A DNA stretch of 64,000 bases from Parabacteroides goldsteinii (GTDB lineage Bacteria > Bacteroidota > Bacteroidia > Bacteroidales > Tannerellaceae). Location: positions 384,473 through 448,472 of the forward strand of contig NZ_JADNBB010000001.1 of NCBI RefSeq assembly GCF_015550595.1, in the 5' to 3' direction. The notes beneath the pieces are model-generated. The model worked only from the letters and a program-made list of their open reading frames with translations, was not told the DNA's origin and ran no database searches. Made by a program: the position numbers and the translations under genes. Positions 1 through 64,000 of the stretch are shown here, piece after piece; within the stretch, counting starts at the first letter, position 1, and the number at the start of each line of letters is the position of its first letter.

Positions 1-33
1 GTATTAATAATAAGCCGGATATCCAATGCGTAG

Positions 34-159
34 TTAAAACAGGGGAAGCCTTCGAATGTTTATAGCTTTTCTTTTAAAAATAGCAAAAGAATAAGTATTT
101 CGGGAGTTTTTAACCGAAAGGCCGCCGGGAATGGTACAACCATAAAAGTTAATTCCTAA
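34..159 (+). other. possible C-terminal tail of an upstream gene (uncertain)
   Basis: Frame 1 is open from just after a TAG at 31-33 to a TAA at 157-159. The last residues read NRKAAGNGTTIKVNS, which looks protein-like. No start codon is visible, and an overlapping minus-strand frame is also open. It may be the end of a gene lying left of the window, possibly damaged by the TAG, or a chance opening. Nothing else is recognised in the first 186 bases. Confidence 0.2.
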
Positions 160-164
160 CTTTG
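157..164 (+). promoter_or_regulatory. candidate -7 element for nadB
   Basis: TAACTTTG matches the Bacteroidales -7 consensus TAnnTTTG and lies 22 nt before the nadB start. No clear TTTG is present 19-21 nt upstream, so support rests on the -7 box and its position. Confidence 0.45.
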
Positions 165-186
165 GCGCTCTAAACAGTAATGTCTT

Positions 187-1758
187 ATGGTACAAAGATT
201 CGATTTCTTAGTGATAGGTTCCGGTATTGCAGGAATGAGTTTCGCTCTTAAAGTAGCCAATAAAGGGAAAGTAGCCCTTGTATGCAAAACTAATCTGGAA
301 GAAGCCAACACCTATTTCGCACAGGGCGGTATCGCCTCGGTAACCAACCTGATTGTTGACAATTTCGACAAGCATATTGAAGATACAATGATTGCCGGCG
401 ACTGGCTCAGCGACCGCGGCGCAGTAGAAAAAGTTGTGCGTGATGCCCCTCAGCAAATTAAAGAACTGATCAGTTGGGGAGTTGATTTTGATAAAGATGA
501 AAAAGGGAACTTCGACTTACATCGCGAAGGCGGCCACTCCGAATTTCGTATCCTACACCATAAAGACAACACAGGTGCAGAAATACAGGACAGCTTAATT
601 CAAGCCATCCAGAAACACCCCAATATCACCGTATTTGAAAATCATTTCGCCATAGAAATACTGACACAACACCATCTGGGTGTTACCGTCACCCGTCAGA
701 CACCGGATATAGAGTGTTATGGTGCCTATATTATGGACCCGAACGGTCGGATCGATACTTTCCTGTCTAAAGTAACCCTTATCGCAACAGGTGGTGTCGG
801 TGCCGTTTATCAGACAACCACCAACCCGTTGGTGGCTACCGGTGACGGAATTGCAATGGTTTACCGTGCCAAAGGGACTGTAAAAGATATGGAATTCGTA
901 CAATTTCACCCAACCGCCTTGTTCCATCCGGGCGACCGCCCATCTTTCCTAATCACGGAGGCAATGCGCGGTTATGGTGGTGTGCTCCGTACGAAAGACG
1001 GCAAAGAATTCATGCAGAAATACGACAAACGCCTCTCACTGGCTCCGCGTGATATTGTAGCACGTGCCATAAAGAACGAAATGGATACTCGGGGGGATGA
1101 TCATGTTTATCTGGATGTCACTCACAAAGATCCGGAAGAAACAAAAAAACATTTCCCAAACATTTACGAAAAATGTCTGAGCCTGGGAATTGATATTACT
1201 AAAGATTATATTCCGGTCGCTCCTGCTGCCCATTATCTTTGCGGAGGTATTCAGGTCGATCTGAATGCCCGCTCTTCAATCGACCGCCTATATGCTGTTG
1301 GAGAATGTTCATGTACAGGCCTGCACGGAGGAAACCGCCTGGCATCCAACTCGCTGATCGAAGCGGTTGTTTATGCAGACGCTGCTGCTAAACACTGTCT
1401 CAATATCATCGACTCGTTAAAATATCAGGAGAATATCCCGGAATGGAATGACGAAGGTACCACTTCCCTGGAAGAAATGGTATTGATCACCCAGAGTGTC
1501 AAAGAGGTGGGACAGATTATGAGTACTTATGTCGGTATCGTTCGTTCCGACCTGCGCCTGAAACGTGCCTGGGACCGCCTGGATATCATCTATGAAGAAA
1601 CAGAAAGCCTCTTCAAACGGTCGGTTGCCTCAAAGGATATCTGCGAACTGCGTAATATGATCAATGTGGGGTATCTGATCATGCGACAGGCTATCGAACG
1701 AAAGGAAAGCCGAGGGTTACATTATACGCTGGATTATCCGCCTATTAAAAAGGAATAA
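187..1758 (+). CDS. nadB: L-aspartate oxidase
   Basis: This FAD enzyme oxidises L-aspartate to iminoaspartate, the first step of de novo NAD synthesis, in the cytoplasm. The N-terminus carries the dinucleotide-binding motif GSGIAG (residues 11-16). The family signature HREGGHS lies near residue 118 and GGNRLASNSL near residue 380. The C-terminus is the helical domain of the succinate dehydrogenase/fumarate reductase flavoprotein family. Its 523 residues are normal for NadB. nadA and nadC, the usual partners, are not in this window. The gene is followed at once by a strong hairpin terminator and is probably monocistronic from the promoter near 157. Fumarate reductase flavoprotein is unlikely given the length and the NadB-like C-terminus. 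Confidence 0.95.
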   Translation: MVQRFDFLVIGSGIAGMSFALKVANKGKVALVCKTNLEEANTYFAQGGIASVTNLIVDNFDKHIEDTMIAGDWLSDRGAVEKVVRDAPQQIKELISWGVDFDKDEKGNFDLHREGGHSEFRILHHKDNTGAEIQDSLIQAIQKHPNITVFENHFAIEILTQHHLGVTVTRQTPDIECYGAYIMDPNGRIDTFLSKVTLIATGGVGAVYQTTTNPLVATGDGIAMVYRAKGTVKDMEFVQFHPTALFHPGDRPSFLITEAMRGYGGVLRTKDGKEFMQKYDKRLSLAPRDIVARAIKNEMDTRGDDHVYLDVTHKDPEETKKHFPNIYEKCLSLGIDITKDYIPVAPAAHYLCGGIQVDLNARSSIDRLYAVGECSCTGLHGGNRLASNSLIEAVVYADAAAKHCLNIIDSLKYQENIPEWNDEGTTSLEEMVLITQSVKEVGQIMSTYVGIVRSDLRLKRAWDRLDIIYEETESLFKRSVASKDICELRNMINVGYLIMRQAIERKESRGLHYTLDYPPIKKE

Positions 1759-1768
1759 AGATAAAAAG

Positions 1769-1804
1769 AAGGCCGCTTTTCAAAAAATAATGGCGGCCTT
1801 TCTC
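1769..1804 (+). terminator. terminator after nadB
   Basis: An 8-bp perfect stem (aaggccgc / gcggcctt, 1769-1776 with 1793-1800) is followed by tctctt and begins 10 nt after the nadB stop. Confidence 0.75.
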
Positions 1805-1809
1805 TTCCA

Positions 1810-1950
1810 TCACTTCACACGCTCTAATTTGAGTGTCCATGTATAATGGCATGGAAGTTCATCAAAAGCGAATACAGGCATTGTTACCAGAAGATCACGA
1901 CCTTCCTGTTTCCATTGTATTTCTTTATCACATCCTAACAGAATTTGATT
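1810..1950 (-). pseudogene. C-terminal remnant of an alpha-L-fucosidase (GH29-like)
   Basis: The minus strand from 1950 to a TGA at 1810-1812 encodes about 46 residues, including LLGCDKEIQWKQEGRDL and a C-terminus FDELPCHYTWTLKLERVK. This resembles the C-terminal beta-sandwich of bacterial GH29 alpha-L-fucosidases, where the ideal glucan-like strand pattern and a final W-x-L/F-K-I/L end are typical. The frame is blocked upstream by a stop and then runs into the palindromic repeat at 1988, so only the 3' end of the gene survives. It is not a copy of the intact fucosidase at 13591, whose C-terminus differs. The family assignment is from memory of the family and is moderate. Confidence 0.45.
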
Positions 1951-1987
1951 CTACTTTAGCAAAATGTGAAACCAAATGACAGGTTTT

Positions 1988-2127
1988 GTAGGGGCGAGGT
2001 TTGCCCGCCCTTTGCGACAATAATATAACAACCGGTGAAGAAGGGCGGGCAGACCCCGCCCCTACGGTCGAACCTGCCTGTTCCATTGTGACGGCGCCTG
2101 TAAGGGCGGTTCGCGAACCGCCCCTAC
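1988..2127. repeat. palindromic GC-rich intergenic repeat
   Basis: Two 25-nt arms (1988-2012 and 2041-2065) are inverted, near-identical copies containing the word ggcccgccc or its like around gtaggggcg. A third self-complementary unit at 2100-2127 has the arms gggcggttcg / cgaaccgccc. The elements are far more GC-rich than the flanking AT-rich spacer. Such GC-rich dyads are common dispersed intergenic repeats in Bacteroidales. No coding function is seen. Confidence 0.6.
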
Positions 2128-2164
2128 CAACGACACTACATTCAAATCTGTCAAGAACTGAATC

Positions 2165-2196
2165 AAACAATAAATTCAAAACAGTTTCTAAATATC
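2165..2196. repeat. short dispersed repeat, copy 1
   Basis: The 16-mer aaacaataaattcaaa at 2165-2180 recurs exactly at 36939-36954 in another intergenic region, and both copies continue with a similar tttctaa segment. It may be a relic of a mobile or repetitive element. Confidence 0.35.
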
Positions 2197-2374
2197 ACTG
2201 AAACTTATATTATCCATATCCCAATCAAACCTCCTGAAGGATCTTTTCATCTATCAACATTATGCAAATGTAATCTTTTATTCCTCCTGTGACAATATTT
2301 ATTATAAAATCCGATGTCATTCTGAACACCTAATAAATAACAGCTGCATTTCGTTTGTTCCACAGATGAGTTTC

Positions 2375-2400
2375 TTTCATACCACAACTGTGGTATGAAA
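2375..2400. promoter_or_regulatory. perfect 12-2-12 dyad downstream of the HTCS gene
   Basis: tttcataccaca is followed by 2 nt and then its exact complement tgtggtatgaaa. There is no T-run on either side, so an intrinsic terminator is not obvious. It could be an operator for a dimeric regulator or a 3' mRNA hairpin for the minus-strand sensor gene that ends at 2485. The rest of 2201-2484 shows nothing recognisable. Confidence 0.4.
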
Positions 2401-2484
2401 GAGAAACGGTTACTAGTAGCAGTACATTCCGGGTAAACAGCAACATCTGCCGGATAATCTGCTATATCCGGAAGGTAATGGAGA

Positions 2485-5400
2485 CTATAAGGCATTATAC
2501 CGCGACGGCGATACCCCGAACTGGTTCGTAAAATGCTTACGGAACGTTGTTATATCGTTATATCCGACCATTTCTGCAACTTCCTGGACAGAAAACTTCC
2601 GCTGCATGATCAATGAAGCCGCTTTACTGATACGGATGCTGCGGATCACTTCTATGATGGACAGGTTACTTTGCTGTTTGATCTTCCGGTATAAAGTCGG
2701 CTGGCTTATATTCAAGAATCCGGCAAGAGCTTTTGCGCTGAAATCGGGATTCGTCAGATTGACTTCGATGATGTTGATAACCTGTTGCATGAATGGATCT
2801 TTCCCTTCCTCTTCCGGCTCTTCTGCCGTATGTTTCAGCATCAATGTCTTTGTATAAATACGTTTCAGCTGCTCCCGCATATGGATCAGATTCTCAACTT
2901 TTGCTTTGAGCACTTCCGGGTTGAACGGTTTCATCACATAATCGTCCGCACCCATCCGGGTACTCTTCAGCAGATCCTCCTCCTCAGCCTTTGCCGTAAG
3001 CATGATGACAGGGATATGGGCTGTCTGCAAATGTTGCCTGATCTCCCGTACACAAACAAATCCATCCATTACCGGCATCATTATATCCGAAACGATCAGA
3101 TCGGGGATTTCTGTTATGGCAGTCTCCACTCCTTCCTTTCCGTTATGTGCTTCCAAAACCTGATATTCCTTGCTGAATAAGGTATTGATATAACCCCTTA
3201 TTTCATCGTTATCCTCTACTATCAGAAGCTTTTTACCCGAATTCGGTTGGGAAGGTTCACTCTGCTTCTCCACTTCAAAATAAGTATCCTTTCCATCCGG
3301 CTCGTTCGTTTTTTCAATCAATTCATAGTGATCATCCCTGAAATGCTCTTTTCCACATGGGATATAAAGAGTAAATTCTGTCCCTTTATCCGGAGAACTC
3401 TCCAATAAAACATTCCCGTGATGCATATCCATCGTGTTTTTTACGATACGTAAACCGATACCCATCCGGGTAGAAAATGAGGGTTCATTCTTCCCCGTAA
3501 TAAAAGAATCGAAGATATGCTCCTGCAACTCTTCGGCAATTCCGGGGCCATTGTCTGCAACAGAAAGAAGACAGAACTTTATTCCGTCGAGTTCCTTTTC
3601 AGACAATGAAACGCTTATTTTTCCATGGCTGGGAGTATATTTGAACGCATTCGATAAAAGGTTTTTTAATGCGGATTCTATTTTTTCACGATCTAGCCAG
3701 AGATTGAGAAACCGGATACCAGAGTCCAGGATGTACTCCGTATTCTTTATTTCAGCCATGTGTTTAAACGAGGCCATAACCTTCTTAACCAAAGCAACAA
3801 TATCAACTTCTGACAAATAAAGCTGCACCATTCCGGCTTCTATTTTCTGAACATATAAAAGCTGGTTCACCAGGGTAGATAATGAGGACGCATTATTATA
3901 GATAAGCGATAGCTTTTCATGTAAAGCTTGTGAAAGACGATCCGCCTGCAACAACTCCTGTAAAGGTGAAAGAATTAATGTAAGCGGTGTCCGCAATTCA
4001 TGAGAGACATTGGTGAAAAAGTTCTCACGTTCCTTGTTAATCTGTTTTTCCTTCTCACGCTCCAGATTGGCAACAAACAGTTCATGCTTCAAACGTTCCT
4101 CTTTCCTCAAGCGGGCCTGCTGGATCTTTACGCGGCGCATCCAGTAATACAGGACCAATACCACAAAAAACAACACAGTCAGGCGGAACCAGACCGTTTC
4201 ATACCAATGAGGCAAGATCTTTATGACAAAGGATGTCACATCACCGCTGGAACCGTCAGGAAAGATACTTTTCACTTCAAACAGATATTCGCCTTGTGGA
4301 AGATTCGTATAGGATACCTTCTCTCCCTCCCCCGAGATCAACCACTCCGGTTGATAAGGAGCCAGGTGGTAACTATATTTCTGCAACGTCTCCGAATAGG
4401 TCAGATTGCTGAAAAGAAGAGAGAAGCTATTATTCGTGCCGGACAATGTCAGGTCATGGATATAAGGAACTCCTTCGGTAAGAATGACCTGGTCGTTTAT
4501 CTTTTCCCCTATTTCAACAGGTTTATTATCCACCTCTATCCGGGTTATTACCACTTTATCCGGAACAGGATGTTCGTCCATTACATCCTCCGATGTAAAG
4601 TAAGTAATGTTCTTGTTATTACCCCAGAACAAATAGTCGTTATAAAGCATCACCGAGCGGTTATTTCCTGATATATAGTAATTGTAAAATAGCTTCTGAT
4701 GCTTGCTGTAACGGCAGATACTGGAATTGGAGCCTAACCAGAGATGTCCTTTCATATCTTCGCTGATACAACCGATAAAATTGCTACTCAAACCGTCATG
4801 TGTTGTATAGAAGGTATCGATCCGGCCGGAATTTGTATTCAGGACACCAAACCCATCCGTATATCCGATATAAAGGTTCTTATCGGAAGAAGCGAAAAGA
4901 GAGCGTATCTCACGTGCCGGAATAGTAGCCTCCTTTTCAAAGTCACCCTGCAAGCTTTTTTCTTTCAGATTGAATTTCTTAAGTCCGGACGTAGTACCGA
5001 GCCATAAGTTTTTATCCGTCGTTTCCGCTATTGTCCGGATCGTACCGGGGCAGATCTCATACCGTATAAATAGTCCGGAGATTTTATCGAATAGCAATAA
5101 TCCATCCGACGTCCCCAGCCATAAACGATCCAGACTGTCAAAGAACAGGGACCATACAGAACCATTCCACGCCGGGGTATCAGACAAACGTATCGGGTAG
5201 ATAACGAATGTTTTATCGGCCGAATGATAACGGATCAGTTCAGAGTTTGTATTTCCGAACCAGATATCACCGTCCTTATCGGCTGCCGTACTCAGTACAG
5301 TATTCCCGGCATTGTTCGAAACCAGTTCAAAAGACAATCGGTGTTGCGGATCAAAGGCTTCCGTACTCCTCATAATACCCTTGTGGAACGTCGCCAACCA

Positions 5401-6522
5401 GATATGATTGTCCTTATCGGTAGTCATCGCACATATTTCATTATGCGTGTCTTGATGAAAACGCTGATAGAACTGCTTTCTCAGATCGGAAGAATATACA
5501 CCACCTCCCTGCGTTCCGATCCAGAGGAGTCCATCCGAATCGTAATAAGCCGAGATCATGCGGGTTTCCAGATTGCGGTGAAGCTGTGAGGCCGTATTAT
5601 TATAAACTTCCGTAGAATATTGGGTAGAGTCTTCTTTATCCGGTATCAGGATAGCATACCCATTCCAGGTAGCTGTCAGGTAGCGTCCGTTACTAAGCGG
5701 AACGATCTCATAGACATCCCAGTGAGATAAGGAATTCTTCTTGTTCTTAGGGTCATACGTGTATTGCGAATAAGTATCTGAAACCGGATTATACCGGATA
5801 GCCCCGTTCGCCCAGGTAGAGATCCAGATATAACCCTCTGAATATAGCAGGCGGTGAATATGTATTTTCTCCACTTTGGGAAGATCTCCCTTATGCAGGA
5901 TCGTATAAGTGGCAGGATCAAAAGCGAGAATATTCCCCCAGTCCGTTCCGATATATATAATTCCGTCCGGTGACTGGCAAAAAGCCAGTAAATTTGTCTT
6001 TTCATTAACCAGTGAAGCAAACTCCATTTCTACTTTGAGGTTTACTCCCTCGATATTTCCTGCTTTGCTTTTCACATAATCTATTGAAACCAGCGAAAGA
6101 TTATCATAAGAGAGTGACCAGAAAGAAGAGTCGTTTTGAATTAGTACATCCTGGACTCTGGTATCCCGATCCCTCTTTCCGGTATACTGAACAGGGATGA
6201 ACCGTTCCAGCCTCCGGTCAAAACAATAGATCTGCTGATTGGCTACCAGCCAAAGGATACCGTTAGGTGTTTCACGTACCTGCGATACTTTTACATAACT
6301 ATTATCAGGTCCGAAGTTCTTTATATTTTTCCCGTCATAACGACTCAGCCCGTTATCCGTACCGAACCACATAAAACCGTTGCTGTCTTTATGGATACAG
6401 GAAACGGTATTATCAGCCAATCCGTTCTGCATAGTAAGTACCCGAATGTCTTTCTCAAAAAAAGCATATCCGGAAGTATGACAGAAGGCAAACAATAATA
6501 ACGCAACGATAAATCTCCCCAT
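2485..6522 (-). CDS. hybrid two-component system sensor/regulator (HTCS) of the adjacent glycan locus
   Basis: This one-protein sensor and transcription factor detects a glycan fragment in the periplasm and activates the divergent susC operon. A signal-like N-terminus precedes about 14 propeller repeats (Reg_prop type, such as DSNGFMWFGTDNGLSRYD near residue 50), then a Y_Y_Y domain ending near residue 770. A single membrane helix lies at about 777-797. The histidine kinase has the phospho-accepting His at about 841 in SHELRTP, and its ATPase part has DNGPGI. The receiver domain starts near 1097 with Asp about 1146 in VSDIMMP. An AraC-type helix-turn-helix fills the last 100 residues. All key residues are present and the 1345 residues are normal for the family. 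It is separated from susC by 270 bp of shared promoter region. Confidence 0.95.
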   Translation of the reverse strand: MGRFIVALLLFAFCHTSGYAFFEKDIRVLTMQNGLADNTVSCIHKDSNGFMWFGTDNGLSRYDGKNIKNFGPDNSYVKVSQVRETPNGILWLVANQQIYCFDRRLERFIPVQYTGKRDRDTRVQDVLIQNDSSFWSLSYDNLSLVSIDYVKSKAGNIEGVNLKVEMEFASLVNEKTNLLAFCQSPDGIIYIGTDWGNILAFDPATYTILHKGDLPKVEKIHIHRLLYSEGYIWISTWANGAIRYNPVSDTYSQYTYDPKNKKNSLSHWDVYEIVPLSNGRYLTATWNGYAILIPDKEDSTQYSTEVYNNTASQLHRNLETRMISAYYDSDGLLWIGTQGGGVYSSDLRKQFYQRFHQDTHNEICAMTTDKDNHIWLATFHKGIMRSTEAFDPQHRLSFELVSNNAGNTVLSTAADKDGDIWFGNTNSELIRYHSADKTFVIYPIRLSDTPAWNGSVWSLFFDSLDRLWLGTSDGLLLFDKISGLFIRYEICPGTIRTIAETTDKNLWLGTTSGLKKFNLKEKSLQGDFEKEATIPAREIRSLFASSDKNLYIGYTDGFGVLNTNSGRIDTFYTTHDGLSSNFIGCISEDMKGHLWLGSNSSICRYSKHQKLFYNYYISGNNRSVMLYNDYLFWGNNKNITYFTSEDVMDEHPVPDKVVITRIEVDNKPVEIGEKINDQVILTEGVPYIHDLTLSGTNNSFSLLFSNLTYSETLQKYSYHLAPYQPEWLISGEGEKVSYTNLPQGEYLFEVKSIFPDGSSGDVTSFVIKILPHWYETVWFRLTVLFFVVLVLYYWMRRVKIQQARLRKEERLKHELFVANLEREKEKQINKERENFFTNVSHELRTPLTLILSPLQELLQADRLSQALHEKLSLIYNNASSLSTLVNQLLYVQKIEAGMVQLYLSEVDIVALVKKVMASFKHMAEIKNTEYILDSGIRFLNLWLDREKIESALKNLLSNAFKYTPSHGKISVSLSEKELDGIKFCLLSVADNGPGIAEELQEHIFDSFITGKNEPSFSTRMGIGLRIVKNTMDMHHGNVLLESSPDKGTEFTLYIPCGKEHFRDDHYELIEKTNEPDGKDTYFEVEKQSEPSQPNSGKKLLIVEDNDEIRGYINTLFSKEYQVLEAHNGKEGVETAITEIPDLIVSDIMMPVMDGFVCVREIRQHLQTAHIPVIMLTAKAEEEDLLKSTRMGADDYVMKPFNPEVLKAKVENLIHMREQLKRIYTKTLMLKHTAEEPEEEGKDPFMQQVINIIEVNLTNPDFSAKALAGFLNISQPTLYRKIKQQSNLSIIEVIRSIRISKAASLIMQRKFSVQEVAEMVGYNDITTFRKHFTNQFGVSPSRYNAL

Positions 6523-6731
6523 ACATAAAACGATAAGTCATACAAAGAAAGAAAAAAAGAAGGAGAATACTCCTGATCGGAGCAAATAAAACAGATGAAA
6601 AAGAATAATTGATTAAAACACCAGTTGTTTATGAACAAATCACCCACTATACTGTATATCAAGAAGTAAATATAAGAAAACACCTGCTGTTAATGAATAA
6701 AATGCCTGTTACCTCTTCTTTATATAGCAAA

Positions 6732-6739
6732 TACTTTTG
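6732..6739 (+). promoter_or_regulatory. candidate -7 element for susC
   Basis: TACTTTTG fits TAnnTTTG and lies 53 nt before the susC start, within the 270-bp gap between the divergent HTCS and susC genes. No good -33 TTTG is seen, which would suit an activator-dependent promoter. The rest of 6523-6792 is AT-rich with no gene. Confidence 0.4.
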
Positions 6740-6792
6740 CTCATCAAAGATTATTTAAAATTTAGTATTCACAACCTTAAAACTAAAAAAGG

Positions 6793-9700
6793 ATGAAGAA
6801 AAGAGTCACATTATTAATTGCGCTGCTGATGGCCAGTATATCCTATATATACGCACAGCAGTTGACCATTACTGGTACTGTTATAGACAAAGGTCTGGGC
6901 GATCCGGTTATCGGAGCAACCATCCTGGTACAAGGGACCACCAATGGAACTGTTACCGATATGGACGGTAAGTTTTCCATAGAAGCTTCAAAAGGAGATA
7001 TATTGCATATTTCCTATATCGGTTATCAACCGCAAACTATCAAAATAGACGGCGTACAGAAAGTCTTTACCATCCAATTGGGTGAAGATACACAGGCACT
7101 GGACGAAGTAGTGGTTGTCGGTTTCGGTACACAGAAGAAAGTAAACCTGACGGGAGCCGTTTCCACCGTCGATACCAAAGCATTGGAGTCACGGCCGGTC
7201 GCCCAAGTGGGACAAGCCCTGCAAGGTGTTGTTCCCGGTTTGAACCTTTCACTGAACAATCAGGGAGGTGCTCTAGGTAATGCACTGAAAGTAAACATCC
7301 GCGGTACAGGTACGATCGGCGAAGGTTCGAATGATGCTCCATTGATCCTTATCGACGGTATCGAGGGAGATATGAATGCTTTGAACCCGGATGATATCGA
7401 AAACATCTCGGTACTGAAAGATGCAGCCGCATCCAGTATTTACGGTTCACGCGCCCCGTTCGGAGTCATCCTTATCACGACGAAAAGTGGAAAGAGCGGA
7501 AAGACACAGGTTACCTATAATAACAGTTTCCGCTGGTCTACCGCCACCAATCTTCCAGATATGATGGATTCCTATACATTTGCTAAATATTTTAATGCAG
7601 CTGCACTGAACAGCGGTCAGGATACTCCGTTCAATGACGAAACATTAGGACGTATCATTGCTTATCAAAAAGGAGAAATTTCGACAACAACCGTACCAAA
7701 TCCAGGCAATGGAATGTATGAATTCCACCAAAGAGCGAACGACAATCAGAATTGGACACGCAACCATTTCAAAACAGGTTTCAGCCACGAACATAACGTA
7801 AACGTAAGCGGCGGTACTGAGAAACTGACCTATTTCATGTCGGGTGCCTTCATGAATCAGGCCGGTAATATGCGTTACGGCGATGACGACTTCAAACGTA
7901 TGAACGCATCAGCCAAGATTAACTCGAAAGTAAACGACTGGTTACAGATTGGTTTGAGTACCCGTTTTATCCGTGAAGAGCTGGACCGTCCGACCTATGC
8001 TAACGACGATCCGGATAATACGGCAAACGGTATCAGTGTAGGTTTATATTATCACGACATCTCACGTACTTGGCCGACTATGCCTTTCCAGGATCCGAAC
8101 GGCCATTACATGCGTAACTCCAAAATCATCCAGATAGAAGACGGAGGACGTTACAAACGCAGAAAAGACATCATCTATACACAAGCTAACGTAACTATTA
8201 CTCCACTGAAAGACTGGAACATCCGCGGAGACGTAAGTCTGAAAGCAGAACATATAAACAAAGACGAAAACCTGGCTAAAATCTATGAATGGAACTCAAA
8301 AAACGAACCGGTGCCTCTGGCGTTTGCCGGTAGCTACGGTCCTGGTGCGACGTATGCATGGTCTTCCGCACAGGACAACAATTTACTGACAACCAGCTTG
8401 TATACCGATTACTTCAAGTCGTTCAACAAAAACAACTTCAAGGTAATGGTCGGTTTCAACACCGAACTCTACAAGCAGAACTATGTGTATGCTAAACGCG
8501 ACGATGTGATCAGCGACGAAGTACCGAGTATCGACACCAGCATGGGTAAGGACTATACATCTGCCAACAAAAAGGAATGGGCTACTGCCGGTTTCTTCGG
8601 ACGTTTGAACTACGACTACGACGGTCGTTACCTGGCTGAAATCAACATTCGTTATGACGGTTCTTCACGCTTCCTGCGCGACAAACGCTGGAATGTATTC
8701 CCTTCCTTCTCTTTGGGGTACAACATCGCACGTGAAGCATTCTGGGAAGACCTGTCGGAATATGTAGGTACTTTGAAACCCCGCTTCTCATGGGGTAAAC
8801 TAGGTAACCAGAACACCAAGGAATTCTATCCGTTCTATCCAGCACAGCCCCTGGGACTGAAAGACGGTAAATGGTTAATCGGCGGACAACAACCGACTAC
8901 AGCTACTGCTCCGCTGATGGTCAGCGACCTAATGACCTGGGAAAAGATCACAACAACCAACATCGGTTTTGACTTTGGTGCCCTGAACAACCGCCTGACC
9001 GGTTCATTTGAATGGTATACGAGAAAGACAGACGACATGGTTGGTCCTCCTGAAGAAAAATCGCCGATTATCGGTATCGATAACGACAAGTTGCCGCGTA
9101 TTAACAACGCAGCCATGCAAAGCAAAGGATGGGAGCTGGCTTTGACCTGGAACGACCAAATCGGCAAGGTAGGCTATACAGTCGGATTTACATTGGCAGA
9201 TGCCAGAACCAAGATCACCAAATACCCGAATGACGCACAGATCATCGACCGCAAAAACTCAGACGGGAATATGGAATACGTTCCTTACAACGGCAGATAC
9301 ATGGGGGACATCTGGGGATTTGAAACCATCGGCATTGCCAAAACTGACAAGGAAATGCAGGATCACCTGGCTACAACAGACCAGTCACAGATCGGCAGCA
9401 AATGGGGGGCAGGCGATATCATGTACAAGGATATCAACAACGACGGTAAGATCACAACCGGCTCCAATACGGTAGGTGATCCGGGCGACCGCAAGATCAT
9501 CGGTAACGAAACTCCCCGCTACCAAGTAGGTATCACACTGGGAGCCGACTGGAACGGTTTCGACTTCCGCGCCTTCTTCCAAGGTGTCTGCAAACGCGAT
9601 ATCTGGCTGGACGGGAACTTCTTCTGGGGAGCAGTAGACGGCGGCCTGTGGCAATCGATCGGATATAAAGAGCATTTCGACTATTTCCGTCCGTCCGGCG

Positions 9701-10029
9701 ACGAGATGGGAGCGAACCTGAACGCTTATTTCCCGAAACCCTACTTCGATGGGAATGCGACAAAGAACCATAAGACCCAATCGGGTTATCTGCAAAGCGC
9801 CGCCTATCTGCGTCTGAAGAACCTTCAAATCGGTTATACCGTACCTAACTACCTGACATCAAAAGCAGGTTTGAGCAAGGTTCGCGTATTCTTCTCCGGT
9901 GATAATCTGTTTACCATCTCTTCCATCTTCGGCGTATTCGATCCTGAAGCAGTAGGCGGAGCAATGGGTGCCGGTAAGATCTATCCGCTTTCAAGAACAC
10001 TGTCATGCGGAGTAAATGTTTCATTTTAA
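6793..10029 (+). CDS. susC: SusC-family TonB-dependent glycan importer
   Basis: This outer-membrane beta-barrel takes up oligosaccharides using TonB energy, with the SusD lipoprotein as lid. It has a signal peptide ending near IYAQ (residue 21), then a carboxypeptidase-regulatory-like domain (GTVIDKGLGDPVIGATILV). The TonB-box region DEVVVVGFGTQKK lies near residue 104, followed by a plug domain (VLKDAAASSIYGSRAPFGVILITTK) and a long barrel ending in aromatic NVSF. Its 1078 residues are typical. A terminal Phe suits outer-membrane assembly. susD starts 14 nt after its stop, and expression is probably under the divergent HTCS. The exact substrate cannot be read from this protein. Confidence 0.95.
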   Translation: MKKRVTLLIALLMASISYIYAQQLTITGTVIDKGLGDPVIGATILVQGTTNGTVTDMDGKFSIEASKGDILHISYIGYQPQTIKIDGVQKVFTIQLGEDTQALDEVVVVGFGTQKKVNLTGAVSTVDTKALESRPVAQVGQALQGVVPGLNLSLNNQGGALGNALKVNIRGTGTIGEGSNDAPLILIDGIEGDMNALNPDDIENISVLKDAAASSIYGSRAPFGVILITTKSGKSGKTQVTYNNSFRWSTATNLPDMMDSYTFAKYFNAAALNSGQDTPFNDETLGRIIAYQKGEISTTTVPNPGNGMYEFHQRANDNQNWTRNHFKTGFSHEHNVNVSGGTEKLTYFMSGAFMNQAGNMRYGDDDFKRMNASAKINSKVNDWLQIGLSTRFIREELDRPTYANDDPDNTANGISVGLYYHDISRTWPTMPFQDPNGHYMRNSKIIQIEDGGRYKRRKDIIYTQANVTITPLKDWNIRGDVSLKAEHINKDENLAKIYEWNSKNEPVPLAFAGSYGPGATYAWSSAQDNNLLTTSLYTDYFKSFNKNNFKVMVGFNTELYKQNYVYAKRDDVISDEVPSIDTSMGKDYTSANKKEWATAGFFGRLNYDYDGRYLAEINIRYDGSSRFLRDKRWNVFPSFSLGYNIAREAFWEDLSEYVGTLKPRFSWGKLGNQNTKEFYPFYPAQPLGLKDGKWLIGGQQPTTATAPLMVSDLMTWEKITTTNIGFDFGALNNRLTGSFEWYTRKTDDMVGPPEEKSPIIGIDNDKLPRINNAAMQSKGWELALTWNDQIGKVGYTVGFTLADARTKITKYPNDAQIIDRKNSDGNMEYVPYNGRYMGDIWGFETIGIAKTDKEMQDHLATTDQSQIGSKWGAGDIMYKDINNDGKITTGSNTVGDPGDRKIIGNETPRYQVGITLGADWNGFDFRAFFQGVCKRDIWLDGNFFWGAVDGGLWQSIGYKEHFDYFRPSGDEMGANLNAYFPKPYFDGNATKNHKTQSGYLQSAAYLRLKNLQIGYTVPNYLTSKAGLSKVRVFFSGDNLFTISSIFGVFDPEAVGGAMGAGKIYPLSRTLSCGVNVSF

Positions 10030-10043
10030 TAATTAAAAGCATC

Positions 10044-11954
10044 ATGAAAAGACAATCAATCATTATATTATCGTTGGCAGTCGGTTCGCTGAGTTTCACT
10101 GCGTGTAACGACTTCCTCGACCGCGAACCGCTATCGTCCGTTACTTCGGATCACTATCTGAACACAGAAGCCGAGTTAGCCAGTTTCGGAGCTGCCCAGT
10201 ACAGCGAATTACCATCACATAAACCGGGTGAATACAGCATCGGTGTCTTCAAAACAGACAACAACAGCGATAACCAATGCGCTACAACCGAAGAAGACAA
10301 CTTCGTACCTGGTGAACGCCGCGTACCGACCAGCGGAGAATGGGACTTCAAGAAAATACGCGACTGTAACTATTTCCTTGAAACCGTATTACCTAAATAT
10401 GAAGAAGGTAAGATTGCCGGCCTGGATGAAAATATCCGTCACTATATCGGCGAAATGTATTTCTTCCGTGCCTTCCAGTACTTCACATTTATGAAGAAAT
10501 ACGGCGACTTCCCGATCGTAGACAAAGCGCTCTCGGATGACTATGTCGAACTGGCCGAAGCCAACCAGCGCCGCCCTCAGAACGAAGTGGCACGCTTCAT
10601 CCTCGCCGATCTGGATAAGGCTACCGATATGTTGAAGGAAACACCTCCCGAAGCTAATCGTCTGACAAAATACGCAGCTCTTCTATTGAAATCGAGAGTA
10701 GCTTTATATGAAGGAACCTGGCTGAAATATCACGCAGGAACCGACCGCGTACCGGGTGGACCGGGATGGCCGGGTGCCAACGCCAGTTACCTGAACGGTT
10801 TTAGCATCAACCTGGACAGCGAAGTACAGTTCTTCCTGACTGAAGCCAAGAAGGCTGCAGAACAGGTAGCAGACAAGTTCCCATTGGGAGATTACTCCAG
10901 CATGTTCAACAGCATCGATCTTTCAGACAAACCCGAAGTCATTCTTTGGAGAAAATATGACATCGGATTGAAAATATTCCATTATGTGGTATCCTATCTG
11001 CAAGCCGTTTACCCTGGTGGCAACGGATGCGGTAATACCGGCTTTACCCGTTCGCTGGTAGAAAGTTATCTGATGAAAAACGGTCTGCCGATCTATGCAG
11101 CCGGTTCCGGTTATAAAGGAGACAAAACACTGACAGATGTGGCTACCAACCGCGACAACCGCCTGCGTGAATCAATGAGTATCACTGGTGACCAGATCAA
11201 CCCGAGCAATATATTCAGTCGTCCAGGTATCACGATTATCGCCGAAAATAAGAATACAACCGGCTATTGCTTGCGTAAAGGTTTGAATCAAGACCCGAAT
11301 ATGGGAGCAACATTGCCTAGCAACACCGGTTGTGTAATCTTCCGTGCAGCCGAAGCTTACCTGAATTATATGGAAGCTCATTATGTATTGAACAATTCGT
11401 TGGATGCCAAGAGTATCGCTTATTGGAAAGCCTTGCGTAACCGTGCCGGCGTAGACGACGATATCCAGAAAACGATTGCAGCAACCGATCTTTCCAAAGA
11501 AAACGACTTCGCCGTATATTCCGGTGAACAGCAGGTGGATGCTACCTTATATAACATCCGTCGCGAACGTCGTTCGGAATTTATCGCCGAAGGTCTGCGT
11601 CTTGACGACCTGTATCGCTGGAGAGCGCTCGACCGGATGAAAGATTACCAGGTAGAAGGTTTCAACCTTTGGGACGAACAATACAAACTGTATGACGACC
11701 TGAAAGTGGAAGGCGAAACCGACGAACCGAACGTTTCGAGCAGTAAGTCGAGCAAGTATCTCCGCCCGTACCAGATACACCGCAACAACAAGGCATTCAA
11801 CGGATATACTTTCATGAAAGCTCATTACCTGGCTCCTATCGCTTACGACGTGATCCGCCTGAGTACACCGGAAAAAGGTGGCGATATAAGCACCGCTTAC
11901 ATCTACCAGAACCCGGGTTGGGAAGTCCAGGCGGGAACAAGTGCCATGAAATAA
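10044..11954 (+). CDS. susD: SusD-family surface glycan-binding lipoprotein
   Basis: The protein binds glycan at the cell surface as partner of the preceding SusC. The start chosen is the ATG at 10044 because MKRQSIIILSLAVGSLSFTAC gives a clean lipoprotein signal with the lipid-accepting Cys before NDFLDREPLS, a usual SusD beginning. An upstream in-frame ATG at 10005 overlaps susC and would spoil the signal peptide. SusD hallmarks include AEMYFFRA-like text (GEMYFFRAFQYF) and the C-terminal RRERRSEFIAEGLRLDDLYRW motif. Its 636 residues fit the RagB/SusD family. A perfect hairpin follows the gene. Confidence 0.95.
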   Translation: MKRQSIIILSLAVGSLSFTACNDFLDREPLSSVTSDHYLNTEAELASFGAAQYSELPSHKPGEYSIGVFKTDNNSDNQCATTEEDNFVPGERRVPTSGEWDFKKIRDCNYFLETVLPKYEEGKIAGLDENIRHYIGEMYFFRAFQYFTFMKKYGDFPIVDKALSDDYVELAEANQRRPQNEVARFILADLDKATDMLKETPPEANRLTKYAALLLKSRVALYEGTWLKYHAGTDRVPGGPGWPGANASYLNGFSINLDSEVQFFLTEAKKAAEQVADKFPLGDYSSMFNSIDLSDKPEVILWRKYDIGLKIFHYVVSYLQAVYPGGNGCGNTGFTRSLVESYLMKNGLPIYAAGSGYKGDKTLTDVATNRDNRLRESMSITGDQINPSNIFSRPGITIIAENKNTTGYCLRKGLNQDPNMGATLPSNTGCVIFRAAEAYLNYMEAHYVLNNSLDAKSIAYWKALRNRAGVDDDIQKTIAATDLSKENDFAVYSGEQQVDATLYNIRRERRSEFIAEGLRLDDLYRWRALDRMKDYQVEGFNLWDEQYKLYDDLKVEGETDEPNVSSSKSSKYLRPYQIHRNNKAFNGYTFMKAHYLAPIAYDVIRLSTPEKGGDISTAYIYQNPGWEVQAGTSAMK

Positions 11955-11963
11955 ATCAAGTCC

Positions 11964-12014
11964 TATCGCTTGCGAAGTCACAAACAACATCTAAATTTGA
12001 CTTCGCAAGCGATA
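11964..12014 (+). repeat. perfect 17-bp hairpin between susD and the sulfatase gene
   Basis: Arms 11964-11980 and 11998-12014 are exactly complementary (core cgcttgcgaagtca / tgacttcgcaagcg) around a 17-nt loop, starting 9 nt after the susD stop. The 3' side is followed by A residues, not T, so it does not look like a standard intrinsic terminator. It could stabilise the abundant susCD mRNA or attenuate the enzyme genes downstream. Confidence 0.65.
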
Positions 12015-12118
12015 AAAAATAGCTCATGAGGGATCGAATTCGAGTTCAAAAGCGATCCGACTCCCTCGGCAACCCGGAAAATCGGTCCTGCAAACAGTTT
12101 ATAATACCCGAAAAGAAT

Positions 12119-13579
12119 ATGAAAATACAATCTGAATACTTGCTGTTGATAGCTACCGGCCTTTTAGCCTGTCCGAACCGGGTAGAGGCACAGGTAAAAA
12201 CGGACGCTCCCAATCTCGTCTTCATCATGGCCGACCAATGGCGCGGCCAGGCAATCGGTTATCTGGGTGTAGAACCCGTACAGACTCCCAATCTGGATAA
12301 ACTCGCCGCCGAAGGCATACATTTTACGGATGCTATCAGCAGCTATCCCGTATCTTCGCCCGCCCGTGGAATGCTGATGACGGGCAGATATCCGATCGGC
12401 AGCAAGGTTACGGGTAACTGTAATTCGGATAATACACCTTATCATGTCGAACTACCCGCCTCGGCACGTTGCTGGTCAGACGTCCTGAAAGACCAGGGAT
12501 ATGAATTGGGTTACATCGGGAAATGGCATCTGGATGCCCCTTACCAACCTTACATCGAAACAAATAACAACAAAGGAAAAATAGCCTGGAACGAATGGTG
12601 CCCCAAAGAACGCCGCCACGGTTTCAGCCATTGGATCGCCTACGGCACCTACGATTATCACCTGAAGCCTATGTACTGGAATACGGATGCCGGCCGCGAA
12701 GAATTTTATTTCGTCGACCAATGGGGGCCGGAATATGAAGCCGACCGGGCCATCGACTATATCGCCAATCAAGATAATAAACTCCGCGACGGAGATAAGC
12801 CCTTCGCTCTGGTCGTCTCCATGAACCCGCCTCACACCGATTACAACCTGGTTCCCGACAAATACAAAGAGGTATACCGGAATGTAGATGTCGAATCATT
12901 GTGCCACTCTCCCATCATCGCACCGAAAGGAACGGAATACGGTGATTTCTACCGGAAGAGCGTATTGGATTATTATGCCTGCATGACCGGCGTAGACGAC
13001 CAGGTAGGCCGCATTATCCATGCACTGAAAGAGCGTGGCCTCTTCGACAATACCATTGTGGTATTCACCTCCGATCATGGCGACAGCATGGGGATGCACG
13101 ATCATATCGGAAAGAATATTTACTACGAGGAAGCCATGCGCGTCCCGATGATACTTACCTGGCCGGAGAAGATCGCACCACGCCGCGACTCGACACTGAT
13201 GATCGGTTTTGCCGACCTCTATCCTTCGCTATTGTCGTTAATGGGGTTCAAGGAAGAGATACCTGCCGAAGTGGAGACGTTCGATCTGTCTGCTTCCATC
13301 CTTTCCCCCGACAAGGCCCGGGAGGTAATACAGCCTTATTATCAAGTCTCCTCTGAAAATTTAACGACTGGTTACAGAGGTTTCCGGACAAAAAAATATA
13401 CATTTGCGGTACATGCTACAAACGGCCGGACTGACGAATGGATACTGTTCGACCGTGAACAGGACCCCTTCCAGCTAAACAACATCGCCCCCGATCAGCC
13501 GGAATTGATTAAACAGTTTTCCAGCCAGCTGAAAGACTGGTTGAAGAAGACAAACGATCCTTTTATAAACTGTCTGTAA
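12119..13579 (+). CDS. S-type sulfatase of the glycan locus (periplasmic)
   Basis: A family S1 sulfatase that removes sulfate esters from imported glycan. The start at 12119 gives the signal peptide MKIQSEYLLLIATGLLACP...EAQ. A longer in-frame start at 12026 adds 31 charged residues with no signal character. Metal-binding FIMADQWRG is near the N-terminus. The catalytic motif SSPARGMLMTG has Ser where formylglycine is made, so it needs an anaerobic maturase (anSME), which is not in this window. FTSDHGDSMGMHDH supplies further metal ligands. The fucosidase gene begins 11 nt after its stop. The sulfated sugar and position cannot be told from sequence alone. Confidence 0.9.
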   Translation: MKIQSEYLLLIATGLLACPNRVEAQVKTDAPNLVFIMADQWRGQAIGYLGVEPVQTPNLDKLAAEGIHFTDAISSYPVSSPARGMLMTGRYPIGSKVTGNCNSDNTPYHVELPASARCWSDVLKDQGYELGYIGKWHLDAPYQPYIETNNNKGKIAWNEWCPKERRHGFSHWIAYGTYDYHLKPMYWNTDAGREEFYFVDQWGPEYEADRAIDYIANQDNKLRDGDKPFALVVSMNPPHTDYNLVPDKYKEVYRNVDVESLCHSPIIAPKGTEYGDFYRKSVLDYYACMTGVDDQVGRIIHALKERGLFDNTIVVFTSDHGDSMGMHDHIGKNIYYEEAMRVPMILTWPEKIAPRRDSTLMIGFADLYPSLLSLMGFKEEIPAEVETFDLSASILSPDKAREVIQPYYQVSSENLTTGYRGFRTKKYTFAVHATNGRTDEWILFDREQDPFQLNNIAPDQPELIKQFSSQLKDWLKKTNDPFINCL

Positions 13580-13590
13580 ATAATATACAC

Positions 13591-14976
13591 ATGAAAGCAC
13601 ATTTTTACCTGGCAATCTTATTGATAGTAAGTTTTCTCCCGGCAATGGGACAACAAACGAAGATCCCCCGTCCGGCACCTCACCAGTTGAAGTGGCACGA
13701 ATCGGAAATGGGCGTCGTCTTCCATTATGACCTCCATGTCTTCGATGGCATTAAATACGGTCAGGGTAATAACCGCGTCCAGCCGATAGAAGATTATAAT
13801 ATCTTCAACCCGACCCGGCTGAATACCGATCAATGGGTACAGGCCGCCAAAGCGGCAGGAGCCAAGTTCGCCGTACTGACCGCAACACACGAAACGGGTT
13901 TCGCCATTTACCAGAGCGATGTCAACCCCTATTGCCTGAAAGCGTTGAAATGGCGCGACGGCAAAGGAGATATCATCCGCGACTTCGTCAATTCATGTAG
14001 AAAATACGATATAATGCCCGGCATCTATGTCGGCATCCGATGGAATTCACTTTTTGGCGTTCATAATTTCAAGGTGCAGGGAGAAGGAGAGTTTGCCGCC
14101 AACCGTCAACAATGGTATAAACATTTCTGCGAGCGCATGGTGGAAGAACTCTGCAGCCGCTACGGAGATTTGTTTATGATCTGGTTTGACGGTGGCGCAG
14201 ACGATCCGAAAGGCGACGGACCGGATGTATTGCCAATCGTCAGCAAGTACCAGCCGGAATGCCTTTTCTATCATAATGTAGACCGGGCGGATTTCCGCTG
14301 GGGCGGTTCCGAGTCGGGTACGGTCGGTTATCCCTGCTGGTCCTCTTTCCCCTACCCTTACTCACACAGTAACAACACGGAAGGAAGTCGCAACCATAAC
14401 GATCTATTGAAACATGGCGACCAGGATGGTAAATACTGGGTCCCGGCTATGGCAGACACTCCGCTACGTGGCATGAACGGACGTCACGAATGGTTCTGGG
14501 AGCCGGACGACGAGAATACCGTCTATCCGGTAGACAGCCTGATGAACATGTATTACAAGTCGGTCGGAAGGAATGCTACATTGATCGTCGGACTGACTCC
14601 CGATACGACCGGACTGATCCCTACCGGCGATGTGCAACGGCTGAAAGAATGGGGCGACGAGATCAACCGCCGCTTCTCCTCTCCCATTGCCTCTGCATCG
14701 GGACAAAAGAAAAGCCTGACACTGAAACTGGATAAACCACAAGCAGTCAACCATTGCATTATCCAGGAGAATATCGCTAATGGCGAACGTATCCGCCGGT
14801 ATAAAGTGGAAGCCAAAGTAAACGGTAAATGGCAAACCGTCTGCGAGGGTGAGTCGGTCGGACATAAACGTATCGAACAATTCCCGGCAGTCGAAGCATC
14901 GGCTCTGCGCCTGACGGTCTCTCAATCGGTAGCACAACCGGATATACGCAACTTCAGTGTTTATAACGTTGAATAA
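13591..14976 (+). CDS. alpha-L-fucosidase, glycoside hydrolase family 29
   Basis: Cleaves terminal alpha-linked L-fucose from oligosaccharides in the periplasm. A signal peptide (MKAHFYLAILLIVSFLPAMGQ) is followed by a GH29 barrel: WHESEMGVVFHYDLHVFDG, then AKFAVLTATHETGFAIY, and the nucleophile segment FMIWFDGGADD whose Asp is the expected catalytic residue. After about residue 350 comes a beta-sandwich resembling an F5/8-type module (VNHCIIQENIANGERIRRYKV), common in GH29 enzymes. Its 461 residues suit the family. It lies 11 nt after the first sulfatase gene and 8 nt before the GH36-like gene, so all are likely co-transcribed. Confidence 0.9.
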   Translation: MKAHFYLAILLIVSFLPAMGQQTKIPRPAPHQLKWHESEMGVVFHYDLHVFDGIKYGQGNNRVQPIEDYNIFNPTRLNTDQWVQAAKAAGAKFAVLTATHETGFAIYQSDVNPYCLKALKWRDGKGDIIRDFVNSCRKYDIMPGIYVGIRWNSLFGVHNFKVQGEGEFAANRQQWYKHFCERMVEELCSRYGDLFMIWFDGGADDPKGDGPDVLPIVSKYQPECLFYHNVDRADFRWGGSESGTVGYPCWSSFPYPYSHSNNTEGSRNHNDLLKHGDQDGKYWVPAMADTPLRGMNGRHEWFWEPDDENTVYPVDSLMNMYYKSVGRNATLIVGLTPDTTGLIPTGDVQRLKEWGDEINRRFSSPIASASGQKKSLTLKLDKPQAVNHCIIQENIANGERIRRYKVEAKVNGKWQTVCEGESVGHKRIEQFPAVEASALRLTVSQSVAQPDIRNFSVYNVE

Positions 14977-14984
14977 ATGAGAAG

Positions 14985-17063
14985 ATGAGGAAACATAAAA
15001 CATATCTTTTTTCACTGTTGCTGGGGAGTGCTGTATGGTTATCTCCTCCCGTCTTGGGGCAGACATCGTTTGTCTACGAGAAAGGGAAAATATTCAATGA
15101 TATAATAACCTTTCAAATGACTAAGGCTGTCAGCCTGGCAAAATTACAGGCACCTGTATTCTATGAACAGGCAGTTCCCGACGGGCAGCAAACCCTATCC
15201 TACAAAATAGAGATCCCGGAATATAAACAAGGCATCTTCTTCAGCCGCGATTTCCGTCCCGGCGACTATCAGTGGCCCAACAATACCAACCGGTTATTGC
15301 CCTGGGTATTCACCCGCCTGGAAGACCTGACAAAAGATACTTATCCGAGCATTCCTTCAAACGGAACGCCTTCCGTATTGGGAGATGCCTTATTACTGGA
15401 GCTGACCGACGGGCAATTCTTATATACCAAAGCGGTAGCCGGAGATAACAGCATCAGTTGGTTCCAGATAAATAAAGACAGTTCGCTCACCGTCTGTCTC
15501 TCTACATTAGGAACAGATAGACTCAGTCCGCAAGCTCCCGTCCTGTTAGTACAAAAAGGGGAAACGGCTTATGACGCTATCCGCAAAGCATATACAACAT
15601 TAACAGGCAATAAGGAGATCTCGGCATTACAAAAAAGGTCGGACAAAGACTACTTCGAAGCCTTCAAGTATCTGGGCTGGTGTTCGTGGGAGCACTACCA
15701 CTTTGACATCGACGAAACAAAAATGCTGAACGACCTGGACGGTATCGAAGCGTCCGGCCTCCCTATCCGCTATGTCCTGATAGACGACGGACACCTGGCT
15801 AATAAGAACCGCCAGCTTACCAGCTTCGTTCCGGATAAAGAGAGATTCCCTGACGGATGGAAAAACATCATGGCCCGGAAAAAGGAGAATAAAGTAAAAT
15901 GGATGGGATTATGGTATAACTTCTGCGGTTACTGGATGGGAATATCACCGGAAAACGACTTCCCGGAAAAGATCAAACAATCGCTTTACCTCTATAACGG
16001 CAGCATGCTTCCCGGAAAAGAGAAGGAGAATATCGGGGCATTCTACCAATATTATGTCAGGACATTGAAAGACTATGGTTTCGATTTCCTTAAAATAGAT
16101 AACCAGTCGTTCCTGTTGCCCCTTTACATGGGAAATACGGAAGTTATACGTCAGGCCAAAGCGTGTAACCTGGCATTGGAAGAGCAAACGCACAACCAGC
16201 AGGTCGGCCTGATGAACTGTATGGCACAGAATATCCTGAACATCGACCATACATTGTATAGTAGTGTAACCCGTGTCAGCATCGATTACAAAAAATATGA
16301 CGAGAACATGGCAAAATCTCATCTGTTCCAGTCTTATACCAACACGTTATTGCAAGGGCAGACCGTATGGCCCGACCATGATATGTTCCATTCCTGCGAT
16401 ACCGTCTGCGGAAGCCTGATGGCCCGGTCGAAAGCCCTGTCCGGTGGTCCGGTTTATCTGTCAGACTCTCCCGCTGATTTTATCAAAGAAAACATATTAC
16501 CACTGATCGATGAGGAAGGAAAGCTGTTCCGTCCCGAGGCTCCAGCCATCCCGACACCCGAATCGGTTATCACAAACCCGCTGCAGGATGGTAAAGCTTA
16601 CCGGGTATTTGCCCCTACCGGTGATGAAGCCGTATCGCTGATATGCTATAACCTGAACACCTCTCCCCAGTATCATAACGTGCAAGCTATGATCAGTAAA
16701 GCCGATTATCTGCTGCGTGAGACGATGACGGAGAAAGCAAGCCCCAAAGATCAGCGGATTATCCTTTATGACTGGGCTAAACAGGCTGCCACCGAACTGA
16801 CTACGGATAAACAAATCATATTGGAAGGTTTCACTGACCAATTATATCATCTTTGCCCTGTTGCTAACGGTTGGGCAGTCATCGGTGTACAGGAAAAATT
16901 CCTTTCGCCGTCGACAGTCCGCATCCTTACCCGTAATGATAAACAACTCACTCTGGATGTTCTCTGTCCGGGCACCGTTAAAGTATGGGTAGAATCAGGA
17001 AATAAACGGGAACTACGGAGCATCCCGGTATCTGCTCCGGGCAGAATAACAATCAACAAATAA
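14985..17063 (+). CDS. GH36-like glycoside hydrolase (raffinose synthase/Sip1-type alpha-galactosidase)
   Basis: A predicted periplasmic retaining glycosidase. The signal peptide runs to about residue 26 (PPVLGQ). The central barrel shows raffinose-synthase/Sip1 landmarks: GWCSWEHYHFDI, VLIDDGHL, RFPDGW, then GFDFLKIDNQSF with the likely nucleophile Asp, and WPDHDMFHS with the likely acid/base Asp. The C-terminal part is beta-rich. Known members act on alpha-galactosides, but the Sip1-like branch also contains enzymes of other specificities, so substrate is uncertain. Its place between a fucosidase and a sulfatase supports a role on a sulfated fucose/galactose glycan. Confidence 0.8.
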   Translation: MRKHKTYLFSLLLGSAVWLSPPVLGQTSFVYEKGKIFNDIITFQMTKAVSLAKLQAPVFYEQAVPDGQQTLSYKIEIPEYKQGIFFSRDFRPGDYQWPNNTNRLLPWVFTRLEDLTKDTYPSIPSNGTPSVLGDALLLELTDGQFLYTKAVAGDNSISWFQINKDSSLTVCLSTLGTDRLSPQAPVLLVQKGETAYDAIRKAYTTLTGNKEISALQKRSDKDYFEAFKYLGWCSWEHYHFDIDETKMLNDLDGIEASGLPIRYVLIDDGHLANKNRQLTSFVPDKERFPDGWKNIMARKKENKVKWMGLWYNFCGYWMGISPENDFPEKIKQSLYLYNGSMLPGKEKENIGAFYQYYVRTLKDYGFDFLKIDNQSFLLPLYMGNTEVIRQAKACNLALEEQTHNQQVGLMNCMAQNILNIDHTLYSSVTRVSIDYKKYDENMAKSHLFQSYTNTLLQGQTVWPDHDMFHSCDTVCGSLMARSKALSGGPVYLSDSPADFIKENILPLIDEEGKLFRPEAPAIPTPESVITNPLQDGKAYRVFAPTGDEAVSLICYNLNTSPQYHNVQAMISKADYLLRETMTEKASPKDQRIILYDWAKQAATELTTDKQIILEGFTDQLYHLCPVANGWAVIGVQEKFLSPSTVRILTRNDKQLTLDVLCPGTVKVWVESGNKRELRSIPVSAPGRITINK

Positions 17064-17081
17064 CATTCAAAAGATACGAAT

Positions 17082-18623
17082 ATGAACAAGAGACTATTCT
17101 TTTCCCTGGCTGCAATTCCCTTACTGGGAACGACAGGACAAGCCGAAGCGGCAACCCCGCAGGACCGGCCGAATATTATTCTCTTTTTAGTAGATGATAT
17201 GGGCTGGCAGGATACTTCCCTTCCCTTCTGGAAGGAAAAGACACATTACAACGAAGTATACGAAACACCCAATATGGAACGTCTCGCCCGTCAGGGTATG
17301 ATGTTTACCCAGGCTTATGCTTCCAGTATCAGTTCGCCGAGCCGTTGCAGCCTCTACACCGGTATGAATGCCGGCCGTCACCGGGTAACGAACTGGACCT
17401 ATCCGAAGAATGCCTCCACCGACCGTAAAAGCGATGTACTGGAATTGCCGGACTGGAATGTGAACGGTATCTGCGAAGTTCCCGGTATCGAACATACCTA
17501 CCAGGTTACTTCTATGGCCCAAATACTGAAAGATAACGGCTATCATACCATCCATTGCGGGAAGGCCCATTGGGGAGCTCTCGATACACCGGGAGAGAAC
17601 CCCTATCATTTTGGCTTTGAAGTGAATATTGCAGGACATGCCGGTGGCGGACTGGCAAGCTATCTGGGAGAAGCCAATTTCGGTAACCGGACAGACGGGA
17701 AGCCGAGTCCCTGGTTTGCTGTTCCGGGACTGGATGAGTATTGGGGAAAAGATATTTTCATTACGGAAGCCTTAACCCAGAAAGCCATGAAAGCGTTGGA
17801 TAAGGCACAACAATACGACCAGCCGTTCTTCCTGTATATGTCGCATTATGCCATCCACGTCCCGATCGACAAGGATATGCGTTTCTACCAGAAGTATATC
17901 GACAAGGGATTGGGAGAGAAAGAGGCCGCTTATGCTGCCCTGATCGAGGGAATGGACAAGAGCCTGGGAGATATCATGGATTACCTGGAGAAGAATAACC
18001 TGGCAGATAATACCATCATCCTTTTCATGTCGGATAACGGCGGACTTGCTGCCGAACCGGAATGGCGTGACGGTGTTCCTCATACCCAGAACTCCCCGCT
18101 GAACAGCGGTAAAGGTTCCGCCTATGAAGGTGGTGTCCGCGAACCGATGATCGTCAGCTGGCCGGGAAAAGTACAGCCGCAAACCAAGACAGATAAATAC
18201 CTCATCATCGAAGATTTCTTCCCTACCATCCTCGAAATGGCAGGCATAAAGAAATACAAAACGATCCAGCCTGTCGACGGTGTCAGCTTCATGCCGTTAC
18301 TGACCAACACCGGTGATCCTTCGAAGGGCCGCAGCCTCTACTGGAACTTCCCGAATCTTTGGGGAAACACCGGCCCGGGTATCGGGGCAACCTGCACGAT
18401 CCGCCAGGGGGATTGGAAACTGATCTATTATTACGAGACCGGAAAGAAGGAATTGTTCAACATTCCCGACGATATAGGAGAAAAGAATGATCTATCCGCT
18501 ACCCATCCCAAACTGGTAAAGAAACTATCCAAAGACCTGGGCAAGCAATTACGAAAAATGGAGGCACAGCGCCCATCGTTCAAGGCGACAGGAAAGCCTT
18601 GCCCCTGGCCGGATGAGATATAA
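17082..18623 (+). CDS. second S-type sulfatase of the glycan locus
   Basis: A family S1 sulfatase with a signal peptide (MNKRLFFSLAAIPLLGTTGQAEA). Metal ligands are in FLVDDMGWQD, and the catalytic motif SSPSRCSLYTG again has Ser, requiring anSME maturation. HCGKAHWG and FMSDNGG follow, as expected. It shares only family-level likeness with the sulfatase at 12119 (for example KAHWG against KWHLD), so the two probably attack different sulfate positions. It is the last gene of the locus, 18 nt after the GH36-like gene, and is closed by a bidirectional terminator. Confidence 0.9.
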   Translation: MNKRLFFSLAAIPLLGTTGQAEAATPQDRPNIILFLVDDMGWQDTSLPFWKEKTHYNEVYETPNMERLARQGMMFTQAYASSISSPSRCSLYTGMNAGRHRVTNWTYPKNASTDRKSDVLELPDWNVNGICEVPGIEHTYQVTSMAQILKDNGYHTIHCGKAHWGALDTPGENPYHFGFEVNIAGHAGGGLASYLGEANFGNRTDGKPSPWFAVPGLDEYWGKDIFITEALTQKAMKALDKAQQYDQPFFLYMSHYAIHVPIDKDMRFYQKYIDKGLGEKEAAYAALIEGMDKSLGDIMDYLEKNNLADNTIILFMSDNGGLAAEPEWRDGVPHTQNSPLNSGKGSAYEGGVREPMIVSWPGKVQPQTKTDKYLIIEDFFPTILEMAGIKKYKTIQPVDGVSFMPLLTNTGDPSKGRSLYWNFPNLWGNTGPGIGATCTIRQGDWKLIYYYETGKKELFNIPDDIGEKNDLSATHPKLVKKLSKDLGKQLRKMEAQRPSFKATGKPCPWPDEI

Positions 18624-18670
18624 ATATTAACGAGGATCACCACTCTCTTTCAATAATATGTCTTATAAAA

Positions 18671-18711
18671 GAAGGTGCTGTAAATATAATTTTACAACAC
18701 CTTCTTCCTTT
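18671..18711. terminator. bidirectional terminator between the glycan locus and the efflux operon
   Basis: Arms 18671-18684 and 18691-18704 pair over 14 positions with one G-U-type mismatch. A T-run (ttcctttttat) follows on the plus strand and an A-run precedes, giving a U-run for minus transcripts too. The plus-side T-run touches the stop codon of the minus-strand permease. Confidence 0.8.
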
Positions 18712-19425
18712 TTATACAAACTTCTCCCTTCTCTGTAAATTCAGCAATCCTATCATCATCCAGACGATTCCTCCGATAAAAAGGAAAATACGGCTTTTAA
18801 TGATAAGTCCTTCCCATATCACCGGAAGAAAGTTTTCCGGGACTTTAAATGGGTTCAATAGGATATTCCAGAAGGAACGTTCTATTATATCCATTTCACT
18901 GGTTATCAACAGAAGGATTGCCAGGATTATCGTGAGTACCGCTGTCCCATTGCCACTACGGGTAATGGTAGATAGCATAAAGGCCAGATTTCCGAAAAAG
19001 ACTAATGGAAACATTAACTGAATGGACATTTCAAACGGATTAACCGGATAAAGCAATAAGGTCGCCACATAGGAGAAGGCCACAAGGATAAAGAAGATAG
19101 CCACATAAATCATCAGGAGGCGCACTCCCCACACCTTGTACTTATAGTCAGGGATACCGAACAATATCTCCAGTATACGGTTGTCCTCATCGTTCTGGAT
19201 ACCGAAAACGGCCGGATAAAAAACAAGTAACACACAGGGGAACATCAACAGGTTATAAATAAGCCCCTCGTTGATCTCCGCCCGATTCCAGGCAGCCTGA
19301 AACATGAAGTAAGCAAAGAAGACAAAGGCTGCCAACAGGAACCAGATGAACTTCCCGGCAAAGATGATCTTCAGGTTATATTTAACTACTTTAGGTAGTA
19401 ATTGTATGAGTTGTTTCGTCGTCAT
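18712..19425 (-). CDS. ABC-2 type transporter permease subunit
   Basis: A 237-residue inner-membrane protein with about six hydrophobic segments, for example FIWFLLAAFVFFAYFMF near residue 30, an internal helix around YVAIFFILVAFSYVATLL and a last helix near the C-terminus (IFLFIGGIVWMMIGLL). This fits ABC-2 type permeases. No ATPase is on the same polypeptide. It starts 1 nt after the stop of the RND-ABC fusion gene, so translation is probably coupled and its nucleotide-binding partner is likely the ABC domain at the end of that protein. It is the last gene of the efflux operon. Substrate unknown. Confidence 0.8.
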   Translation of the reverse strand: MTTKQLIQLLPKVVKYNLKIIFAGKFIWFLLAAFVFFAYFMFQAAWNRAEINEGLIYNLLMFPCVLLVFYPAVFGIQNDEDNRILEILFGIPDYKYKVWGVRLLMIYVAIFFILVAFSYVATLLLYPVNPFEMSIQLMFPLVFFGNLAFMLSTITRSGNGTAVLTIILAILLLITSEMDIIERSFWNILLNPFKVPENFLPVIWEGLIIKSRIFLFIGGIVWMMIGLLNLQRREKFV

Positions 19426-19426
19426 A

Positions 19427-22400
19427 TCAGTTATTCATATTCTTTAATAAACAGAGATAAGCATCTTCCAGGTTTGGCTCCACCTGTACGGCACCTTCAT
19501 AAGGCAATACGATAGAGAGATAACGCACCTGGATCGTATCGCCATCCTGGATATGATGTATCACCATTGTCTTATCCAGTACTTTCTCGAATTCATCACG
19601 CCCGATATGGAACTGCCATACCTTACCGGCAGCCATATCCACCATATTTATCGGGTCACCGAAATACTTCAGATCACCCTTATTGATCACCACTACCTGA
19701 CTGCAGGAACTGGATATATCTTCAATGATATGGGTAGAGAAAATAACGATACGGTCGCGGCTCAGTTCGACCAGCAGATTACGGAAACGGATACGTTCGC
19801 GCGGATCGAGCCCGGCCGTAGGTTCATCTACCACAAGGATACGCGGCAAATGGAGCAAGATAAGGGCAATACCGATACGCTGTTTCATACCACCGGAGAA
19901 AGAACCGATCTTGTCGTCCTTCCGTTCATACATATGGACAGCTTTCAAGACATATTCCAGGCGTTCATTCCTCACCTCGTTATCCGTAATACCTTTCAAT
20001 ATCGCCTGATAATCGAGAAATTCCCAGGAAGACATATTCTCGTAGGTACCGAACTCTTGTGGAAGGAATCCGATAAGGCTTTGCAATTCTTCCCGGTAGA
20101 TACGGGTATCCAGGCCATTGATCCAAATGCTTCCGTAGCTCTGCTCCAGAATACCGCAGATCACACGCATCAAGGTGGATTTACCGGCTCCGTTAGGTCC
20201 CAGCAAACCGAACATCCCTGTGCGGATCTCGAAAGAGACTCCACGCAAAGCCTTGAACGGCTTCCGTTGTTTCCCGATCAGCGGGATACTTTTCACCATG
20301 CGGAACCACGAACGGCGCAGACCGGCCAGACGTCCTTTGATACGCTCAATATTGACCTCTTTCTCATACAGATATTGGGAAGAGATATAAACGGCTATAC
20401 AGAACACCCATATCAATCCGACTACACCGACCAGGTTCGTATTATCCATCTTCCGGAATAAGACGAACAGGATTACCGGAGGGATACTCCAGAAGATGAT
20501 ACGGTTTATATACTTCACAGCCTTACTCTCCGCAAAACGGAAGTAGAGATATTCCCGGACTTTCCGCCACAGGTAAAGGGCGGTCGCATAAATGGCAAAC
20601 GACAACAGGAATATCCAAAGCTTGTTACTGATAAAGAACCAGGTGAACCAGATACCGAAAAGCAACATGCCGAACTGCCAGATCACATTCACAAAATCCT
20701 TCAGGGAATGGTACTCATTACTCAATCCCAAATGCCGGCGAATATACAGACCGCTATTCCATTGGCGACTGATACGCCCCGGCCAATCGTATATCTTCAC
20801 CAGATTACGAACAGAGATATGAATCTCCTCTCCGGGATCGATCACTTTCGAGCGTGCCCGCCGCAAACTGGTTTGTGCAAAATAAGTCACTCCCGGAATA
20901 CCGAAAACAAGGATTAGCAGATAAATGGCCTGCCACAACATGCCATCGGCATACAGCCAGATACAGGCTAGTCCCAGAAGAAACAATACAAGATGGAGTA
21001 TCCATATTTTAGGAGACAAACCACGATACCATTGCAATGTATTTTCCAACCCCATACAAACGGTCGGGATCAGGATCAATGTAAGCAAGGCTGAGAAAGC
21101 CAAACCTCCTATGACCGTAATGGCAAACGGCGCACCGATCGCTCCGGCATATTCCGAATCGCCCATCGCCAACGGAAACATGGCAACGATCGTAGTGATC
21201 GAAGTAATCAGGATCGGGCGGATACGCGACAGGCCGGCTGTCATCAGGGCCCGGTTGCGGCGATACCCTTGCTTACGGAGGATATTGGAGTAGTCGATCA
21301 GGATAATACCGTTGTTTACCACGACTCCCAACAAGATAAGGAATCCGGTCAAGGTATTGGCATTCAATAGGCTGTTATTTGTCAATAATAAGGCCAATAA
21401 GGAACCGATAGCTGCCAACGGAATGGAGAAGAGCAGGACAAAAGGCGTCACCAACGATTCGAACACAGAAGCCAGTATCATAAAGATCAAGACAAAGGCT
21501 GCCAGGATAAGGAACTTAAAATCGGCAAACTCGTCTTCTTCGTGAAAGACCTCTACGGCCACTCCGGCAGGCAGGTTATAACCTGCCACCAACCGGTCGA
21601 TATCCGAGCGATAACCTTCCAGCAAGTCTTTGGACGACTCCACGTCCTTAGAGAAATTATAGAACACCTCGATCTGCTTATCCTGGTTGACACGCATAAT
21701 ACGCGACCGTCCCCGCCCATAATTGATAGAAGCCAGATCCTGGAGGTTATGCAATCCTCCGGCGGCATTTTCTATCTGCACGGCACGCAGGTCGTCGACT
21801 GTCTTTTCTTTCTTCTTTGATTCCTCGCCGTCCGTTTCCTCTTCGGGGACATCGTTGCGAATGATAATATCATACGTATCTTCGCCGATCTTGAACGAGG
21901 AGCCGGAAGAGAACTCCGAATTGAGTGCCGTCAGTCCGGTGGAGATATTGGCACGGGATATATCATACGAGGTCAGCAAGACAGGATCGAAATCAAGCCG
22001 TATCTCCGGCTGACGACGGTTGTAGGATACATTGGAATTGCGGATAAACTCCTGTTCATCGAGATAATAACGGAAGTCTTCAGCCACCAGTTGCATCACG
22101 TCGAAGTCGGAACCTTTTATCACAATGCGTTCACGGTTGTCGCCGATACCCAACAGGCGCATAAAGCTACCCAGGCCACTCATAGCGGAACTACCGCCAC
22201 CGACTCCGCCACCGCCCATCGCTTCGGCCACGGATATTTCGGCACCCTGGATATTGGCCAGTTTCGATTGCACATCGGCTTTGATATCGGCTATCTGACG
22301 TTTTCCGATCTTCCGGTAGTCTGCCTTTAAGACTAAAGTAAGGACGGCATCTGTCTCACGGATACGACAGATCAGATCTTGCTTCTCAGGAAAGTCTGCC

Positions 22401-24238
22401 AGCCGTTCTTCCATTACCTTTACGACTTTGTCGGTATTGTCGAGCGTGCTGCCCGTTTGCATGGTGGCATAGATGTTGAAACGGTCGGAATCGACATCTT
22501 TCATCTGCTGGACATTCAGGGTGATGGAGAGGATGAGGGTGACGAAAAGAAGGATGATCGCACCGAATATCACAGCTCCCGGATTACGCATACAGGTCTT
22601 GAGAGCAACCAGGTAGATCTGTACGGGACGCTGGCTAATGGATACTTTTTCGTAGAAGACAGTGTCCTTCTTTGGGAACACGGACGACACGGACCACGCG
22701 GATTTCCGCGGAAAGAGACTTCTTATACTAAATCCGTGCGAGTCCGCGTGTTCCGTGTTCCTTCTTTGGAGCAAGGTGTAAGTCGCCATCGGGATAAACA
22801 ACAGGGCAACAAACAGCGAGATAGTAAGCGTGGAGATGATCGAAACACCGATATGATGTCCGATCAGCTTGATCATAAAGTTATCGGAAAAGACAAAGGG
22901 CAGGAAGACCGTCACCGTGGTCAGCGTTGCCGCCACAATAGAGCGCCAAACCTCCCGCGTCCCCTGCGTCACGGAACGTTCGGGCGTAGCGCCGGAAGCG
23001 GAGAGGCGGTAGATATTCTCCAATACCACCACACTGTTATCGAGCAGCATCCCGATAGCCAGCGCCATGCCGACCAATGTCAGGCTGTTTATCGTTATCC
23101 CGAAAGCATAGAAGAAATTGAATGCCGTATAGACGGAGATCGGGATCGAGAGGGCGATAAAGAACACCAGTCGCAGGTTCTTCAGGAAAAGCCAGAGGAT
23201 CAATATAGCCAACAGACCTCCTACAAGTGCCAGGTTGATGATCTGGTTGATATTATTCTCCATCGTCTCGGCCGTATTCTCCTGCACCACCACTTGCACG
23301 TCGAGATATTCCAGTTTCCGGTTCAGCTTTTCGATTGCTTCGGTAGCCCGGTGCGACAGGTCGATCAGGTTTGCCTGCGAGTCGTTCATCAGGGCAACCG
23401 ACACGGCATCTTTCCCGTTCACGCGGCTGAAAGAGTTTTCTTCTTTCAAGTCGAAGAAGACGGTTCCGACATCTTTCAACAGGACAGGGCCGGGGGCCAC
23501 GACAATGTTCTCGAGATCGCCCACCTGGGTATAAAGCGAATTGAGATGGATGAAATACTTGCTGTCGGGCTCGTCTACAAAGCCCACGAAGGCCTTATCC
23601 TGCGTATTCTGCGTCAGGAGGCTGCTTATTTTAGAAGGAGTAAGGTCCAACGCCCGGCACGCCTCCGGGTTGAGGCGTATCTCGATGGCTTTCTCCCTTC
23701 CGCCGTAGATATTGACAGAGGCCACCCCGTCGACATTCTCCAGGTCGGTACGGATCTCTTTATCCACGATATTACGTACACGGTCGATACCGCCCGAGCC
23801 ACGCACCTGAAGCACCATAAAGTTATTTGCCAACTGCGAAACATCCACCTTCTGCAATTGCACAGTGAAGCCGTCGGGGAAAGTGGCTGCCACCTCATTG
23901 ATCTTCTCCTGCAGGCGCAGGGAGGTGATCTTGAAGTTGACCGTGTTCTTAAAGTCCACCTGTATACTGGACTGCCGGCTGTCGATCGTCGATTGTATCT
24001 TATCCACCCCTCCGATCGAACTGATGGCGCCTTCCAGCGGGATGATCACCTCCGATTCCACATACGAAGGGTCCATATCCTGGCCGGAAGAGACCTGGAC
24101 GAAGAGCATCGGCAGTTCGGCATTGGGCAATAACTCCACCGGAAGCTGTCGGTACGACACATAACCCAACAGGGACAGTGCTATGAACAGCATCGAGATC
24201 GTTATTCTTCTATGTAGTAAAAAGTTCATATCACTCAC
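19427..24238 (-). CDS. RND efflux pump fused to an ABC ATPase domain
   Basis: One uninterrupted 1603-residue frame. Residues about 1-1050 are a complete HAE1/AcrB-type RND pump: first helix at 10-30, porter loops, TM4 GMALAIGMLLDNSVVVLENI with one Asp, and TM10 GVVVNNGIILIDYSN. Two more helices follow. At about 1140, HISVRNLVKIYDW looks like the first strand and A-loop of an ABC ATPase, then four extra helices (about 1180-1292) intervene. From 1326 the ATPase resumes: KALRGVSFEI, Walker A GPNGAGKST (1347-1355), signature FSGGMKQR (about 1447), and Walker B ILVVDEPT with TAGLDP. The C-terminus matches the separate ATPase at 33289 in many stretches. It could form an MdtBC-like mixed pump with the RND protein upstream, with ATPase-driven partners. 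The function is inference. Confidence 0.85.
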   Translation of the reverse strand: MSDMNFLLHRRITISMLFIALSLLGYVSYRQLPVELLPNAELPMLFVQVSSGQDMDPSYVESEVIIPLEGAISSIGGVDKIQSTIDSRQSSIQVDFKNTVNFKITSLRLQEKINEVAATFPDGFTVQLQKVDVSQLANNFMVLQVRGSGGIDRVRNIVDKEIRTDLENVDGVASVNIYGGREKAIEIRLNPEACRALDLTPSKISSLLTQNTQDKAFVGFVDEPDSKYFIHLNSLYTQVGDLENIVVAPGPVLLKDVGTVFFDLKEENSFSRVNGKDAVSVALMNDSQANLIDLSHRATEAIEKLNRKLEYLDVQVVVQENTAETMENNINQIINLALVGGLLAILILWLFLKNLRLVFFIALSIPISVYTAFNFFYAFGITINSLTLVGMALAIGMLLDNSVVVLENIYRLSASGATPERSVTQGTREVWRSIVAATLTTVTVFLPFVFSDNFMIKLIGHHIGVSIISTLTISLFVALLFIPMATYTLLQRRNTEHADSHGFSIRSLFPRKSAWSVSSVFPKKDTVFYEKVSISQRPVQIYLVALKTCMRNPGAVIFGAIILLFVTLILSITLNVQQMKDVDSDRFNIYATMQTGSTLDNTDKVVKVMEERLADFPEKQDLICRIRETDAVLTLVLKADYRKIGKRQIADIKADVQSKLANIQGAEISVAEAMGGGGVGGGSSAMSGLGSFMRLLGIGDNRERIVIKGSDFDVMQLVAEDFRYYLDEQEFIRNSNVSYNRRQPEIRLDFDPVLLTSYDISRANISTGLTALNSEFSSGSSFKIGEDTYDIIIRNDVPEEETDGEESKKKEKTVDDLRAVQIENAAGGLHNLQDLASINYGRGRSRIMRVNQDKQIEVFYNFSKDVESSKDLLEGYRSDIDRLVAGYNLPAGVAVEVFHEEDEFADFKFLILAAFVLIFMILASVFESLVTPFVLLFSIPLAAIGSLLALLLTNNSLLNANTLTGFLILLGVVVNNGIILIDYSNILRKQGYRRNRALMTAGLSRIRPILITSITTIVAMFPLAMGDSEYAGAIGAPFAITVIGGLAFSALLTLILIPTVCMGLENTLQWYRGLSPKIWILHLVLFLLGLACIWLYADGMLWQAIYLLILVFGIPGVTYFAQTSLRRARSKVIDPGEEIHISVRNLVKIYDWPGRISRQWNSGLYIRRHLGLSNEYHSLKDFVNVIWQFGMLLFGIWFTWFFISNKLWIFLLSFAIYATALYLWRKVREYLYFRFAESKAVKYINRIIFWSIPPVILFVLFRKMDNTNLVGVVGLIWVFCIAVYISSQYLYEKEVNIERIKGRLAGLRRSWFRMVKSIPLIGKQRKPFKALRGVSFEIRTGMFGLLGPNGAGKSTLMRVICGILEQSYGSIWINGLDTRIYREELQSLIGFLPQEFGTYENMSSWEFLDYQAILKGITDNEVRNERLEYVLKAVHMYERKDDKIGSFSGGMKQRIGIALILLHLPRILVVDEPTAGLDPRERIRFRNLLVELSRDRIVIFSTHIIEDISSSCSQVVVINKGDLKYFGDPINMVDMAAGKVWQFHIGRDEFEKVLDKTMVIHHIQDGDTIQVRYLSIVLPYEGAVQVEPNLEDAYLCLLKNMNN

Positions 24239-24248
24239 ATTTTATTTT

Positions 24249-27200
24249 TCATCTGCTCTTCATCCTTTCCAATACATAATAAACGCATGGTATCACCATC
24301 AGACTCATCAAAGTAGACGTCACCAACCCTCCGATCACGGCAATGGCCATCGGCGAGCGCAGCGAAGCACCTTCCCCGAAGCTAAACGTCATCGGGAGCA
24401 GCGCCAGGATGGTCGTCAGCGTGGTCATGATGATCGGGCGGATACGTTGCTGCCCGGCCTCTACGATAGCATCGGTCAGCGGGGCGCCGTCGGCTTTCAA
24501 CTGGTTGATACGGTCTACCAGGATGATCGAATTGTTTACAGCGATACCCACCAGCATCACGATACCGATCACACCCATCATATTAATGGTCGTTCCGGTG
24601 ATGAAGAAAAGCAGGATGGCTCCCACCACCGCCAACGGAATGGTCAACAGGATCGTGAAGGGATGCAACAGCGATTCGAACTGGGATGCCAACACCATAT
24701 AAACCAGAATGACGGACAAGGCAAGGGCAAACAACAGGCTGTCGATCGACTCCTGCCGTTTTTCCTCCTCTCCCGTCACGGTGATGGAATAATTGGCGGG
24801 AAGTTCAATGCCAGGTACCGACCGGCGGATCTCTTCCGCCACTTTGTCCAGCGACCGGCCGGCATCCATGTTCGCCATCACCCGGCTGATGCGGTTCTGA
24901 CCCCGGCGGTATATTTCTTTCGGGGCCTGCGACTCGCCGAAGGTAGCGATCTCCCGCAGGCGGAATTCCTGTTCCCCGTTCTTTATCACCAGGTCGCCCA
25001 GCGCATAAAGAGGAATATCGGGCGTCTTAATAATGATATCGCGCATCTCACCACGGTATTCCATCTTTCCGGCATCCTTGCCGCCGAGCTGTTGCTTGAG
25101 TTGTTCGATAACGGTCGCGACGCTCAGGTTGTTGATACCCGCCATCGTGCGGTTGATGGAAATAGTTATTTCCGGGGCACCGTCTTCGATGGAAGAAACG
25201 ATATTGTATAATCCGCCTACGCCTTGCATACGGGTCTTTACCTCTTCGGTGATATCGGCTATTTCATCCAGTTCTTCCCCTTTTACTTCTACCACGATAG
25301 GGGCACCTTCACTACCCAATAGCGAACTCAGGGAGTTTTCCTCCTGCCGGATGGTCAGTTCCAGTCCGTCGGGATTTTCGGCCGTGCGCACGAACTGTTC
25401 GATCACGGCTTCCGGTGATACAGGACATTCCGGTGAAAGAAGGACCTTCATCATCGCCGTGTTCTCCCCTTCGAAGATAGCGTTCTCTGAGCCACTGCCT
25501 TCGCCGATATGGCTGTAAACCGTCAATAAGGAATCTCCCGAAATAGTATAAAGCATCTCCTCCAGGTTTCCTACAGCCGAGGATGTCCGTTCCAGACGGG
25601 TTCCTTCCGGCATCTTCACTACCACGGTAAACGCCCGGCTTTCCATACGCGGCATAAACTCCGTCCCGATAAACGGGATCAGAAGAGCCGTTGCCACCAT
25701 TAATAAAACGGCTGCGGAAATAACGATCCAGCGATGGCCGATCAGACGGCGCAGCAGACGAGAATAACGATCAGTCAAAAAAGTATTACCGAACGCAGAC
25801 GACGCAGAGGGTCGTTTCATCAATCGGTCATACAACATCGGAATAACGAAGATGGCCACAAACAGGGACGATACCAACGAGAACGTCACCGTCCATGCCT
25901 GATCCTTGAACAACTCGCCCGAAGCCCCGTGCAGGTAAACGATCGGCAGGAAGACCACCACCGTCGTCAACGTGGAAGCAATCACAGCCCCTGCCACCTC
26001 CGACGTTCCTTTGATAGCAGCTTCGCGTACAGAGAGGCCTTTCTCCTGGTTGCGGAAGATACTTTCGATCACTACAATCGCATTATCCACCAACATTCCG
26101 GCTCCAAGCGCCAGTCCGCCCAACGTCATTATATTCAATGTGAGCCCGTTGAAGAACATCAGATTGAATGTCGCCACAATCGAAATAGGAATAGCCATAC
26201 TGACAATCAATGTCGTCCCGAAACGGCGCAGGAAGACGAACAGGATAACCACCGCCAGAATGATCCCCAATACGGCACTGTCCTTTACCTCGCCTATCGC
26301 GTTCTTAATAAACGTACCCTGATTGCTTATCACCTTAAAATGATAACCGGGCAATGCCTGTTCGATAATGCCCAGCTGGCGGGCGACACCGTCCACCACC
26401 TTTACCGTATTATAACGCATCTCTTTATAAACAGACAATCCGATACTCCGTTCCCCGTTGATACGGACGATATTATCGGGACGGGCATTTTCAAACTTCA
26501 CTGTTGCCACTTCACGGAGAAAAAGAGGGGCTTTATCCCCTGTTGCCGCCGCAGAAGCCGTAGAAGAAGTGTTTGCATTCGTCCCCGCTTCCTGCTTGCT
26601 GACCGGTTTATAACCGACAATCAGGTTTTCGAAATCTTCCTCCGAAGCGAACAGGCTCGAACTCTTTACCAGATACTGCAAACCTAACTCGCTGACCCGT
26701 CCACCGGATATGCTCTGGTTATTCGCTTCGATACGGGAAGCGATATCTTCTATCTTCAACCCGAAAGCATCCAGTTTATAGGGATCGGTCTGTATGGTCA
26801 ATGTACTTTCCTCCTGCCCCGACAGTGTTACTTCGGCCACACCTTCCAACCGGATCAGCTCGTTGCGAATATAACTTTCGGCAACCTTCCTGAGTTCCGC
26901 CATATCCGTAATATGCTGATGCGACATACCGATCAGGATGACAGGCGACTGGTTTGGATCATGCTGTGTGATCTTCAACTCGGTGATATCCTTATTCTGC
27001 GAAAACGGATTCATGGCTTTCTGTAAGTCGAGGAAGGCCTCATCCATATCTTTCGTCCAGGTATATTCTACCGTGATACGGGCCGAACCGGCCTTCACCA
27101 CCGACGAGACCTGTGTGACGTCGCTCTGACGGATCGCCAGCGACTCCATATTCTTTACAAACTGCTTCTCGATCTCTTCCGGAGGACGTTCGCCTGCCTT

Positions 27201-27350
27201 CAGTTCGATAAACAGCCGGGGGTTATTCAGGTCGGGCAGCAGGTCGACACTCAGCTGGTCGTATGAGATCTTTCCCAACAACAGGATAGCCAGTACAACC
27301 ATACAGATAGTAACCGGATTGCTTACCGCAAATTTGACGATCTTCTTCAT
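24249..27350 (-). CDS. RND efflux pump, HAE1 family
   Basis: A 1033-residue inner-membrane pump, the usual length for AcrB-like proteins. It has the N-terminal helix (AVSNPVTICMVVLAILLLG), two large periplasmic loops, TM4 GGLALGAGMLVDNAIVVIESI with a single Asp, and TM10 GIVMLVGIAVNNSIILVDRINQ. The short tail ends in a helix with CVYYVLERMKSR. It drives export through the membrane fusion protein encoded just upstream and the TolC-like channel. Gene order places it 10 nt before the RND-ABC fusion. Two different RND subunits in one operon recall MdtB and MdtC, which assemble together. Substrate is unknown; drugs, lipids or metabolites are all possible. Confidence 0.92.
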   Translation of the reverse strand: MKKIVKFAVSNPVTICMVVLAILLLGKISYDQLSVDLLPDLNNPRLFIELKAGERPPEEIEKQFVKNMESLAIRQSDVTQVSSVVKAGSARITVEYTWTKDMDEAFLDLQKAMNPFSQNKDITELKITQHDPNQSPVILIGMSHQHITDMAELRKVAESYIRNELIRLEGVAEVTLSGQEESTLTIQTDPYKLDAFGLKIEDIASRIEANNQSISGGRVSELGLQYLVKSSSLFASEEDFENLIVGYKPVSKQEAGTNANTSSTASAAATGDKAPLFLREVATVKFENARPDNIVRINGERSIGLSVYKEMRYNTVKVVDGVARQLGIIEQALPGYHFKVISNQGTFIKNAIGEVKDSAVLGIILAVVILFVFLRRFGTTLIVSMAIPISIVATFNLMFFNGLTLNIMTLGGLALGAGMLVDNAIVVIESIFRNQEKGLSVREAAIKGTSEVAGAVIASTLTTVVVFLPIVYLHGASGELFKDQAWTVTFSLVSSLFVAIFVIPMLYDRLMKRPSASSAFGNTFLTDRYSRLLRRLIGHRWIVISAAVLLMVATALLIPFIGTEFMPRMESRAFTVVVKMPEGTRLERTSSAVGNLEEMLYTISGDSLLTVYSHIGEGSGSENAIFEGENTAMMKVLLSPECPVSPEAVIEQFVRTAENPDGLELTIRQEENSLSSLLGSEGAPIVVEVKGEELDEIADITEEVKTRMQGVGGLYNIVSSIEDGAPEITISINRTMAGINNLSVATVIEQLKQQLGGKDAGKMEYRGEMRDIIIKTPDIPLYALGDLVIKNGEQEFRLREIATFGESQAPKEIYRRGQNRISRVMANMDAGRSLDKVAEEIRRSVPGIELPANYSITVTGEEEKRQESIDSLLFALALSVILVYMVLASQFESLLHPFTILLTIPLAVVGAILLFFITGTTINMMGVIGIVMLVGIAVNNSIILVDRINQLKADGAPLTDAIVEAGQQRIRPIIMTTLTTILALLPMTFSFGEGASLRSPMAIAVIGGLVTSTLMSLMVIPCVYYVLERMKSR

Positions 27351-27368
27351 ACTATAATCTATCGGTCA

Positions 27369-28430
27369 CTATTTTTGTACTTTCACTTTGCTATTCTCCT
27401 TCAGCGTCTCGAAGCCCTTGGTCACAAGGTTGTCATTTTCGTTCAATCCTTCCAGTACTTCGATATTATTCTCATCTTCCATTCCGGTCTTAATATTCCG
27501 GAGAATGGCGGTGTTCTTATCCACGATGAATACATATTTGCGGCGACGGTTGGACTGTACCACATCTTTCGGAATGATAATAGCACTGTCAGCACGGTCT
27601 ACCACGATATCAGCCTTGACAAACATTCCGGGACGCAGTTTCAGATCACCGTTCTGTATGAGTACCTTTCCTTTGAAAGTACGTGTCTCTGTACTGATAG
27701 CCGGCGACAGTTCACTGATCACTGCTTTCAGCGTATCTTCCGGCAATGTGTAGTGGGTGATATATACCGGCTGATCCGCCTTCACATAACCGATAGCACT
27801 TTCCGGCAGGTTGACATCCATATACATCCGGGCATAGTCCATAATTCCGACCATCGGCTTGCCCTGTTCCACCCGCACATCCGCCGTATAATGAGGAAGA
27901 TTGACGATCACACCGTCGAAAGGAGCCTTTACGTTCATCTTTTCCAGACTAAGTTTTGCATTCTCCAGATCGTAACGGGCATTGGTCACCTTTACTTCGG
28001 TGTTACGCATTTCACTGAGTGTTACTCCTCCTTTTTCATACAGTGCTTTTTGTTTGTTTTGCTCCTGCTCGGCTATCTCCAGGCTGAGTTCTTTGGCATC
28101 GATGGCGATGCCGTTCTCATATTCTTTATCTTCCAGGCGGATGATCAGTTGCCCTTTCGCAACAAGATCGCCCAGTTTGAAAGGTTTGCCTGTCTTCGGA
28201 TTAGTCTGAAGTTTATAAAGACCGCTCATTTCAGAGTTGAGGTCCACGCCATAGGTTGGCTGTGCCGTGCCGGTCGTATTGATAAGCTTGCTAATAGAGC
28301 CTTTTTTCAGTTCTGTTACAGAAACCGGCGTGGCAATATCACTGGGAGCATTCTGCGGCTGATTGTTACAACCGGTAGTTATTACTGCTACAAATAAAAG
28401 AGTAGCAAGGGTATGACTATATTGTTTCAT
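27369..28430 (-). CDS. RND membrane fusion lipoprotein (periplasmic adaptor)
   Basis: Links the inner-membrane RND pumps to the outer-membrane channel. The first 21 residues are a lipoprotein signal ending in TTGC, with Cys21 before NNQPQNAP. A barrel-sandwich (lipoyl-like) half near residue 60, a coiled-coil hairpin (EIAEQEQNKQKALYEKGGVT region), the second lipoyl half (VKAPFDGVIVNLPHY) and a beta-barrel domain follow, as in AcrA/MexA proteins. Its 353 residues are typical. It lies 18 nt before the RND gene and 6 nt after the TolC-like gene in the same operon. Confidence 0.92.
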   Translation of the reverse strand: MKQYSHTLATLLFVAVITTGCNNQPQNAPSDIATPVSVTELKKGSISKLINTTGTAQPTYGVDLNSEMSGLYKLQTNPKTGKPFKLGDLVAKGQLIIRLEDKEYENGIAIDAKELSLEIAEQEQNKQKALYEKGGVTLSEMRNTEVKVTNARYDLENAKLSLEKMNVKAPFDGVIVNLPHYTADVRVEQGKPMVGIMDYARMYMDVNLPESAIGYVKADQPVYITHYTLPEDTLKAVISELSPAISTETRTFKGKVLIQNGDLKLRPGMFVKADIVVDRADSAIIIPKDVVQSNRRRKYVFIVDKNTAILRNIKTGMEDENNIEVLEGLNENDNLVTKGFETLKENSKVKVQK

Positions 28431-28436
28431 GACTGA

Positions 28437-29912
28437 TTATTTTTCTGATATTAAGTCTTTCATAGGAACGATAGGAGTATTCTGCTCGAAGTCGTACAAC
28501 GAGAGTATTTTAAGATTCAGCAACTCGATCTTGTAGTTGATGAGGGCCTGTGTATAAGAGATCTTCTTATTGGAAAGCTGTGTCTGGAACTGGCTCATTT
28601 CCATACCGGTCAGATCCCCTTCCCGGTAGCGGGTCAAGTTCAGATCATAAGTCAGCTGGGCATTCGTTACGTTCTGTTCGGCAATTTTTATTTGTGTACG
28701 CAGGTTCTCCAGGTTACGCCATACCTGACGGATATTCAATTCGATGTCTACCTTGTCTTCATGAAAATCGAGTTCATTAATCTTCTGTGCTACTTTCTGT
28801 GCACGAACGCGGGCTTTCTTTTCTCCCCAGTCGAAGATGGGTACAGAGAAACTGATCGCAACACGTGGGTTCTGTGTCGGATTATCATAAATATTCTTCA
28901 GGTTACGGTTGTCACCGATCAAACCGAAAGAGACGGCAATATCACCTTTGAACTCGTTCAGCGCCTTCGTTTTAATCATTTCAAACCCCAGTTCATCACT
29001 CTCTATCTCACGCTGGCGAAGTTCCAGGCGCGATTCCAGGCCGTGTGAAATTGCTTGTTGCAGATTTACATCGATTGGTTTGATATCTATTTCGGCAAAC
29101 ACCATCAAGTCTTCATTCAGATTCATACCCAATGTCTGCTTTAACTTATCCTTCGCATTTTCAAGTGAAACCTGTTGCTCCTCTACCGATGAACGGGCGG
29201 TAGCCAGGTTGAGTTCCGCTTGGAAGAGTTCGTCTTTTGCCGCCAGGTCGGCTTCTACCTTATTCTTTATAATATCGTAACTTTGCCGGGCATTCACCAG
29301 TTCTTCGCGGGTGATAGCCAACTGGCTCTGCGCCATATAGACATTATAGAACTGGTTAGTTATATCCTTTTCGGTATTCAGCCGTTGCAGGGCATAGCTG
29401 ATATTGGCATTCTCGTAATCATACTCGATCTGTTTCAGCTCCATTTTCCGCTTGTTGTAAGTGAAGATAGGTTGCGAGAGTTGGAGGTAAAGGTTATTGT
29501 TAAATGCCTTGTTACTATTCGTCGAACCTTCCACATCCGAGTTATTATCCTGCCAGCCGAAGGTGTTTATCAAAGAGACTACACCATCCGTCCACAAGAT
29601 AGGCTGGTCTACCCGGAATGTACCGCTCGAACTGAACGTTTCATTGGTGTACCACTGCGACAGGCGGTTATCGAACCGGCGGTTTTTATTATAATCCACC
29701 GGATTCAGATCTAATGAGAACCGGGATTTAAGGGAAGCCCGTTGGGCAACCAGATTCTCCTGATACCGGTCCAGATTCATATGCGAACGACGCAGAGTCG
29801 GACTGTTCTCTTCCGCTATATCCAACGCTTTCTCAATGGTCAGAGACAGTTGTCCGTGAACTGTCAGCGGCACTCCCAGCAGTACGGCAATCGTAAGGAT
29901 CATCTTTTTCAT
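28437..29912 (-). CDS. TolC-family outer-membrane efflux channel
   Basis: Forms the outer-membrane exit duct of the export system. Translation probably starts at the ATG at 29912 because MKKMILTIAVLLGVPLTVHGQ is a clean signal peptide; an in-frame ATG at 29933 would add seven residues ahead of it. The protein has the repeated long helices of the OEP family (such as IEKALDIAEENSPTLRRS at the start and a second copy ending in NYKIELLNLKILSLYDFE). Its 491 residues are normal. Its position between the ABC permease and adaptor genes suggests both the ABC and RND parts use this channel. Confidence 0.9.
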   Translation of the reverse strand: MKKMILTIAVLLGVPLTVHGQLSLTIEKALDIAEENSPTLRRSHMNLDRYQENLVAQRASLKSRFSLDLNPVDYNKNRRFDNRLSQWYTNETFSSSGTFRVDQPILWTDGVVSLINTFGWQDNNSDVEGSTNSNKAFNNNLYLQLSQPIFTYNKRKMELKQIEYDYENANISYALQRLNTEKDITNQFYNVYMAQSQLAITREELVNARQSYDIIKNKVEADLAAKDELFQAELNLATARSSVEEQQVSLENAKDKLKQTLGMNLNEDLMVFAEIDIKPIDVNLQQAISHGLESRLELRQREIESDELGFEMIKTKALNEFKGDIAVSFGLIGDNRNLKNIYDNPTQNPRVAISFSVPIFDWGEKKARVRAQKVAQKINELDFHEDKVDIELNIRQVWRNLENLRTQIKIAEQNVTNAQLTYDLNLTRYREGDLTGMEMSQFQTQLSNKKISYTQALINYKIELLNLKILSLYDFEQNTPIVPMKDLISEK

Positions 29913-29949
29913 CAATAGTAACTCTCTTTGCATATTCAGATCATATTAA

Positions 29950-32900
29950 TTAGTATCGTTTGACCAGTTTAACGGCATCCGCCGCTACACTTCTTAGTTT
30001 ACACTCATTTGTCAGGGTGATATAAGCCGTATCGGCCGTGAAATAATAAACACCCAACTGCTCCCAGCCTTCATTGGCTCTCCGCAGGTTGATATAGGCA
30101 TCTTCCGGCTCCTCTCCCTGCCTTATTTTGAAATGGTATTCACCTTCTACCCGGTCATTATACCGCAATTCATTACTTTTGCTCACGTAATAATAGAGAT
30201 CATATTGTCCTTCGGCCGGTATAGGGACCTTCCAGGTGGCTGTCTGACTTCCATTGCCGCTTTTTATCACATAAGCAGAGCGGATGTATTTACCATAATA
30301 GTTGTTATTGGTTGTAGCCGTCCATTGTAACGGCGGACGCCAGTCGGAAACACCGGAATATTTAAAGGAGGTATCTTCCACTTTATCCAACCATTTAGGA
30401 AGCAGTCCCACTACATCCGGTTCAGATAGAACGAATAGAGAATCATCCTCGTTATCGACAATGATCTCATCCGTATTTTCACGTGAAGAACCGGAAATGA
30501 TAAAATCTCCTTCGACATCCACATCTCGCCTTCTCTCTTCTTTTATATTTCCTATCTGCTGACTGATTACACTCGGCAAATTCCCGGAGATCATAGTGTT
30601 GACCATTACATACCGCGGAGCATTCTCCCATACGGATACCAACAATTTCGTCTGATGCGGTTCCAGTACGATTTTACGGTTAGCACGCGGATCGGGATTC
30701 CCACCACCCCGTTGTACCCCCTGTATTTCGAGATGGACGATACCTTCATTATCCGAATTATTGCTTATCTGTACTTTCAACACAAAATTCTCCTCCCCTC
30801 TGTTTGTCACTTTAGTTACCTCAAACCGTTCAGCACTATAATAAGGAAGAGGCGTAAGACGTTCCCACTCCGAAAAACCCGAACGAATATCTGCATGGCT
30901 CACCCGGCCTAGCGTATCCAATAAGTTTTCAAACTGGATATTCCGGAACGTATTCCGTTCCAGCAATGTATAAAGAGAATCCCTGAAAGCATCCACTCCG
31001 ATATTGATTTCGGGTACGGCAAACAGCCGGTACGTCTTCAGACTGATGATATTATTCAATAGATCGCGGTATTCCACGTCCGTAAGCAGTTCTTTAAAAG
31101 TCTGCTTCTCCATCAGCAGGCTTGCCTTTTCATTATTACTGATACCATTGATATCACGTTCCCAACCCGAGTTATCCGACTTTTTTTGCAAGTACAGTTC
31201 AATAGCCGTATTCGCTATCGGCCATTCGGGAGAAAATATATTATACCGGAAATTGTATAACTGTGGAAACAGGAAGTAGGGGTTTGCTTGTGACGAGATA
31301 TTATAATTTCCACGACCACTGGATGAGAAGTTATAATTCCCCTCCGGACGGGTAAATATCCAAAGAAAGTTATTCAATGTCCGTATTTTTGCTTCTTTCT
31401 CAGTAATTTCACGGCCTCCATTTTTCGACCATTTAAGCTGGTTCCTCCAGGCCCTGTCGACATCCAACTGTCCGAATACACAACCTTTTTCCGGAAAAAG
31501 AACCATTTCCGGCTGTACTGCTTCCTGTGCCTGCGACCAAGCGCGGGGATAGGTAGAGAACTGCACGGGAACCTCTACAACAGAAAAACGCTTGAACGGA
31601 TAAGACAGTTTGTAGGTACGCTCCAGATTCTCCCTGATATTATGAATAAAAGAAGGGATCGTATCGCGGATCGAATCAAAAGTAGCCGTATAGTAATCGT
31701 TCCCTTCAATATGCCAGATACTATATAGGGTACTGTCAGACTCCAGTGTTTGTTGTTTATATTTACCGATAATCAATGAAACCGTCTGTGCCGGATATTC
31801 GGCGGCAAAAGAATAGCTGCCGTCTTCCGCTTTCACACTTTCTCCCTGCGATAAGGGAACCAAGCCGGGAAGCGGTTTTATCTGCAACCCGAACTTACTG
31901 AAATAAGTCTGTTGCCAATCAGAACTAAGATCGCTGTAAGCCGTACCGGGACGAGGATACCAATATGTTTCGGGAGTAAACAATACATAATCCGGCGTCT
32001 GGAACACATATTGTTTATCTATATTGAACAGGAAATTTTTATATTCCTGCTGCAATACCTTAGCCGGAATATCCAGATAGCAAAACCGGCTGTTTATTCT
32101 TCCACCATATTTAACAGAGAAAGTAACCGTATCGGAAGGAACGATCTTTTCACCGAAATCGACCAACAGGATCTGGTTATCCCGCTCAAAATCCAGCTTC
32201 TTCCCTCCCCATGTTATTTCCTGTACCTGCAAACCCGGATTCAGACAGAAAGTAAAGACAGAAGCAGGCTCCAATGCCGTTCCTTTCATTGTCACTTCCG
32301 AAGAGAATGTTTCCGGTAGTTGCTCGAATGAAATATCATACCGGTCTATAATCATTTTAGGGGTATGCACATATTTATTATTAATAGCGGTATACAACGC
32401 ACGCATATCGCTCTCCAGCAATATGGAATGTACATGTTTATAACCGGCAGCTCCACTGATCGACAGCATACAAAGGGAAAGCAACAACCAGGGATAATTG
32501 CTGCGTGAAGAATTAGGCAGACGTCTGAACAGAAAGATCGTAAAAAAGATAAAGGCCAGGCCGGCAAAGAAATAGATCGCCCGATGGTTTAAGACTGTCT
32601 CCCAATTGGTAAAACCGACAATCGTAGATTTTACCAACGGCAGGCTGTAAGCCATATAATCGAATAAATAATAGAATTTATCACTGATATAAAAGATTGT
32701 CAGACCGATATATCCCAACAGGATAATAAAGGTAAGTGCCTGGTTCTTCAATACCAGCATCAAGAAAATGGATAATCCGATGATAAAAACCAACGTCGGA
32801 ATACTTATCAACAGGAAATAAAGAATATACGCCATCCAGTCTACCGCCATTCCTGAAGTCATAAAGTTAAACAGCAAAGCTATTCCCATGATGATCAGGT

Positions 32901-33267
32901 TAAGGATCAGAAAAACACGCAGGTTTCCCCATATTTTACCGATCACATATTCGGCATTGCTTAACGGACGGACATAAAACACCTCCGAAGTATCGAGTTT
33001 CTTATCCCTCTTCAGGAATTCCGAAGAAAGAAATATACAGATCACTGCTTGTCCGGTATTTAATAAGAGCAGGTTCAAGTAAGGGAGATTGGCCGGTATG
33101 GCCTTCACCAGCCAAAAACCACCGGAGTCTTCCATGATCAGCAGAGCAAAGTCAAAAAATCCGAGTATCAGAATGGCCAGTATGGTAAACACTTTAAAGA
33201 ACCAGCTCCGGATCAGAATTTTACTTTCGTATTTTGCTACCGATTGTATATTGTTGATAAACGACAT
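29950..33267 (-). CDS. ABC permease fused to degenerate M1-peptidase-like and golvesin-like domains
   Basis: A 1105-residue protein. The first 275 residues hold about seven hydrophobic segments of an ABC-2 type permease. Residues about 280-850 form a periplasmic region resembling the M1 aminopeptidase-like part of Bacteroidetes ABC permeases (VPVQFSTYPRAWSQAQEAVQ, PEMVLFPEKG). The zinc motif HExxH expected in an active M1 enzyme was not found, so it is probably catalytically dead. The last 130 residues, with GQYDLYYYVSK and the ending VAADAVKLVKRY, look like the golvesin/xanthan-lyase-type beta-sandwich. The partner ATPase gene lies 21 nt upstream. Perhaps the periplasmic part holds substrate or adaptor. 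Substrate unknown. Confidence 0.75.
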   Translation of the reverse strand: MSFINNIQSVAKYESKILIRSWFFKVFTILAILILGFFDFALLIMEDSGGFWLVKAIPANLPYLNLLLLNTGQAVICIFLSSEFLKRDKKLDTSEVFYVRPLSNAEYVIGKIWGNLRVFLILNLIIMGIALLFNFMTSGMAVDWMAYILYFLLISIPTLVFIIGLSIFLMLVLKNQALTFIILLGYIGLTIFYISDKFYYLFDYMAYSLPLVKSTIVGFTNWETVLNHRAIYFFAGLAFIFFTIFLFRRLPNSSRSNYPWLLLSLCMLSISGAAGYKHVHSILLESDMRALYTAINNKYVHTPKMIIDRYDISFEQLPETFSSEVTMKGTALEPASVFTFCLNPGLQVQEITWGGKKLDFERDNQILLVDFGEKIVPSDTVTFSVKYGGRINSRFCYLDIPAKVLQQEYKNFLFNIDKQYVFQTPDYVLFTPETYWYPRPGTAYSDLSSDWQQTYFSKFGLQIKPLPGLVPLSQGESVKAEDGSYSFAAEYPAQTVSLIIGKYKQQTLESDSTLYSIWHIEGNDYYTATFDSIRDTIPSFIHNIRENLERTYKLSYPFKRFSVVEVPVQFSTYPRAWSQAQEAVQPEMVLFPEKGCVFGQLDVDRAWRNQLKWSKNGGREITEKEAKIRTLNNFLWIFTRPEGNYNFSSSGRGNYNISSQANPYFLFPQLYNFRYNIFSPEWPIANTAIELYLQKKSDNSGWERDINGISNNEKASLLMEKQTFKELLTDVEYRDLLNNIISLKTYRLFAVPEINIGVDAFRDSLYTLLERNTFRNIQFENLLDTLGRVSHADIRSGFSEWERLTPLPYYSAERFEVTKVTNRGEENFVLKVQISNNSDNEGIVHLEIQGVQRGGGNPDPRANRKIVLEPHQTKLLVSVWENAPRYVMVNTMISGNLPSVISQQIGNIKEERRRDVDVEGDFIISGSSRENTDEIIVDNEDDSLFVLSEPDVVGLLPKWLDKVEDTSFKYSGVSDWRPPLQWTATTNNNYYGKYIRSAYVIKSGNGSQTATWKVPIPAEGQYDLYYYVSKSNELRYNDRVEGEYHFKIRQGEEPEDAYINLRRANEGWEQLGVYYFTADTAYITLTNECKLRSVAADAVKLVKRY

Positions 33268-33288
33268 AGAGGGTCAATTAAAAGGTTA

Positions 33289-34182
33289 TTAATCGTTGGT
33301 CCAAAGGTTCAGTTTATTCTCCATATAATACACATAAGCATGTTCCAGATTGGGAGGATACGATTCAGCTTCATATCCAACGATCTCATCAGCCACAACC
33401 TGCACTTCCCAACCGGAGCCGGAAGGAATGGTCGAGATTACGGGGTATTTCTTATCTACCTCGTGCAATTGGTCGCCGGTTATTTTTATACGCCAGACTT
33501 TTCCTTCTGCTTGTTTCAACATATCCTGCGGTGAACCGTAAAAAGAAACCTGTCCTTTGTTCATCAGCGCCATACAATTACAAGTACTGGATATGTCTCC
33601 CACGATATGGGTAGAAAGGATGATCGTTACGTCATTCTCACTCACTTCCGAAAGCAGATTACGAAAACGGATACGTTCTTCAGGATCGAGTCCGGTGGTC
33701 GGCTCATCCACAATGATCACTTTCGGATGATGGATCAATGCCTGGGCAATCCCCAAACGCCGCTTCATACCACCCGATAGTTTATTTGCATACCGTTCGC
33801 GCACATCGAACAAACCTACATTTTCGAGCATAGCATCTACAGCCTGCTTTCTTTGTTTACCGTTAGTCATACCCGACAGACGGGCAGCATAATCCAGAAA
33901 CTCATGTGTTTTGTACTTTGCGAAGAAACGGAAGTCCTGCGGAAGATAACCTAATATGCCTCTGATCTCTTTGCGCTGCCTGAGCAGATCATACCCACAG
34001 ATATCCACTTGACCGGAAGTCGGCTCCATCAGAGCAACCAGGATACGCATCAATGTAGACTTTCCGGCACCATTCGGACCCAACAGTCCGAACATTCCTG
34101 TCGGTATCTCCAGATTCACATCTTTCAATGCGTGGTTTCCGTTCGGATATACCTTATTAAGGTTCTTTATCGATATACTCAT
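33289..34182 (-). CDS. ABC transporter ATP-binding protein
   Basis: A 297-residue nucleotide-binding subunit with A-loop Tyr (NLNKVYPNG), Walker A GPNGAGKST (near residue 38), Q-loop YLPQDF, signature LSGGMKRR, Walker B VIIVDEPT, and the switch His in STHI. A C-terminal extension of about 80 residues (EGKVWRIKITGDQL) is shared with the ATPase fused to the RND pump, marking the two as paralogues. It is the first gene of the seven-gene efflux operon, with a strong promoter match 48 nt upstream. It probably pairs with the permease encoded next, and may form a mixed dimer with the fused ATPase (inference). Confidence 0.92.
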   Translation of the reverse strand: MSISIKNLNKVYPNGNHALKDVNLEIPTGMFGLLGPNGAGKSTLMRILVALMEPTSGQVDICGYDLLRQRKEIRGILGYLPQDFRFFAKYKTHEFLDYAARLSGMTNGKQRKQAVDAMLENVGLFDVRERYANKLSGGMKRRLGIAQALIHHPKVIIVDEPTTGLDPEERIRFRNLLSEVSENDVTIILSTHIVGDISSTCNCMALMNKGQVSFYGSPQDMLKQAEGKVWRIKITGDQLHEVDKKYPVISTIPSGSGWEVQVVADEIVGYEAESYPPNLEHAYVYYMENKLNLWTND

Positions 34183-34229
34183 TCAGTCAAAGGTTCACGA
34201 AAAGTTAGAATTAAGTCGTAATACGTTGG

Positions 34230-34260
34230 TAAAGATATATTTTATTCACATCACTACAAA
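34230..34260 (-). promoter_or_regulatory. promoter of the efflux operon
   Basis: Read on the minus strand: TTTG (34257-34260), 19-nt spacer, TATCTTTA (34230-34237), matching the Bacteroidales consensus except the last base of the -7 box. Transcription would start near 34223, about 40 nt before the ATPase gene. It lies downstream of the rubrerythrin terminator. Confidence 0.65.
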
Positions 34261-34300
34261 TAAAAAACGTTCCCAACCAAAATATATTAGTTGGGAACGT
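34258..34300 (-). terminator. terminator of the rubrerythrin gene
   Basis: Arms 34291-34300 and 34267-34276 (acgttcccaa / ttgggaacgt) form a perfect stem. Read on the minus strand, the stem is followed by ttttttattt. It separates the rubrerythrin transcript from the efflux operon. Confidence 0.8.
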
Positions 34301-34329
34301 CCTAAATTAAATCCTGATAAGGAAATTTT

Positions 34330-34908
34330 TTAATAATTTTGCTTCATTGGTTCGAAGAATGCCTGCGGGTGTTCGCATGCCGGACACTTCATCGGAGCTT
34401 TCTTTGCTTCGATCACGAAACCACAGTTGCGACACTGCCAGAAGATAGCTTCGTCTTTTTCAAATACTTTACCTTCAGTCAGGTTTGCCAACAACTTACG
34501 ATAACGTCTTTCGTGTTCAGCTTCAACCTTTGCAATCATTCTGAAAGCAACAGCGATTTGTTTGAAACCTTCTTCTTCTGCAATATCGGCAAATGCAGGA
34601 TATAGTTCAGCCCACTCTTCGTTTTCGCCGGCAGCAGCTTCTGCCAGGTTTTCCATTGTTGTGCCGATTACACCGGCAGGATAAGATGCTGTGATCTCAA
34701 CCATGCCACCTTCCAGGAATTTAAAGAAACGCTTTGCATGTTCTTTTTCTTGTTCTGCAGTTTCCATAAATACACCGGCAATTTGTTCGTAGCCTTCTTT
34801 TTTGGCTGTGCTTGCGAAGAATGTATAACGACTTCTTGCCTGAGATTCTCCGGCAAATGATTTCAACAGATTCTGTTCTGTACGTGTACCTTTAATACTT
34901 TTTTCCAT
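34330..34908 (-). CDS. rbr: rubrerythrin
   Basis: A cytoplasmic non-haem iron protein that reduces hydrogen peroxide in anaerobes. The N-terminal four-helix diiron domain has the expected Glu/His ligands (FAGESQARSRY, ETAEQEKEHAKRF, FRMIAKVEAEHERRY). The C-terminal rubredoxin-like domain has Cys159-x-x-Cys162 and Cys175-x-x-Cys178 for the FeS4 site. Its 192 residues are typical. Single gene, with its own terminator. The intergenic 34909-35214 stretch towards the divergent transporter gene is AT-rich and holds promoters only. Confidence 0.95.
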   Translation of the reverse strand: MEKSIKGTRTEQNLLKSFAGESQARSRYTFFASTAKKEGYEQIAGVFMETAEQEKEHAKRFFKFLEGGMVEITASYPAGVIGTTMENLAEAAAGENEEWAELYPAFADIAEEEGFKQIAVAFRMIAKVEAEHERRYRKLLANLTEGKVFEKDEAIFWQCRNCGFVIEAKKAPMKCPACEHPQAFFEPMKQNY

Positions 34909-35177
34909 AATGCTAATATGTAATATAAAATGAGTTTGTCTAAATCGCCCTATTCAAATAACTCTCAAAGTTATGAAATTGTTTAATAATTTAATTCATT
35001 CATTTACTTAAAATATATCTATCGGATTATAAACTATGTCTATCATCCGGCAGTATTTACCGATAGCTTTTAAAAGAATGTAACCGATTTTGCATAAACC
35101 CCAACCCTAATTTGGCTTTTTTGAAATGTCGACATTGCAAAATACCCGATTATATACACTTTCGATAAATATTATTG

Positions 35178-35185
35178 TATCTTTG
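35178..35185 (+). promoter_or_regulatory. -7 element of the SulP transporter gene
   Basis: TATCTTTG is a perfect TAnnTTTG match, 29 nt before the start codon at 35215. The -33 box is weak. The sequence ggcagaaag sits just before the ATG. Confidence 0.55.
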
Positions 35186-35214
35186 CATCAAAATTTAACA
35201 TAATAGGCAGAAAG

Positions 35215-36915
35215 ATGAAAAGCAAAATTGATTTTCAGCCCAAACTTATATCGGCGCTGAAAAATTATTCCAAAGAAAAGTTTATGACCGATCTGATGGC
35301 AGGAATCATCGTGGGTATTGTTGCCCTTCCACTGGCCATCGCATTCGGTATCGCTTCGGGAGTAAGTCCGGAAAAAGGATTGATTACGGCAATAATCGGT
35401 GGATTTATCGTTTCTCTTCTGGGAGGAAATTCCGTACAGATCGGTGGTCCGACCGGAGCTTTCATCGTTATCGTATACGGAATTATACAGAATTTCGGTA
35501 TCGAAGGATTGGCTATAGCTACGGTGATTGCCGGAATTATATTGGTAGTAATGGGAGCATTAAAACTGGGGACGGTTATCAAATTTATACCTTATCCGAT
35601 CGTTGTCGGCTTTACCAGCGGTATTGCGTTGACCATTTTCACTACACAGATGAAGGATCTGTTCGGGCTGACAATGGAAAAGGTTCCGGCCGATTTCATA
35701 TCCAAATGGATTGCTTACTTCGAACATTTCCATACGATCAATCCCTGGTCGTTCGTGATCGGAATTATCAGCATTGTTATAATTGCCGTCTCACCCAGGT
35801 TTTCCAAGAAGATTCCGGGTTCATTGATTGCTATTATTGTGATGACGATCATTGTCTATATCATGAGAAATCAGCTGGGTATAACAGGCATAGAAACGAT
35901 CGGCGACCGTTTTACCATTAATGCTTCCCTCCCGCAACCGGAAGCCATTTCTTTCAATATGGAAACAATCAACCTATTGCTCCCCTCGGCATTTACCATT
36001 GCGATGCTGGGTGCGATAGAGTCGCTTCTTTCTGCCACAGTGGCCGATGGTGTGACCGGAGATAAACATAATTCAAATACCGAACTGATCGCACAGGGAG
36101 CTGCCAATATCATCGTTCCTATTTTCGGAGGTATTCCGGTAACCGGAGCTATCGCCCGTACAATGACCAATATCAATAACGGTGGCCGTACACCGGTAGC
36201 CGGTATAATCCATGCTATTGTACTGTTGTTGATCTTACTGTTCTTGGGACCGTTAACCAAACATATCCCAATGGCTTGCCTGGCAGGTGTGTTGATTATC
36301 GTATCTTACAACATGAGCGAATGGCGCACGTTCCGTTCATTGATGAAAAACCCGAAAAGCGATGTTTCCGTACTACTGGTTACTTTTTTCCTAACCGTTA
36401 TCTTCGACCTGACTATTGCCATCGAGATCGGTTTATTGATCGCCATGTTCCTGTTTATGCATCGTGTGGCAGAGACAACTCGCGTTTCAGTAACCAAAGA
36501 CGAAATCGACCTGTCCGATGATGGAGAGATACGCCATGATGAAGAGGTATTGGTTTTGCCGAAAGGGGTTGAAGTGTACGAAATCGACGGTCCGTTCTTC
36601 TTCGGTGTAGCGAACAAATTTGATGATGTGATGAAGGTGATCGGTGACAAACCCAAAGTACGTATCATCCGTATGCGTAAAGTCCCGTTCATGGATTCGA
36701 CAGGCCTGCATAACCTGGAAAGTTTGTTCCGTTTATCGAAAGCTGAAAATATACACATGATCCTTTCGGGAGTAAACGATGATGTGCGCCGTGTATTGAT
36801 CAAATCCGGCTTCGATCAAAAGATAGGTGCGTATAATATATGTTCAAACATAAACGAGGCTGTGAAGAAGGCAGAAGAGGCAGTGGTATCAAAACCTGCT
36901 GAAAATATGCACTGA
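35215..36915 (+). CDS. SulP (SLC26) family anion transporter with STAS domain
   Basis: An inner-membrane transporter for sulfate, bicarbonate or another anion. The membrane part (residues about 25-430) has the family motifs DLMAGIIVGIVALPLAIAFGIASGVSPEKGL and the conserved TGAFIVIVYGII segment. About 12-14 helices are visible. Residues about 450-555 are a cytoplasmic STAS domain with VPFMDSTGLHNLESL, the conserved loop around the phospho-site in related anti-sigma antagonists. The 566 residues are normal for SulP. The anion cannot be told from sequence. It stands alone, divergent from rubrerythrin. Confidence 0.9.
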   Translation: MKSKIDFQPKLISALKNYSKEKFMTDLMAGIIVGIVALPLAIAFGIASGVSPEKGLITAIIGGFIVSLLGGNSVQIGGPTGAFIVIVYGIIQNFGIEGLAIATVIAGIILVVMGALKLGTVIKFIPYPIVVGFTSGIALTIFTTQMKDLFGLTMEKVPADFISKWIAYFEHFHTINPWSFVIGIISIVIIAVSPRFSKKIPGSLIAIIVMTIIVYIMRNQLGITGIETIGDRFTINASLPQPEAISFNMETINLLLPSAFTIAMLGAIESLLSATVADGVTGDKHNSNTELIAQGAANIIVPIFGGIPVTGAIARTMTNINNGGRTPVAGIIHAIVLLLILLFLGPLTKHIPMACLAGVLIIVSYNMSEWRTFRSLMKNPKSDVSVLLVTFFLTVIFDLTIAIEIGLLIAMFLFMHRVAETTRVSVTKDEIDLSDDGEIRHDEEVLVLPKGVEVYEIDGPFFFGVANKFDDVMKVIGDKPKVRIIRMRKVPFMDSTGLHNLESLFRLSKAENIHMILSGVNDDVRRVLIKSGFDQKIGAYNICSNINEAVKKAEEAVVSKPAENMH

Positions 36916-36938
36916 TGTAAGTTACCGATTATTTAGCT

Positions 36939-36970
36939 AAACAATAAATTCAAACCTATTTCTAATAAAA
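36939..36970. repeat. short dispersed repeat, copy 2
   Basis: Exact second copy of aaacaataaattcaaa (36939-36954) seen at 2165, followed by a similar tttctaa stretch, just before a terminator. Confidence 0.35.
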
Positions 36971-37016
36971 AAGGCTGTGCCTGATTCCCCCATGAAAGGG
37001 ATAGCACAGCCTTATT
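36964..37016. terminator. bidirectional terminator between the SulP and GLUG genes
   Basis: Arms 36971-36980 and 37004-37013 (aaggctgtgc / gcacagcctt) form a perfect 10-bp stem with a small inner pairing (tccc/ggga). On the minus strand a run of T (from aataaaaaa) follows, so it chiefly ends the GLUG gene. On the plus strand only ttattta follows. Confidence 0.75.
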
Positions 37017-37033
37017 TATGCCATGACAGCTGT

Positions 37034-38755
37034 TTATTCGCTTATGCGAACTTTATAGCTCTGATCATTCAAACGGACAATGTAAAGACCTTGCGGCAGT
37101 TGTATTTGGGCTTCGCTGGAAACCAGGGCTGATTTCACCAACTGGCCTTGCATATTGAATACGTTCACCTGGGCAGTTGCTTCCGGCTGGATATACAGAA
37201 TACCGTCTGCTGCATATACTTTCTGAGCGGTAGCGTTGATCTCTTCATTGGCTGTTTCCGTATTCTTGACAATGCCATCGATTTTAACGACCATATCGGC
37301 TGTTACCGGTTCTGTCACATAATTCATGTTGGCATCCGGTTCCAGTGTTTTATCGCCAACGGTTACAACCGGTTTGGATTGATTATATTCTTCCTCCAAT
37401 ACCAAAGAGAAACGGAAACGTTCGCCATCTTCTATCGCAGAGACACCTTCGCCCGGCGTGGTTGTTGCACCTGTCAGAAGAGGCAAGGTCACATTATGCA
37501 AGGCTTGAAGAGCTGGGTAATCGTCTTTTCTAAACTGCCAGCGTGTAGTACCTTCAGGCAATAACTTATTAAGTTCTTCTACAAACTCCTCTGCCTTTGC
37601 ATCTTCTTCTTTTAACACATACAAACAGTTTTCTGCTTTAGATTCTCCAAACACGAAAGAAGTAAAAGCAGGTTCAGTAGGAGTAGTTACATTTTCACTC
37701 TTCAACGTTGTTATTGCACTCCACGCATTTGACAGTATACTTTTTGTATTCAAAACAGCTACAACACCTGCTGTATATACATTTGTCTTACCTTCTTCCT
37801 GCTTATTATCAGCTATCGATACAATAGACTCTCCTACGCTTGCAACGTTCATAATTTGACTATTTTGGGTAAAAGCAGCCGTCCCTGCCGTACGAACCAC
37901 CAAATCAGTAGTATTCCCGGAAACCTGGTTGTCCAATTTAACGTGGCTAATACAATCAATAACTTTCGAATCGTACATTTCAGCCACAAGACCTGCGACC
38001 TCAGCGTAACATAATTTTCCATCTTTCAGTACAGTCTCATTCTGATAATTTCCATAAGTACGACAGTTTTCAACTGTACTATTACTTAAAGCTGCAGCCA
38101 AACCACCAATTACCGATCCGGATACTTTTCCTTTAGTCCGTAAGTTATAAGTACCATCTGTTGTACAGTTGATTATCTTCCCATACTGGACATTGGCCGC
38201 TAATCCTGCAGCCATCATTAAGTAATCGGTACCTTCCACGTCAATATCGATCTTTGTACCGACCATACGAATATTTTTAAGAGTTGCCCCTCCACAATTC
38301 ACGAAAAGAGCCATATACATATTACTAGCCTTTTGTGTATTGTATTTCAATGTATAATTCTTTATAGCATAGCCATCGCCATCATACGTTCCGGTAAACC
38401 AGGCTCCGTTACCGATAAAGGTCATCGGGTCATCTTCTCCAAAAGTGATGTCGGCTATTTGCTTAAAGTAAACCCCCTTCAATTTCTGTGGGAATGTACC
38501 CGAATCATCCGAAGACAATGCGCCAAGATTACGTAAATGTTCCTTGGTAGCGATCAGATAGGGATCTGCCTCTGTACCGGAACCACCAGCGAAAGAAGAG
38601 GCATCAGCTTTTGTTTGAACTGGTGATACGACATAATCTAATGACTTGACAGGTTTATCAATCTCCATAGAAGCGAATGCTCCTTCATTTGTTTGTGCAT
38701 TCACACCACACGCAACAGCCAGAAAAGCCATTGCCAAAGTAAAAATTTTCTTCAT
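37034..38755 (-). CDS. secreted GLUG-repeat surface protein with T9SS sorting tail
   Basis: A predicted surface protein of unknown function. The start at 38755 gives MKKIFTLAMAFLAVACGVNAQ, a good signal peptide; an ATG two codons earlier is also possible. Residues about 60-350 contain repeats of the GLUG type (VIGGLAAALSNSTVENC and VAGLVAEMYDSKVIDC), a beta-helical fold seen in adhesin-like proteins. The last 80 residues (VFNMQGQLVKS, then LPQGLYIVRLNDQSYKVRIS) match a type A T9SS C-terminal sorting domain. It lies downstream of the HU-like gene and may be controlled by the invertible promoter, but it also has its own promoter match. Confidence 0.75.
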   Translation of the reverse strand: MKKIFTLAMAFLAVACGVNAQTNEGAFASMEIDKPVKSLDYVVSPVQTKADASSFAGGSGTEADPYLIATKEHLRNLGALSSDDSGTFPQKLKGVYFKQIADITFGEDDPMTFIGNGAWFTGTYDGDGYAIKNYTLKYNTQKASNMYMALFVNCGGATLKNIRMVGTKIDIDVEGTDYLMMAAGLAANVQYGKIINCTTDGTYNLRTKGKVSGSVIGGLAAALSNSTVENCRTYGNYQNETVLKDGKLCYAEVAGLVAEMYDSKVIDCISHVKLDNQVSGNTTDLVVRTAGTAAFTQNSQIMNVASVGESIVSIADNKQEEGKTNVYTAGVVAVLNTKSILSNAWSAITTLKSENVTTPTEPAFTSFVFGESKAENCLYVLKEEDAKAEEFVEELNKLLPEGTTRWQFRKDDYPALQALHNVTLPLLTGATTTPGEGVSAIEDGERFRFSLVLEEEYNQSKPVVTVGDKTLEPDANMNYVTEPVTADMVVKIDGIVKNTETANEEINATAQKVYAADGILYIQPEATAQVNVFNMQGQLVKSALVSSEAQIQLPQGLYIVRLNDQSYKVRISE

Positions 38756-38762
38756 ACTCATT

Positions 38763-38795
38763 CAAAATTAAGTTAGACATATTACTAAATTCAAA
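38763..38795 (-). promoter_or_regulatory. consensus promoter at the start of the GLUG gene
   Basis: Minus strand: TTTG (38792-38795), 21 nt, TAATTTTG (38763-38770), a full consensus match. Its predicted start site (about 38756) falls on or next to the ATG, so the mRNA would have almost no leader. Confidence 0.5.
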
Positions 38796-38830
38796 TATTG
38801 TTTTCAGGCATTAACATATTTTAGGCGCAC

Positions 38831-38913
38831 CGTCTAACCAACATTGGTTAGACGAACTAAGTGCCTCTGGTAAATGTGTGTAAGTACCGTTGGTTAGACA
38901 GTCTCTCCAACGG
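38831..38913. repeat. cluster of inverted repeats sharing ttggttagac
   Basis: An 11-bp perfect dyad at 38831-38854 (cgtctaaccaa, 2 nt, ttggttagacg). A second hairpin has arms at about 38884-38893 and 38907-38916 (ccgttgg / ccaacgg core). The 10-mer ttggttagac occurs in both. They fill the 164-bp gap between the HU-like gene and the GLUG gene, and could end or process the HU-like transcript or act as binding sites. Confidence 0.5.
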
Positions 38914-38925
38914 CACTGAGAAAGA

Positions 38926-39687
38926 CTATTCAATAACAGGACGGTCATCTTCACCACCGCCACCCGGTTTTTCACCTACATAAAGTAGTACCGGAAACTT
39001 ATAAGTACGTGGCTCTTTTACAAGTTTGTTACCGGCTGCAGACTGGGTAACAATACTTAATGTGTATTCGCCATCTTCGAGGGCAGGCAACATCACAGTC
39101 AGTTCAGAAGGATTGTTGTGAACCAGCAACGGACATTTCTGAGCTGTACCGCCTGTCTTAGTGAAGAAAACACCCAGGTTTGCATCATCGCCGGCTACTT
39201 TGATATTCGATCCGGAGATAACGACAGGAGCTGCAGAGGTAAGTTGTGTGTTCATTTCACCGGTAGTAGAGTCGATAATCGAGTTGATGACTGGGCCGGT
39301 AACGGCAGTACGGGTATCTATCTCTACATTCTTCAATGTGTCGCGTAGTAGTTTACCGGGTACATAACTGGCAGTGAGTTTGTTTTTAGTAGGGTCGAAA
39401 GCTGCTTTTTCACCCTCAAAAGAACCAGTGATAGTAGCCATGTACTGGCCTACACCATCAACAACACTTTTACCTTCGGCAATAGCGGTTACTTTTTCCT
39501 GATCACTCATACCCAGGATATATTCGATCGTATCCAGGCGTAATTCAGAACCTCTTGCCAGAATGCGTTCGGCAATTTGTTTGTTGCGTACCGTTCCGGT
39601 GATACGGGGCTTTGCGGTGTAGTCACCTTTACGCTCCGTGACGGCGTTGTCGTAAAGATCGGCAGTCAAAATGATTTTTTCAGCCAT
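38926..39687 (-). CDS. HU-like DNA-binding protein with DUF4469 Ig-like domain
   Basis: Residues 1-125 resemble the Bacteroidetes IHF/HU-like DNA-binding domain (Bvu_2165 type), with AKPRITGTVRNKQIAERI and the later GVGQYMATITGSFEG. Residues about 130-235 resemble DUF4469, an Ig-like fold found behind that domain. The tail is Gly- and acid-rich (GGGGEDDRP). No signal peptide is seen. ATG 39687 is chosen; a TTG three codons upstream is in frame. Function is unknown; nucleoid or regulatory roles are guesses. It is the first gene reached by the invertible promoter if that segment flips, and no promoter facing it is visible in the present orientation. Confidence 0.7.
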   Translation of the reverse strand: MAEKIILTADLYDNAVTERKGDYTAKPRITGTVRNKQIAERILARGSELRLDTIEYILGMSDQEKVTAIAEGKSVVDGVGQYMATITGSFEGEKAAFDPTKNKLTASYVPGKLLRDTLKNVEIDTRTAVTGPVINSIIDSTTGEMNTQLTSAAPVVISGSNIKVAGDDANLGVFFTKTGGTAQKCPLLVHNNPSELTVMLPALEDGEYTLSIVTQSAAGNKLVKEPRTYKFPVLLYVGEKPGGGGEDDRPVIE

Positions 39688-39787
39688 GATTAACAATAAA
39701 TTTATGCCTGCTGGTTGGGCTGGGCGTTTCCTTTTTTGATGATTACCTTATTTGTGAAATAAGGGTAGTTCTTTGTATTGGATATTT

Positions 39788-39902
39788 AGTGGTAGAGAGT
39801 AACTTTTCCCCTTCGGAGAGGGGGGGAGGGGTGTGTTAAAACGAGCTATATAGACGGCTAGTGACACACCCCCTGCCCCCTCTCCAGAGGGGAAAGGTTA
39901 CC
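39788..39902. repeat. dispersed palindromic repeat inside the invertible segment
   Basis: A C/G-rich inverted repeat with arms around 39799-39840 (cccttcggagaggg, ggaggggtgtgtta) and 39863-39902 (gacacaccccctgccccctc, gaggggaaaggtta). This type of element recurs in many Bacteroidales spacers. In a transcript it would fold strongly. Confidence 0.55.
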
Positions 39903-39998
39903 CTTAGCCCCGCTATGTCCATACGTCAGCCGAAAACGCCCCAATTCTTTATAAAGGCACAAATCATCCCCCACCCACCTAAATTATAAGCAAGCAAG

Positions 39999-40031
39999 TT
40001 TGTCTTTGTTTAAATATAATTTCTATCTTTG
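39999..40031 (+). promoter_or_regulatory. consensus promoter within the invertible segment
   Basis: TTTG (39999-40002), 21-nt spacer, TATCTTTG (40024-40031): a full match to the Bacteroidales consensus. In this orientation the transcript would start near 40038 and run antisense to the recombinase gene. After inversion it would read towards the HU-like gene. Confidence 0.7.
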
Positions 40032-40114
40032 CCCCGTCCCCATACTAAAAAGGCTGTGATTTTCAAAGCTGGCATAAAATGGGGCAAACACCCTTATTTC
40101 ACAAATAAGGTCTC

Positions 40115-41044
40115 TTAGGCCCTCACTCCTATCAAACTATCCAGTCCTTTTATAATAATCTTGTTGGCAGCATTGAGCCTCGACTGGTCGAGTGTAGTCA
40201 GATAGTTACGTGTTGTCCTTTCCGACGTATGGCCGAGGGCCTGGCTGATAACTGCTATCGGCGTATCGTTACGCAATGCCTCTGTCGCCCAGGTGTGGCG
40301 GAAAACATACGAAGTCAGATGGATAGGGATGACCAGACGTTGACCGATTTCTTTCAAACAACTGTTGTAATGATGAAGGGCTTTCTTATAGGCTTCATAC
40401 TGCTTCTCCCCATTACTCTCTTCGGACAGAATGGGGAAGAGATAACGGCTACCGGGTTGCATGTATTTATCGAGCAGTCGTTGCATCCCGGGGGTGATGC
40501 AGACACGTACCAGGGTACCAGTCTTACAGCGGTTATAGACTAATTCACCGGCGATAATATTGTCGGCTGTCAGATGCGCCAGATCGACAAAAGGCAGTCC
40601 GCAAGCCAGAAAGGAGAAAAGGGCAAAGTCTTTTGCCATCTCCAACTCATGACTATCCGACAAATCCATCTGCACAATCTCTTCGATTGTTTCCCTACGA
40701 AGGGCACGTTTGGCAGTTTCTCCTTGCCGGAGGTTGAGGTGCGCAAAAGGCGAAAGACAGTTCGACGGTGCCAACCCTTCGCGCACAGCCATATGAAAGA
40801 TGGCACGAAAGCTACTCAGATAGCTGTTTATCGAATTTGTTTTCAGATGTCCCAATGACTGAAGCCATTCACGGAAACGATCGATCAAGCCGGGAGTGAT
40901 ATCGTCAAACGACAGGGAATCATCACCCCGGAACTGCCGGAGCCAGTTGGAGGAAGCACGGTAGAGGTCGGCAGTCGAAAAATGCCCGGCCTTACGTTTA
41001 CGCTTCACCAAAGTGTCGGCATAAGTGAAGAAAAAGGTTATCAT
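40115..41044 (-). CDS. tyrosine recombinase (probable DNA invertase)
   Basis: A site-specific recombinase of the Bacteroidales phage-integrase family, likely the enzyme that flips the adjoining 367-bp segment. The start at 41044 (MITFFFTYADTLVKRK) is chosen because the longer frame crosses the glutaminase terminator. An N-terminal SAM-like core-binding domain is followed by the catalytic domain: KTG near the expected Lys, TSYVFRHTWATEAL with the second Arg, LGHTSERTTRNYLTTL with His and the nucleophile Tyr. The first catalytic Arg, usually in a RGM/P motif before FVD, is replaced: the text reads ACGLPFVD. Its stop lies 3 nt from the right inverted repeat. Confidence 0.88.
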   Translation of the reverse strand: MITFFFTYADTLVKRKRKAGHFSTADLYRASSNWLRQFRGDDSLSFDDITPGLIDRFREWLQSLGHLKTNSINSYLSSFRAIFHMAVREGLAPSNCLSPFAHLNLRQGETAKRALRRETIEEIVQMDLSDSHELEMAKDFALFSFLACGLPFVDLAHLTADNIIAGELVYNRCKTGTLVRVCITPGMQRLLDKYMQPGSRYLFPILSEESNGEKQYEAYKKALHHYNSCLKEIGQRLVIPIHLTSYVFRHTWATEALRNDTPIAVISQALGHTSERTTRNYLTTLDQSRLNAANKIIIKGLDSLIGVRA

Positions 41045-41063
41045 ACAATATAATTTAGAAATA

Positions 41064-41109
41064 AACAAAACAAGCCTCCCGTCCTCTGAACGAGGAACAA
41101 AGAGGCTTG
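41064..41109 (-). terminator. terminator of the gadB-glsA operon
   Basis: Arms caagcctc (41071-41078) and gaggcttg (41102-41109) pair perfectly. On the minus strand the stem is followed by ttttgttt. It lies between glsA and the recombinase start. Confidence 0.75.
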
Positions 41110-41131
41110 CCAATTAAAAGAATAAACTGTT

Positions 41132-42097
41132 CTATTCAGTAATTGTTACCCGGTCGCCATTAAAAATGGACAGACCCAGTTTATTCATTATATATTTGAT
41201 CGCCAACTGAGCTTTCACAGAGTTTCCTGCGCTGTCAATTGGTGGAGCGAAAGCAGCGATACCGAACAGGCCGGGCATTACGCCCATTACACCACCACCT
41301 ACACCTGTTTTTGCAGGGATACCGGAAGTATATAACCAATCACCGGTATGTTCGTAGAAACCTACGGTTGCGATCAGAGATGTGATCTTCGGTGACAATG
41401 AGCCGTCGAATATCTGCTTCTTCGATACCGGGTTCAGGCCGTCGTTAGCAATAGTAGCTCCGCAGACAGATAATTGAGCTGCCGTGATTCCCAGTGAACA
41501 CTGACGAGTATACAGGTCGAGCGACATATCCGGATCGTCGTAAATACGGTTGTAGTTCTTCAATAACCAGGCAATAGAGCGGTTGTTGAAGTTGGTGGCC
41601 GATTCCGACTTATACAATTCGTCGATCAACTGGGGAGCACTGCCGCAAAGATCGGTAATGTTGGCAACAATGGCATCCCACTTCTTGGCGGCGTCACCTA
41701 TCGGCTGAACCATACTGCAAGCAGTGATCGCACCCGCATTGACCAACGGAGTAGAAGGATGATCCTTCTCCAGCAAGATAGCCATGATAGAGTTGAAAGG
41801 CAGTCCGGTTGCATCGGCACCGATCATTTGCAGTAACTTCTCTGCACCGTATTGGCGCAAAGCAAGTACAGCGGTATGTACTTTAGATACAGATTCGATA
41901 CCGAAGCGGTATTCGGAATCACCCAACTGGATGATCGTCCCGTCCATCAGACAGACACTGATACCGAACAGGTTCTTATCTATATTGGCCAGATAAGGGA
42001 TGTAATCGGCATTCTTTCCGTCCGTGTTGGCCTTGTACATCCCATAGGCTTCCTGAGCCGCCTCCTTTATTTGTGAAACGGAAATCTTTTTATCCAT
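41132..42097 (-). CDS. glsA: glutaminase A
   Basis: Hydrolyses L-glutamine to glutamate and ammonia in the cytoplasm; the ammonia takes up protons and the glutamate can feed the decarboxylase encoded upstream. The Ser-x-x-Lys active-site motif appears in ESVSKVHTAVLA, with VNAGAI and the glycine-rich KTGVGGGVMGVMPG near the C-terminus, as in the serine-dependent glutaminase family. The ATG at 42097 is preferred to a TTG two codons earlier, giving 321 residues, close to E. coli GlsA/YbaS. Only 11 nt separate it from gadB, so the two are one operon. Confidence 0.95.
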   Translation of the reverse strand: MDKKISVSQIKEAAQEAYGMYKANTDGKNADYIPYLANIDKNLFGISVCLMDGTIIQLGDSEYRFGIESVSKVHTAVLALRQYGAEKLLQMIGADATGLPFNSIMAILLEKDHPSTPLVNAGAITACSMVQPIGDAAKKWDAIVANITDLCGSAPQLIDELYKSESATNFNNRSIAWLLKNYNRIYDDPDMSLDLYTRQCSLGITAAQLSVCGATIANDGLNPVSKKQIFDGSLSPKITSLIATVGFYEHTGDWLYTSGIPAKTGVGGGVMGVMPGLFGIAAFAPPIDSAGNSVKAQLAIKYIMNKLGLSIFNGDRVTITE

Positions 42098-42108
42098 ACT
42101 CAAATAGT

Positions 42109-43548
42109 TTACTTAGTTGATTTGGGAATACCTGTATGAGTGAAAACAGAACCTTTTACTTTCTGGTTTCTGTCCTGTGCAATACGGGTAGGAGTAGGAT
42201 ATTCCAGTTTTTCCAGATCGGCAATCGCATTGCTGATGTCACCCAGTAACTGGTCGGCCATGTCGCGGCTGAAGCCCTGGCGGACAACGATACGCATAAC
42301 TACCCAGTTTTCAAGGTTGTCAGGCAATGTATAAGCCGGAACCATCCATCCGCTTTGTTTCAGTTTGTCCTGCAAGTCGTACAATGTCCATTTGGCATTC
42401 TTTGCATATTCCGGTTTCAAATACCAGATAAACAATGGGTTCACAACCTCTTTACTGTAGTTCTGGAACGGAGCCATCTTTGCTATTTCAGCATGCAGGT
42501 AATCGGCTACAGCCATACTGTTCTGCTGTACTTCCTTGTAACCCTGGAAGCCGAGACGGATAAACTGGTAGTATTGTCCTAAAATCTGTGCAGCAGGACG
42601 GGAGAAGTTCAAACCGACCTGAGTGATGTTTGCACCTAAATAATTTACACTGAAAGACATGGAACCCGGAAGGTATTTCTTATCTTTCCAAACGACCCAA
42701 CCTAAACCCGGATATACCAGACCGAATTTATGTCCGGAAGTACTGATGGAAAGTACCCATTTCAGACGGAAGTCCCATTTCAGTTCCGGTTTCAGGAATG
42801 GCAGGATGAAACCACCGGAAGCGGCATCCACGTGGATAGGAATATCGTAGCCAGTCTTTGCATTATATGCATCGAGGGCAGTGTCGAGAGCTTCCACGTC
42901 GTCGTTCAGACCTGTCCATGTAACCCCCTGGATAGGAACGATACAGATCGTATTTTCGTCACACATCTTCAGGGCATCCTGCGGGTCGAGCGTGATATGT
43001 TCCTGTGTCAATGGCACCTGGCGCATTTCGATCTGCCACAACTGGGCGAATTTTTCCCATACAACCTGAAATCCGGCAGAGATCACAAAGTTAGGTTTGT
43101 CGACCGGTTTGCCCTGAGCCAATCTCTTTTCACGCCAGCGTAACCAGGCTGCAACACCACCCAACATACACGCTTCGGAAGAACCGATAGCCAAGGCTCC
43201 GGCTTTCCACTGTGCCTGTTCGGGGCTGTTCCACAGGTTAGCCATGATGTTGATACATTTAGCGTTCATCACAGCGATACGCGGGTACTCAGTTTCGTCG
43301 ATATAGTTGATGTTGATTGCTTCGTTCATCAACTTAGTTGCGTAATCGTCCATCCAGGTAGTAACGAATGTAGCCAGGTTCAGACGGGGTTGTGTCTGGG
43401 CGAAAGTTTCGTCTTTTACCATTTGATACGCAATCTCCGGAGTGGTAGGGCCATCAGGAATTACGTCTACCGGAGCTGGATGCAACATTGCATTCGAGCC
43501 AAAAATCGCAGTTTTGGCATCACCTTCTCTAAAACTTGAATCTTTCAT
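42109..43548 (-). CDS. gadB: glutamate decarboxylase
   Basis: Pyridoxal-phosphate enzyme converting glutamate to GABA and CO2 while consuming a proton; a main acid-resistance system and GABA source in gut Bacteroidales. The PLP-binding Lys lies in STSGHKFGLVYPG, and VDAASGGFILPF holds the cofactor-contacting Asp. Its 479 residues are close to E. coli GadB. The C-terminal tail contains a His (VFTHTG), the residue type that in E. coli GadB closes the active site at neutral pH, but equivalence is not shown. The usual glutamate/GABA antiporter gene gadC is not next to it. Confidence 0.95.
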   Translation of the reverse strand: MKDSSFREGDAKTAIFGSNAMLHPAPVDVIPDGPTTPEIAYQMVKDETFAQTQPRLNLATFVTTWMDDYATKLMNEAININYIDETEYPRIAVMNAKCINIMANLWNSPEQAQWKAGALAIGSSEACMLGGVAAWLRWREKRLAQGKPVDKPNFVISAGFQVVWEKFAQLWQIEMRQVPLTQEHITLDPQDALKMCDENTICIVPIQGVTWTGLNDDVEALDTALDAYNAKTGYDIPIHVDAASGGFILPFLKPELKWDFRLKWVLSISTSGHKFGLVYPGLGWVVWKDKKYLPGSMSFSVNYLGANITQVGLNFSRPAAQILGQYYQFIRLGFQGYKEVQQNSMAVADYLHAEIAKMAPFQNYSKEVVNPLFIWYLKPEYAKNAKWTLYDLQDKLKQSGWMVPAYTLPDNLENWVVMRIVVRQGFSRDMADQLLGDISNAIADLEKLEYPTPTRIAQDRNQKVKGSVFTHTGIPKSTK

Positions 43549-43625
43549 GTCTTTTTGTTTTTAATTATTTAAGAATTGGCGCAACCGACATTCGTGCGTC
43601 GATTTGTAGTGCAAAAACAGCCTCC

Positions 43626-43871
43626 ATCGGCAATTGTTCTTCGATTTTGGTTAATCCTGCAATATTTAATTACTTTTGGCTTGATCCAAAAGTAAACAAA
43701 AGATCAAGTCTGCACCTGCCTCGCTACTCCGCATCCTACGTTCGCTGTCGTCTGCGAAACTCGCTTCGCTCAAACAACGCAGCCTCCGGGCGCTCACTCC
43801 GGCTGCTGCGCTTAACGCTCGCCAGCTGAGGCCTTTCCAAGGAAGCTCTGCTTCCTCTAAGGATTGCCGAT
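43626..43871. repeat. dispersed intergenic repeat with 9-bp terminal inversions
   Basis: The gadB-MFS gap (43549-43962) has no gene. It contains a palindrome acttttggcttgatccaaaagt-like element at about 43671-43692, and then a C/G-rich tract of repeated cgct/gctgcg words to about 43830. Exact 9-bp inverted ends, atcggcaat (43626-43634) and attgccgat (43863-43871), bound it. Similar tracts are scattered in Bacteroidales genomes. It may be a MITE-like element. Confidence 0.5.
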
Positions 43872-43962
43872 ACCGATAGTTTTTTTAGTAACGGAAATAA
43901 CCTTTCAAATGAACATTCAGCCATAAGAATTGTTTCCTGTCTTATAAAACAGCTATTTAAGT

Positions 43963-45183
43963 ATGAGAATACAGACAGGACAAGGGACGATTCCCCTTAT
44001 TACATTAATAGGTATATGGTCAATCTCGGCATTGAATGCGCTACCGGGGTTGGCAGTCTCCCCTATCCTGGGAAAACTTTCGGCTATATTTCCGCATTCG
44101 ACGGAACTGGATATACAAATGTTATCCTCTTTGCCTTCGTTGCTGATTATACCTTTTATTATATTATCCGGCAAACTGACCGAGAAGATCAATAATATAT
44201 GGTTGTTACAAATCGGGCTAAGTATTTTTGCCGTCAGCGGTCTCCTGTATCTGCTTTCGACGAAGATGTGGCAACTGATCGCCGTCAGCGCATTGCTGGG
44301 TATCGGTTCGGGGTTGATCGTTCCACTGTCGACCGGCCTTATTTCGAGGTTCTTTATCGGGACTTACCGGACAAAGCAATTCGGGCTGAGTTCGGCTATC
44401 ACCAATGTGACGCTGGTGTTGGCAACCGTACTGACGGGTTATCTGGCGGAAATCAACTGGCATCTGCCGTTCCTCGTTTATCTGTTCCCGCTTATTTCGA
44501 TCGTACTGTCATTCTATCTGAAAAAGAATATCAGCCCCCTACCCGTCCATGCAACGGCTTCTGCTGAAAACAAGGCGGCCCCAACCGATCCTTCATTCGG
44601 AAAACGGGGCATACAGATCAGGCATTTGATGCAAATCATGGGGTTCTACGGGCTGGCAACTTATCTGGTGATTATCGTTAGCTTCAATCTGCCTTTCCTG
44701 ATGAAGGAATATCACTTCACCAGCGGTAACTCGGGTATTATGATCTCTCTTTTCTTCCTGGCTATTATGGCTCCGGGATTCGTACTGAACCAGATCGTCG
44801 ATTATTGCGGGAAGAAAACCAAATTCTACAGCCTGCTCTCCATCGCCCTCGGTATGGCCTTGATCCTTATCTCGCGGACAGAGTGGCTGATCGGATTAGG
44901 TTGTATCTTTACCGGATTAGGGTACGGCGTTATCCAGCCTATTGCCTATGACAAAACAACCCGGACAGCTATCCCGGAAAAGGTAACACTGGCACTGGCT
45001 TTCGTCATGGCGATGAATTACCTGGCTATCCTGCTTTGTCCGTTCATTATAAATGTATTCAAAGATTTATTACATATAGAAACACAGCAGTTTGCGTTCA
45101 TATTCAATCTGATCATTGCACTGATTGCTGCCGTATGGGCGTATATCAAACAGGACTCATTCCTGTTCAATGACAATATGTAA
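43963..45183 (+). CDS. major facilitator superfamily transporter
   Basis: A 406-residue inner-membrane transporter with about 12 hydrophobic helices in two halves, the linker lying around residues 195-215 (charged and Ala/Pro-rich). FIILSGKLTEKINNIWLLQIG fits the loop between helices 2 and 3 of MFS proteins. The direction and substrate cannot be told. It is followed after 23 nt by an EamA transporter gene, so the two may be co-transcribed exporters. It is divergent from gadB across a repeat-filled spacer. Confidence 0.85.
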   Translation: MRIQTGQGTIPLITLIGIWSISALNALPGLAVSPILGKLSAIFPHSTELDIQMLSSLPSLLIIPFIILSGKLTEKINNIWLLQIGLSIFAVSGLLYLLSTKMWQLIAVSALLGIGSGLIVPLSTGLISRFFIGTYRTKQFGLSSAITNVTLVLATVLTGYLAEINWHLPFLVYLFPLISIVLSFYLKKNISPLPVHATASAENKAAPTDPSFGKRGIQIRHLMQIMGFYGLATYLVIIVSFNLPFLMKEYHFTSGNSGIMISLFFLAIMAPGFVLNQIVDYCGKKTKFYSLLSIALGMALILISRTEWLIGLGCIFTGLGYGVIQPIAYDKTTRTAIPEKVTLALAFVMAMNYLAILLCPFIINVFKDLLHIETQQFAFIFNLIIALIAAVWAYIKQDSFLFNDNM

Positions 45184-45206
45184 ATAACTTAAAAACGTCA
45201 AACAGT

Positions 45207-46106
45207 ATGAAGAATAAGAAGACAGAAGCCAACCTTAGTATGATCGTATCGAAAACCTTCAGCGGCCTGAATGCGAATGCACTCAAATATCTCCTTCCCT
45301 TATGGATCGCTCCGCTGACAGGGGTTATGTTCCGTTGCGTATTCGCTGCCATCATGTTCTGGATCATCAGTATCTTCTGGAAACAGGACAAAACGACCCG
45401 GCGGGAGAAGATCACCCTGTTCCTGCTGGGGGCAATCGGTTTATATGGCTTTATGTTCTTCTATCTGCTCGGGGTCAGCAAGACGACACCGGTATCCAGT
45501 TCGCTGTTCAGCAGCCTGCAGCCGATCTGGGTATTTATCCTGTCGGTCCTCTTCCTGCGGGAACGGATTACAGTTATGAAAATAATTGGTATTGCGATCG
45601 GGCTAGGCGGTGCACTGCTCTGTATCCTGACACAGAAAAGCGATGATCTGGCCTCGGATGCCTTTACGGGTAACATGCTCTGCCTATTCAGTTCAATTAC
45701 TTATGCGGCCTATCTGATCATTAGTAATATAGTACTGGGAAAGGTCAGTTCACTTAATATGTTGCGGTATAGCTTTCTGGGAGCGGCTGTTTCCTCTTTG
45801 ATCGTTATGGCTTTTACCGGTTTCGACGGTCATCTGTTCAGTCATTTCGAATGGCAGCCTTTCCTTATACTGATGTTCGTTCTGATCTTTCCTACCACAA
45901 TCAGTTACCTTTTAATTCCGATAGGCCTCAAATACTTAAGTACTACACTGGTCGCTTTATACGGCTACATTATACTGATCGTTGCCACCATCGTTTCCCT
46001 TTCCATCGGACAGGATCGTTTCAGCTGGTACCAGATGATTGCTATTGCACTGATCTGCTCAAGTGTCTACTTCGTTGAAATAGCGGAAAGTAAGGATAAA
46101 AAGTAA
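45207..46106 (+). CDS. EamA/DMT family transporter
   Basis: A 299-residue protein with ten predicted helices in two EamA repeats of about 140 residues each; the first ends near KIIGIAIGLGGALLCILTQ and the second near YQMIAIALICSSVYFVEI. These match drug/metabolite transporters, many of which export amino acids or other metabolites. Substrate unknown. It lies 23 nt after the MFS gene. Confidence 0.85.
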   Translation: MKNKKTEANLSMIVSKTFSGLNANALKYLLPLWIAPLTGVMFRCVFAAIMFWIISIFWKQDKTTRREKITLFLLGAIGLYGFMFFYLLGVSKTTPVSSSLFSSLQPIWVFILSVLFLRERITVMKIIGIAIGLGGALLCILTQKSDDLASDAFTGNMLCLFSSITYAAYLIISNIVLGKVSSLNMLRYSFLGAAVSSLIVMAFTGFDGHLFSHFEWQPFLILMFVLIFPTTISYLLIPIGLKYLSTTLVALYGYIILIVATIVSLSIGQDRFSWYQMIAIALICSSVYFVEIAESKDKK

Positions 46107-46155
46107 ATATTTTCCCTTTCTTTGTAACAACTTATTCTTCGATCCCGTCTCTCTT

Positions 46156-46277
46156 ATGAAGGCTCTCCACAAAGCACGCATCAGAGGGGCCGGAACAACA
46201 GCTTCAATGTGATCCAATTATCCGGGAATTTCACACTAAAAGACATTCAAGAGATTACAAAAGAGATCAATAAGTAA
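46156..46277 (+). other. possible decayed short reading frame
   Basis: One frame reads MKALHKARIRGAGTTASM then stops; a second frame, shifted by one base, ends with NVIQLSGNFTLKDIQEITKEIN and a stop at 46275-46277. The second has a protein-like helical pattern. It may be a frameshifted relic, or chance. No family was recognised. Confidence 0.2.
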
Positions 46278-46289
46278 AAAAGATATCCC

Positions 46290-46320
46290 TTTTCATATTC
46301 CAAATATATCCTTACATTTG
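46290..46320 (+). promoter_or_regulatory. promoter of the PagL-like gene
   Basis: TTTT (46290-46293, one base off TTTG), 19-nt spacer, TACATTTG (46313-46320). The transcript would start near 46327, about 50 nt before the ATG. Confidence 0.55.
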
Positions 46321-46378
46321 CGGATACTCCGGCTTACTATCCGGAGTACCTATCAAATAACAAACAGTGGAGCAGCGT

Positions 46379-47623
46379 ATGAAAAGTGGAATAGAGAGGT
46401 TGAAAGTACTGGTTACTTTGGTAACAATGCTTTTCATGTCTGATATCGTATTTGCAGAAGAAGGAAATAAAAATATACCGGGAGACGGGGTCGATTCTGT
46501 CGCTTGGTCGCGTCGTTTGATACATAGATTAGGCATCGACGGACGCCCGGCTTACATTTTCCCTACCAATTCTTTTCTGAAAGGAGATAACTGGGATCAG
46601 AAACCGATCCGGCAATCTATCTCCGCCCATTTGAAATACTCTTTCCAATACTACCCGAACAGCTACACCGATCGTATTTACAGAGGTGCTTACCAGGGCA
46701 TCGGATTAAGTTGGTATTCGTTTGAGAATAAAGAAGAACTTGGAAACCCTCTGGCTGTTTACCTCTTCCAGGGAGCCCGTATCGCCCGGTTCAATCCCCG
46801 CCTGTCGCTTAACTACGAATGGAATTTCGGGGTATCGTTTGGTTGGAAACCTTATGATGAATATTACAATACGCACAACAAGGTCATCGGATCGAAAATA
46901 AATGCCTATATCAATGTAAACTTCTATCTGAACTATATGCTTTCGAAGCAGATAGATCTGACAGCAGGTGTTGACTTGACGCATTTCTCGAATGGAAACA
47001 CTCGATTCCCGAATGCCGGACTGAATACGGTCGGGTTAAAAGTCGGATTAGTTTATAACTTCAACAGGAACGGAGATTGTTTTTCCAAGCCTTTTTTCCA
47101 GTCCCCTGTACCAAATTTCCCCCGTCATATCAGCTATGATGTCGTTCTGTTCGGTTCATGGCGACGCAAAGGTGTTTATGTCGGAGATGGGCAAGTGGCC
47201 GCCCCGGGAGCTTTTGCCGTAGCGGGATTCAACATTAATCCGATGTATAATTTCGGATATAACTTCCGGGCAGGAGTATCGTTGGATGGTGTCTATGATG
47301 AAAGTGCCAATATTTATGCCGACCAATATTCTTCCGATCGTTTTTACCGTCCGCCGCTCAGCTACCAGATGGCGCTGGGACTTTCCGCCAGGGCAGAGTA
47401 TGTGATGCCTTACTTCACTGTCGGTATCGGTCTGGGAGGAAATGTAATCCACCGCGGTGGTGACTTAAAAGGATTATACCAGGTTCTGGCTCTTAAAATA
47501 GAAGTCACCCGCAGTTCTTTTATCCATATCGGATATAATTTACAAAACTTCCATACCCCCAATTACCTGATGCTGGGTATCGGATACCGGTTCAATAACA
47601 AGTATCCGACGTTCCACAGGTAA
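46379..47623 (+). CDS. PagL-like lipid A 3-O-deacylase (acyloxyacyl hydrolase family)
   Basis: A predicted outer-membrane enzyme that removes an acyl chain from lipid A. The start at 46379 gives a signal peptide ending around DIVFAEE; an in-frame GTG lies four codons before. Residues about 70-235 are beta-barrel-like, with the motif THFSNGNTRFPNAGLN that matches the catalytic His-Ser pair of PagL enzymes. The protein is 414 residues, about twice PagL, because a second beta-rich segment follows (about 240-414), also ending as an outer-membrane strand. Family membership is likely; catalytic activity and the role of the extra half are untested. Confidence 0.7.
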   Translation: MKSGIERLKVLVTLVTMLFMSDIVFAEEGNKNIPGDGVDSVAWSRRLIHRLGIDGRPAYIFPTNSFLKGDNWDQKPIRQSISAHLKYSFQYYPNSYTDRIYRGAYQGIGLSWYSFENKEELGNPLAVYLFQGARIARFNPRLSLNYEWNFGVSFGWKPYDEYYNTHNKVIGSKINAYINVNFYLNYMLSKQIDLTAGVDLTHFSNGNTRFPNAGLNTVGLKVGLVYNFNRNGDCFSKPFFQSPVPNFPRHISYDVVLFGSWRRKGVYVGDGQVAAPGAFAVAGFNINPMYNFGYNFRAGVSLDGVYDESANIYADQYSSDRFYRPPLSYQMALGLSARAEYVMPYFTVGIGLGGNVIHRGGDLKGLYQVLALKIEVTRSSFIHIGYNLQNFHTPNYLMLGIGYRFNNKYPTFHR

Positions 47624-47642
47624 AAAATGTTTCACATTTTCC

Positions 47643-50291
47643 TTACTTCCCTGTAATGATCTTCCGTATCTCGCTTAACTTGTTGAGCGCTTCGATCGGA
47701 GTCAGATTATTAACATCGAGGTTCTTTATTTCGTCGCGTACCTGGCTGAGTACGGGATCGTCCAGCTGAAAGAAACTAAGTTGATAACCTTCGGCGGCGG
47801 AAGCGATTTCTTTTACAGGTTTGGCTTTTACCTTGCCTTTTCCTTTCGCCTTGTCTTTACAGTCGATACCCTCCTGGCGGTTATCCGTTTCCAGCTGTTT
47901 CAGAATCTCGTCGGAACGTTTCACGATACTCTTCGGCATTCCCGCCATCTTGGCCACATGGATACCGAAACTATGTTCGCTGCCACCGGGAACCAGCTTA
48001 CGCAGGAAGATCACCTTATTGGATACCTCTTTCACCGATACATTATAATTCTTGATACGCTTGAACGAACGCTCCATCTCGTTCAACTCATGATAGTGAG
48101 TGGCAAAAAGCGTTTTGGCACGGGCATTCGGATGCTCATGGATATATTCGACAATCGCCCAGGCAATGGAGATACCGTCATAAGTACTCGTACCACGTCC
48201 CAATTCATCGAAAAGAACCAGACTTCGCGACGACATATTATTCAGGATATTCGAAGCTTCGTTCATCTCCACCATGAAAGTCGATTCGCCGACAGAAATA
48301 TTGTCGGAAGCCCCTACACGGGTAAATATCTTATCCACTATACCGATACGGGCTGCTTCAGCCGGAACGAAACATCCGATCTGAGCCATCAGCGTAATCA
48401 ATGCAGTCTGGCGCAGTAAAGCCGACTTACCCGCCATATTAGGCCCCGTTATAATTATGATCTGCTGCTTCTCGCTATCCAGATACACATCATTGGCGAT
48501 ATAGGGTTCTCCCAGCGGCAATTGCTTTTCAATCACCGGATGACGACCCAACTTGATATCGATCACCTCCGAGTCGTCCACCATCGGACGGATATAACGG
48601 TTACTTTCAGCCACTTTGGCAAAAGACAGAAGACAATCCAGACGTCCGATCAGGTTCGCATCCAACTGGATGGGAGGAATAAATTCAGCCAGACAAATCA
48701 CCAGGTCATTGAACAGGCGACCTTCCAATGCAAGAATCTTCTCTTCGGCACCTAATATTTTCTCTTCGTATTCTTTCAGTTCTTCAGTGATATAACGTTC
48801 GGCATTCACCAGTGTCTGCTTACGAATCCACTCTGCCGGAACCTTATCTTTATGGGCATTACGCACTTCGATATAATAACCGAATACGTTATTAAAAGCA
48901 ATCTTCAGACTGGGGATACCGGTCTTTTCACTTTCGCGCTGTTGCACCTTCAACAAATAATCTTTACCGGAGTAAGCAATCGCACGCAGATCGTCCAATT
49001 CGGCATTTACCCCCTGGGCAATAACGCCTCCCTTGTTCAATAAGGCAGGAGGATCGTTATTAATCTCCTTCTCTATCCTTTCACGAATCTCCAGACAGGC
49101 ATTCAACTGCTCACCGATACGGCAAAGGCTGGGTTCGTCGCTGCCCATGCAAGCATCCTTTATCGGCTCGATGGCACGAAGAGCCACCTTCAACTGTACG
49201 ACCTCACGCGGCGATACACGTCCCACGGCTACTTTCGAGATGATACGTTCCAAATCGCCAATCTGGTCGATATGTGCATCCAAAAGTTCTTTTACCTCCG
49301 GATGACGGAAGAAATAATCCACCACATCCTGTCGTTCCTGTATCGGTTTTGCATCTTTCAGAGGGAAAAGTACCCAACGACGCAGCATACGTGAACCCAT
49401 CGGAGAAACTGTCTTATCGATCACATCCAACAGGCTGGTACCTTCATCGTTCATCGTTCCTACCAGTTCCAGGCTACGTACGGTAAATTTATCCAGGCGC
49501 ACATACCGGTCTTCCTCGATACGGGACAAGGCGGTGATATGCGAAATATGTTTATGTTCCGTCTGATCCAGATAGTAGAGGATTGCTCCCGAAGCAACAA
49601 TACCCAGTTTCAGATGCTGCACGCCGAAACCTTTCAGGTTCTTCGTTTCAAAATGCTTCAACAGGCGATCGTTGGCTGCCTCGTCGGAGAAAACCCAATC
49701 ATCCATTTCAAAGGTAAAGAAACGGGGACCGAACGACTCCTCAAAACGTTTGCGATTATTACGTTCGATCAATACTTCTTTCGGAGAGAAGTTATTGAGC
49801 AATTTATCGATATAATCGATTGTCCCTTCAGCAGTCAGGAATTCGCCGGTCGAAATATCCAATAGAGAGATACCACAGACATCTTTACCGAAATGAACAG
49901 CTGCAAGGAAGTTATTTTCTTTATGGTTCAGAATATTATCATTGATAGAAACACCCGGTGTAACCAGTTCCGTCACCCCACGCTTCACCAGCTTCTTGGT
50001 CATCTTCGGATCTTCCAATTGGTCGCAGATCGCTACACGCTTGCCGGCACGCACTAATTTGGGAAGATAAGTATCGAGGGCATGATGCGGAAAACCAGCC
50101 ATTTCGATAAACTGGCCCGGTCCGTTGGCTTTCTTAGTTTGCACGATACCCAGTATTTCGGCTCCTACCACGGCATCCTCGCCATACATTTCGTAAAAGT
50201 CTCCTACACGGAACAGAAGGACAGCATCAGGATGTTTCGCTTTAATATCGAAATACTGCTTCATTAAGGGGGTTTCAACTATTTTTGCCAC
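47643..50291 (-). CDS. mutS: DNA mismatch repair protein MutS
   Basis: Recognises mismatched bases and starts repair with MutL. The N-terminal mismatch-binding domain has the Phe-x-Glu motif in GDFYEMYG. The connector, lever and clamp domains follow. The ATPase has Walker A GPNMAGKS, Walker [16 protein letters not shown] and the conserved FATHYHEL. Its 882 residues are normal. Translation appears to start with GTG at 50291 ([13 protein letters not shown]), which agrees with the ETPLMKQY start of Bacteroides MutS. It is convergent with the PagL-like gene, and divergent from the orphan sulfatase. Confidence 0.97.
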
Positions 50292-50382
50292 AGGAATATG
50301 CTTTTATCATTTATACTAAACCGTACAAAGGTACAATTTTTTGTGAAAGTATGGAGGTAGGAAATAATTCAGAAAAAAAACA

Positions 50383-50390
50383 TAACTTTG
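50383..50390 (+). promoter_or_regulatory. candidate -7 element for the orphan sulfatase
   Basis: TAACTTTG, 33 nt before the ATG at 50423. No TTTG at the right distance upstream. Confidence 0.4.
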
Positions 50391-50422
50391 CCGATATGTC
50401 TGACAAGAAACATCTTAGATTC

Positions 50423-51862
50423 ATGAAAAAAACTATTTTACTCGCTTCGGGCCTGATTGCGGCCATCCCTTTTGTGCATGCACAGAAAAACAAAGACAAA
50501 AAACCGAATGTCGTATTCATCCTGGCAGATGACCTGGGATACGGTGATTTGAGTTGCTACGGACAGGAAAAGTTCAGTACTCCCAACATCGACCAACTGG
50601 CGCAAAACGGTATACGTTTCACCCAGTGTTATTCGGGAACAACTGTCAGTGCCCCTTCCCGCTCCTGCCTGTTGACAGGTACGCACAGCGGACATACTCC
50701 TATCCGTGGAAACAAGGAACTGGACCCGGAAGGACAATTCCCATTGCCTGCCGATGCACGTACTATCTTCCATGTCATGCAGGATGCAGGATACAAGACT
50801 TCTGCCTTCGGTAAATGGGGATTAGGTTACATCGGCACCTCCGGTGATCCTAAAAACCAGGGTTGTGAGACATTCTTCGGATATAACTGCCAGCTATTGG
50901 CACATAGCTATTATCCCGACCATCTGTGGGACAACGACCAACGTGTTGAGCTGAAAGATAACGTATTGGATGTGGAATATGGAAAAGGAACCTATTCGCA
51001 AGACCTGATCCACTCGAAAGCACTCGATTACCTGGATAACCTAAAAGAAGACGAACCATTCTTCATGTGGTATCCGACTATTTTACCTCACGCCGAACTG
51101 ATCGTTCCGGAAGACAGCATCATTCAGAAATTCCGTGGCATGTATCCGGAAAAGGCACATAAAGGTACCGAACCGGGCAGTCCGGCATTCCGCAAAGGCG
51201 GTTACTGCACACAGCTTTATCCGCATGCTACATTCGCAGCGATGATCTATCGCCTGGACGTATATGTGGGACAGATCGTACAGAAACTGAAAGACAAAGG
51301 ATTATACGATAACACGATCATTATATTTGCCAGCGATAACGGCCCTCACATGGAAGGTGGTGCCGATCCTGATTTCTTCAACAGCAATGGTATCTACCGC
51401 GGTTACAAACGTGACCTGTATGAAGGCGGTATCCGTGTGCCGATGATCATTTCATGGCCGGGACATATACAGCCGGGAACAGAAACGAATTTCATGTGTT
51501 CTTTCTGGGATGTATTACCTACTTTCGAAGAGATCATCCATCCGAAAGCGAAACAGAAAGAAATGGACGGCGTAAGCATGCTGCCGCTGTTACAAAACCG
51601 CAAAGGACAGAAGGAACATGAGTTCCTGTATTTCGAATTTCAGGAAATGAATGGTCGCCAGGCTGTACGCCAGGGTTCATGGAAGCTGGTACACATGAAT
51701 ATCCGTGGAGATAAACCGTATTATGAACTTTATAACTTAGCAGCCGATCCTTCGGAAAAATACAACCTGTTGGATAAATATCCGGAAAAGGTAGCCGAGC
51801 TGAAAGAGATCATGGTTCGTGAACATATCGAAGATCCGAACTGGCCGTTGCTGAAAAAATAA
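50423..51862 (+). CDS. S-type sulfatase (arylsulfatase), not in a glycan locus
   Basis: A periplasmic family S1 sulfatase. The start at 50423 gives the signal peptide MKKTILLASGLIAAIPFVHAQ; the frame is open for 46 codons further upstream but crosses the promoter. FILADDLGYGDLSCYG supplies metal ligands, SAPSRSCLLTG is the formylglycine motif with Ser, FGKWGLG and FASDNGPH complete the site. At 479 residues it is of normal length. It differs from both sulfatases of the locus at 12-18 kb. No SusC/D or glycosidase is nearby, so its substrate is unclear. It needs anSME, encoded elsewhere. Confidence 0.9.
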   Translation: MKKTILLASGLIAAIPFVHAQKNKDKKPNVVFILADDLGYGDLSCYGQEKFSTPNIDQLAQNGIRFTQCYSGTTVSAPSRSCLLTGTHSGHTPIRGNKELDPEGQFPLPADARTIFHVMQDAGYKTSAFGKWGLGYIGTSGDPKNQGCETFFGYNCQLLAHSYYPDHLWDNDQRVELKDNVLDVEYGKGTYSQDLIHSKALDYLDNLKEDEPFFMWYPTILPHAELIVPEDSIIQKFRGMYPEKAHKGTEPGSPAFRKGGYCTQLYPHATFAAMIYRLDVYVGQIVQKLKDKGLYDNTIIIFASDNGPHMEGGADPDFFNSNGIYRGYKRDLYEGGIRVPMIISWPGHIQPGTETNFMCSFWDVLPTFEEIIHPKAKQKEMDGVSMLPLLQNRKGQKEHEFLYFEFQEMNGRQAVRQGSWKLVHMNIRGDKPYYELYNLAADPSEKYNLLDKYPEKVAELKEIMVREHIEDPNWPLLKK

Positions 51863-51864
51863 AG

Positions 51865-51892
51865 ATCATTTCGTTGGCTTCAACGAAATGAT
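51865..51892 (+). repeat. perfect 12-bp hairpin after the sulfatase gene
   Basis: atcatttcgttg / caacgaaatgat around gctt, just behind the stop codon. No T-run follows; it may work with the next hairpin. Confidence 0.6.
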
Positions 51893-51900
51893 AATACAAA

Positions 51901-51946
51901 ATCAGGCCGGATTATTGTTAACAAAATAATCCAGCCTGATTTATTT
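51901..51946. terminator. bidirectional terminator between the sulfatase and C10 protease genes
   Basis: Arms 51901-51916 and 51925-51940 pair at 15 of 16 positions, followed by ttattta on the plus strand and attttg on the minus strand. It serves the convergent sulfatase and protease genes. Confidence 0.75.
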
Positions 51947-51967
51947 ATAATACCTGATTAACTCTGA

Positions 51968-53794
51968 TTATTTCTTTACCAGTTTATGACTACTTCTTCC
52001 GGCCGCAGTCACAACTTCCAATACATAAATTCCGGCCGGATAGCTATCATAAGAAAGTGATAATTGAGTATTATTACCGGCTGATTGTTTTTTGATCAAT
52101 CGTCCGTTCATATCATACAAAACCACTTCTTTAATTGCAATAGGGGCAGTTATCTGAACTGTTCCGGCCACGTCATAAGAAACGGAAACACCTGTTCCAA
52201 CCGTTATATTTTCCGTTGAAGTAGAAGGATCGGCAGCCACCACGATTTCACCGGTCGTATTGTTATTGCCTCTTACCCATTTCCATTCACTTCCATCGCT
52301 ACTTTTATATAACAAACGGATACGGTCACCGGGAGCAATCGTTTTTGTGATCATACAAGGAACTTCCTGTCCTACTCCATGTTCGATCTGGATAGTAACA
52401 GGCTCTTCACTGGAGATAAATTCTTTTGTATTCCCGTTTTTGTCTACAAGAGCGACAACCAGGTTACCTGAAAAATCACGGATACTCATATTGCCTACAT
52501 AACCATACTGAACACCGAAAAGCTGATTTTCTTCAAAATCTTCTGTGGTGGCTTCAAGGCCGGCAAAGACTGTTCCCTGATTTTCCCCATAGAAAAAGGC
52601 TAATACATCCTGATAAGTAGAACCTTCCACCGGCTTTTTCATACTGATAATGGCATCCTGACCAAGCGAGAAACCACCTCCGCTATTACCACCGGTTCCC
52701 TGCACTTCAGGTTCGAGGACAGACAGCAGGTAATACCCGTTAGCCAGTCCGCTCCATCCCCAATTCACATGATAATAATCAGCATCGTTGTAACCGTCGA
52801 TGATAAATTGATGACCTTCTTTCTGATCATTTTCACCACCATAGACAACAGGGCGATTATCATCCAGTTCACCTTTGATAATCGCTTCCCATTCGTCTTT
52901 CTGATAATTATCGCGTTGCAGGACATGAAGGGATTTATCGTATTTCATATAATTGACAAGCCCCTGGGCTGCAGTCAATGTCAAGGCACCGCTGTTACCG
53001 GGAGCATAATTCATTTCTGAGAAAACACCGCAATCGTACATTAGGGTAGCTACATTTTGGGCCTGCTCAGTTGTATACTGCCCTGCCGTGTAGGTAGAAG
53101 GCATGTTATCCCACTGGTATGGAGTATCGAAAGTAGCGGAAAGAGACAGATTGTAGGTCTGCGAAGTATAAGAATGACTCCCCTGCCCTACGTCCGGCCA
53201 TTTATGATATTGCATCGCGATAGCCGTCGAGGTGGCAACACACCCCGTCGGCGTACGCTGGCTATTTACTACCGGGCATAAGTTATTATAAGGTGTCATC
53301 TGATCCCAAAGGACAGTTGTTAACAACGTTCCGGTCGATTTCAACTGCATCTTGCCTTGGCGAACTTCGTTCCAGGCGGCTGTGACGTCCTTCGAAACCT
53401 CCGGTTTATTTTCACGTATCCAGTTGATCTGGCGCTGGTAACTTTCAAACCATCCACGCAGGTTGGACGGCATGGAGTCTTTTTCAAACAGTTGCTGCAT
53501 ACCGTAACCTAGAATAGGATATACGACATCATCACCAGCTACAACGACAAAGCCGTCGGCATCTTCACGGTTAAATACGTAAAAGGTAGCATCCTGTACG
53601 GAACCGGCTGATTTGGTAACCGCTCCGGCATCCGACCAGACCAGTGTCACTCCCGACTCCGAAGCTTTTGTCTGCGGAAAATTACTTTTCAGGAAACTGA
53701 GGGCTACGCTCTTCGCCTGTTTTACATCAATAGGTGCAGCACTTATCGACATTGTCAACAAGGCGATAAAGAAAATAAAAGTACATCTTCTCAT
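51968..53794 (-). CDS. C10 family cysteine protease with T9SS sorting tail
   Basis: A secreted streptopain-like protease. A signal peptide (MRRCTFIFFIALLTMSISAA, start at 53794; an ATG three codons upstream is also possible) is followed by a propeptide of about 130 residues. The mature domain has WDQMTPYN, the catalytic Cys in TPTGCVATSTA (about residue 185) and the catalytic His in GHQFIIDGYND, with HVNWGWSG completing the C10 pattern. Residues about 380-530 are beta-rich. The last 75 residues (DMNGRLIKKQS, PAGIYVLEVV) match a T9SS C-terminal sorting domain, so it is probably exported to the surface like gingipain-related enzymes. Relatives include P. gingivalis PrtT and Bacteroides fragilis fragipain-linked C10 proteases. 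Confidence 0.88.
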   Translation of the reverse strand: MRRCTFIFFIALLTMSISAAPIDVKQAKSVALSFLKSNFPQTKASESGVTLVWSDAGAVTKSAGSVQDATFYVFNREDADGFVVVAGDDVVYPILGYGMQQLFEKDSMPSNLRGWFESYQRQINWIRENKPEVSKDVTAAWNEVRQGKMQLKSTGTLLTTVLWDQMTPYNNLCPVVNSQRTPTGCVATSTAIAMQYHKWPDVGQGSHSYTSQTYNLSLSATFDTPYQWDNMPSTYTAGQYTTEQAQNVATLMYDCGVFSEMNYAPGNSGALTLTAAQGLVNYMKYDKSLHVLQRDNYQKDEWEAIIKGELDDNRPVVYGGENDQKEGHQFIIDGYNDADYYHVNWGWSGLANGYYLLSVLEPEVQGTGGNSGGGFSLGQDAIISMKKPVEGSTYQDVLAFFYGENQGTVFAGLEATTEDFEENQLFGVQYGYVGNMSIRDFSGNLVVALVDKNGNTKEFISSEEPVTIQIEHGVGQEVPCMITKTIAPGDRIRLLYKSSDGSEWKWVRGNNNTTGEIVVAADPSTSTENITVGTGVSVSYDVAGTVQITAPIAIKEVVLYDMNGRLIKKQSAGNNTQLSLSYDSYPAGIYVLEVVTAAGRSSHKLVKK

Positions 53795-54041
53795 ACTCGT
53801 CATTTTTTAGTTTAAACTTAGTTTGCGTTTATCAGAGGTTTGGTTGAAGGGTATTAATGGCGTTTTACTTAATTCATTAATAAAGATGTTCTTATAACAA
53901 AGAAAGGATAAAAATAGTTTTCCTTTCCACTTTATTTGAATGAGAATGCATAGATCATTAAAATAAGTATATCGAAATCTTCTGACAAATAAATATTATT
54001 CATACATTTAGCCACTTATTAATCACCAAAATTTATAAACT

Positions 54042-54608
54042 ATGAATTTACAGATAATACAAAACAAGATTTATGAGATCAGAGGACAAAAAGTTATGTT
54101 GGATTTTGATCTTGCAGAATTATATAACATTGAAACCAAAGTATTAAAACAATCCGTAAAACGTAATATAAAGCGATTCGAAGGTGAGGACTTTATGTTT
54201 GAACTTTCTAAAGAGGAACTTTCAAGGTCACAAATTGTGACCTTGAACAAAGGAAGAGGAAAGAACTTCAAATACATGCCTTTCGCTTTCACCGAATTAG
54301 GTGTAGCCATGTTATCTTCAGTATTAAATAGTGATATTGCCATAGAAATAAACCGTAACATCATGCGTGCCTTTGTTCAAATGAGAAAACAGTTTATCTC
54401 AAATTGTGATAAACTGTCTACTAATAAGAAGCTATCAGAACTGGAGCAGCAAGTCAAATTTCTTCAGGAAGACATTGAAAGTCTCAGTAAAGATCATGAA
54501 AACTACGAGCAACATTTTGACGATATCTATCTTGCCCTGGCAGAACTTGCCTCTAAAAATAAAGAAAAGCCAGGTAACTCCAGACCGAAAATAGGTTATG
54601 TGAAGTAA
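54042..54608 (+). CDS. ORF6N domain protein
   Basis: A 188-residue protein. Residues 1-115 are an ORF6N domain (KIYEIRGQKVMLDFDLAELYNIETKVLKQ, then MPFAFTELGVAMLSSVL), a DNA-binding module known from phage and mobile-element regulators. A coiled coil follows (about 125-160). No phage genes surround it; it sits alone between the protease and leuS. Many Bacteroidales carry such genes as chromosomal islands of unknown role. Its AT-rich codon use differs somewhat from the neighbours, which suits recent transfer. Confidence 0.85.
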   Translation: MNLQIIQNKIYEIRGQKVMLDFDLAELYNIETKVLKQSVKRNIKRFEGEDFMFELSKEELSRSQIVTLNKGRGKNFKYMPFAFTELGVAMLSSVLNSDIAIEINRNIMRAFVQMRKQFISNCDKLSTNKKLSELEQQVKFLQEDIESLSKDHENYEQHFDDIYLALAELASKNKEKPGNSRPKIGYVK

Positions 54609-54624
54609 AACAAAATAAATTGAC

Positions 54625-54632
54625 TAACTTTG
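54625..54632 (+). promoter_or_regulatory. -7 element of leuS
   Basis: TAACTTTG, 39 nt before the leuS start and 16 nt after the ORF6N stop. The -33 box is poor. Confidence 0.5.
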
Positions 54633-54671
54633 TGGCTTTAAACTGAAAACGATAAAAAACGATTAGATATT

Positions 54672-57509
54672 ATGGAGTACAATTTCAGAGAAATCGAGAA
54701 AAAATGGCAAGAATACTGGATTGCCAATGGGGTTTATAAAGTGAAGGAAAATAAAGATAAACCCAAATACTACGTGTTGGATATGTTCCCTTACCCATCC
54801 GGTGCAGGACTACATGTTGGACATCCGCTCGGTTATATCGCTTCTGATATTTATTCCCGTTTCAAACGGTTACAGGGATTTAACGTATTACACCCAATGG
54901 GATATGATGCTTACGGTCTGCCTGCAGAACAATATGCTATCCAGACCGGACAACATCCCGAAGTAACGACAAAGCAAAATATTGCCCGTTATCGTGAGCA
55001 AATGGATAAGATAGGTTTCAGCTACGACTGGAGTCGTGAAATCCGTACATGTGATAAGGAATATTACCACTGGACACAATGGGCATTTATTAAAATGTTC
55101 AACAGTTATTACTGTAACGACGAAAAGAAAGCATTACCTATCGAAAGTCTGATCGAAGCATTTGAAACAGTAGGTACGGAAGGTCTGAATGTTGCTTGCG
55201 GTGAAGAAATGCAATTTACCGCTGAGGAATGGAAAGCTAAAAGCGATAAAGAAAAACAAGCTATATTGCTGAACTACCGTATTGCTTACCTGGGTGATAC
55301 AATGGTTAACTGGTGTTCCGAACTGGGAACCGTACTGGCTAACGATGAAGTAGTGAACGGTGTTTCCGAACGCGGTGGTTTCCCTGTTGAGCAAAAAATG
55401 ATGCGCCAGTGGTGTCTGCGTGTATCTGCTTATGCACAGCGTTTGCTGGACGGACTGGATACGATCGACTGGACGGATTCACTGAAAGAAACACAGCGTA
55501 ACTGGATCGGTCGTAGCGAAGGTGCCGAAATTCAATTCAAAGTGAAAGATAGTGATCTAGAATTTACCATCTTTACAACCCGTGCAGATACTATGTTCGG
55601 TGTAACTTTCATGGTATTGGCTCCCGAAAGCGAATTGGTTGAACAATTAACTACACCCGAACAAAAACAGGAGGTTGATGCCTACTTGGATCGTACCAAG
55701 AAACGTACGGAACGTGAACGTATTGCCGACCGTTCTGTAACCGGTGTATTCAGCGGTTCATACGCTATCAATCCATTCACAGGTGATGCGGTACCCGTCT
55801 GGATCAGCGACTATGTATTGGCCGGCTATGGAACAGGTGCTATCATGGCAGTTCCGGCACACGATAGTCGCGACTATGCATTTGCAAAACATTTCAACCT
55901 GCCTATTATCCCGTTGATCGAAGGTTGCGATATAAGCGAAGAAAGTTTCGATGCCAAAGAAGGTATTGTCTGCAATTCACCGAGACCGGACGTAACTCCT
56001 TATTGCGACTTGTCATTAAACGGCTTGACTGTAAAAGAAGCAATCGCCGCTACCAAGAAATATGTATCCGAACATCAATTAGGACGTGTAAAGATTAACT
56101 ATCGTCTGCGCGATGCTATCTTTAGCCGCCAACGTTATTGGGGTGAACCGTTCCCTGTTTATTACGACGCCGATGGAATGCCTCAGATGTTACCATTCGA
56201 AGCATTACCATTACAGTTGCCGGAAGTGGATAAATTCCTGCCGACAGCCACAGGCGAACCTCCATTGGGACATGCAACCAAATGGGCCTGGGATTCTGTA
56301 AACAAAAAGGTTGTAGAAACATCCAAAATAGACAATAAAACAATTTTCCCATTGGAACTTTGTACTATGCCGGGCTTTGCCGGTTCTTCCGCTTATTATC
56401 TGCGTTACATGGATCCTCATAACAATGAAGGTCTGGTAGATAAACAAGTGAATGAATACTGGCGTAATGTAGACCTGTATATCGGTGGAACGGAACATGC
56501 TACCGGTCACCTCATCTACAGCCGCTTCTGGAATAAATTCCTGTATGATATGGGAACAATCTGCGAAGACGAACCATTCCGTAAGCTGATCAACCAGGGT
56601 ATGATCCAAGGACGTTCAAACTTCGTGTACCGTATCAAAGATACGAATACATTCGTATCCCTGAACCTGAAAGACCAGTATGAAGTAACTCCTATTCACG
56701 TAGACGTTAATATCGTATCCAATGATATACTGGATGTCGAAGCTTTTAAAAACTGGCGTCCGGAATATCATAATGCAGAATTTATACTGGAAGACGGTAA
56801 ATATATCTGCGGATGGGCTGTTGAAAAGATGTCTAAATCGATGTTCAACGTAGTAAACCCGGATATGATCGTAGACAAATACGGTGCGGATACTTTGCGT
56901 CTGTATGAAATGTTCTTAGGTCCGTTGGAACAATCCAAACCCTGGGATACGAACGGCATCGACGGTGTTCATCGCTTCCTGAAGAAACTGTGGGCTTTGT
57001 TCTATGGTAACACTGAAAGTTTGCAAATCACAGACACTGAACCCACAGCTGAAGAATTAAAATCATTACATAAACTGATCAAGAAAGTAACATTCGATAT
57101 CGAACATTTCTCTTACAATACTTCTATCAGTGCTTTCATGATCTGTATTAACGAATTAGGCAGCCTGAAATGCAATAAGCGTGCTATCCTGGAACAACTC
57201 GTCATCTTACTTGCTCCGTTTGCACCTCACACAGCAGAAGAGCTATGGCATGTATGTGGTCACGACACAACTATATGCGATGCTCTATGGCCGCAGCACA
57301 ACGAAGAGTATCTGAAAGAAAATTCAGTTACTTACGCCATCTCATTCAACGGAAAAGCCCGCTTCAATCTGGAACTCCCGGCTGATATGCCCCGTGAAGA
57401 GGTAGAAAAGATTGCTCTCAGCCACGAAAGTTCCGCTAAATGGATGGAAGGCAAGACTCCTAAAAAGGTGATTGTCGTTCCAGGTAAGATCGTTAATATC
57501 GTTATCTAA
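54672..57509 (+). CDS. leuS: leucyl-tRNA synthetase
   Basis: Charges tRNA-Leu with leucine. The HIGH-type motif appears as HVGHPLGY (about residue 48), and KMSKS lies at [10 protein letters not shown]. Between them sits the editing (CP1) domain with [12 protein letters not shown] and VPAHDSRD. The 945 residues are longer than E. coli LeuS (about 860) but usual for Bacteroidetes. The next gene starts directly after its stop codon, so leuS and yitT are co-transcribed. Confidence 0.97.
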
Positions 57510-58391
57510 ATGAGAACAGCTCAGTTTTATAAAGTATTTTTTTCTATACAGGATTATCTGATGATTCTGCTGGGAACCATTTTGTATGGTTTCGGATTCA
57601 ACGCATTTATCCTGTCTAATGAAATTGTTACCGGTGGTGTCAGTGGTATCTGTGCATTGATATTCTTTGCCACCGGAGGCGCCATACCGGTATCGGTTTC
57701 TTACTTTGTTATCAATGTAGTCTTACTATTAGCCGCTCTAAAGATTTTAGGACTTAAATTCCTGATAAAGACAATCTTTGGAGTATTCTCTCTTTCTGCT
57801 TCCCTGTCATTTTTTGAATGGTTGCTGAAAGGAAATCCTATACTGCATGATCAACCGTTTATGGCAATCATGATCGGTGCACTCCTTTGTGGTGCCGGAT
57901 TGGGACTGGTATTTTCTGCTAACGGAAGTACGGGAGGAACCGATATTATCGGAGCTATTGTAAACAAATACAAGAACATATCTATCGGACGTGCCTTGTT
58001 GTTCTGCGATTTCTTCATAATCAGTTCTTCTTTCCTACTCTTCCATAATGTGGATAAGATCGTATTCGGTTTTGTTGAAATGCTTATCAGCAACTATGTC
58101 CTCGACATGGTACTAAACGGTAACCGTCAATCCGTACAATTCCTTATATTCTCACAAAAATATGATGAGATAGCCGATCGAATCATCCATGATCTGGATC
58201 GTGGATGTACTATTCTGGATGGTGTAGGAGGTTATTCCAAAAAGCCAGTCAAGGTTGTCGTATTGCTGGCTAAGAAGTCAGAATCCGTATCCATCTTCCG
58301 GCTGGTAAAACAAATAGACCACCAGGCATTCATTTCACAAAGTATCGTCCGTGGAGTATATGGAGAAGGGTTTGACCAGATAAAAACTTAA
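57510..58391 (+). CDS. YitT family membrane protein
   Basis: A 293-residue inner-membrane protein with five or six helices (YitT/DUF161), for example VTGGVSGICALIFFATGG and GAGLGLVFSANGSTGGTDIIGAI, followed by a soluble C-terminal domain of the DUF2179 type (about 215-290, with GCTILDGVGGYSKKPVKVVVLLAKK). Function unknown. Its start codon follows the leuS stop directly. Its stop overlaps the stop of the minus-strand gene behind it. Confidence 0.85.
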   Translation: MRTAQFYKVFFSIQDYLMILLGTILYGFGFNAFILSNEIVTGGVSGICALIFFATGGAIPVSVSYFVINVVLLLAALKILGLKFLIKTIFGVFSLSASLSFFEWLLKGNPILHDQPFMAIMIGALLCGAGLGLVFSANGSTGGTDIIGAIVNKYKNISIGRALLFCDFFIISSSFLLFHNVDKIVFGFVEMLISNYVLDMVLNGNRQSVQFLIFSQKYDEIADRIIHDLDRGCTILDGVGGYSKKPVKVVVLLAKKSESVSIFRLVKQIDHQAFISQSIVRGVYGEGFDQIKT

Positions 58392-59896
58392 CGGAATATA
58401 CTCATCGAATCATTTATATATTCAGAACCGATTCCTCCTGCATCCAGTATACTATGGAACAGGTAATCGGTTCTGAATTTTTTTACAGAATTCTCTTTTG
58501 CTTTCGTATAATTATCCGGATACGCTTCTTTATATTTATCAGACATCCAAACCATACAAGCTGCCTGATGAACAAAAGGCGATTCGACTGCATGTAACCA
58601 AATACCATCCTCTCCCAAAGCTTCCCCATGATCAGACTGATAGATAAGAATAGCTTTCTCATCCTTTAAACGATTTATCAGATTAGACAGAAAATAATCT
58701 GTATAAAGAATCGTATTATCATACGAATTTATCATTTCTTCTTGTGTACAGGAAGAGATAATTTTACTGTTTACTGTCGGTTGAAAACGCGCAAATTCAT
58801 CTGTAAAATGAGAATTATACCACCAATGAGAACCTATTGTATGTATTACAATCAGTTTCTTCTTTCTATCTACCTCCAAAGCATTATCAAAAAGGGGTAA
58901 CAAGTCTCCATCTACCCAACGGTCGAATACAACATAAGAAGATTTATTTATATTGACATGGAACAATGAATCACATTCATTCATAAAATACACATATGTA
59001 TCGGCAGCCTCCTGGTTAGCTAACCAAACAGTGTAAAAATCACAGGCTTTAAAAAAACTAATAAAAGACTTTTCAGTATAAGCCCTTGAATAATCGGTAC
59101 TATCAGCACGAGTCAATATATAAGGTACGCTACTATTCGTATAAGTCTGCTCCGCATAAATGAAAGGATAAGAAATAATATCTTCTTTTGATAATAAAGG
59201 AGTAGTATTTCGCTCATATCCATTCAACCCCAGATGATCCGGACGAAGCGATTCACCTAATACAAAAACAACCGTTACCTCCTCATCACTACATTGTGTC
59301 CCTTCCGTCAAATCTATTCTTTCTTCACTAATCACCTGTTTTTCTTCCCAATATTTCATAAAAGTATAATAAATATTGAAGGGTATACGTTCTGATATAG
59401 GATATTTTATAGCATTTATACGCGTTACTGAAAACAAAAGTAATCCGCCTATCAGAACCGGATAAATAGACGAGCGAATAGTAACCCGTTTAATCCTGTA
59501 AACAACAAAAGCTATAGATAATCCAAAGGTTATAAATACAAATACTAACAAACCTGGTGAGACCAGGTCACCTGATGTACGCATATCATTTTGTAAAGCT
59601 GCATCTAATAACATGGGAGTCAAAGTTGCATTCATGGTAAAACGGAACCAGGCAAGCAATGAACTGAGAAATGTTAGTAATGGGAATGTTATAGCAAATA
59701 CTATTTTGTTAGCAGCTAATAGAATAGTTATAAAGAAAAGCACCATTGTTATTACCGACCATTGAAAAGCGATAATAAGTAGGTCTTTTCCTGTGCTGAC
59801 CGGTATGGTTAGGAAGTCAGCCGATGTAAAACTAATAGCCAGGAAAAAAGTAGCAACTAAAGAAAAAAGATAAAAATGAACAGGCACATTCTTCAT
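58388..59896 (-). CDS. phosphoethanolamine transferase-like membrane sulfatase-fold enzyme
   Basis: Similar to EptA-type enzymes that add phosphoethanolamine to lipid A or other surface glycans. The start at 59896 (MKNVPVHFYLFSL) is preferred; an upstream frame would overlap the rdgB start. About five helices fill residues 1-170, then a periplasmic alkaline-phosphatase-fold domain: VFVLGESLRPDHLGLNGYERNTTPLL, YTNSSVP (likely site of the catalytic Thr/Ser), HTIGSHWWY and SDHGEALGEDG. The 502 residues fit. In a genus with modified lipid A this may influence polymyxin resistance; the acceptor is not known. Confidence 0.85.
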   Translation of the reverse strand: MKNVPVHFYLFSLVATFFLAISFTSADFLTIPVSTGKDLLIIAFQWSVITMVLFFITILLAANKIVFAITFPLLTFLSSLLAWFRFTMNATLTPMLLDAALQNDMRTSGDLVSPGLLVFVFITFGLSIAFVVYRIKRVTIRSSIYPVLIGGLLLFSVTRINAIKYPISERIPFNIYYTFMKYWEEKQVISEERIDLTEGTQCSDEEVTVVFVLGESLRPDHLGLNGYERNTTPLLSKEDIISYPFIYAEQTYTNSSVPYILTRADSTDYSRAYTEKSFISFFKACDFYTVWLANQEAADTYVYFMNECDSLFHVNINKSSYVVFDRWVDGDLLPLFDNALEVDRKKKLIVIHTIGSHWWYNSHFTDEFARFQPTVNSKIISSCTQEEMINSYDNTILYTDYFLSNLINRLKDEKAILIYQSDHGEALGEDGIWLHAVESPFVHQAACMVWMSDKYKEAYPDNYTKAKENSVKKFRTDYLFHSILDAGGIGSEYINDSMSIFR

Positions 59897-59957
59897 ATTG
59901 ATAATGAATTGATATGTATTTTTGTGCAAAAATAGAAACAATACATTGATAAGCAGT

Positions 59958-60542
59958 ATGAAAACATTAGTATTTGCAACTAATAACAAACATAAACTGG
60001 ATGAAGTACAAAAAATAACATCCGGCCTGGTAAATATAGTAAGTCTGGAGGATATCGGTTGTCATGATGATATACCGGAAACGAGTGATACCCTGGAAGG
60101 AAATGCTCTTCAGAAAGCCCGGTACATAAAAGAGTATTATGGATTCGATTGTTTTGCCGACGATACAGGCCTGGAGGTGGAAGCATTAAATAATGCACCA
60201 GGGGTTTATTCTGCACGTTATGCAGGTCCGGGACATGACTCGGAAGCAAATATGAATAAACTTTTACAGGAAATGAATAATATGGAAAACCGAAAAGCTT
60301 GTTTCCGTACAGTTATTGCTCTCTTATTAAATGGGCAGGAGTATTTATTTGAAGGAATTGTAAATGGTCAAATAACGAAAGATAAACGAGGTGCAAGCGG
60401 ATTCGGATATGATCCGATCTTTGTACCGGATAATTACACACAAACTTTTGCCGAGATGGGAAATGATATTAAAAATACGATCAGCCACCGAGCTGAAGCT
60501 GTAAAAGAATTAAGTGCTTTTCTATCTACATTATCAGAATAA
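59958..60542 (+). CDS. rdgB: XTP/dITP diphosphatase (non-canonical purine NTP pyrophosphatase)
   Basis: Removes inosine and xanthosine triphosphates from the nucleotide pool. The start at 59958 gives [17 protein letters not shown], the usual beginning with the substrate-binding TNNKHK motif. [12 protein letters not shown] and YSARYAGPG follow, with GFGYDPIF near the C-terminus. Its 194 residues are normal. Only 3 nt separate it from the PorZ-like gene. A -7 candidate TATTTTTG lies at 59917-59924 between the divergent genes. Confidence 0.95.
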
Positions 60543-60545
60543 ATT

Positions 60546-62915
60546 ATGAGAAGAATTATATACACTTTTATATTTATATACGTTACCGCTTCTACCATCA
60601 TTGCCCAAAAAAGTGTTGGAGAATGGAATACTTACCTGGCGTATAACATTGCAATGAAAGTCGCAGAAGGTAATAATCATGTATTCACAGTAGCGGACGG
60701 CTCTCTATACAGTTATAGTAAAGAAGATAATAGCGTTAAGCATTATACCAAACAAACAGGACTTAGCGACAGTGGGATAGATCATATTATCTTCAATCCT
60801 GAAGTAAATACATTATTGATTACTTACAGCAATGGAAATATAGACCTGTTGGGAGATTATGGCATTTATAATCTTTCTTATTTACTTGATAATTCGAATG
60901 TAACGAATAAAACCATTAACAGCATATACTTATATAAAGAATATGCTTATCTGGCAACTGATTTCGGGATTATTGTCCTTAATATGGATCCGAATAAGAA
61001 AGAAATCAAAGATACTTACAAATTGAACAAGAAAGTCAATTCCGTAACTATCAACGACAATTACATATATGCAGCTACTTCAAGTGGCATATTGAAAGCC
61101 TCGTTGGATGCAAACTTACTAGATTATAATGAATGGGATTCTTATCAGTTGGCTCCATCTGAATTCGAATTCGATCAGGACAGTATCAGCCAGATATGTT
61201 TCTTCCAGAATTCCTTATGTTTTTTTGCTAATCAAAAATACAATAAAGGTATTTATTATGAACAAGCAGATAAAACAGTCAAAAGTCTGTTGATAAATAA
61301 TAGTTTGACTAATATGGTTTTTCAGAATAATAAATTGATGCCATATACCAACACTCAATTATACATATATTCTTCATTGACAGAAAGAGACGTCATCAAT
61401 GCTGGAATTGTATATGGTGTTTCTTCTCTCAAAGATCCCAACACATTTTGGATAGCTTCAGGAGTCAATGGCTTAAAAGGTATTCAGAAAAAAAATAATC
61501 AATATGAAGTCGTTGTAGAAGGATTGAACGATCAAACGATATATCCCAAACGTAATTATAATTATTATATGACCACATACGAAAATCAATTATATATTGT
61601 TGGAGGAGATCGTTGGACCGATAGAAAATTTAGACAAGGAACACTAATGATATATGATAATGAAAAATGGTTCAACTTAGATGAAACTACTATCAAAATA
61701 ATTATTTCTGATGAAAAAAATAAAATTGAATATCCTAGTGACTATACAGGAATAGCCATTGATCCCAAAGAACCCTCACATTATTATGTATCTTCTTACG
61801 GAGAAGGTATTATTGAATTCAAAGACAATCAGTATGTTCAATTATTTAATCATAAAAACAGTACACTATCTACAATCTATCCAACTGGTGGAGACAGAGC
61901 ACAACAGAGATATATACGTATTGGAAGTGTAACTTTCGATAAAAATGGCAATCTATGGGCTACTAATTGCGGAGTACAGGATGTACTCAAAGTATTGAAA
62001 GCAGATGGAACTTGGACAAGTTTTAATTTTTCTAATACAGATAATTTTACAAATGTTCCTTTGGCAGATAAAATAACAATCACTTCCGATAATCGTAAAT
62101 GGATAAATGTTCCCTACGGATATAAATCTGGTATCCTTATCTTTGATGATGGCGGAACAATAGATGATACAAGCGACGACCAAGCTCGTTTTATATCAAC
62201 ATTCAGCGATATCAACGGTACGATTGATGCCAGCGGTTACTTCTGCATTACTGAAGATAAAAACGGACAGGTCTGGATTGGAACTAACAGAGGTCCGATT
62301 TACTGTGCCAATCCCAAAGCTAAATTGGAAGAGATAAGATGTAGCCGGGTTATCCGTCCCGCAGATGAAATCAATGATGTTCCTTACAATTTTCTTGATG
62401 GAGAACAAATAAATGCTATCGCTGTAGACGGAGGAAACCGTAAATGGATAGCTACACAAAGTTCCGGTGTATTTCTGGTAAGTGAAGATGGTATGGAGAC
62501 AATCGAAAATTTTACGACAACCAACTCTCCTCTCCCATCCAACCAGATAAACTCATTAGCCATTAATCAACTGACCGGAGAAGTTTTTATAGGTACCGAA
62601 AAAGGATTGGTATCTTATATGGGCGATGCAACAGAAGGAAAAGAAGATTATTCGGATGTATATGCTTATCCGAATCCTGTTCGTCCGGAACATAACGACC
62701 ATGTAACGATCGTCGGATTAATGAATGATTCGAACGTAAAGATCACGGATCTGAAAGGTAATATCATTTATCAGGGAAAATCTGCCGGAGGTACTTTTAC
62801 CTGGGATTGCCGAAGTAGAAAAGGTGGCCGGGTTGCAACCGGAGTTTATCTTGTATTCTCAGCAACACCCGAAGCCAAAGAAAGCGTAGTTACTAAAATT
62901 ATGGTAGTGAAATAA
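60546..62915 (+). CDS. porZ: PorZ-like T9SS protein (two-propeller surface protein)
   Basis: Resembles PorZ, part of the T9SS attachment complex that in P. gingivalis brings anionic LPS to cargo. A signal peptide ends at IIAQ (about residue 21), followed by KSVGEWNTYLAYNIAMKVAE, a start typical of PorZ-like proteins. Beta-propeller repeats run through most of the protein, with Reg_prop-like motifs (NGNLWATNCGVQDV, GQVWIGTNRGPIY, RKWIATQSSGVF). The C-terminal 80 residues (VYAYPNPVRPEHNDH, ITDLKGNIIYQG, ATGVYLVFSA) match a T9SS sorting domain. Its 789 residues fit PorZ. Other T9SS genes are not in the window. It overlaps the next minus-strand gene by 17 bp. Confidence 0.75.
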   Translation: MRRIIYTFIFIYVTASTIIAQKSVGEWNTYLAYNIAMKVAEGNNHVFTVADGSLYSYSKEDNSVKHYTKQTGLSDSGIDHIIFNPEVNTLLITYSNGNIDLLGDYGIYNLSYLLDNSNVTNKTINSIYLYKEYAYLATDFGIIVLNMDPNKKEIKDTYKLNKKVNSVTINDNYIYAATSSGILKASLDANLLDYNEWDSYQLAPSEFEFDQDSISQICFFQNSLCFFANQKYNKGIYYEQADKTVKSLLINNSLTNMVFQNNKLMPYTNTQLYIYSSLTERDVINAGIVYGVSSLKDPNTFWIASGVNGLKGIQKKNNQYEVVVEGLNDQTIYPKRNYNYYMTTYENQLYIVGGDRWTDRKFRQGTLMIYDNEKWFNLDETTIKIIISDEKNKIEYPSDYTGIAIDPKEPSHYYVSSYGEGIIEFKDNQYVQLFNHKNSTLSTIYPTGGDRAQQRYIRIGSVTFDKNGNLWATNCGVQDVLKVLKADGTWTSFNFSNTDNFTNVPLADKITITSDNRKWINVPYGYKSGILIFDDGGTIDDTSDDQARFISTFSDINGTIDASGYFCITEDKNGQVWIGTNRGPIYCANPKAKLEEIRCSRVIRPADEINDVPYNFLDGEQINAIAVDGGNRKWIATQSSGVFLVSEDGMETIENFTTTNSPLPSNQINSLAINQLTGEVFIGTEKGLVSYMGDATEGKEDYSDVYAYPNPVRPEHNDHVTIVGLMNDSNVKITDLKGNIIYQGKSAGGTFTWDCRSRKGGRVATGVYLVFSATPEAKESVVTKIMVVK

Positions 62916-63870
62916 GTATTTGATTGGTTATCTTTTTGGCACCTTTGTCATTCGGATGGATTGCATCGTAAAAATCGGATGCTTCCAACAAATCAAAACA
63001 ATCGATATAAGGGATATACCCCAATTCTTTTATATAAGACTGAAGAGCTTTCTGCTTTTCAGTCTTTTTTGCTGATATAATATCAGGATTATACGGCATC
63101 AACACCAGATAATATCGAATATTCTTTGCTTTGAAAAAAGAATAAGACTCCTCTATCAATCGTTTCCATTCATGAGTTATCCTATATGCTTCAAACTTAT
63201 TTTGTTTGTTTTGTTCGTCCAGGCCACGCTGATAAACAGCTTCATTTCTGTAAGAGGCTTGAGCAGCAGGATAACGCAATTCATTGTCGATAGAACTTTC
63301 CGGTGCATCATCGTCCAATAGATTACGAAGTACGAATGAGAATCCCGAAAACAAACAATTCCTGGCTTTATAATTATAATACCAATCCGATTTACTCAAT
63401 TCATCATATAAACCAGGTACTAACAATTTCGTCCGGTCATCCATCTTATAACCATACATATGTAAAGCTACCTGATTAGGTATATCCATATCGACCGGCT
63501 TGGACAGAACATCTATATCGAGACACTGGATAACCGTTTTGACAGAAGACGGCAATGAAGAATAATATAAAGCACTTTCACTCAGCATCTGTCCGGTCGA
63601 AGTAAAACTATATACGACAGGATGATCGCTCAACTCTTTTTCCAACATATAGCCATCTACTCCGCTCATCCCCCTGCTATTACCGAAAATAACAATCTCC
63701 GGAACTTGTTTCGGATCTTTTATTGTATTCAGTATAAGTTTAGTACGGGCATAATCATTAGGAAGCATCCTGAAGAAGTAAGGAGTTACCCCATTCAAAC
63801 CAACCATCAAAACGACTATAAATAATAGAAAAAAGAATATCCTCTTTATCTGTTTCCCTGTCAGTTCCAT
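62899..63870 (-). CDS. SGNH-fold hydrolase/acyltransferase-like protein
   Basis: A 323-residue protein with one N-terminal membrane helix (about 11-27) and a periplasmic domain. EIVIFGNSRGMSGVDG provides a likely catalytic Ser, and SDFYDAIHPNDKGA a D-x-x-H pair near the C-terminus, as in SGNH/GDSL and DltD/AlgX-like proteins. It is encoded 6 nt after an MBOAT gene, and such pairs O-acylate surface polysaccharides, the MBOAT protein passing acetyl groups across the membrane. The acceptor is unknown. Its 3' end overlaps porZ. Confidence 0.7.
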   Translation of the reverse strand: MELTGKQIKRIFFFLLFIVVLMVGLNGVTPYFFRMLPNDYARTKLILNTIKDPKQVPEIVIFGNSRGMSGVDGYMLEKELSDHPVVYSFTSTGQMLSESALYYSSLPSSVKTVIQCLDIDVLSKPVDMDIPNQVALHMYGYKMDDRTKLLVPGLYDELSKSDWYYNYKARNCLFSGFSFVLRNLLDDDAPESSIDNELRYPAAQASYRNEAVYQRGLDEQNKQNKFEAYRITHEWKRLIEESYSFFKAKNIRYYLVLMPYNPDIISAKKTEKQKALQSYIKELGYIPYIDCFDLLEASDFYDAIHPNDKGAKKITNQILISLP

Positions 63871-63876
63871 AATTTC

Positions 63877-64000
63877 TTAGAATTGAAAATAAATAAAATT
63901 AGAAGAATCAGCACCGAAGAAATAAATCGAAAAGAGTATGCCGGCATAAATTGAATACCGGACAAATAAACTTTGTATGTTCTGTATATCCAATCCGAAA
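63877..64000 (-). CDS. C-terminal end of an MBOAT O-acyltransferase (partial)
   Basis: The minus strand from the window edge reads SLFVRYSIYAGILFSIYFF, then GADSSNFIYFQF and a stop at 63877-63879. This helix followed by FIYFQF is the usual end of DltB/AlgI-type membrane-bound O-acyltransferases in Bacteroidales. Only about 40 residues lie inside the window; the rest lies to the right. It precedes the SGNH gene in the same direction. Confidence 0.7.
   Translation of the reverse strand, partial: FGLDIQNIQSLFVRYSIYAGILFSIYFFGADSSNFIYFQF

What the first reader, a model, noticed from the sequence alone, without database searches (positions are those of the whole stretch)
39745..40111. Invertible promoter beside a tyrosine recombinase, caught in OFF orientation
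Perfect 22-bp inverted repeats enclose 323 bp with one full-consensus promoter (TTTG, N21, TATCTTTG at 39999-40031). The recombinase gene ends 3 nt from the right repeat. The promoter faces away from the HU-like gene at 39687; inversion would place it about 140 bp upstream of that gene, reading into it.
Basis: partly seen in the sequence, partly recalled or inferred. Interest (0 to 1): 0.85.

Follow-up and report, generated by a model that had tools for sequence, protein, structure and literature searches.

The report
Flip-promoter switch for HU-like gene
A gut Parabacteroides genome carries a stretch of DNA that a neighbouring enzyme can very probably flip over, turning on or off a gene for an unusual DNA-binding protein and perhaps the secreted protein encoded after it; such switches are known, but this target, with an array of hairpin repeats behind it, is little explored.

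Summary
Perfect 22-bp inverted repeats enclose 323 bp with one consensus Bacteroidales promoter, 3 nt from the end of a tyrosine recombinase gene; the longest comparable repeat in 60 shuffles was 16 bp. Of 40 fetched loci of related recombinases, 36 carry an inverted repeat at the recombinase stop codon, 35 of them fitting CTTATT-N5-AATAAG. Two pairs of corresponding loci in related genomes hold the segment in opposite orientations, one pair being recombinase/HU-like loci like this one. A crude score of 36 segments OFF, 2 ON, 7 unclear. The closest described system is the local Tsr19 switch of Bacteroides fragilis. New here is the target: an HU-like/DUF4469 gene followed by a secreted-protein gene, with palindromic repeats between them. 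Such repeat-rich arrays follow 38 of 46 HU-like genes against 4 of 53 control genes (the window's own array falls just below that cut). I propose that one flip controls both genes and that the HU-like protein may act at its own array; both steps are inference. No flip was seen at this locus itself.

The parts
39745..39766 (.). left arm (recombination site), 22 bp, itself nearly palindromic
   Evidence: exact inner 19-mer only at the two arms in the genome; similar arms in 36 of 40 fetched recombinase loci
40090..40111 (.). right arm (recombination site), exact reverse complement of the left arm, 3 nt from the recombinase stop codon
39767..40089 (.). invertible segment, 323 bp
   Evidence: corresponding segments found in opposite orientations in relatives
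39999..40031 (+). Bacteroidales-type promoter TTTG-N21-TATCTTTG, pointing at the 3' end of the recombinase gene (OFF for the HU-like gene)
   Evidence: also in the G037, P. gordonii and P. faecis counterparts; activity not tested
39825..39857 (-). predicted place of the same promoter after inversion (ON), -7 element 137 nt upstream of the HU-like ATG
   Evidence: arithmetic on the arm coordinates; inference
40115..41044 (-). tyrosine recombinase, 309 aa, probable invertase
   Evidence: PF13102 8e-20 and PF00589 1.9e-11; R249 and H272 in 40 of 40, nucleophile Y281 in 39 of 40, Arg I position R in 0 of 40
38926..39687 (-). HU-like DNA-binding domain plus DUF4469 (Ig-like) protein, 253 aa: first gene behind the switch
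   Evidence: PF14848 3e-26, PF14734 1.7e-26; solved relative 4fmr 1.7e-23
38762..38925 (-). intergenic stretch with palindromic repeats (GTCTAACCAACG / TTGGTTAGAC), folding strongly as RNA
   Evidence: z -4.0 over 190 nt; z -4.7, repeat coverage 0.28 over 120 nt
37034..38761 (-). probable secreted protein, 575 aa, DUF6383 / T9SS C-terminal sorting domain; possible second gene of the unit
   Evidence: PF19910 2.6e-8, TIGR04183 7.2e-8, over its cut-off
39779..39921 (.). hairpin-forming dispersed repeat inside the segment, probably a passenger
   Evidence: I1; 29 matches in the own genome; degenerate in G037

Best explanation
This is a site-specific inversion switch. The tyrosine recombinase encoded at 40115-41044 acts on the two 22-bp arms and flips the 323-bp segment. 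In the sequenced state the promoter points towards the 3' end of the recombinase gene and I see no consensus promoter facing the HU-like/DUF4469 gene (OFF). In the flipped state it would transcribe that gene and, in my view by read-through, the secreted-protein gene after it (ON). Shown: the arms, the promoter match, the gene order, the family-wide arrangement, and opposite orientations in related genomes. Inferred: that this enzyme is the one that acts on these arms, that the promoter is active, that both genes are one transcription unit, and what the HU-like protein does.
For: Arms and promoter far beyond chance. Arms at the recombinase stop codon in 36 of 40 fetched family members (of 58 matches found in 20 of 38 genus genomes), 35 of the 36 fitting CTTATT-N5-AATAAG. 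Natural inversions: L078 versus L079, both recombinase/HU-like loci, inner segment 82% identical inverted and 45% direct, with matching flanks; L112 versus L113, 82% and 49%. The same recombinase/arms/HU-like order in P. gordonii, P. faecis, G037, G004 and G005. The recombinase keeps Arg II, a His at the His/Trp position and the nucleophile Tyr. Described precedent: B. fragilis Tsr19 (BF2766) inverts the promoter immediately downstream of its own gene, and the BF2766 deletion abolished inversion (PMC4747536, passages).
Against: No ON orientation was seen for this locus or the four counterparts with complete segments; the only ON recombinase/HU-like locus is L078, whose HU-like gene is cut by the contig end and whose last 127 bp are shared with another region. 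The recombinase lacks the canonical Arg I (P151; R in 0 of 40) and has Tyr for the His of HxxR (40 of 40), so activity rests on analogy with IntDOT, where another arginine substitutes (PMC8138268, passages). Four of 40 fetched loci showed no arm pair by my criteria. The G005 recombinase of this group is split over two reading frames. Joint transcription of the two downstream genes is not shown; the array between them could stop it.
Confidence: 0.88

Rival explanations
1. The switch's main output is the secreted protein, and the HU-like protein is its local regulator: HU-like gene, palindromic array and secreted-protein gene form one phase-variable unit, and the HU-like protein acts at the array. 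This extends the best explanation rather than contradicting it.
For: The first same-strand ORF over 140 aa lies 141-236 nt after the HU stop in 20 of the 26 neighbourhoods listed (some are the same locus held twice). Of 18 such proteins scanned, 4 had no family; the rest include BspA-type LRR, fimbrillin-like, GLUG, C10 and C11 peptidase, GH120 and DUF6383 proteins. In Treponema denticola the HU/DUF4469 gene TDE_2259 and BspA gene TDE_2258 fall together in one mutant (log2 -5.18 and -5.69; PMC12724145, Table 1 passage). The one promoter match before the window's secreted-protein gene (minus strand, starting at 38795) ends 1 nt before its ATG, too close for a leader, and I do not see it in the G037 sequence.
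Against: No expression data for this locus; the array could terminate transcription. In 6 of the 26 neighbourhoods the next such ORF is 524 nt or more away (L151, L156, L163, L164 and the P. gordonii counterpart held as L114 and L077, where a 99-aa ORF comes first). One scanned neighbour, after a short HU-like gene (L158), is a VapE-like protein, not a surface protein.
Confidence: 0.55
2. The OFF orientation has a function of its own: its promoter makes RNA antisense to the 3' end of the recombinase mRNA and damps the recombinase, so OFF is self-stabilising.
For: The near arm begins within 20 nt of the recombinase stop codon in 36 of 40 loci, and 27 of 36 segments are called as pointing at the recombinase, 2 away, 7 unclear.
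Against: The geometry is also just what a compact local switch gives. Rows are not independent and the orientation score is crude: L085 is called OFF although its only full -7 match points the other way, and other calls rest on incomplete motifs. No RNA data.
Confidence: 0.15
3. A relic: arms and recombinase remain but the segment no longer flips in this species.
For: Only OFF seen in the window and the four counterparts with complete segments; non-canonical catalytic residues.
Against: The arms are perfect (22 nt here, 23 nt in G037) while the inner segments of these two are only 73% identical; the recombinase frame is open and 94% identical in G037; opposite orientations exist in the wider group.
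Confidence: 0.06
4. Chance or purely structural inverted repeat unrelated to recombination.
For: The arms are palindromic and could form small hairpins.
Against: Shuffles, the family-wide arms and the natural inversions.
Confidence: 0.01

Closest known systems
Bacteroides fragilis Tsr19 (BF2766) with its local invertible promoter IVp-I
   Same: Tyrosine recombinase whose immediately downstream promoter is flanked by inverted repeats and inverted by it; mostly OFF in culture (1.03% ON in one inoculum); target genes induced only in ON (PMC4747536, passages)
   Different: Target there is an exopolysaccharide operon and a distant second promoter is also flipped; here the first target is an HU-like/DUF4469 gene and no further exact copy of the arm's 19-mer exists in the assembly, though looser sites do. 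Sequence relation of the two recombinases and their sites was not tested.
Phase-variable glycoproteins of Parabacteroides distasonis (Fletcher et al. 2007)
   Same: Same genus; phase-variable surface products (seen only as a cited title and a sentence in PMC10773633; the paper is not held)
   Different: Its recombinase, sites and targets could not be compared.
Treponema denticola TDE_2259 / TDE_2258
   Same: HU/DUF4469 gene and a BspA surface-protein gene with consecutive locus numbers, falling together in one mutant (PMC12724145, passages); the G004 counterpart also has an LRR_5/BspA-type protein after the HU-like gene
   Different: No invertible promoter in the passages read; expression depends on TrtA there.
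CTnDOT integrase (IntDOT) type tyrosine recombinases
   Same: Canonical Arg I absent, as in this family (PMC8138268, passages)
   Different: Integrase of a mobile element; the protein here sits next to what are probably its own inversion sites. Homology to IntDOT was not tested.
fimS / FimB switch of Escherichia coli
   Same: 314-bp segment inverted by a tyrosine integrase (start of the abstract of PMC9993118 in the listing)
   Different: No sequence comparison made; different target.

Membership tests
Bacteroidales local promoter inversion by an adjacent tyrosine recombinase (Tsr type) | tyrosine recombinase gene next to the invertible segment | tested here: met
   3 nt from the arm
Bacteroidales local promoter inversion by an adjacent tyrosine recombinase (Tsr type) | perfect short inverted repeats around a promoter | tested here: met
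Bacteroidales local promoter inversion by an adjacent tyrosine recombinase (Tsr type) | promoter of the TTTG / TAnnTTTG type (motif from the finding and recall) able to face a target gene | tested here: met
   sequence match only, activity not tested
Bacteroidales local promoter inversion by an adjacent tyrosine recombinase (Tsr type) | both orientations exist | tested here: inconclusive
   met for corresponding loci of relatives; not seen for this locus
Bacteroidales local promoter inversion by an adjacent tyrosine recombinase (Tsr type) | inversion depends on the adjacent recombinase | not testable with these tools
   needs a deletion mutant
Tyrosine recombinase | catalytic residues including the nucleophile Tyr | tested here: inconclusive
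   K174, R249, H272 in 40 of 40, Y281 in 39 of 40; Arg I position P151, R in 0 of 40; His of HxxR is Y246 in 40 of 40
HU-DNA_bdg / DUF4469 protein | both domains over curated cut-off | tested here: met
Mpi-type serine invertase system | serine recombinase as the enzyme | tested here: inconclusive
   the adjacent recombinase is of the tyrosine class; a remote serine enzyme was not sought

The most novel reading that the evidence does not exclude
HU-like/DUF4469 proteins form a family of local regulators in Bacteroidales. Each is encoded just before an array of palindromic repeats, private to its locus, and often a surface or secreted protein; each may act only at its own array, as DNA or in the mRNA, and set expression of that protein. 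Invertible promoters of two unlike kinds (CTTATT-N5-AATAAG arms beside a tyrosine recombinase, and AGTTC...GAACT arms) have been placed repeatedly in front of such units, so one flip turns on a surface protein together with its own dedicated regulator.
Probability: 0.3. Interest if true: 0.75.

Novelty: new variant of a known kind. Interest (0 to 1): 0.5.

Why it matters
The switch would add a DNA-structuring-type protein to the list of things gut Bacteroidales turn on and off by DNA inversion; the review passages read here name capsular polysaccharides, surface proteins, EPS loci, restriction-modification systems and SusCD orthologs, 'among others' (PMC12632263, passages). The recurring layout of HU-like gene, palindromic array and exported protein gives a little-studied gene family a testable role, and this locus is a simple two-state system in which to test it.

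Tried and rejected
Chance inverted repeat: rejected by shuffles, by the family-wide arms and by the natural inversions.

Inner 58-nt inverted repeat as a dedicated terminator: set aside, because it is a dispersed repeat (29 matches), degenerate in G037, and has no run of U after it on the recombinase strand (read). Its effect on transcription is untested.

Known structured RNA: Rfam gave 0 matches at gathering score over 36000-44000. Anti-phage defence: 0 PADLOC matches for the three proteins given.

Viral contigs: 6 stretches matched a peptide pattern, none a relative of the HU-like protein; 0 exact arm matches. The single genome-contig scan gave 4 loci, none a second assembly of the window's species.

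Contig ends as evidence of mixed orientation: G023 contigs C178, C175 and C7 share the same 127 bp at their ends. The branch is not at the arm: C175 carries the HU-like 5' end behind a gene that I read as miaA (name from recall) with a promoter facing the gene and no arms found, so it is a second locus or a strain variant and says nothing about flipping.

Rows dropped: 54 flanks were scored; 8 were dropped before the test (6 found only with seeds translated from the wrong strand, 2 internal stops of broken HU-like genes). In one search simple folding separates the groups less well than repeat coverage: z under -3 in 35 of 46 HU-like flanks and in 20 of 53 controls. One alignment used wrong coordinates of mine and was discarded.

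Literature: DUF4469 is in 0 held papers; PF14848, PF14734 and related terms in 5, of which I judged one relevant from the listing. A 2017 study of HU-superfamily clades in Bacteroidetes is recalled; a text search did not list it and my look-up by a recalled id found nothing held. 'Not described' rests in an open-licence library.

Full report
Observation. The arms 39745-39766 and 40090-40111 are perfect over 22 nt and enclose 323 bp. This is the longest perfect inverted repeat within 1 kb in the window; 60 dinucleotide shuffles averaged 12.8 with a maximum of 16. The promoter match TTTG-N21-TATCTTTG at 39999-40031 is the only one of its kind in the segment (0.01 expected). The recombinase stop lies 3 nt from the right arm. 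The HU-like gene's ATG, kept in its counterparts, is at 39687.

Setting. The window is part of a 6.53-Mb assembly in 85 contigs. The assembly has 37 matches to the recombinase N-terminal family PF13102, 12 to HU-DNA_bdg PF14848 (9 over cut-off) and 9 to DUF4469.

The recombinase family. Searching the genus with the recombinase gave 58 matches at E <= 1e-60 in 20 of 38 genomes. I fetched 40 of the 58 with long flanks. In 36 of these 40 an inverted repeat begins between 17 nt before and 20 nt after the recombinase stop codon, with inner segments of 113-506 bp; 18 arms hold CTTATTT-NNN-AAATAAG exactly, 17 more fit CTTATT-N5-AATAAG, and one differs. The four without such a pair are L082 and L026, which end soon after the gene, L090, which has similar repeats further downstream, and L083, with only a 14-nt repeat overlapping the gene's end. 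The genes downstream look, from the starts of their translations only, like fimbrial, polysaccharide and outer-membrane gene sets in many of these loci (not scanned).

Comparative evidence of inversion. L078 (G023) and L079 (G004) have matching recombinase 3' ends and matching HU-like 5' ends, but the segment between the arms aligns at 82% only when one is reversed (45% otherwise). L112 (G004) and L113 (G005) show the same at another locus (82% and 49%). By contrast the window, G037 and P. gordonii segments align in the same sense (73% and 74% to the window). So segments of this type, one pair with this type of target, have inverted since those genomes parted.

Orientation. A simple promoter score over the 36 segments OFF (towards the recombinase), 2 ON and 7 unclear. 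The loci are not independent and the score is crude; L085 is called OFF although its only full -7 match points the other way. Among recombinase/HU-like loci the window, G037, P. gordonii, P. faecis and G004 are OFF; G005 has one -7 match pointing away and a recombinase split over two reading frames; G023 L078 is ON. Predominance of OFF resembles B. fragilis IVp-I, 1.03% ON in one inoculum (PMC4747536, passages).

The enzyme. The family keeps K174, R249 and H272 in 40 of 40 and Y281 in 39 of 40, but the Arg I position is P, A, T or S (R in 0 of 40) and the His of HxxR is Tyr in 40 of 40; R172 is invariant (positions assigned by reading the motifs). In IntCTnDOT-type enzymes Arg I can be missing and another arginine substitutes (PMC8138268, passages). 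That R172 plays this part here is a guess.

The target. The HU-like protein has PF14848 and PF14734 domains and one solved relative at E <= 0.01, 4fmr. After 164 nt comes a protein with a DUF6383 / T9SS sorting domain. Counterparts are followed by different proteins: a BspA-type LRR protein in G004, a C10 peptidase in G005, a 1155-aa protein with no Pfam family in P. faecis, a relative of the window's own in G037. In T. denticola the HU/DUF4469 gene TDE_2259 and the BspA gene TDE_2258 fall together in a trtA mutant (PMC12724145, abstract and passages). This makes a two-gene unit plausible but does not prove it; 6 of 26 neighbourhoods lack a close second gene by my rule.

The array. After the HU-like stop lies a strongly self-complementary stretch. 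Over 120 nt after the stop, 38 of 46 HU-like genes exceed 30% coverage by repeated or inverted 8-mers, against 4 of 53 other genes from the same neighbourhoods (Mann-Whitney p 1.6e-15). Fold z-scores differ less: median -4.75 against -1.95, and under -3 in 35 of 46 against 20 of 53. The 46 remain from 54 flanks after the eight exclusions given under Tried and rejected; several are orthologues and a few are short HU-like genes without a shown DUF4469, so the p-value overstates independence. The window's own stretch is just below the coverage cut (0.28; z -4.7). Of 24 further DUF4469 loci scored over 190 nt, 9 have z of -4 or lower, 7 of them among the 22 outside the family (L174, L197 and L172 are clear by eye), and several show nothing (L180, L184, L189). 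In the own genome 54 of 55 pairs of such flanks share at most three 8-mers; the exception, L153/L154, encodes HU-like proteins 68% identical, while two loci with 75% identical proteins share one. Across genomes, sharing is common only among closely similar proteins: 12 of 21 pairs at 75% identity or more share five or more 8-mers, 16 of 992 pairs below 60% do. So the architecture is kept while the sequence changes, which points to structure, or to private recognition, as what matters. Which is open; I did not test covariation beyond one small alignment.

Second kind of inverted repeat. In the own genome two further HU-like genes (L153, L154) lie behind AGTTC...GAACT repeats with a promoter match pointing away, as do genes in P. 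gordonii (L161) and G021 (L117); L159 and L160 have related repeats with matches in both directions. I did not show inversion there. That this arm type belongs to a serine-invertase class is recalled only.

Verdict. The finding is real and correctly read. It is a local tyrosine-recombinase promoter switch of a known kind, with an HU-like/DUF4469 target that the papers found here do not describe. The most interesting element lies outside the given coordinates: the palindromic array behind the HU-like gene.

Noticed in passing
window 38762-38925 and 3' flanks of HU-like genes in L116-L167: Palindromic or repeat-rich arrays directly after HU-like genes: coverage above 0.3 in 38 of 46 flanks against 4 of 53 controls (the window's own is 0.28); sequences differ between loci of one genome.
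   Followed up: partly
L153, L154, L161, L117 upstream of HU-like genes: HU-like genes behind a second class of inverted repeats (AGTTC...GAACT, 186-240 bp apart) with a promoter match pointing away from the gene.
   Followed up: partly
window 39779-39921: Hairpin-forming repeat dispersed in the own genome (29 matches, both strands counted), sitting inside the invertible segment.
   Followed up: partly
L075, L076, L077: Mosaic history: against the window, G037 has recombinase 94% and HU-like 72% identical, whereas P. gordonii has recombinase 72% and HU-like 96%, suggesting exchange of one of the genes between species.
   Followed up: no
G000 contig C55, L039 and L148: Possible decayed recombinase/HU-like locus in the own genome: a 160-aa recombinase frame near 167894, an arm-like site at 168806 and an HU-like gene at 171152.
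   Followed up: no
G023 contigs C178, C175, C7: Two different upstream regions, one with recombinase and invertible promoter, one with a promoter facing the gene behind a miaA-like gene (name from recall), end in the same 127 bp of an HU-like gene start.
   Followed up: partly
L020 / L113 (G005): 49-nt arms made of two tandem copies of the palindromic site at each end; several sites per side may give alternative inversion endpoints.
   Followed up: no
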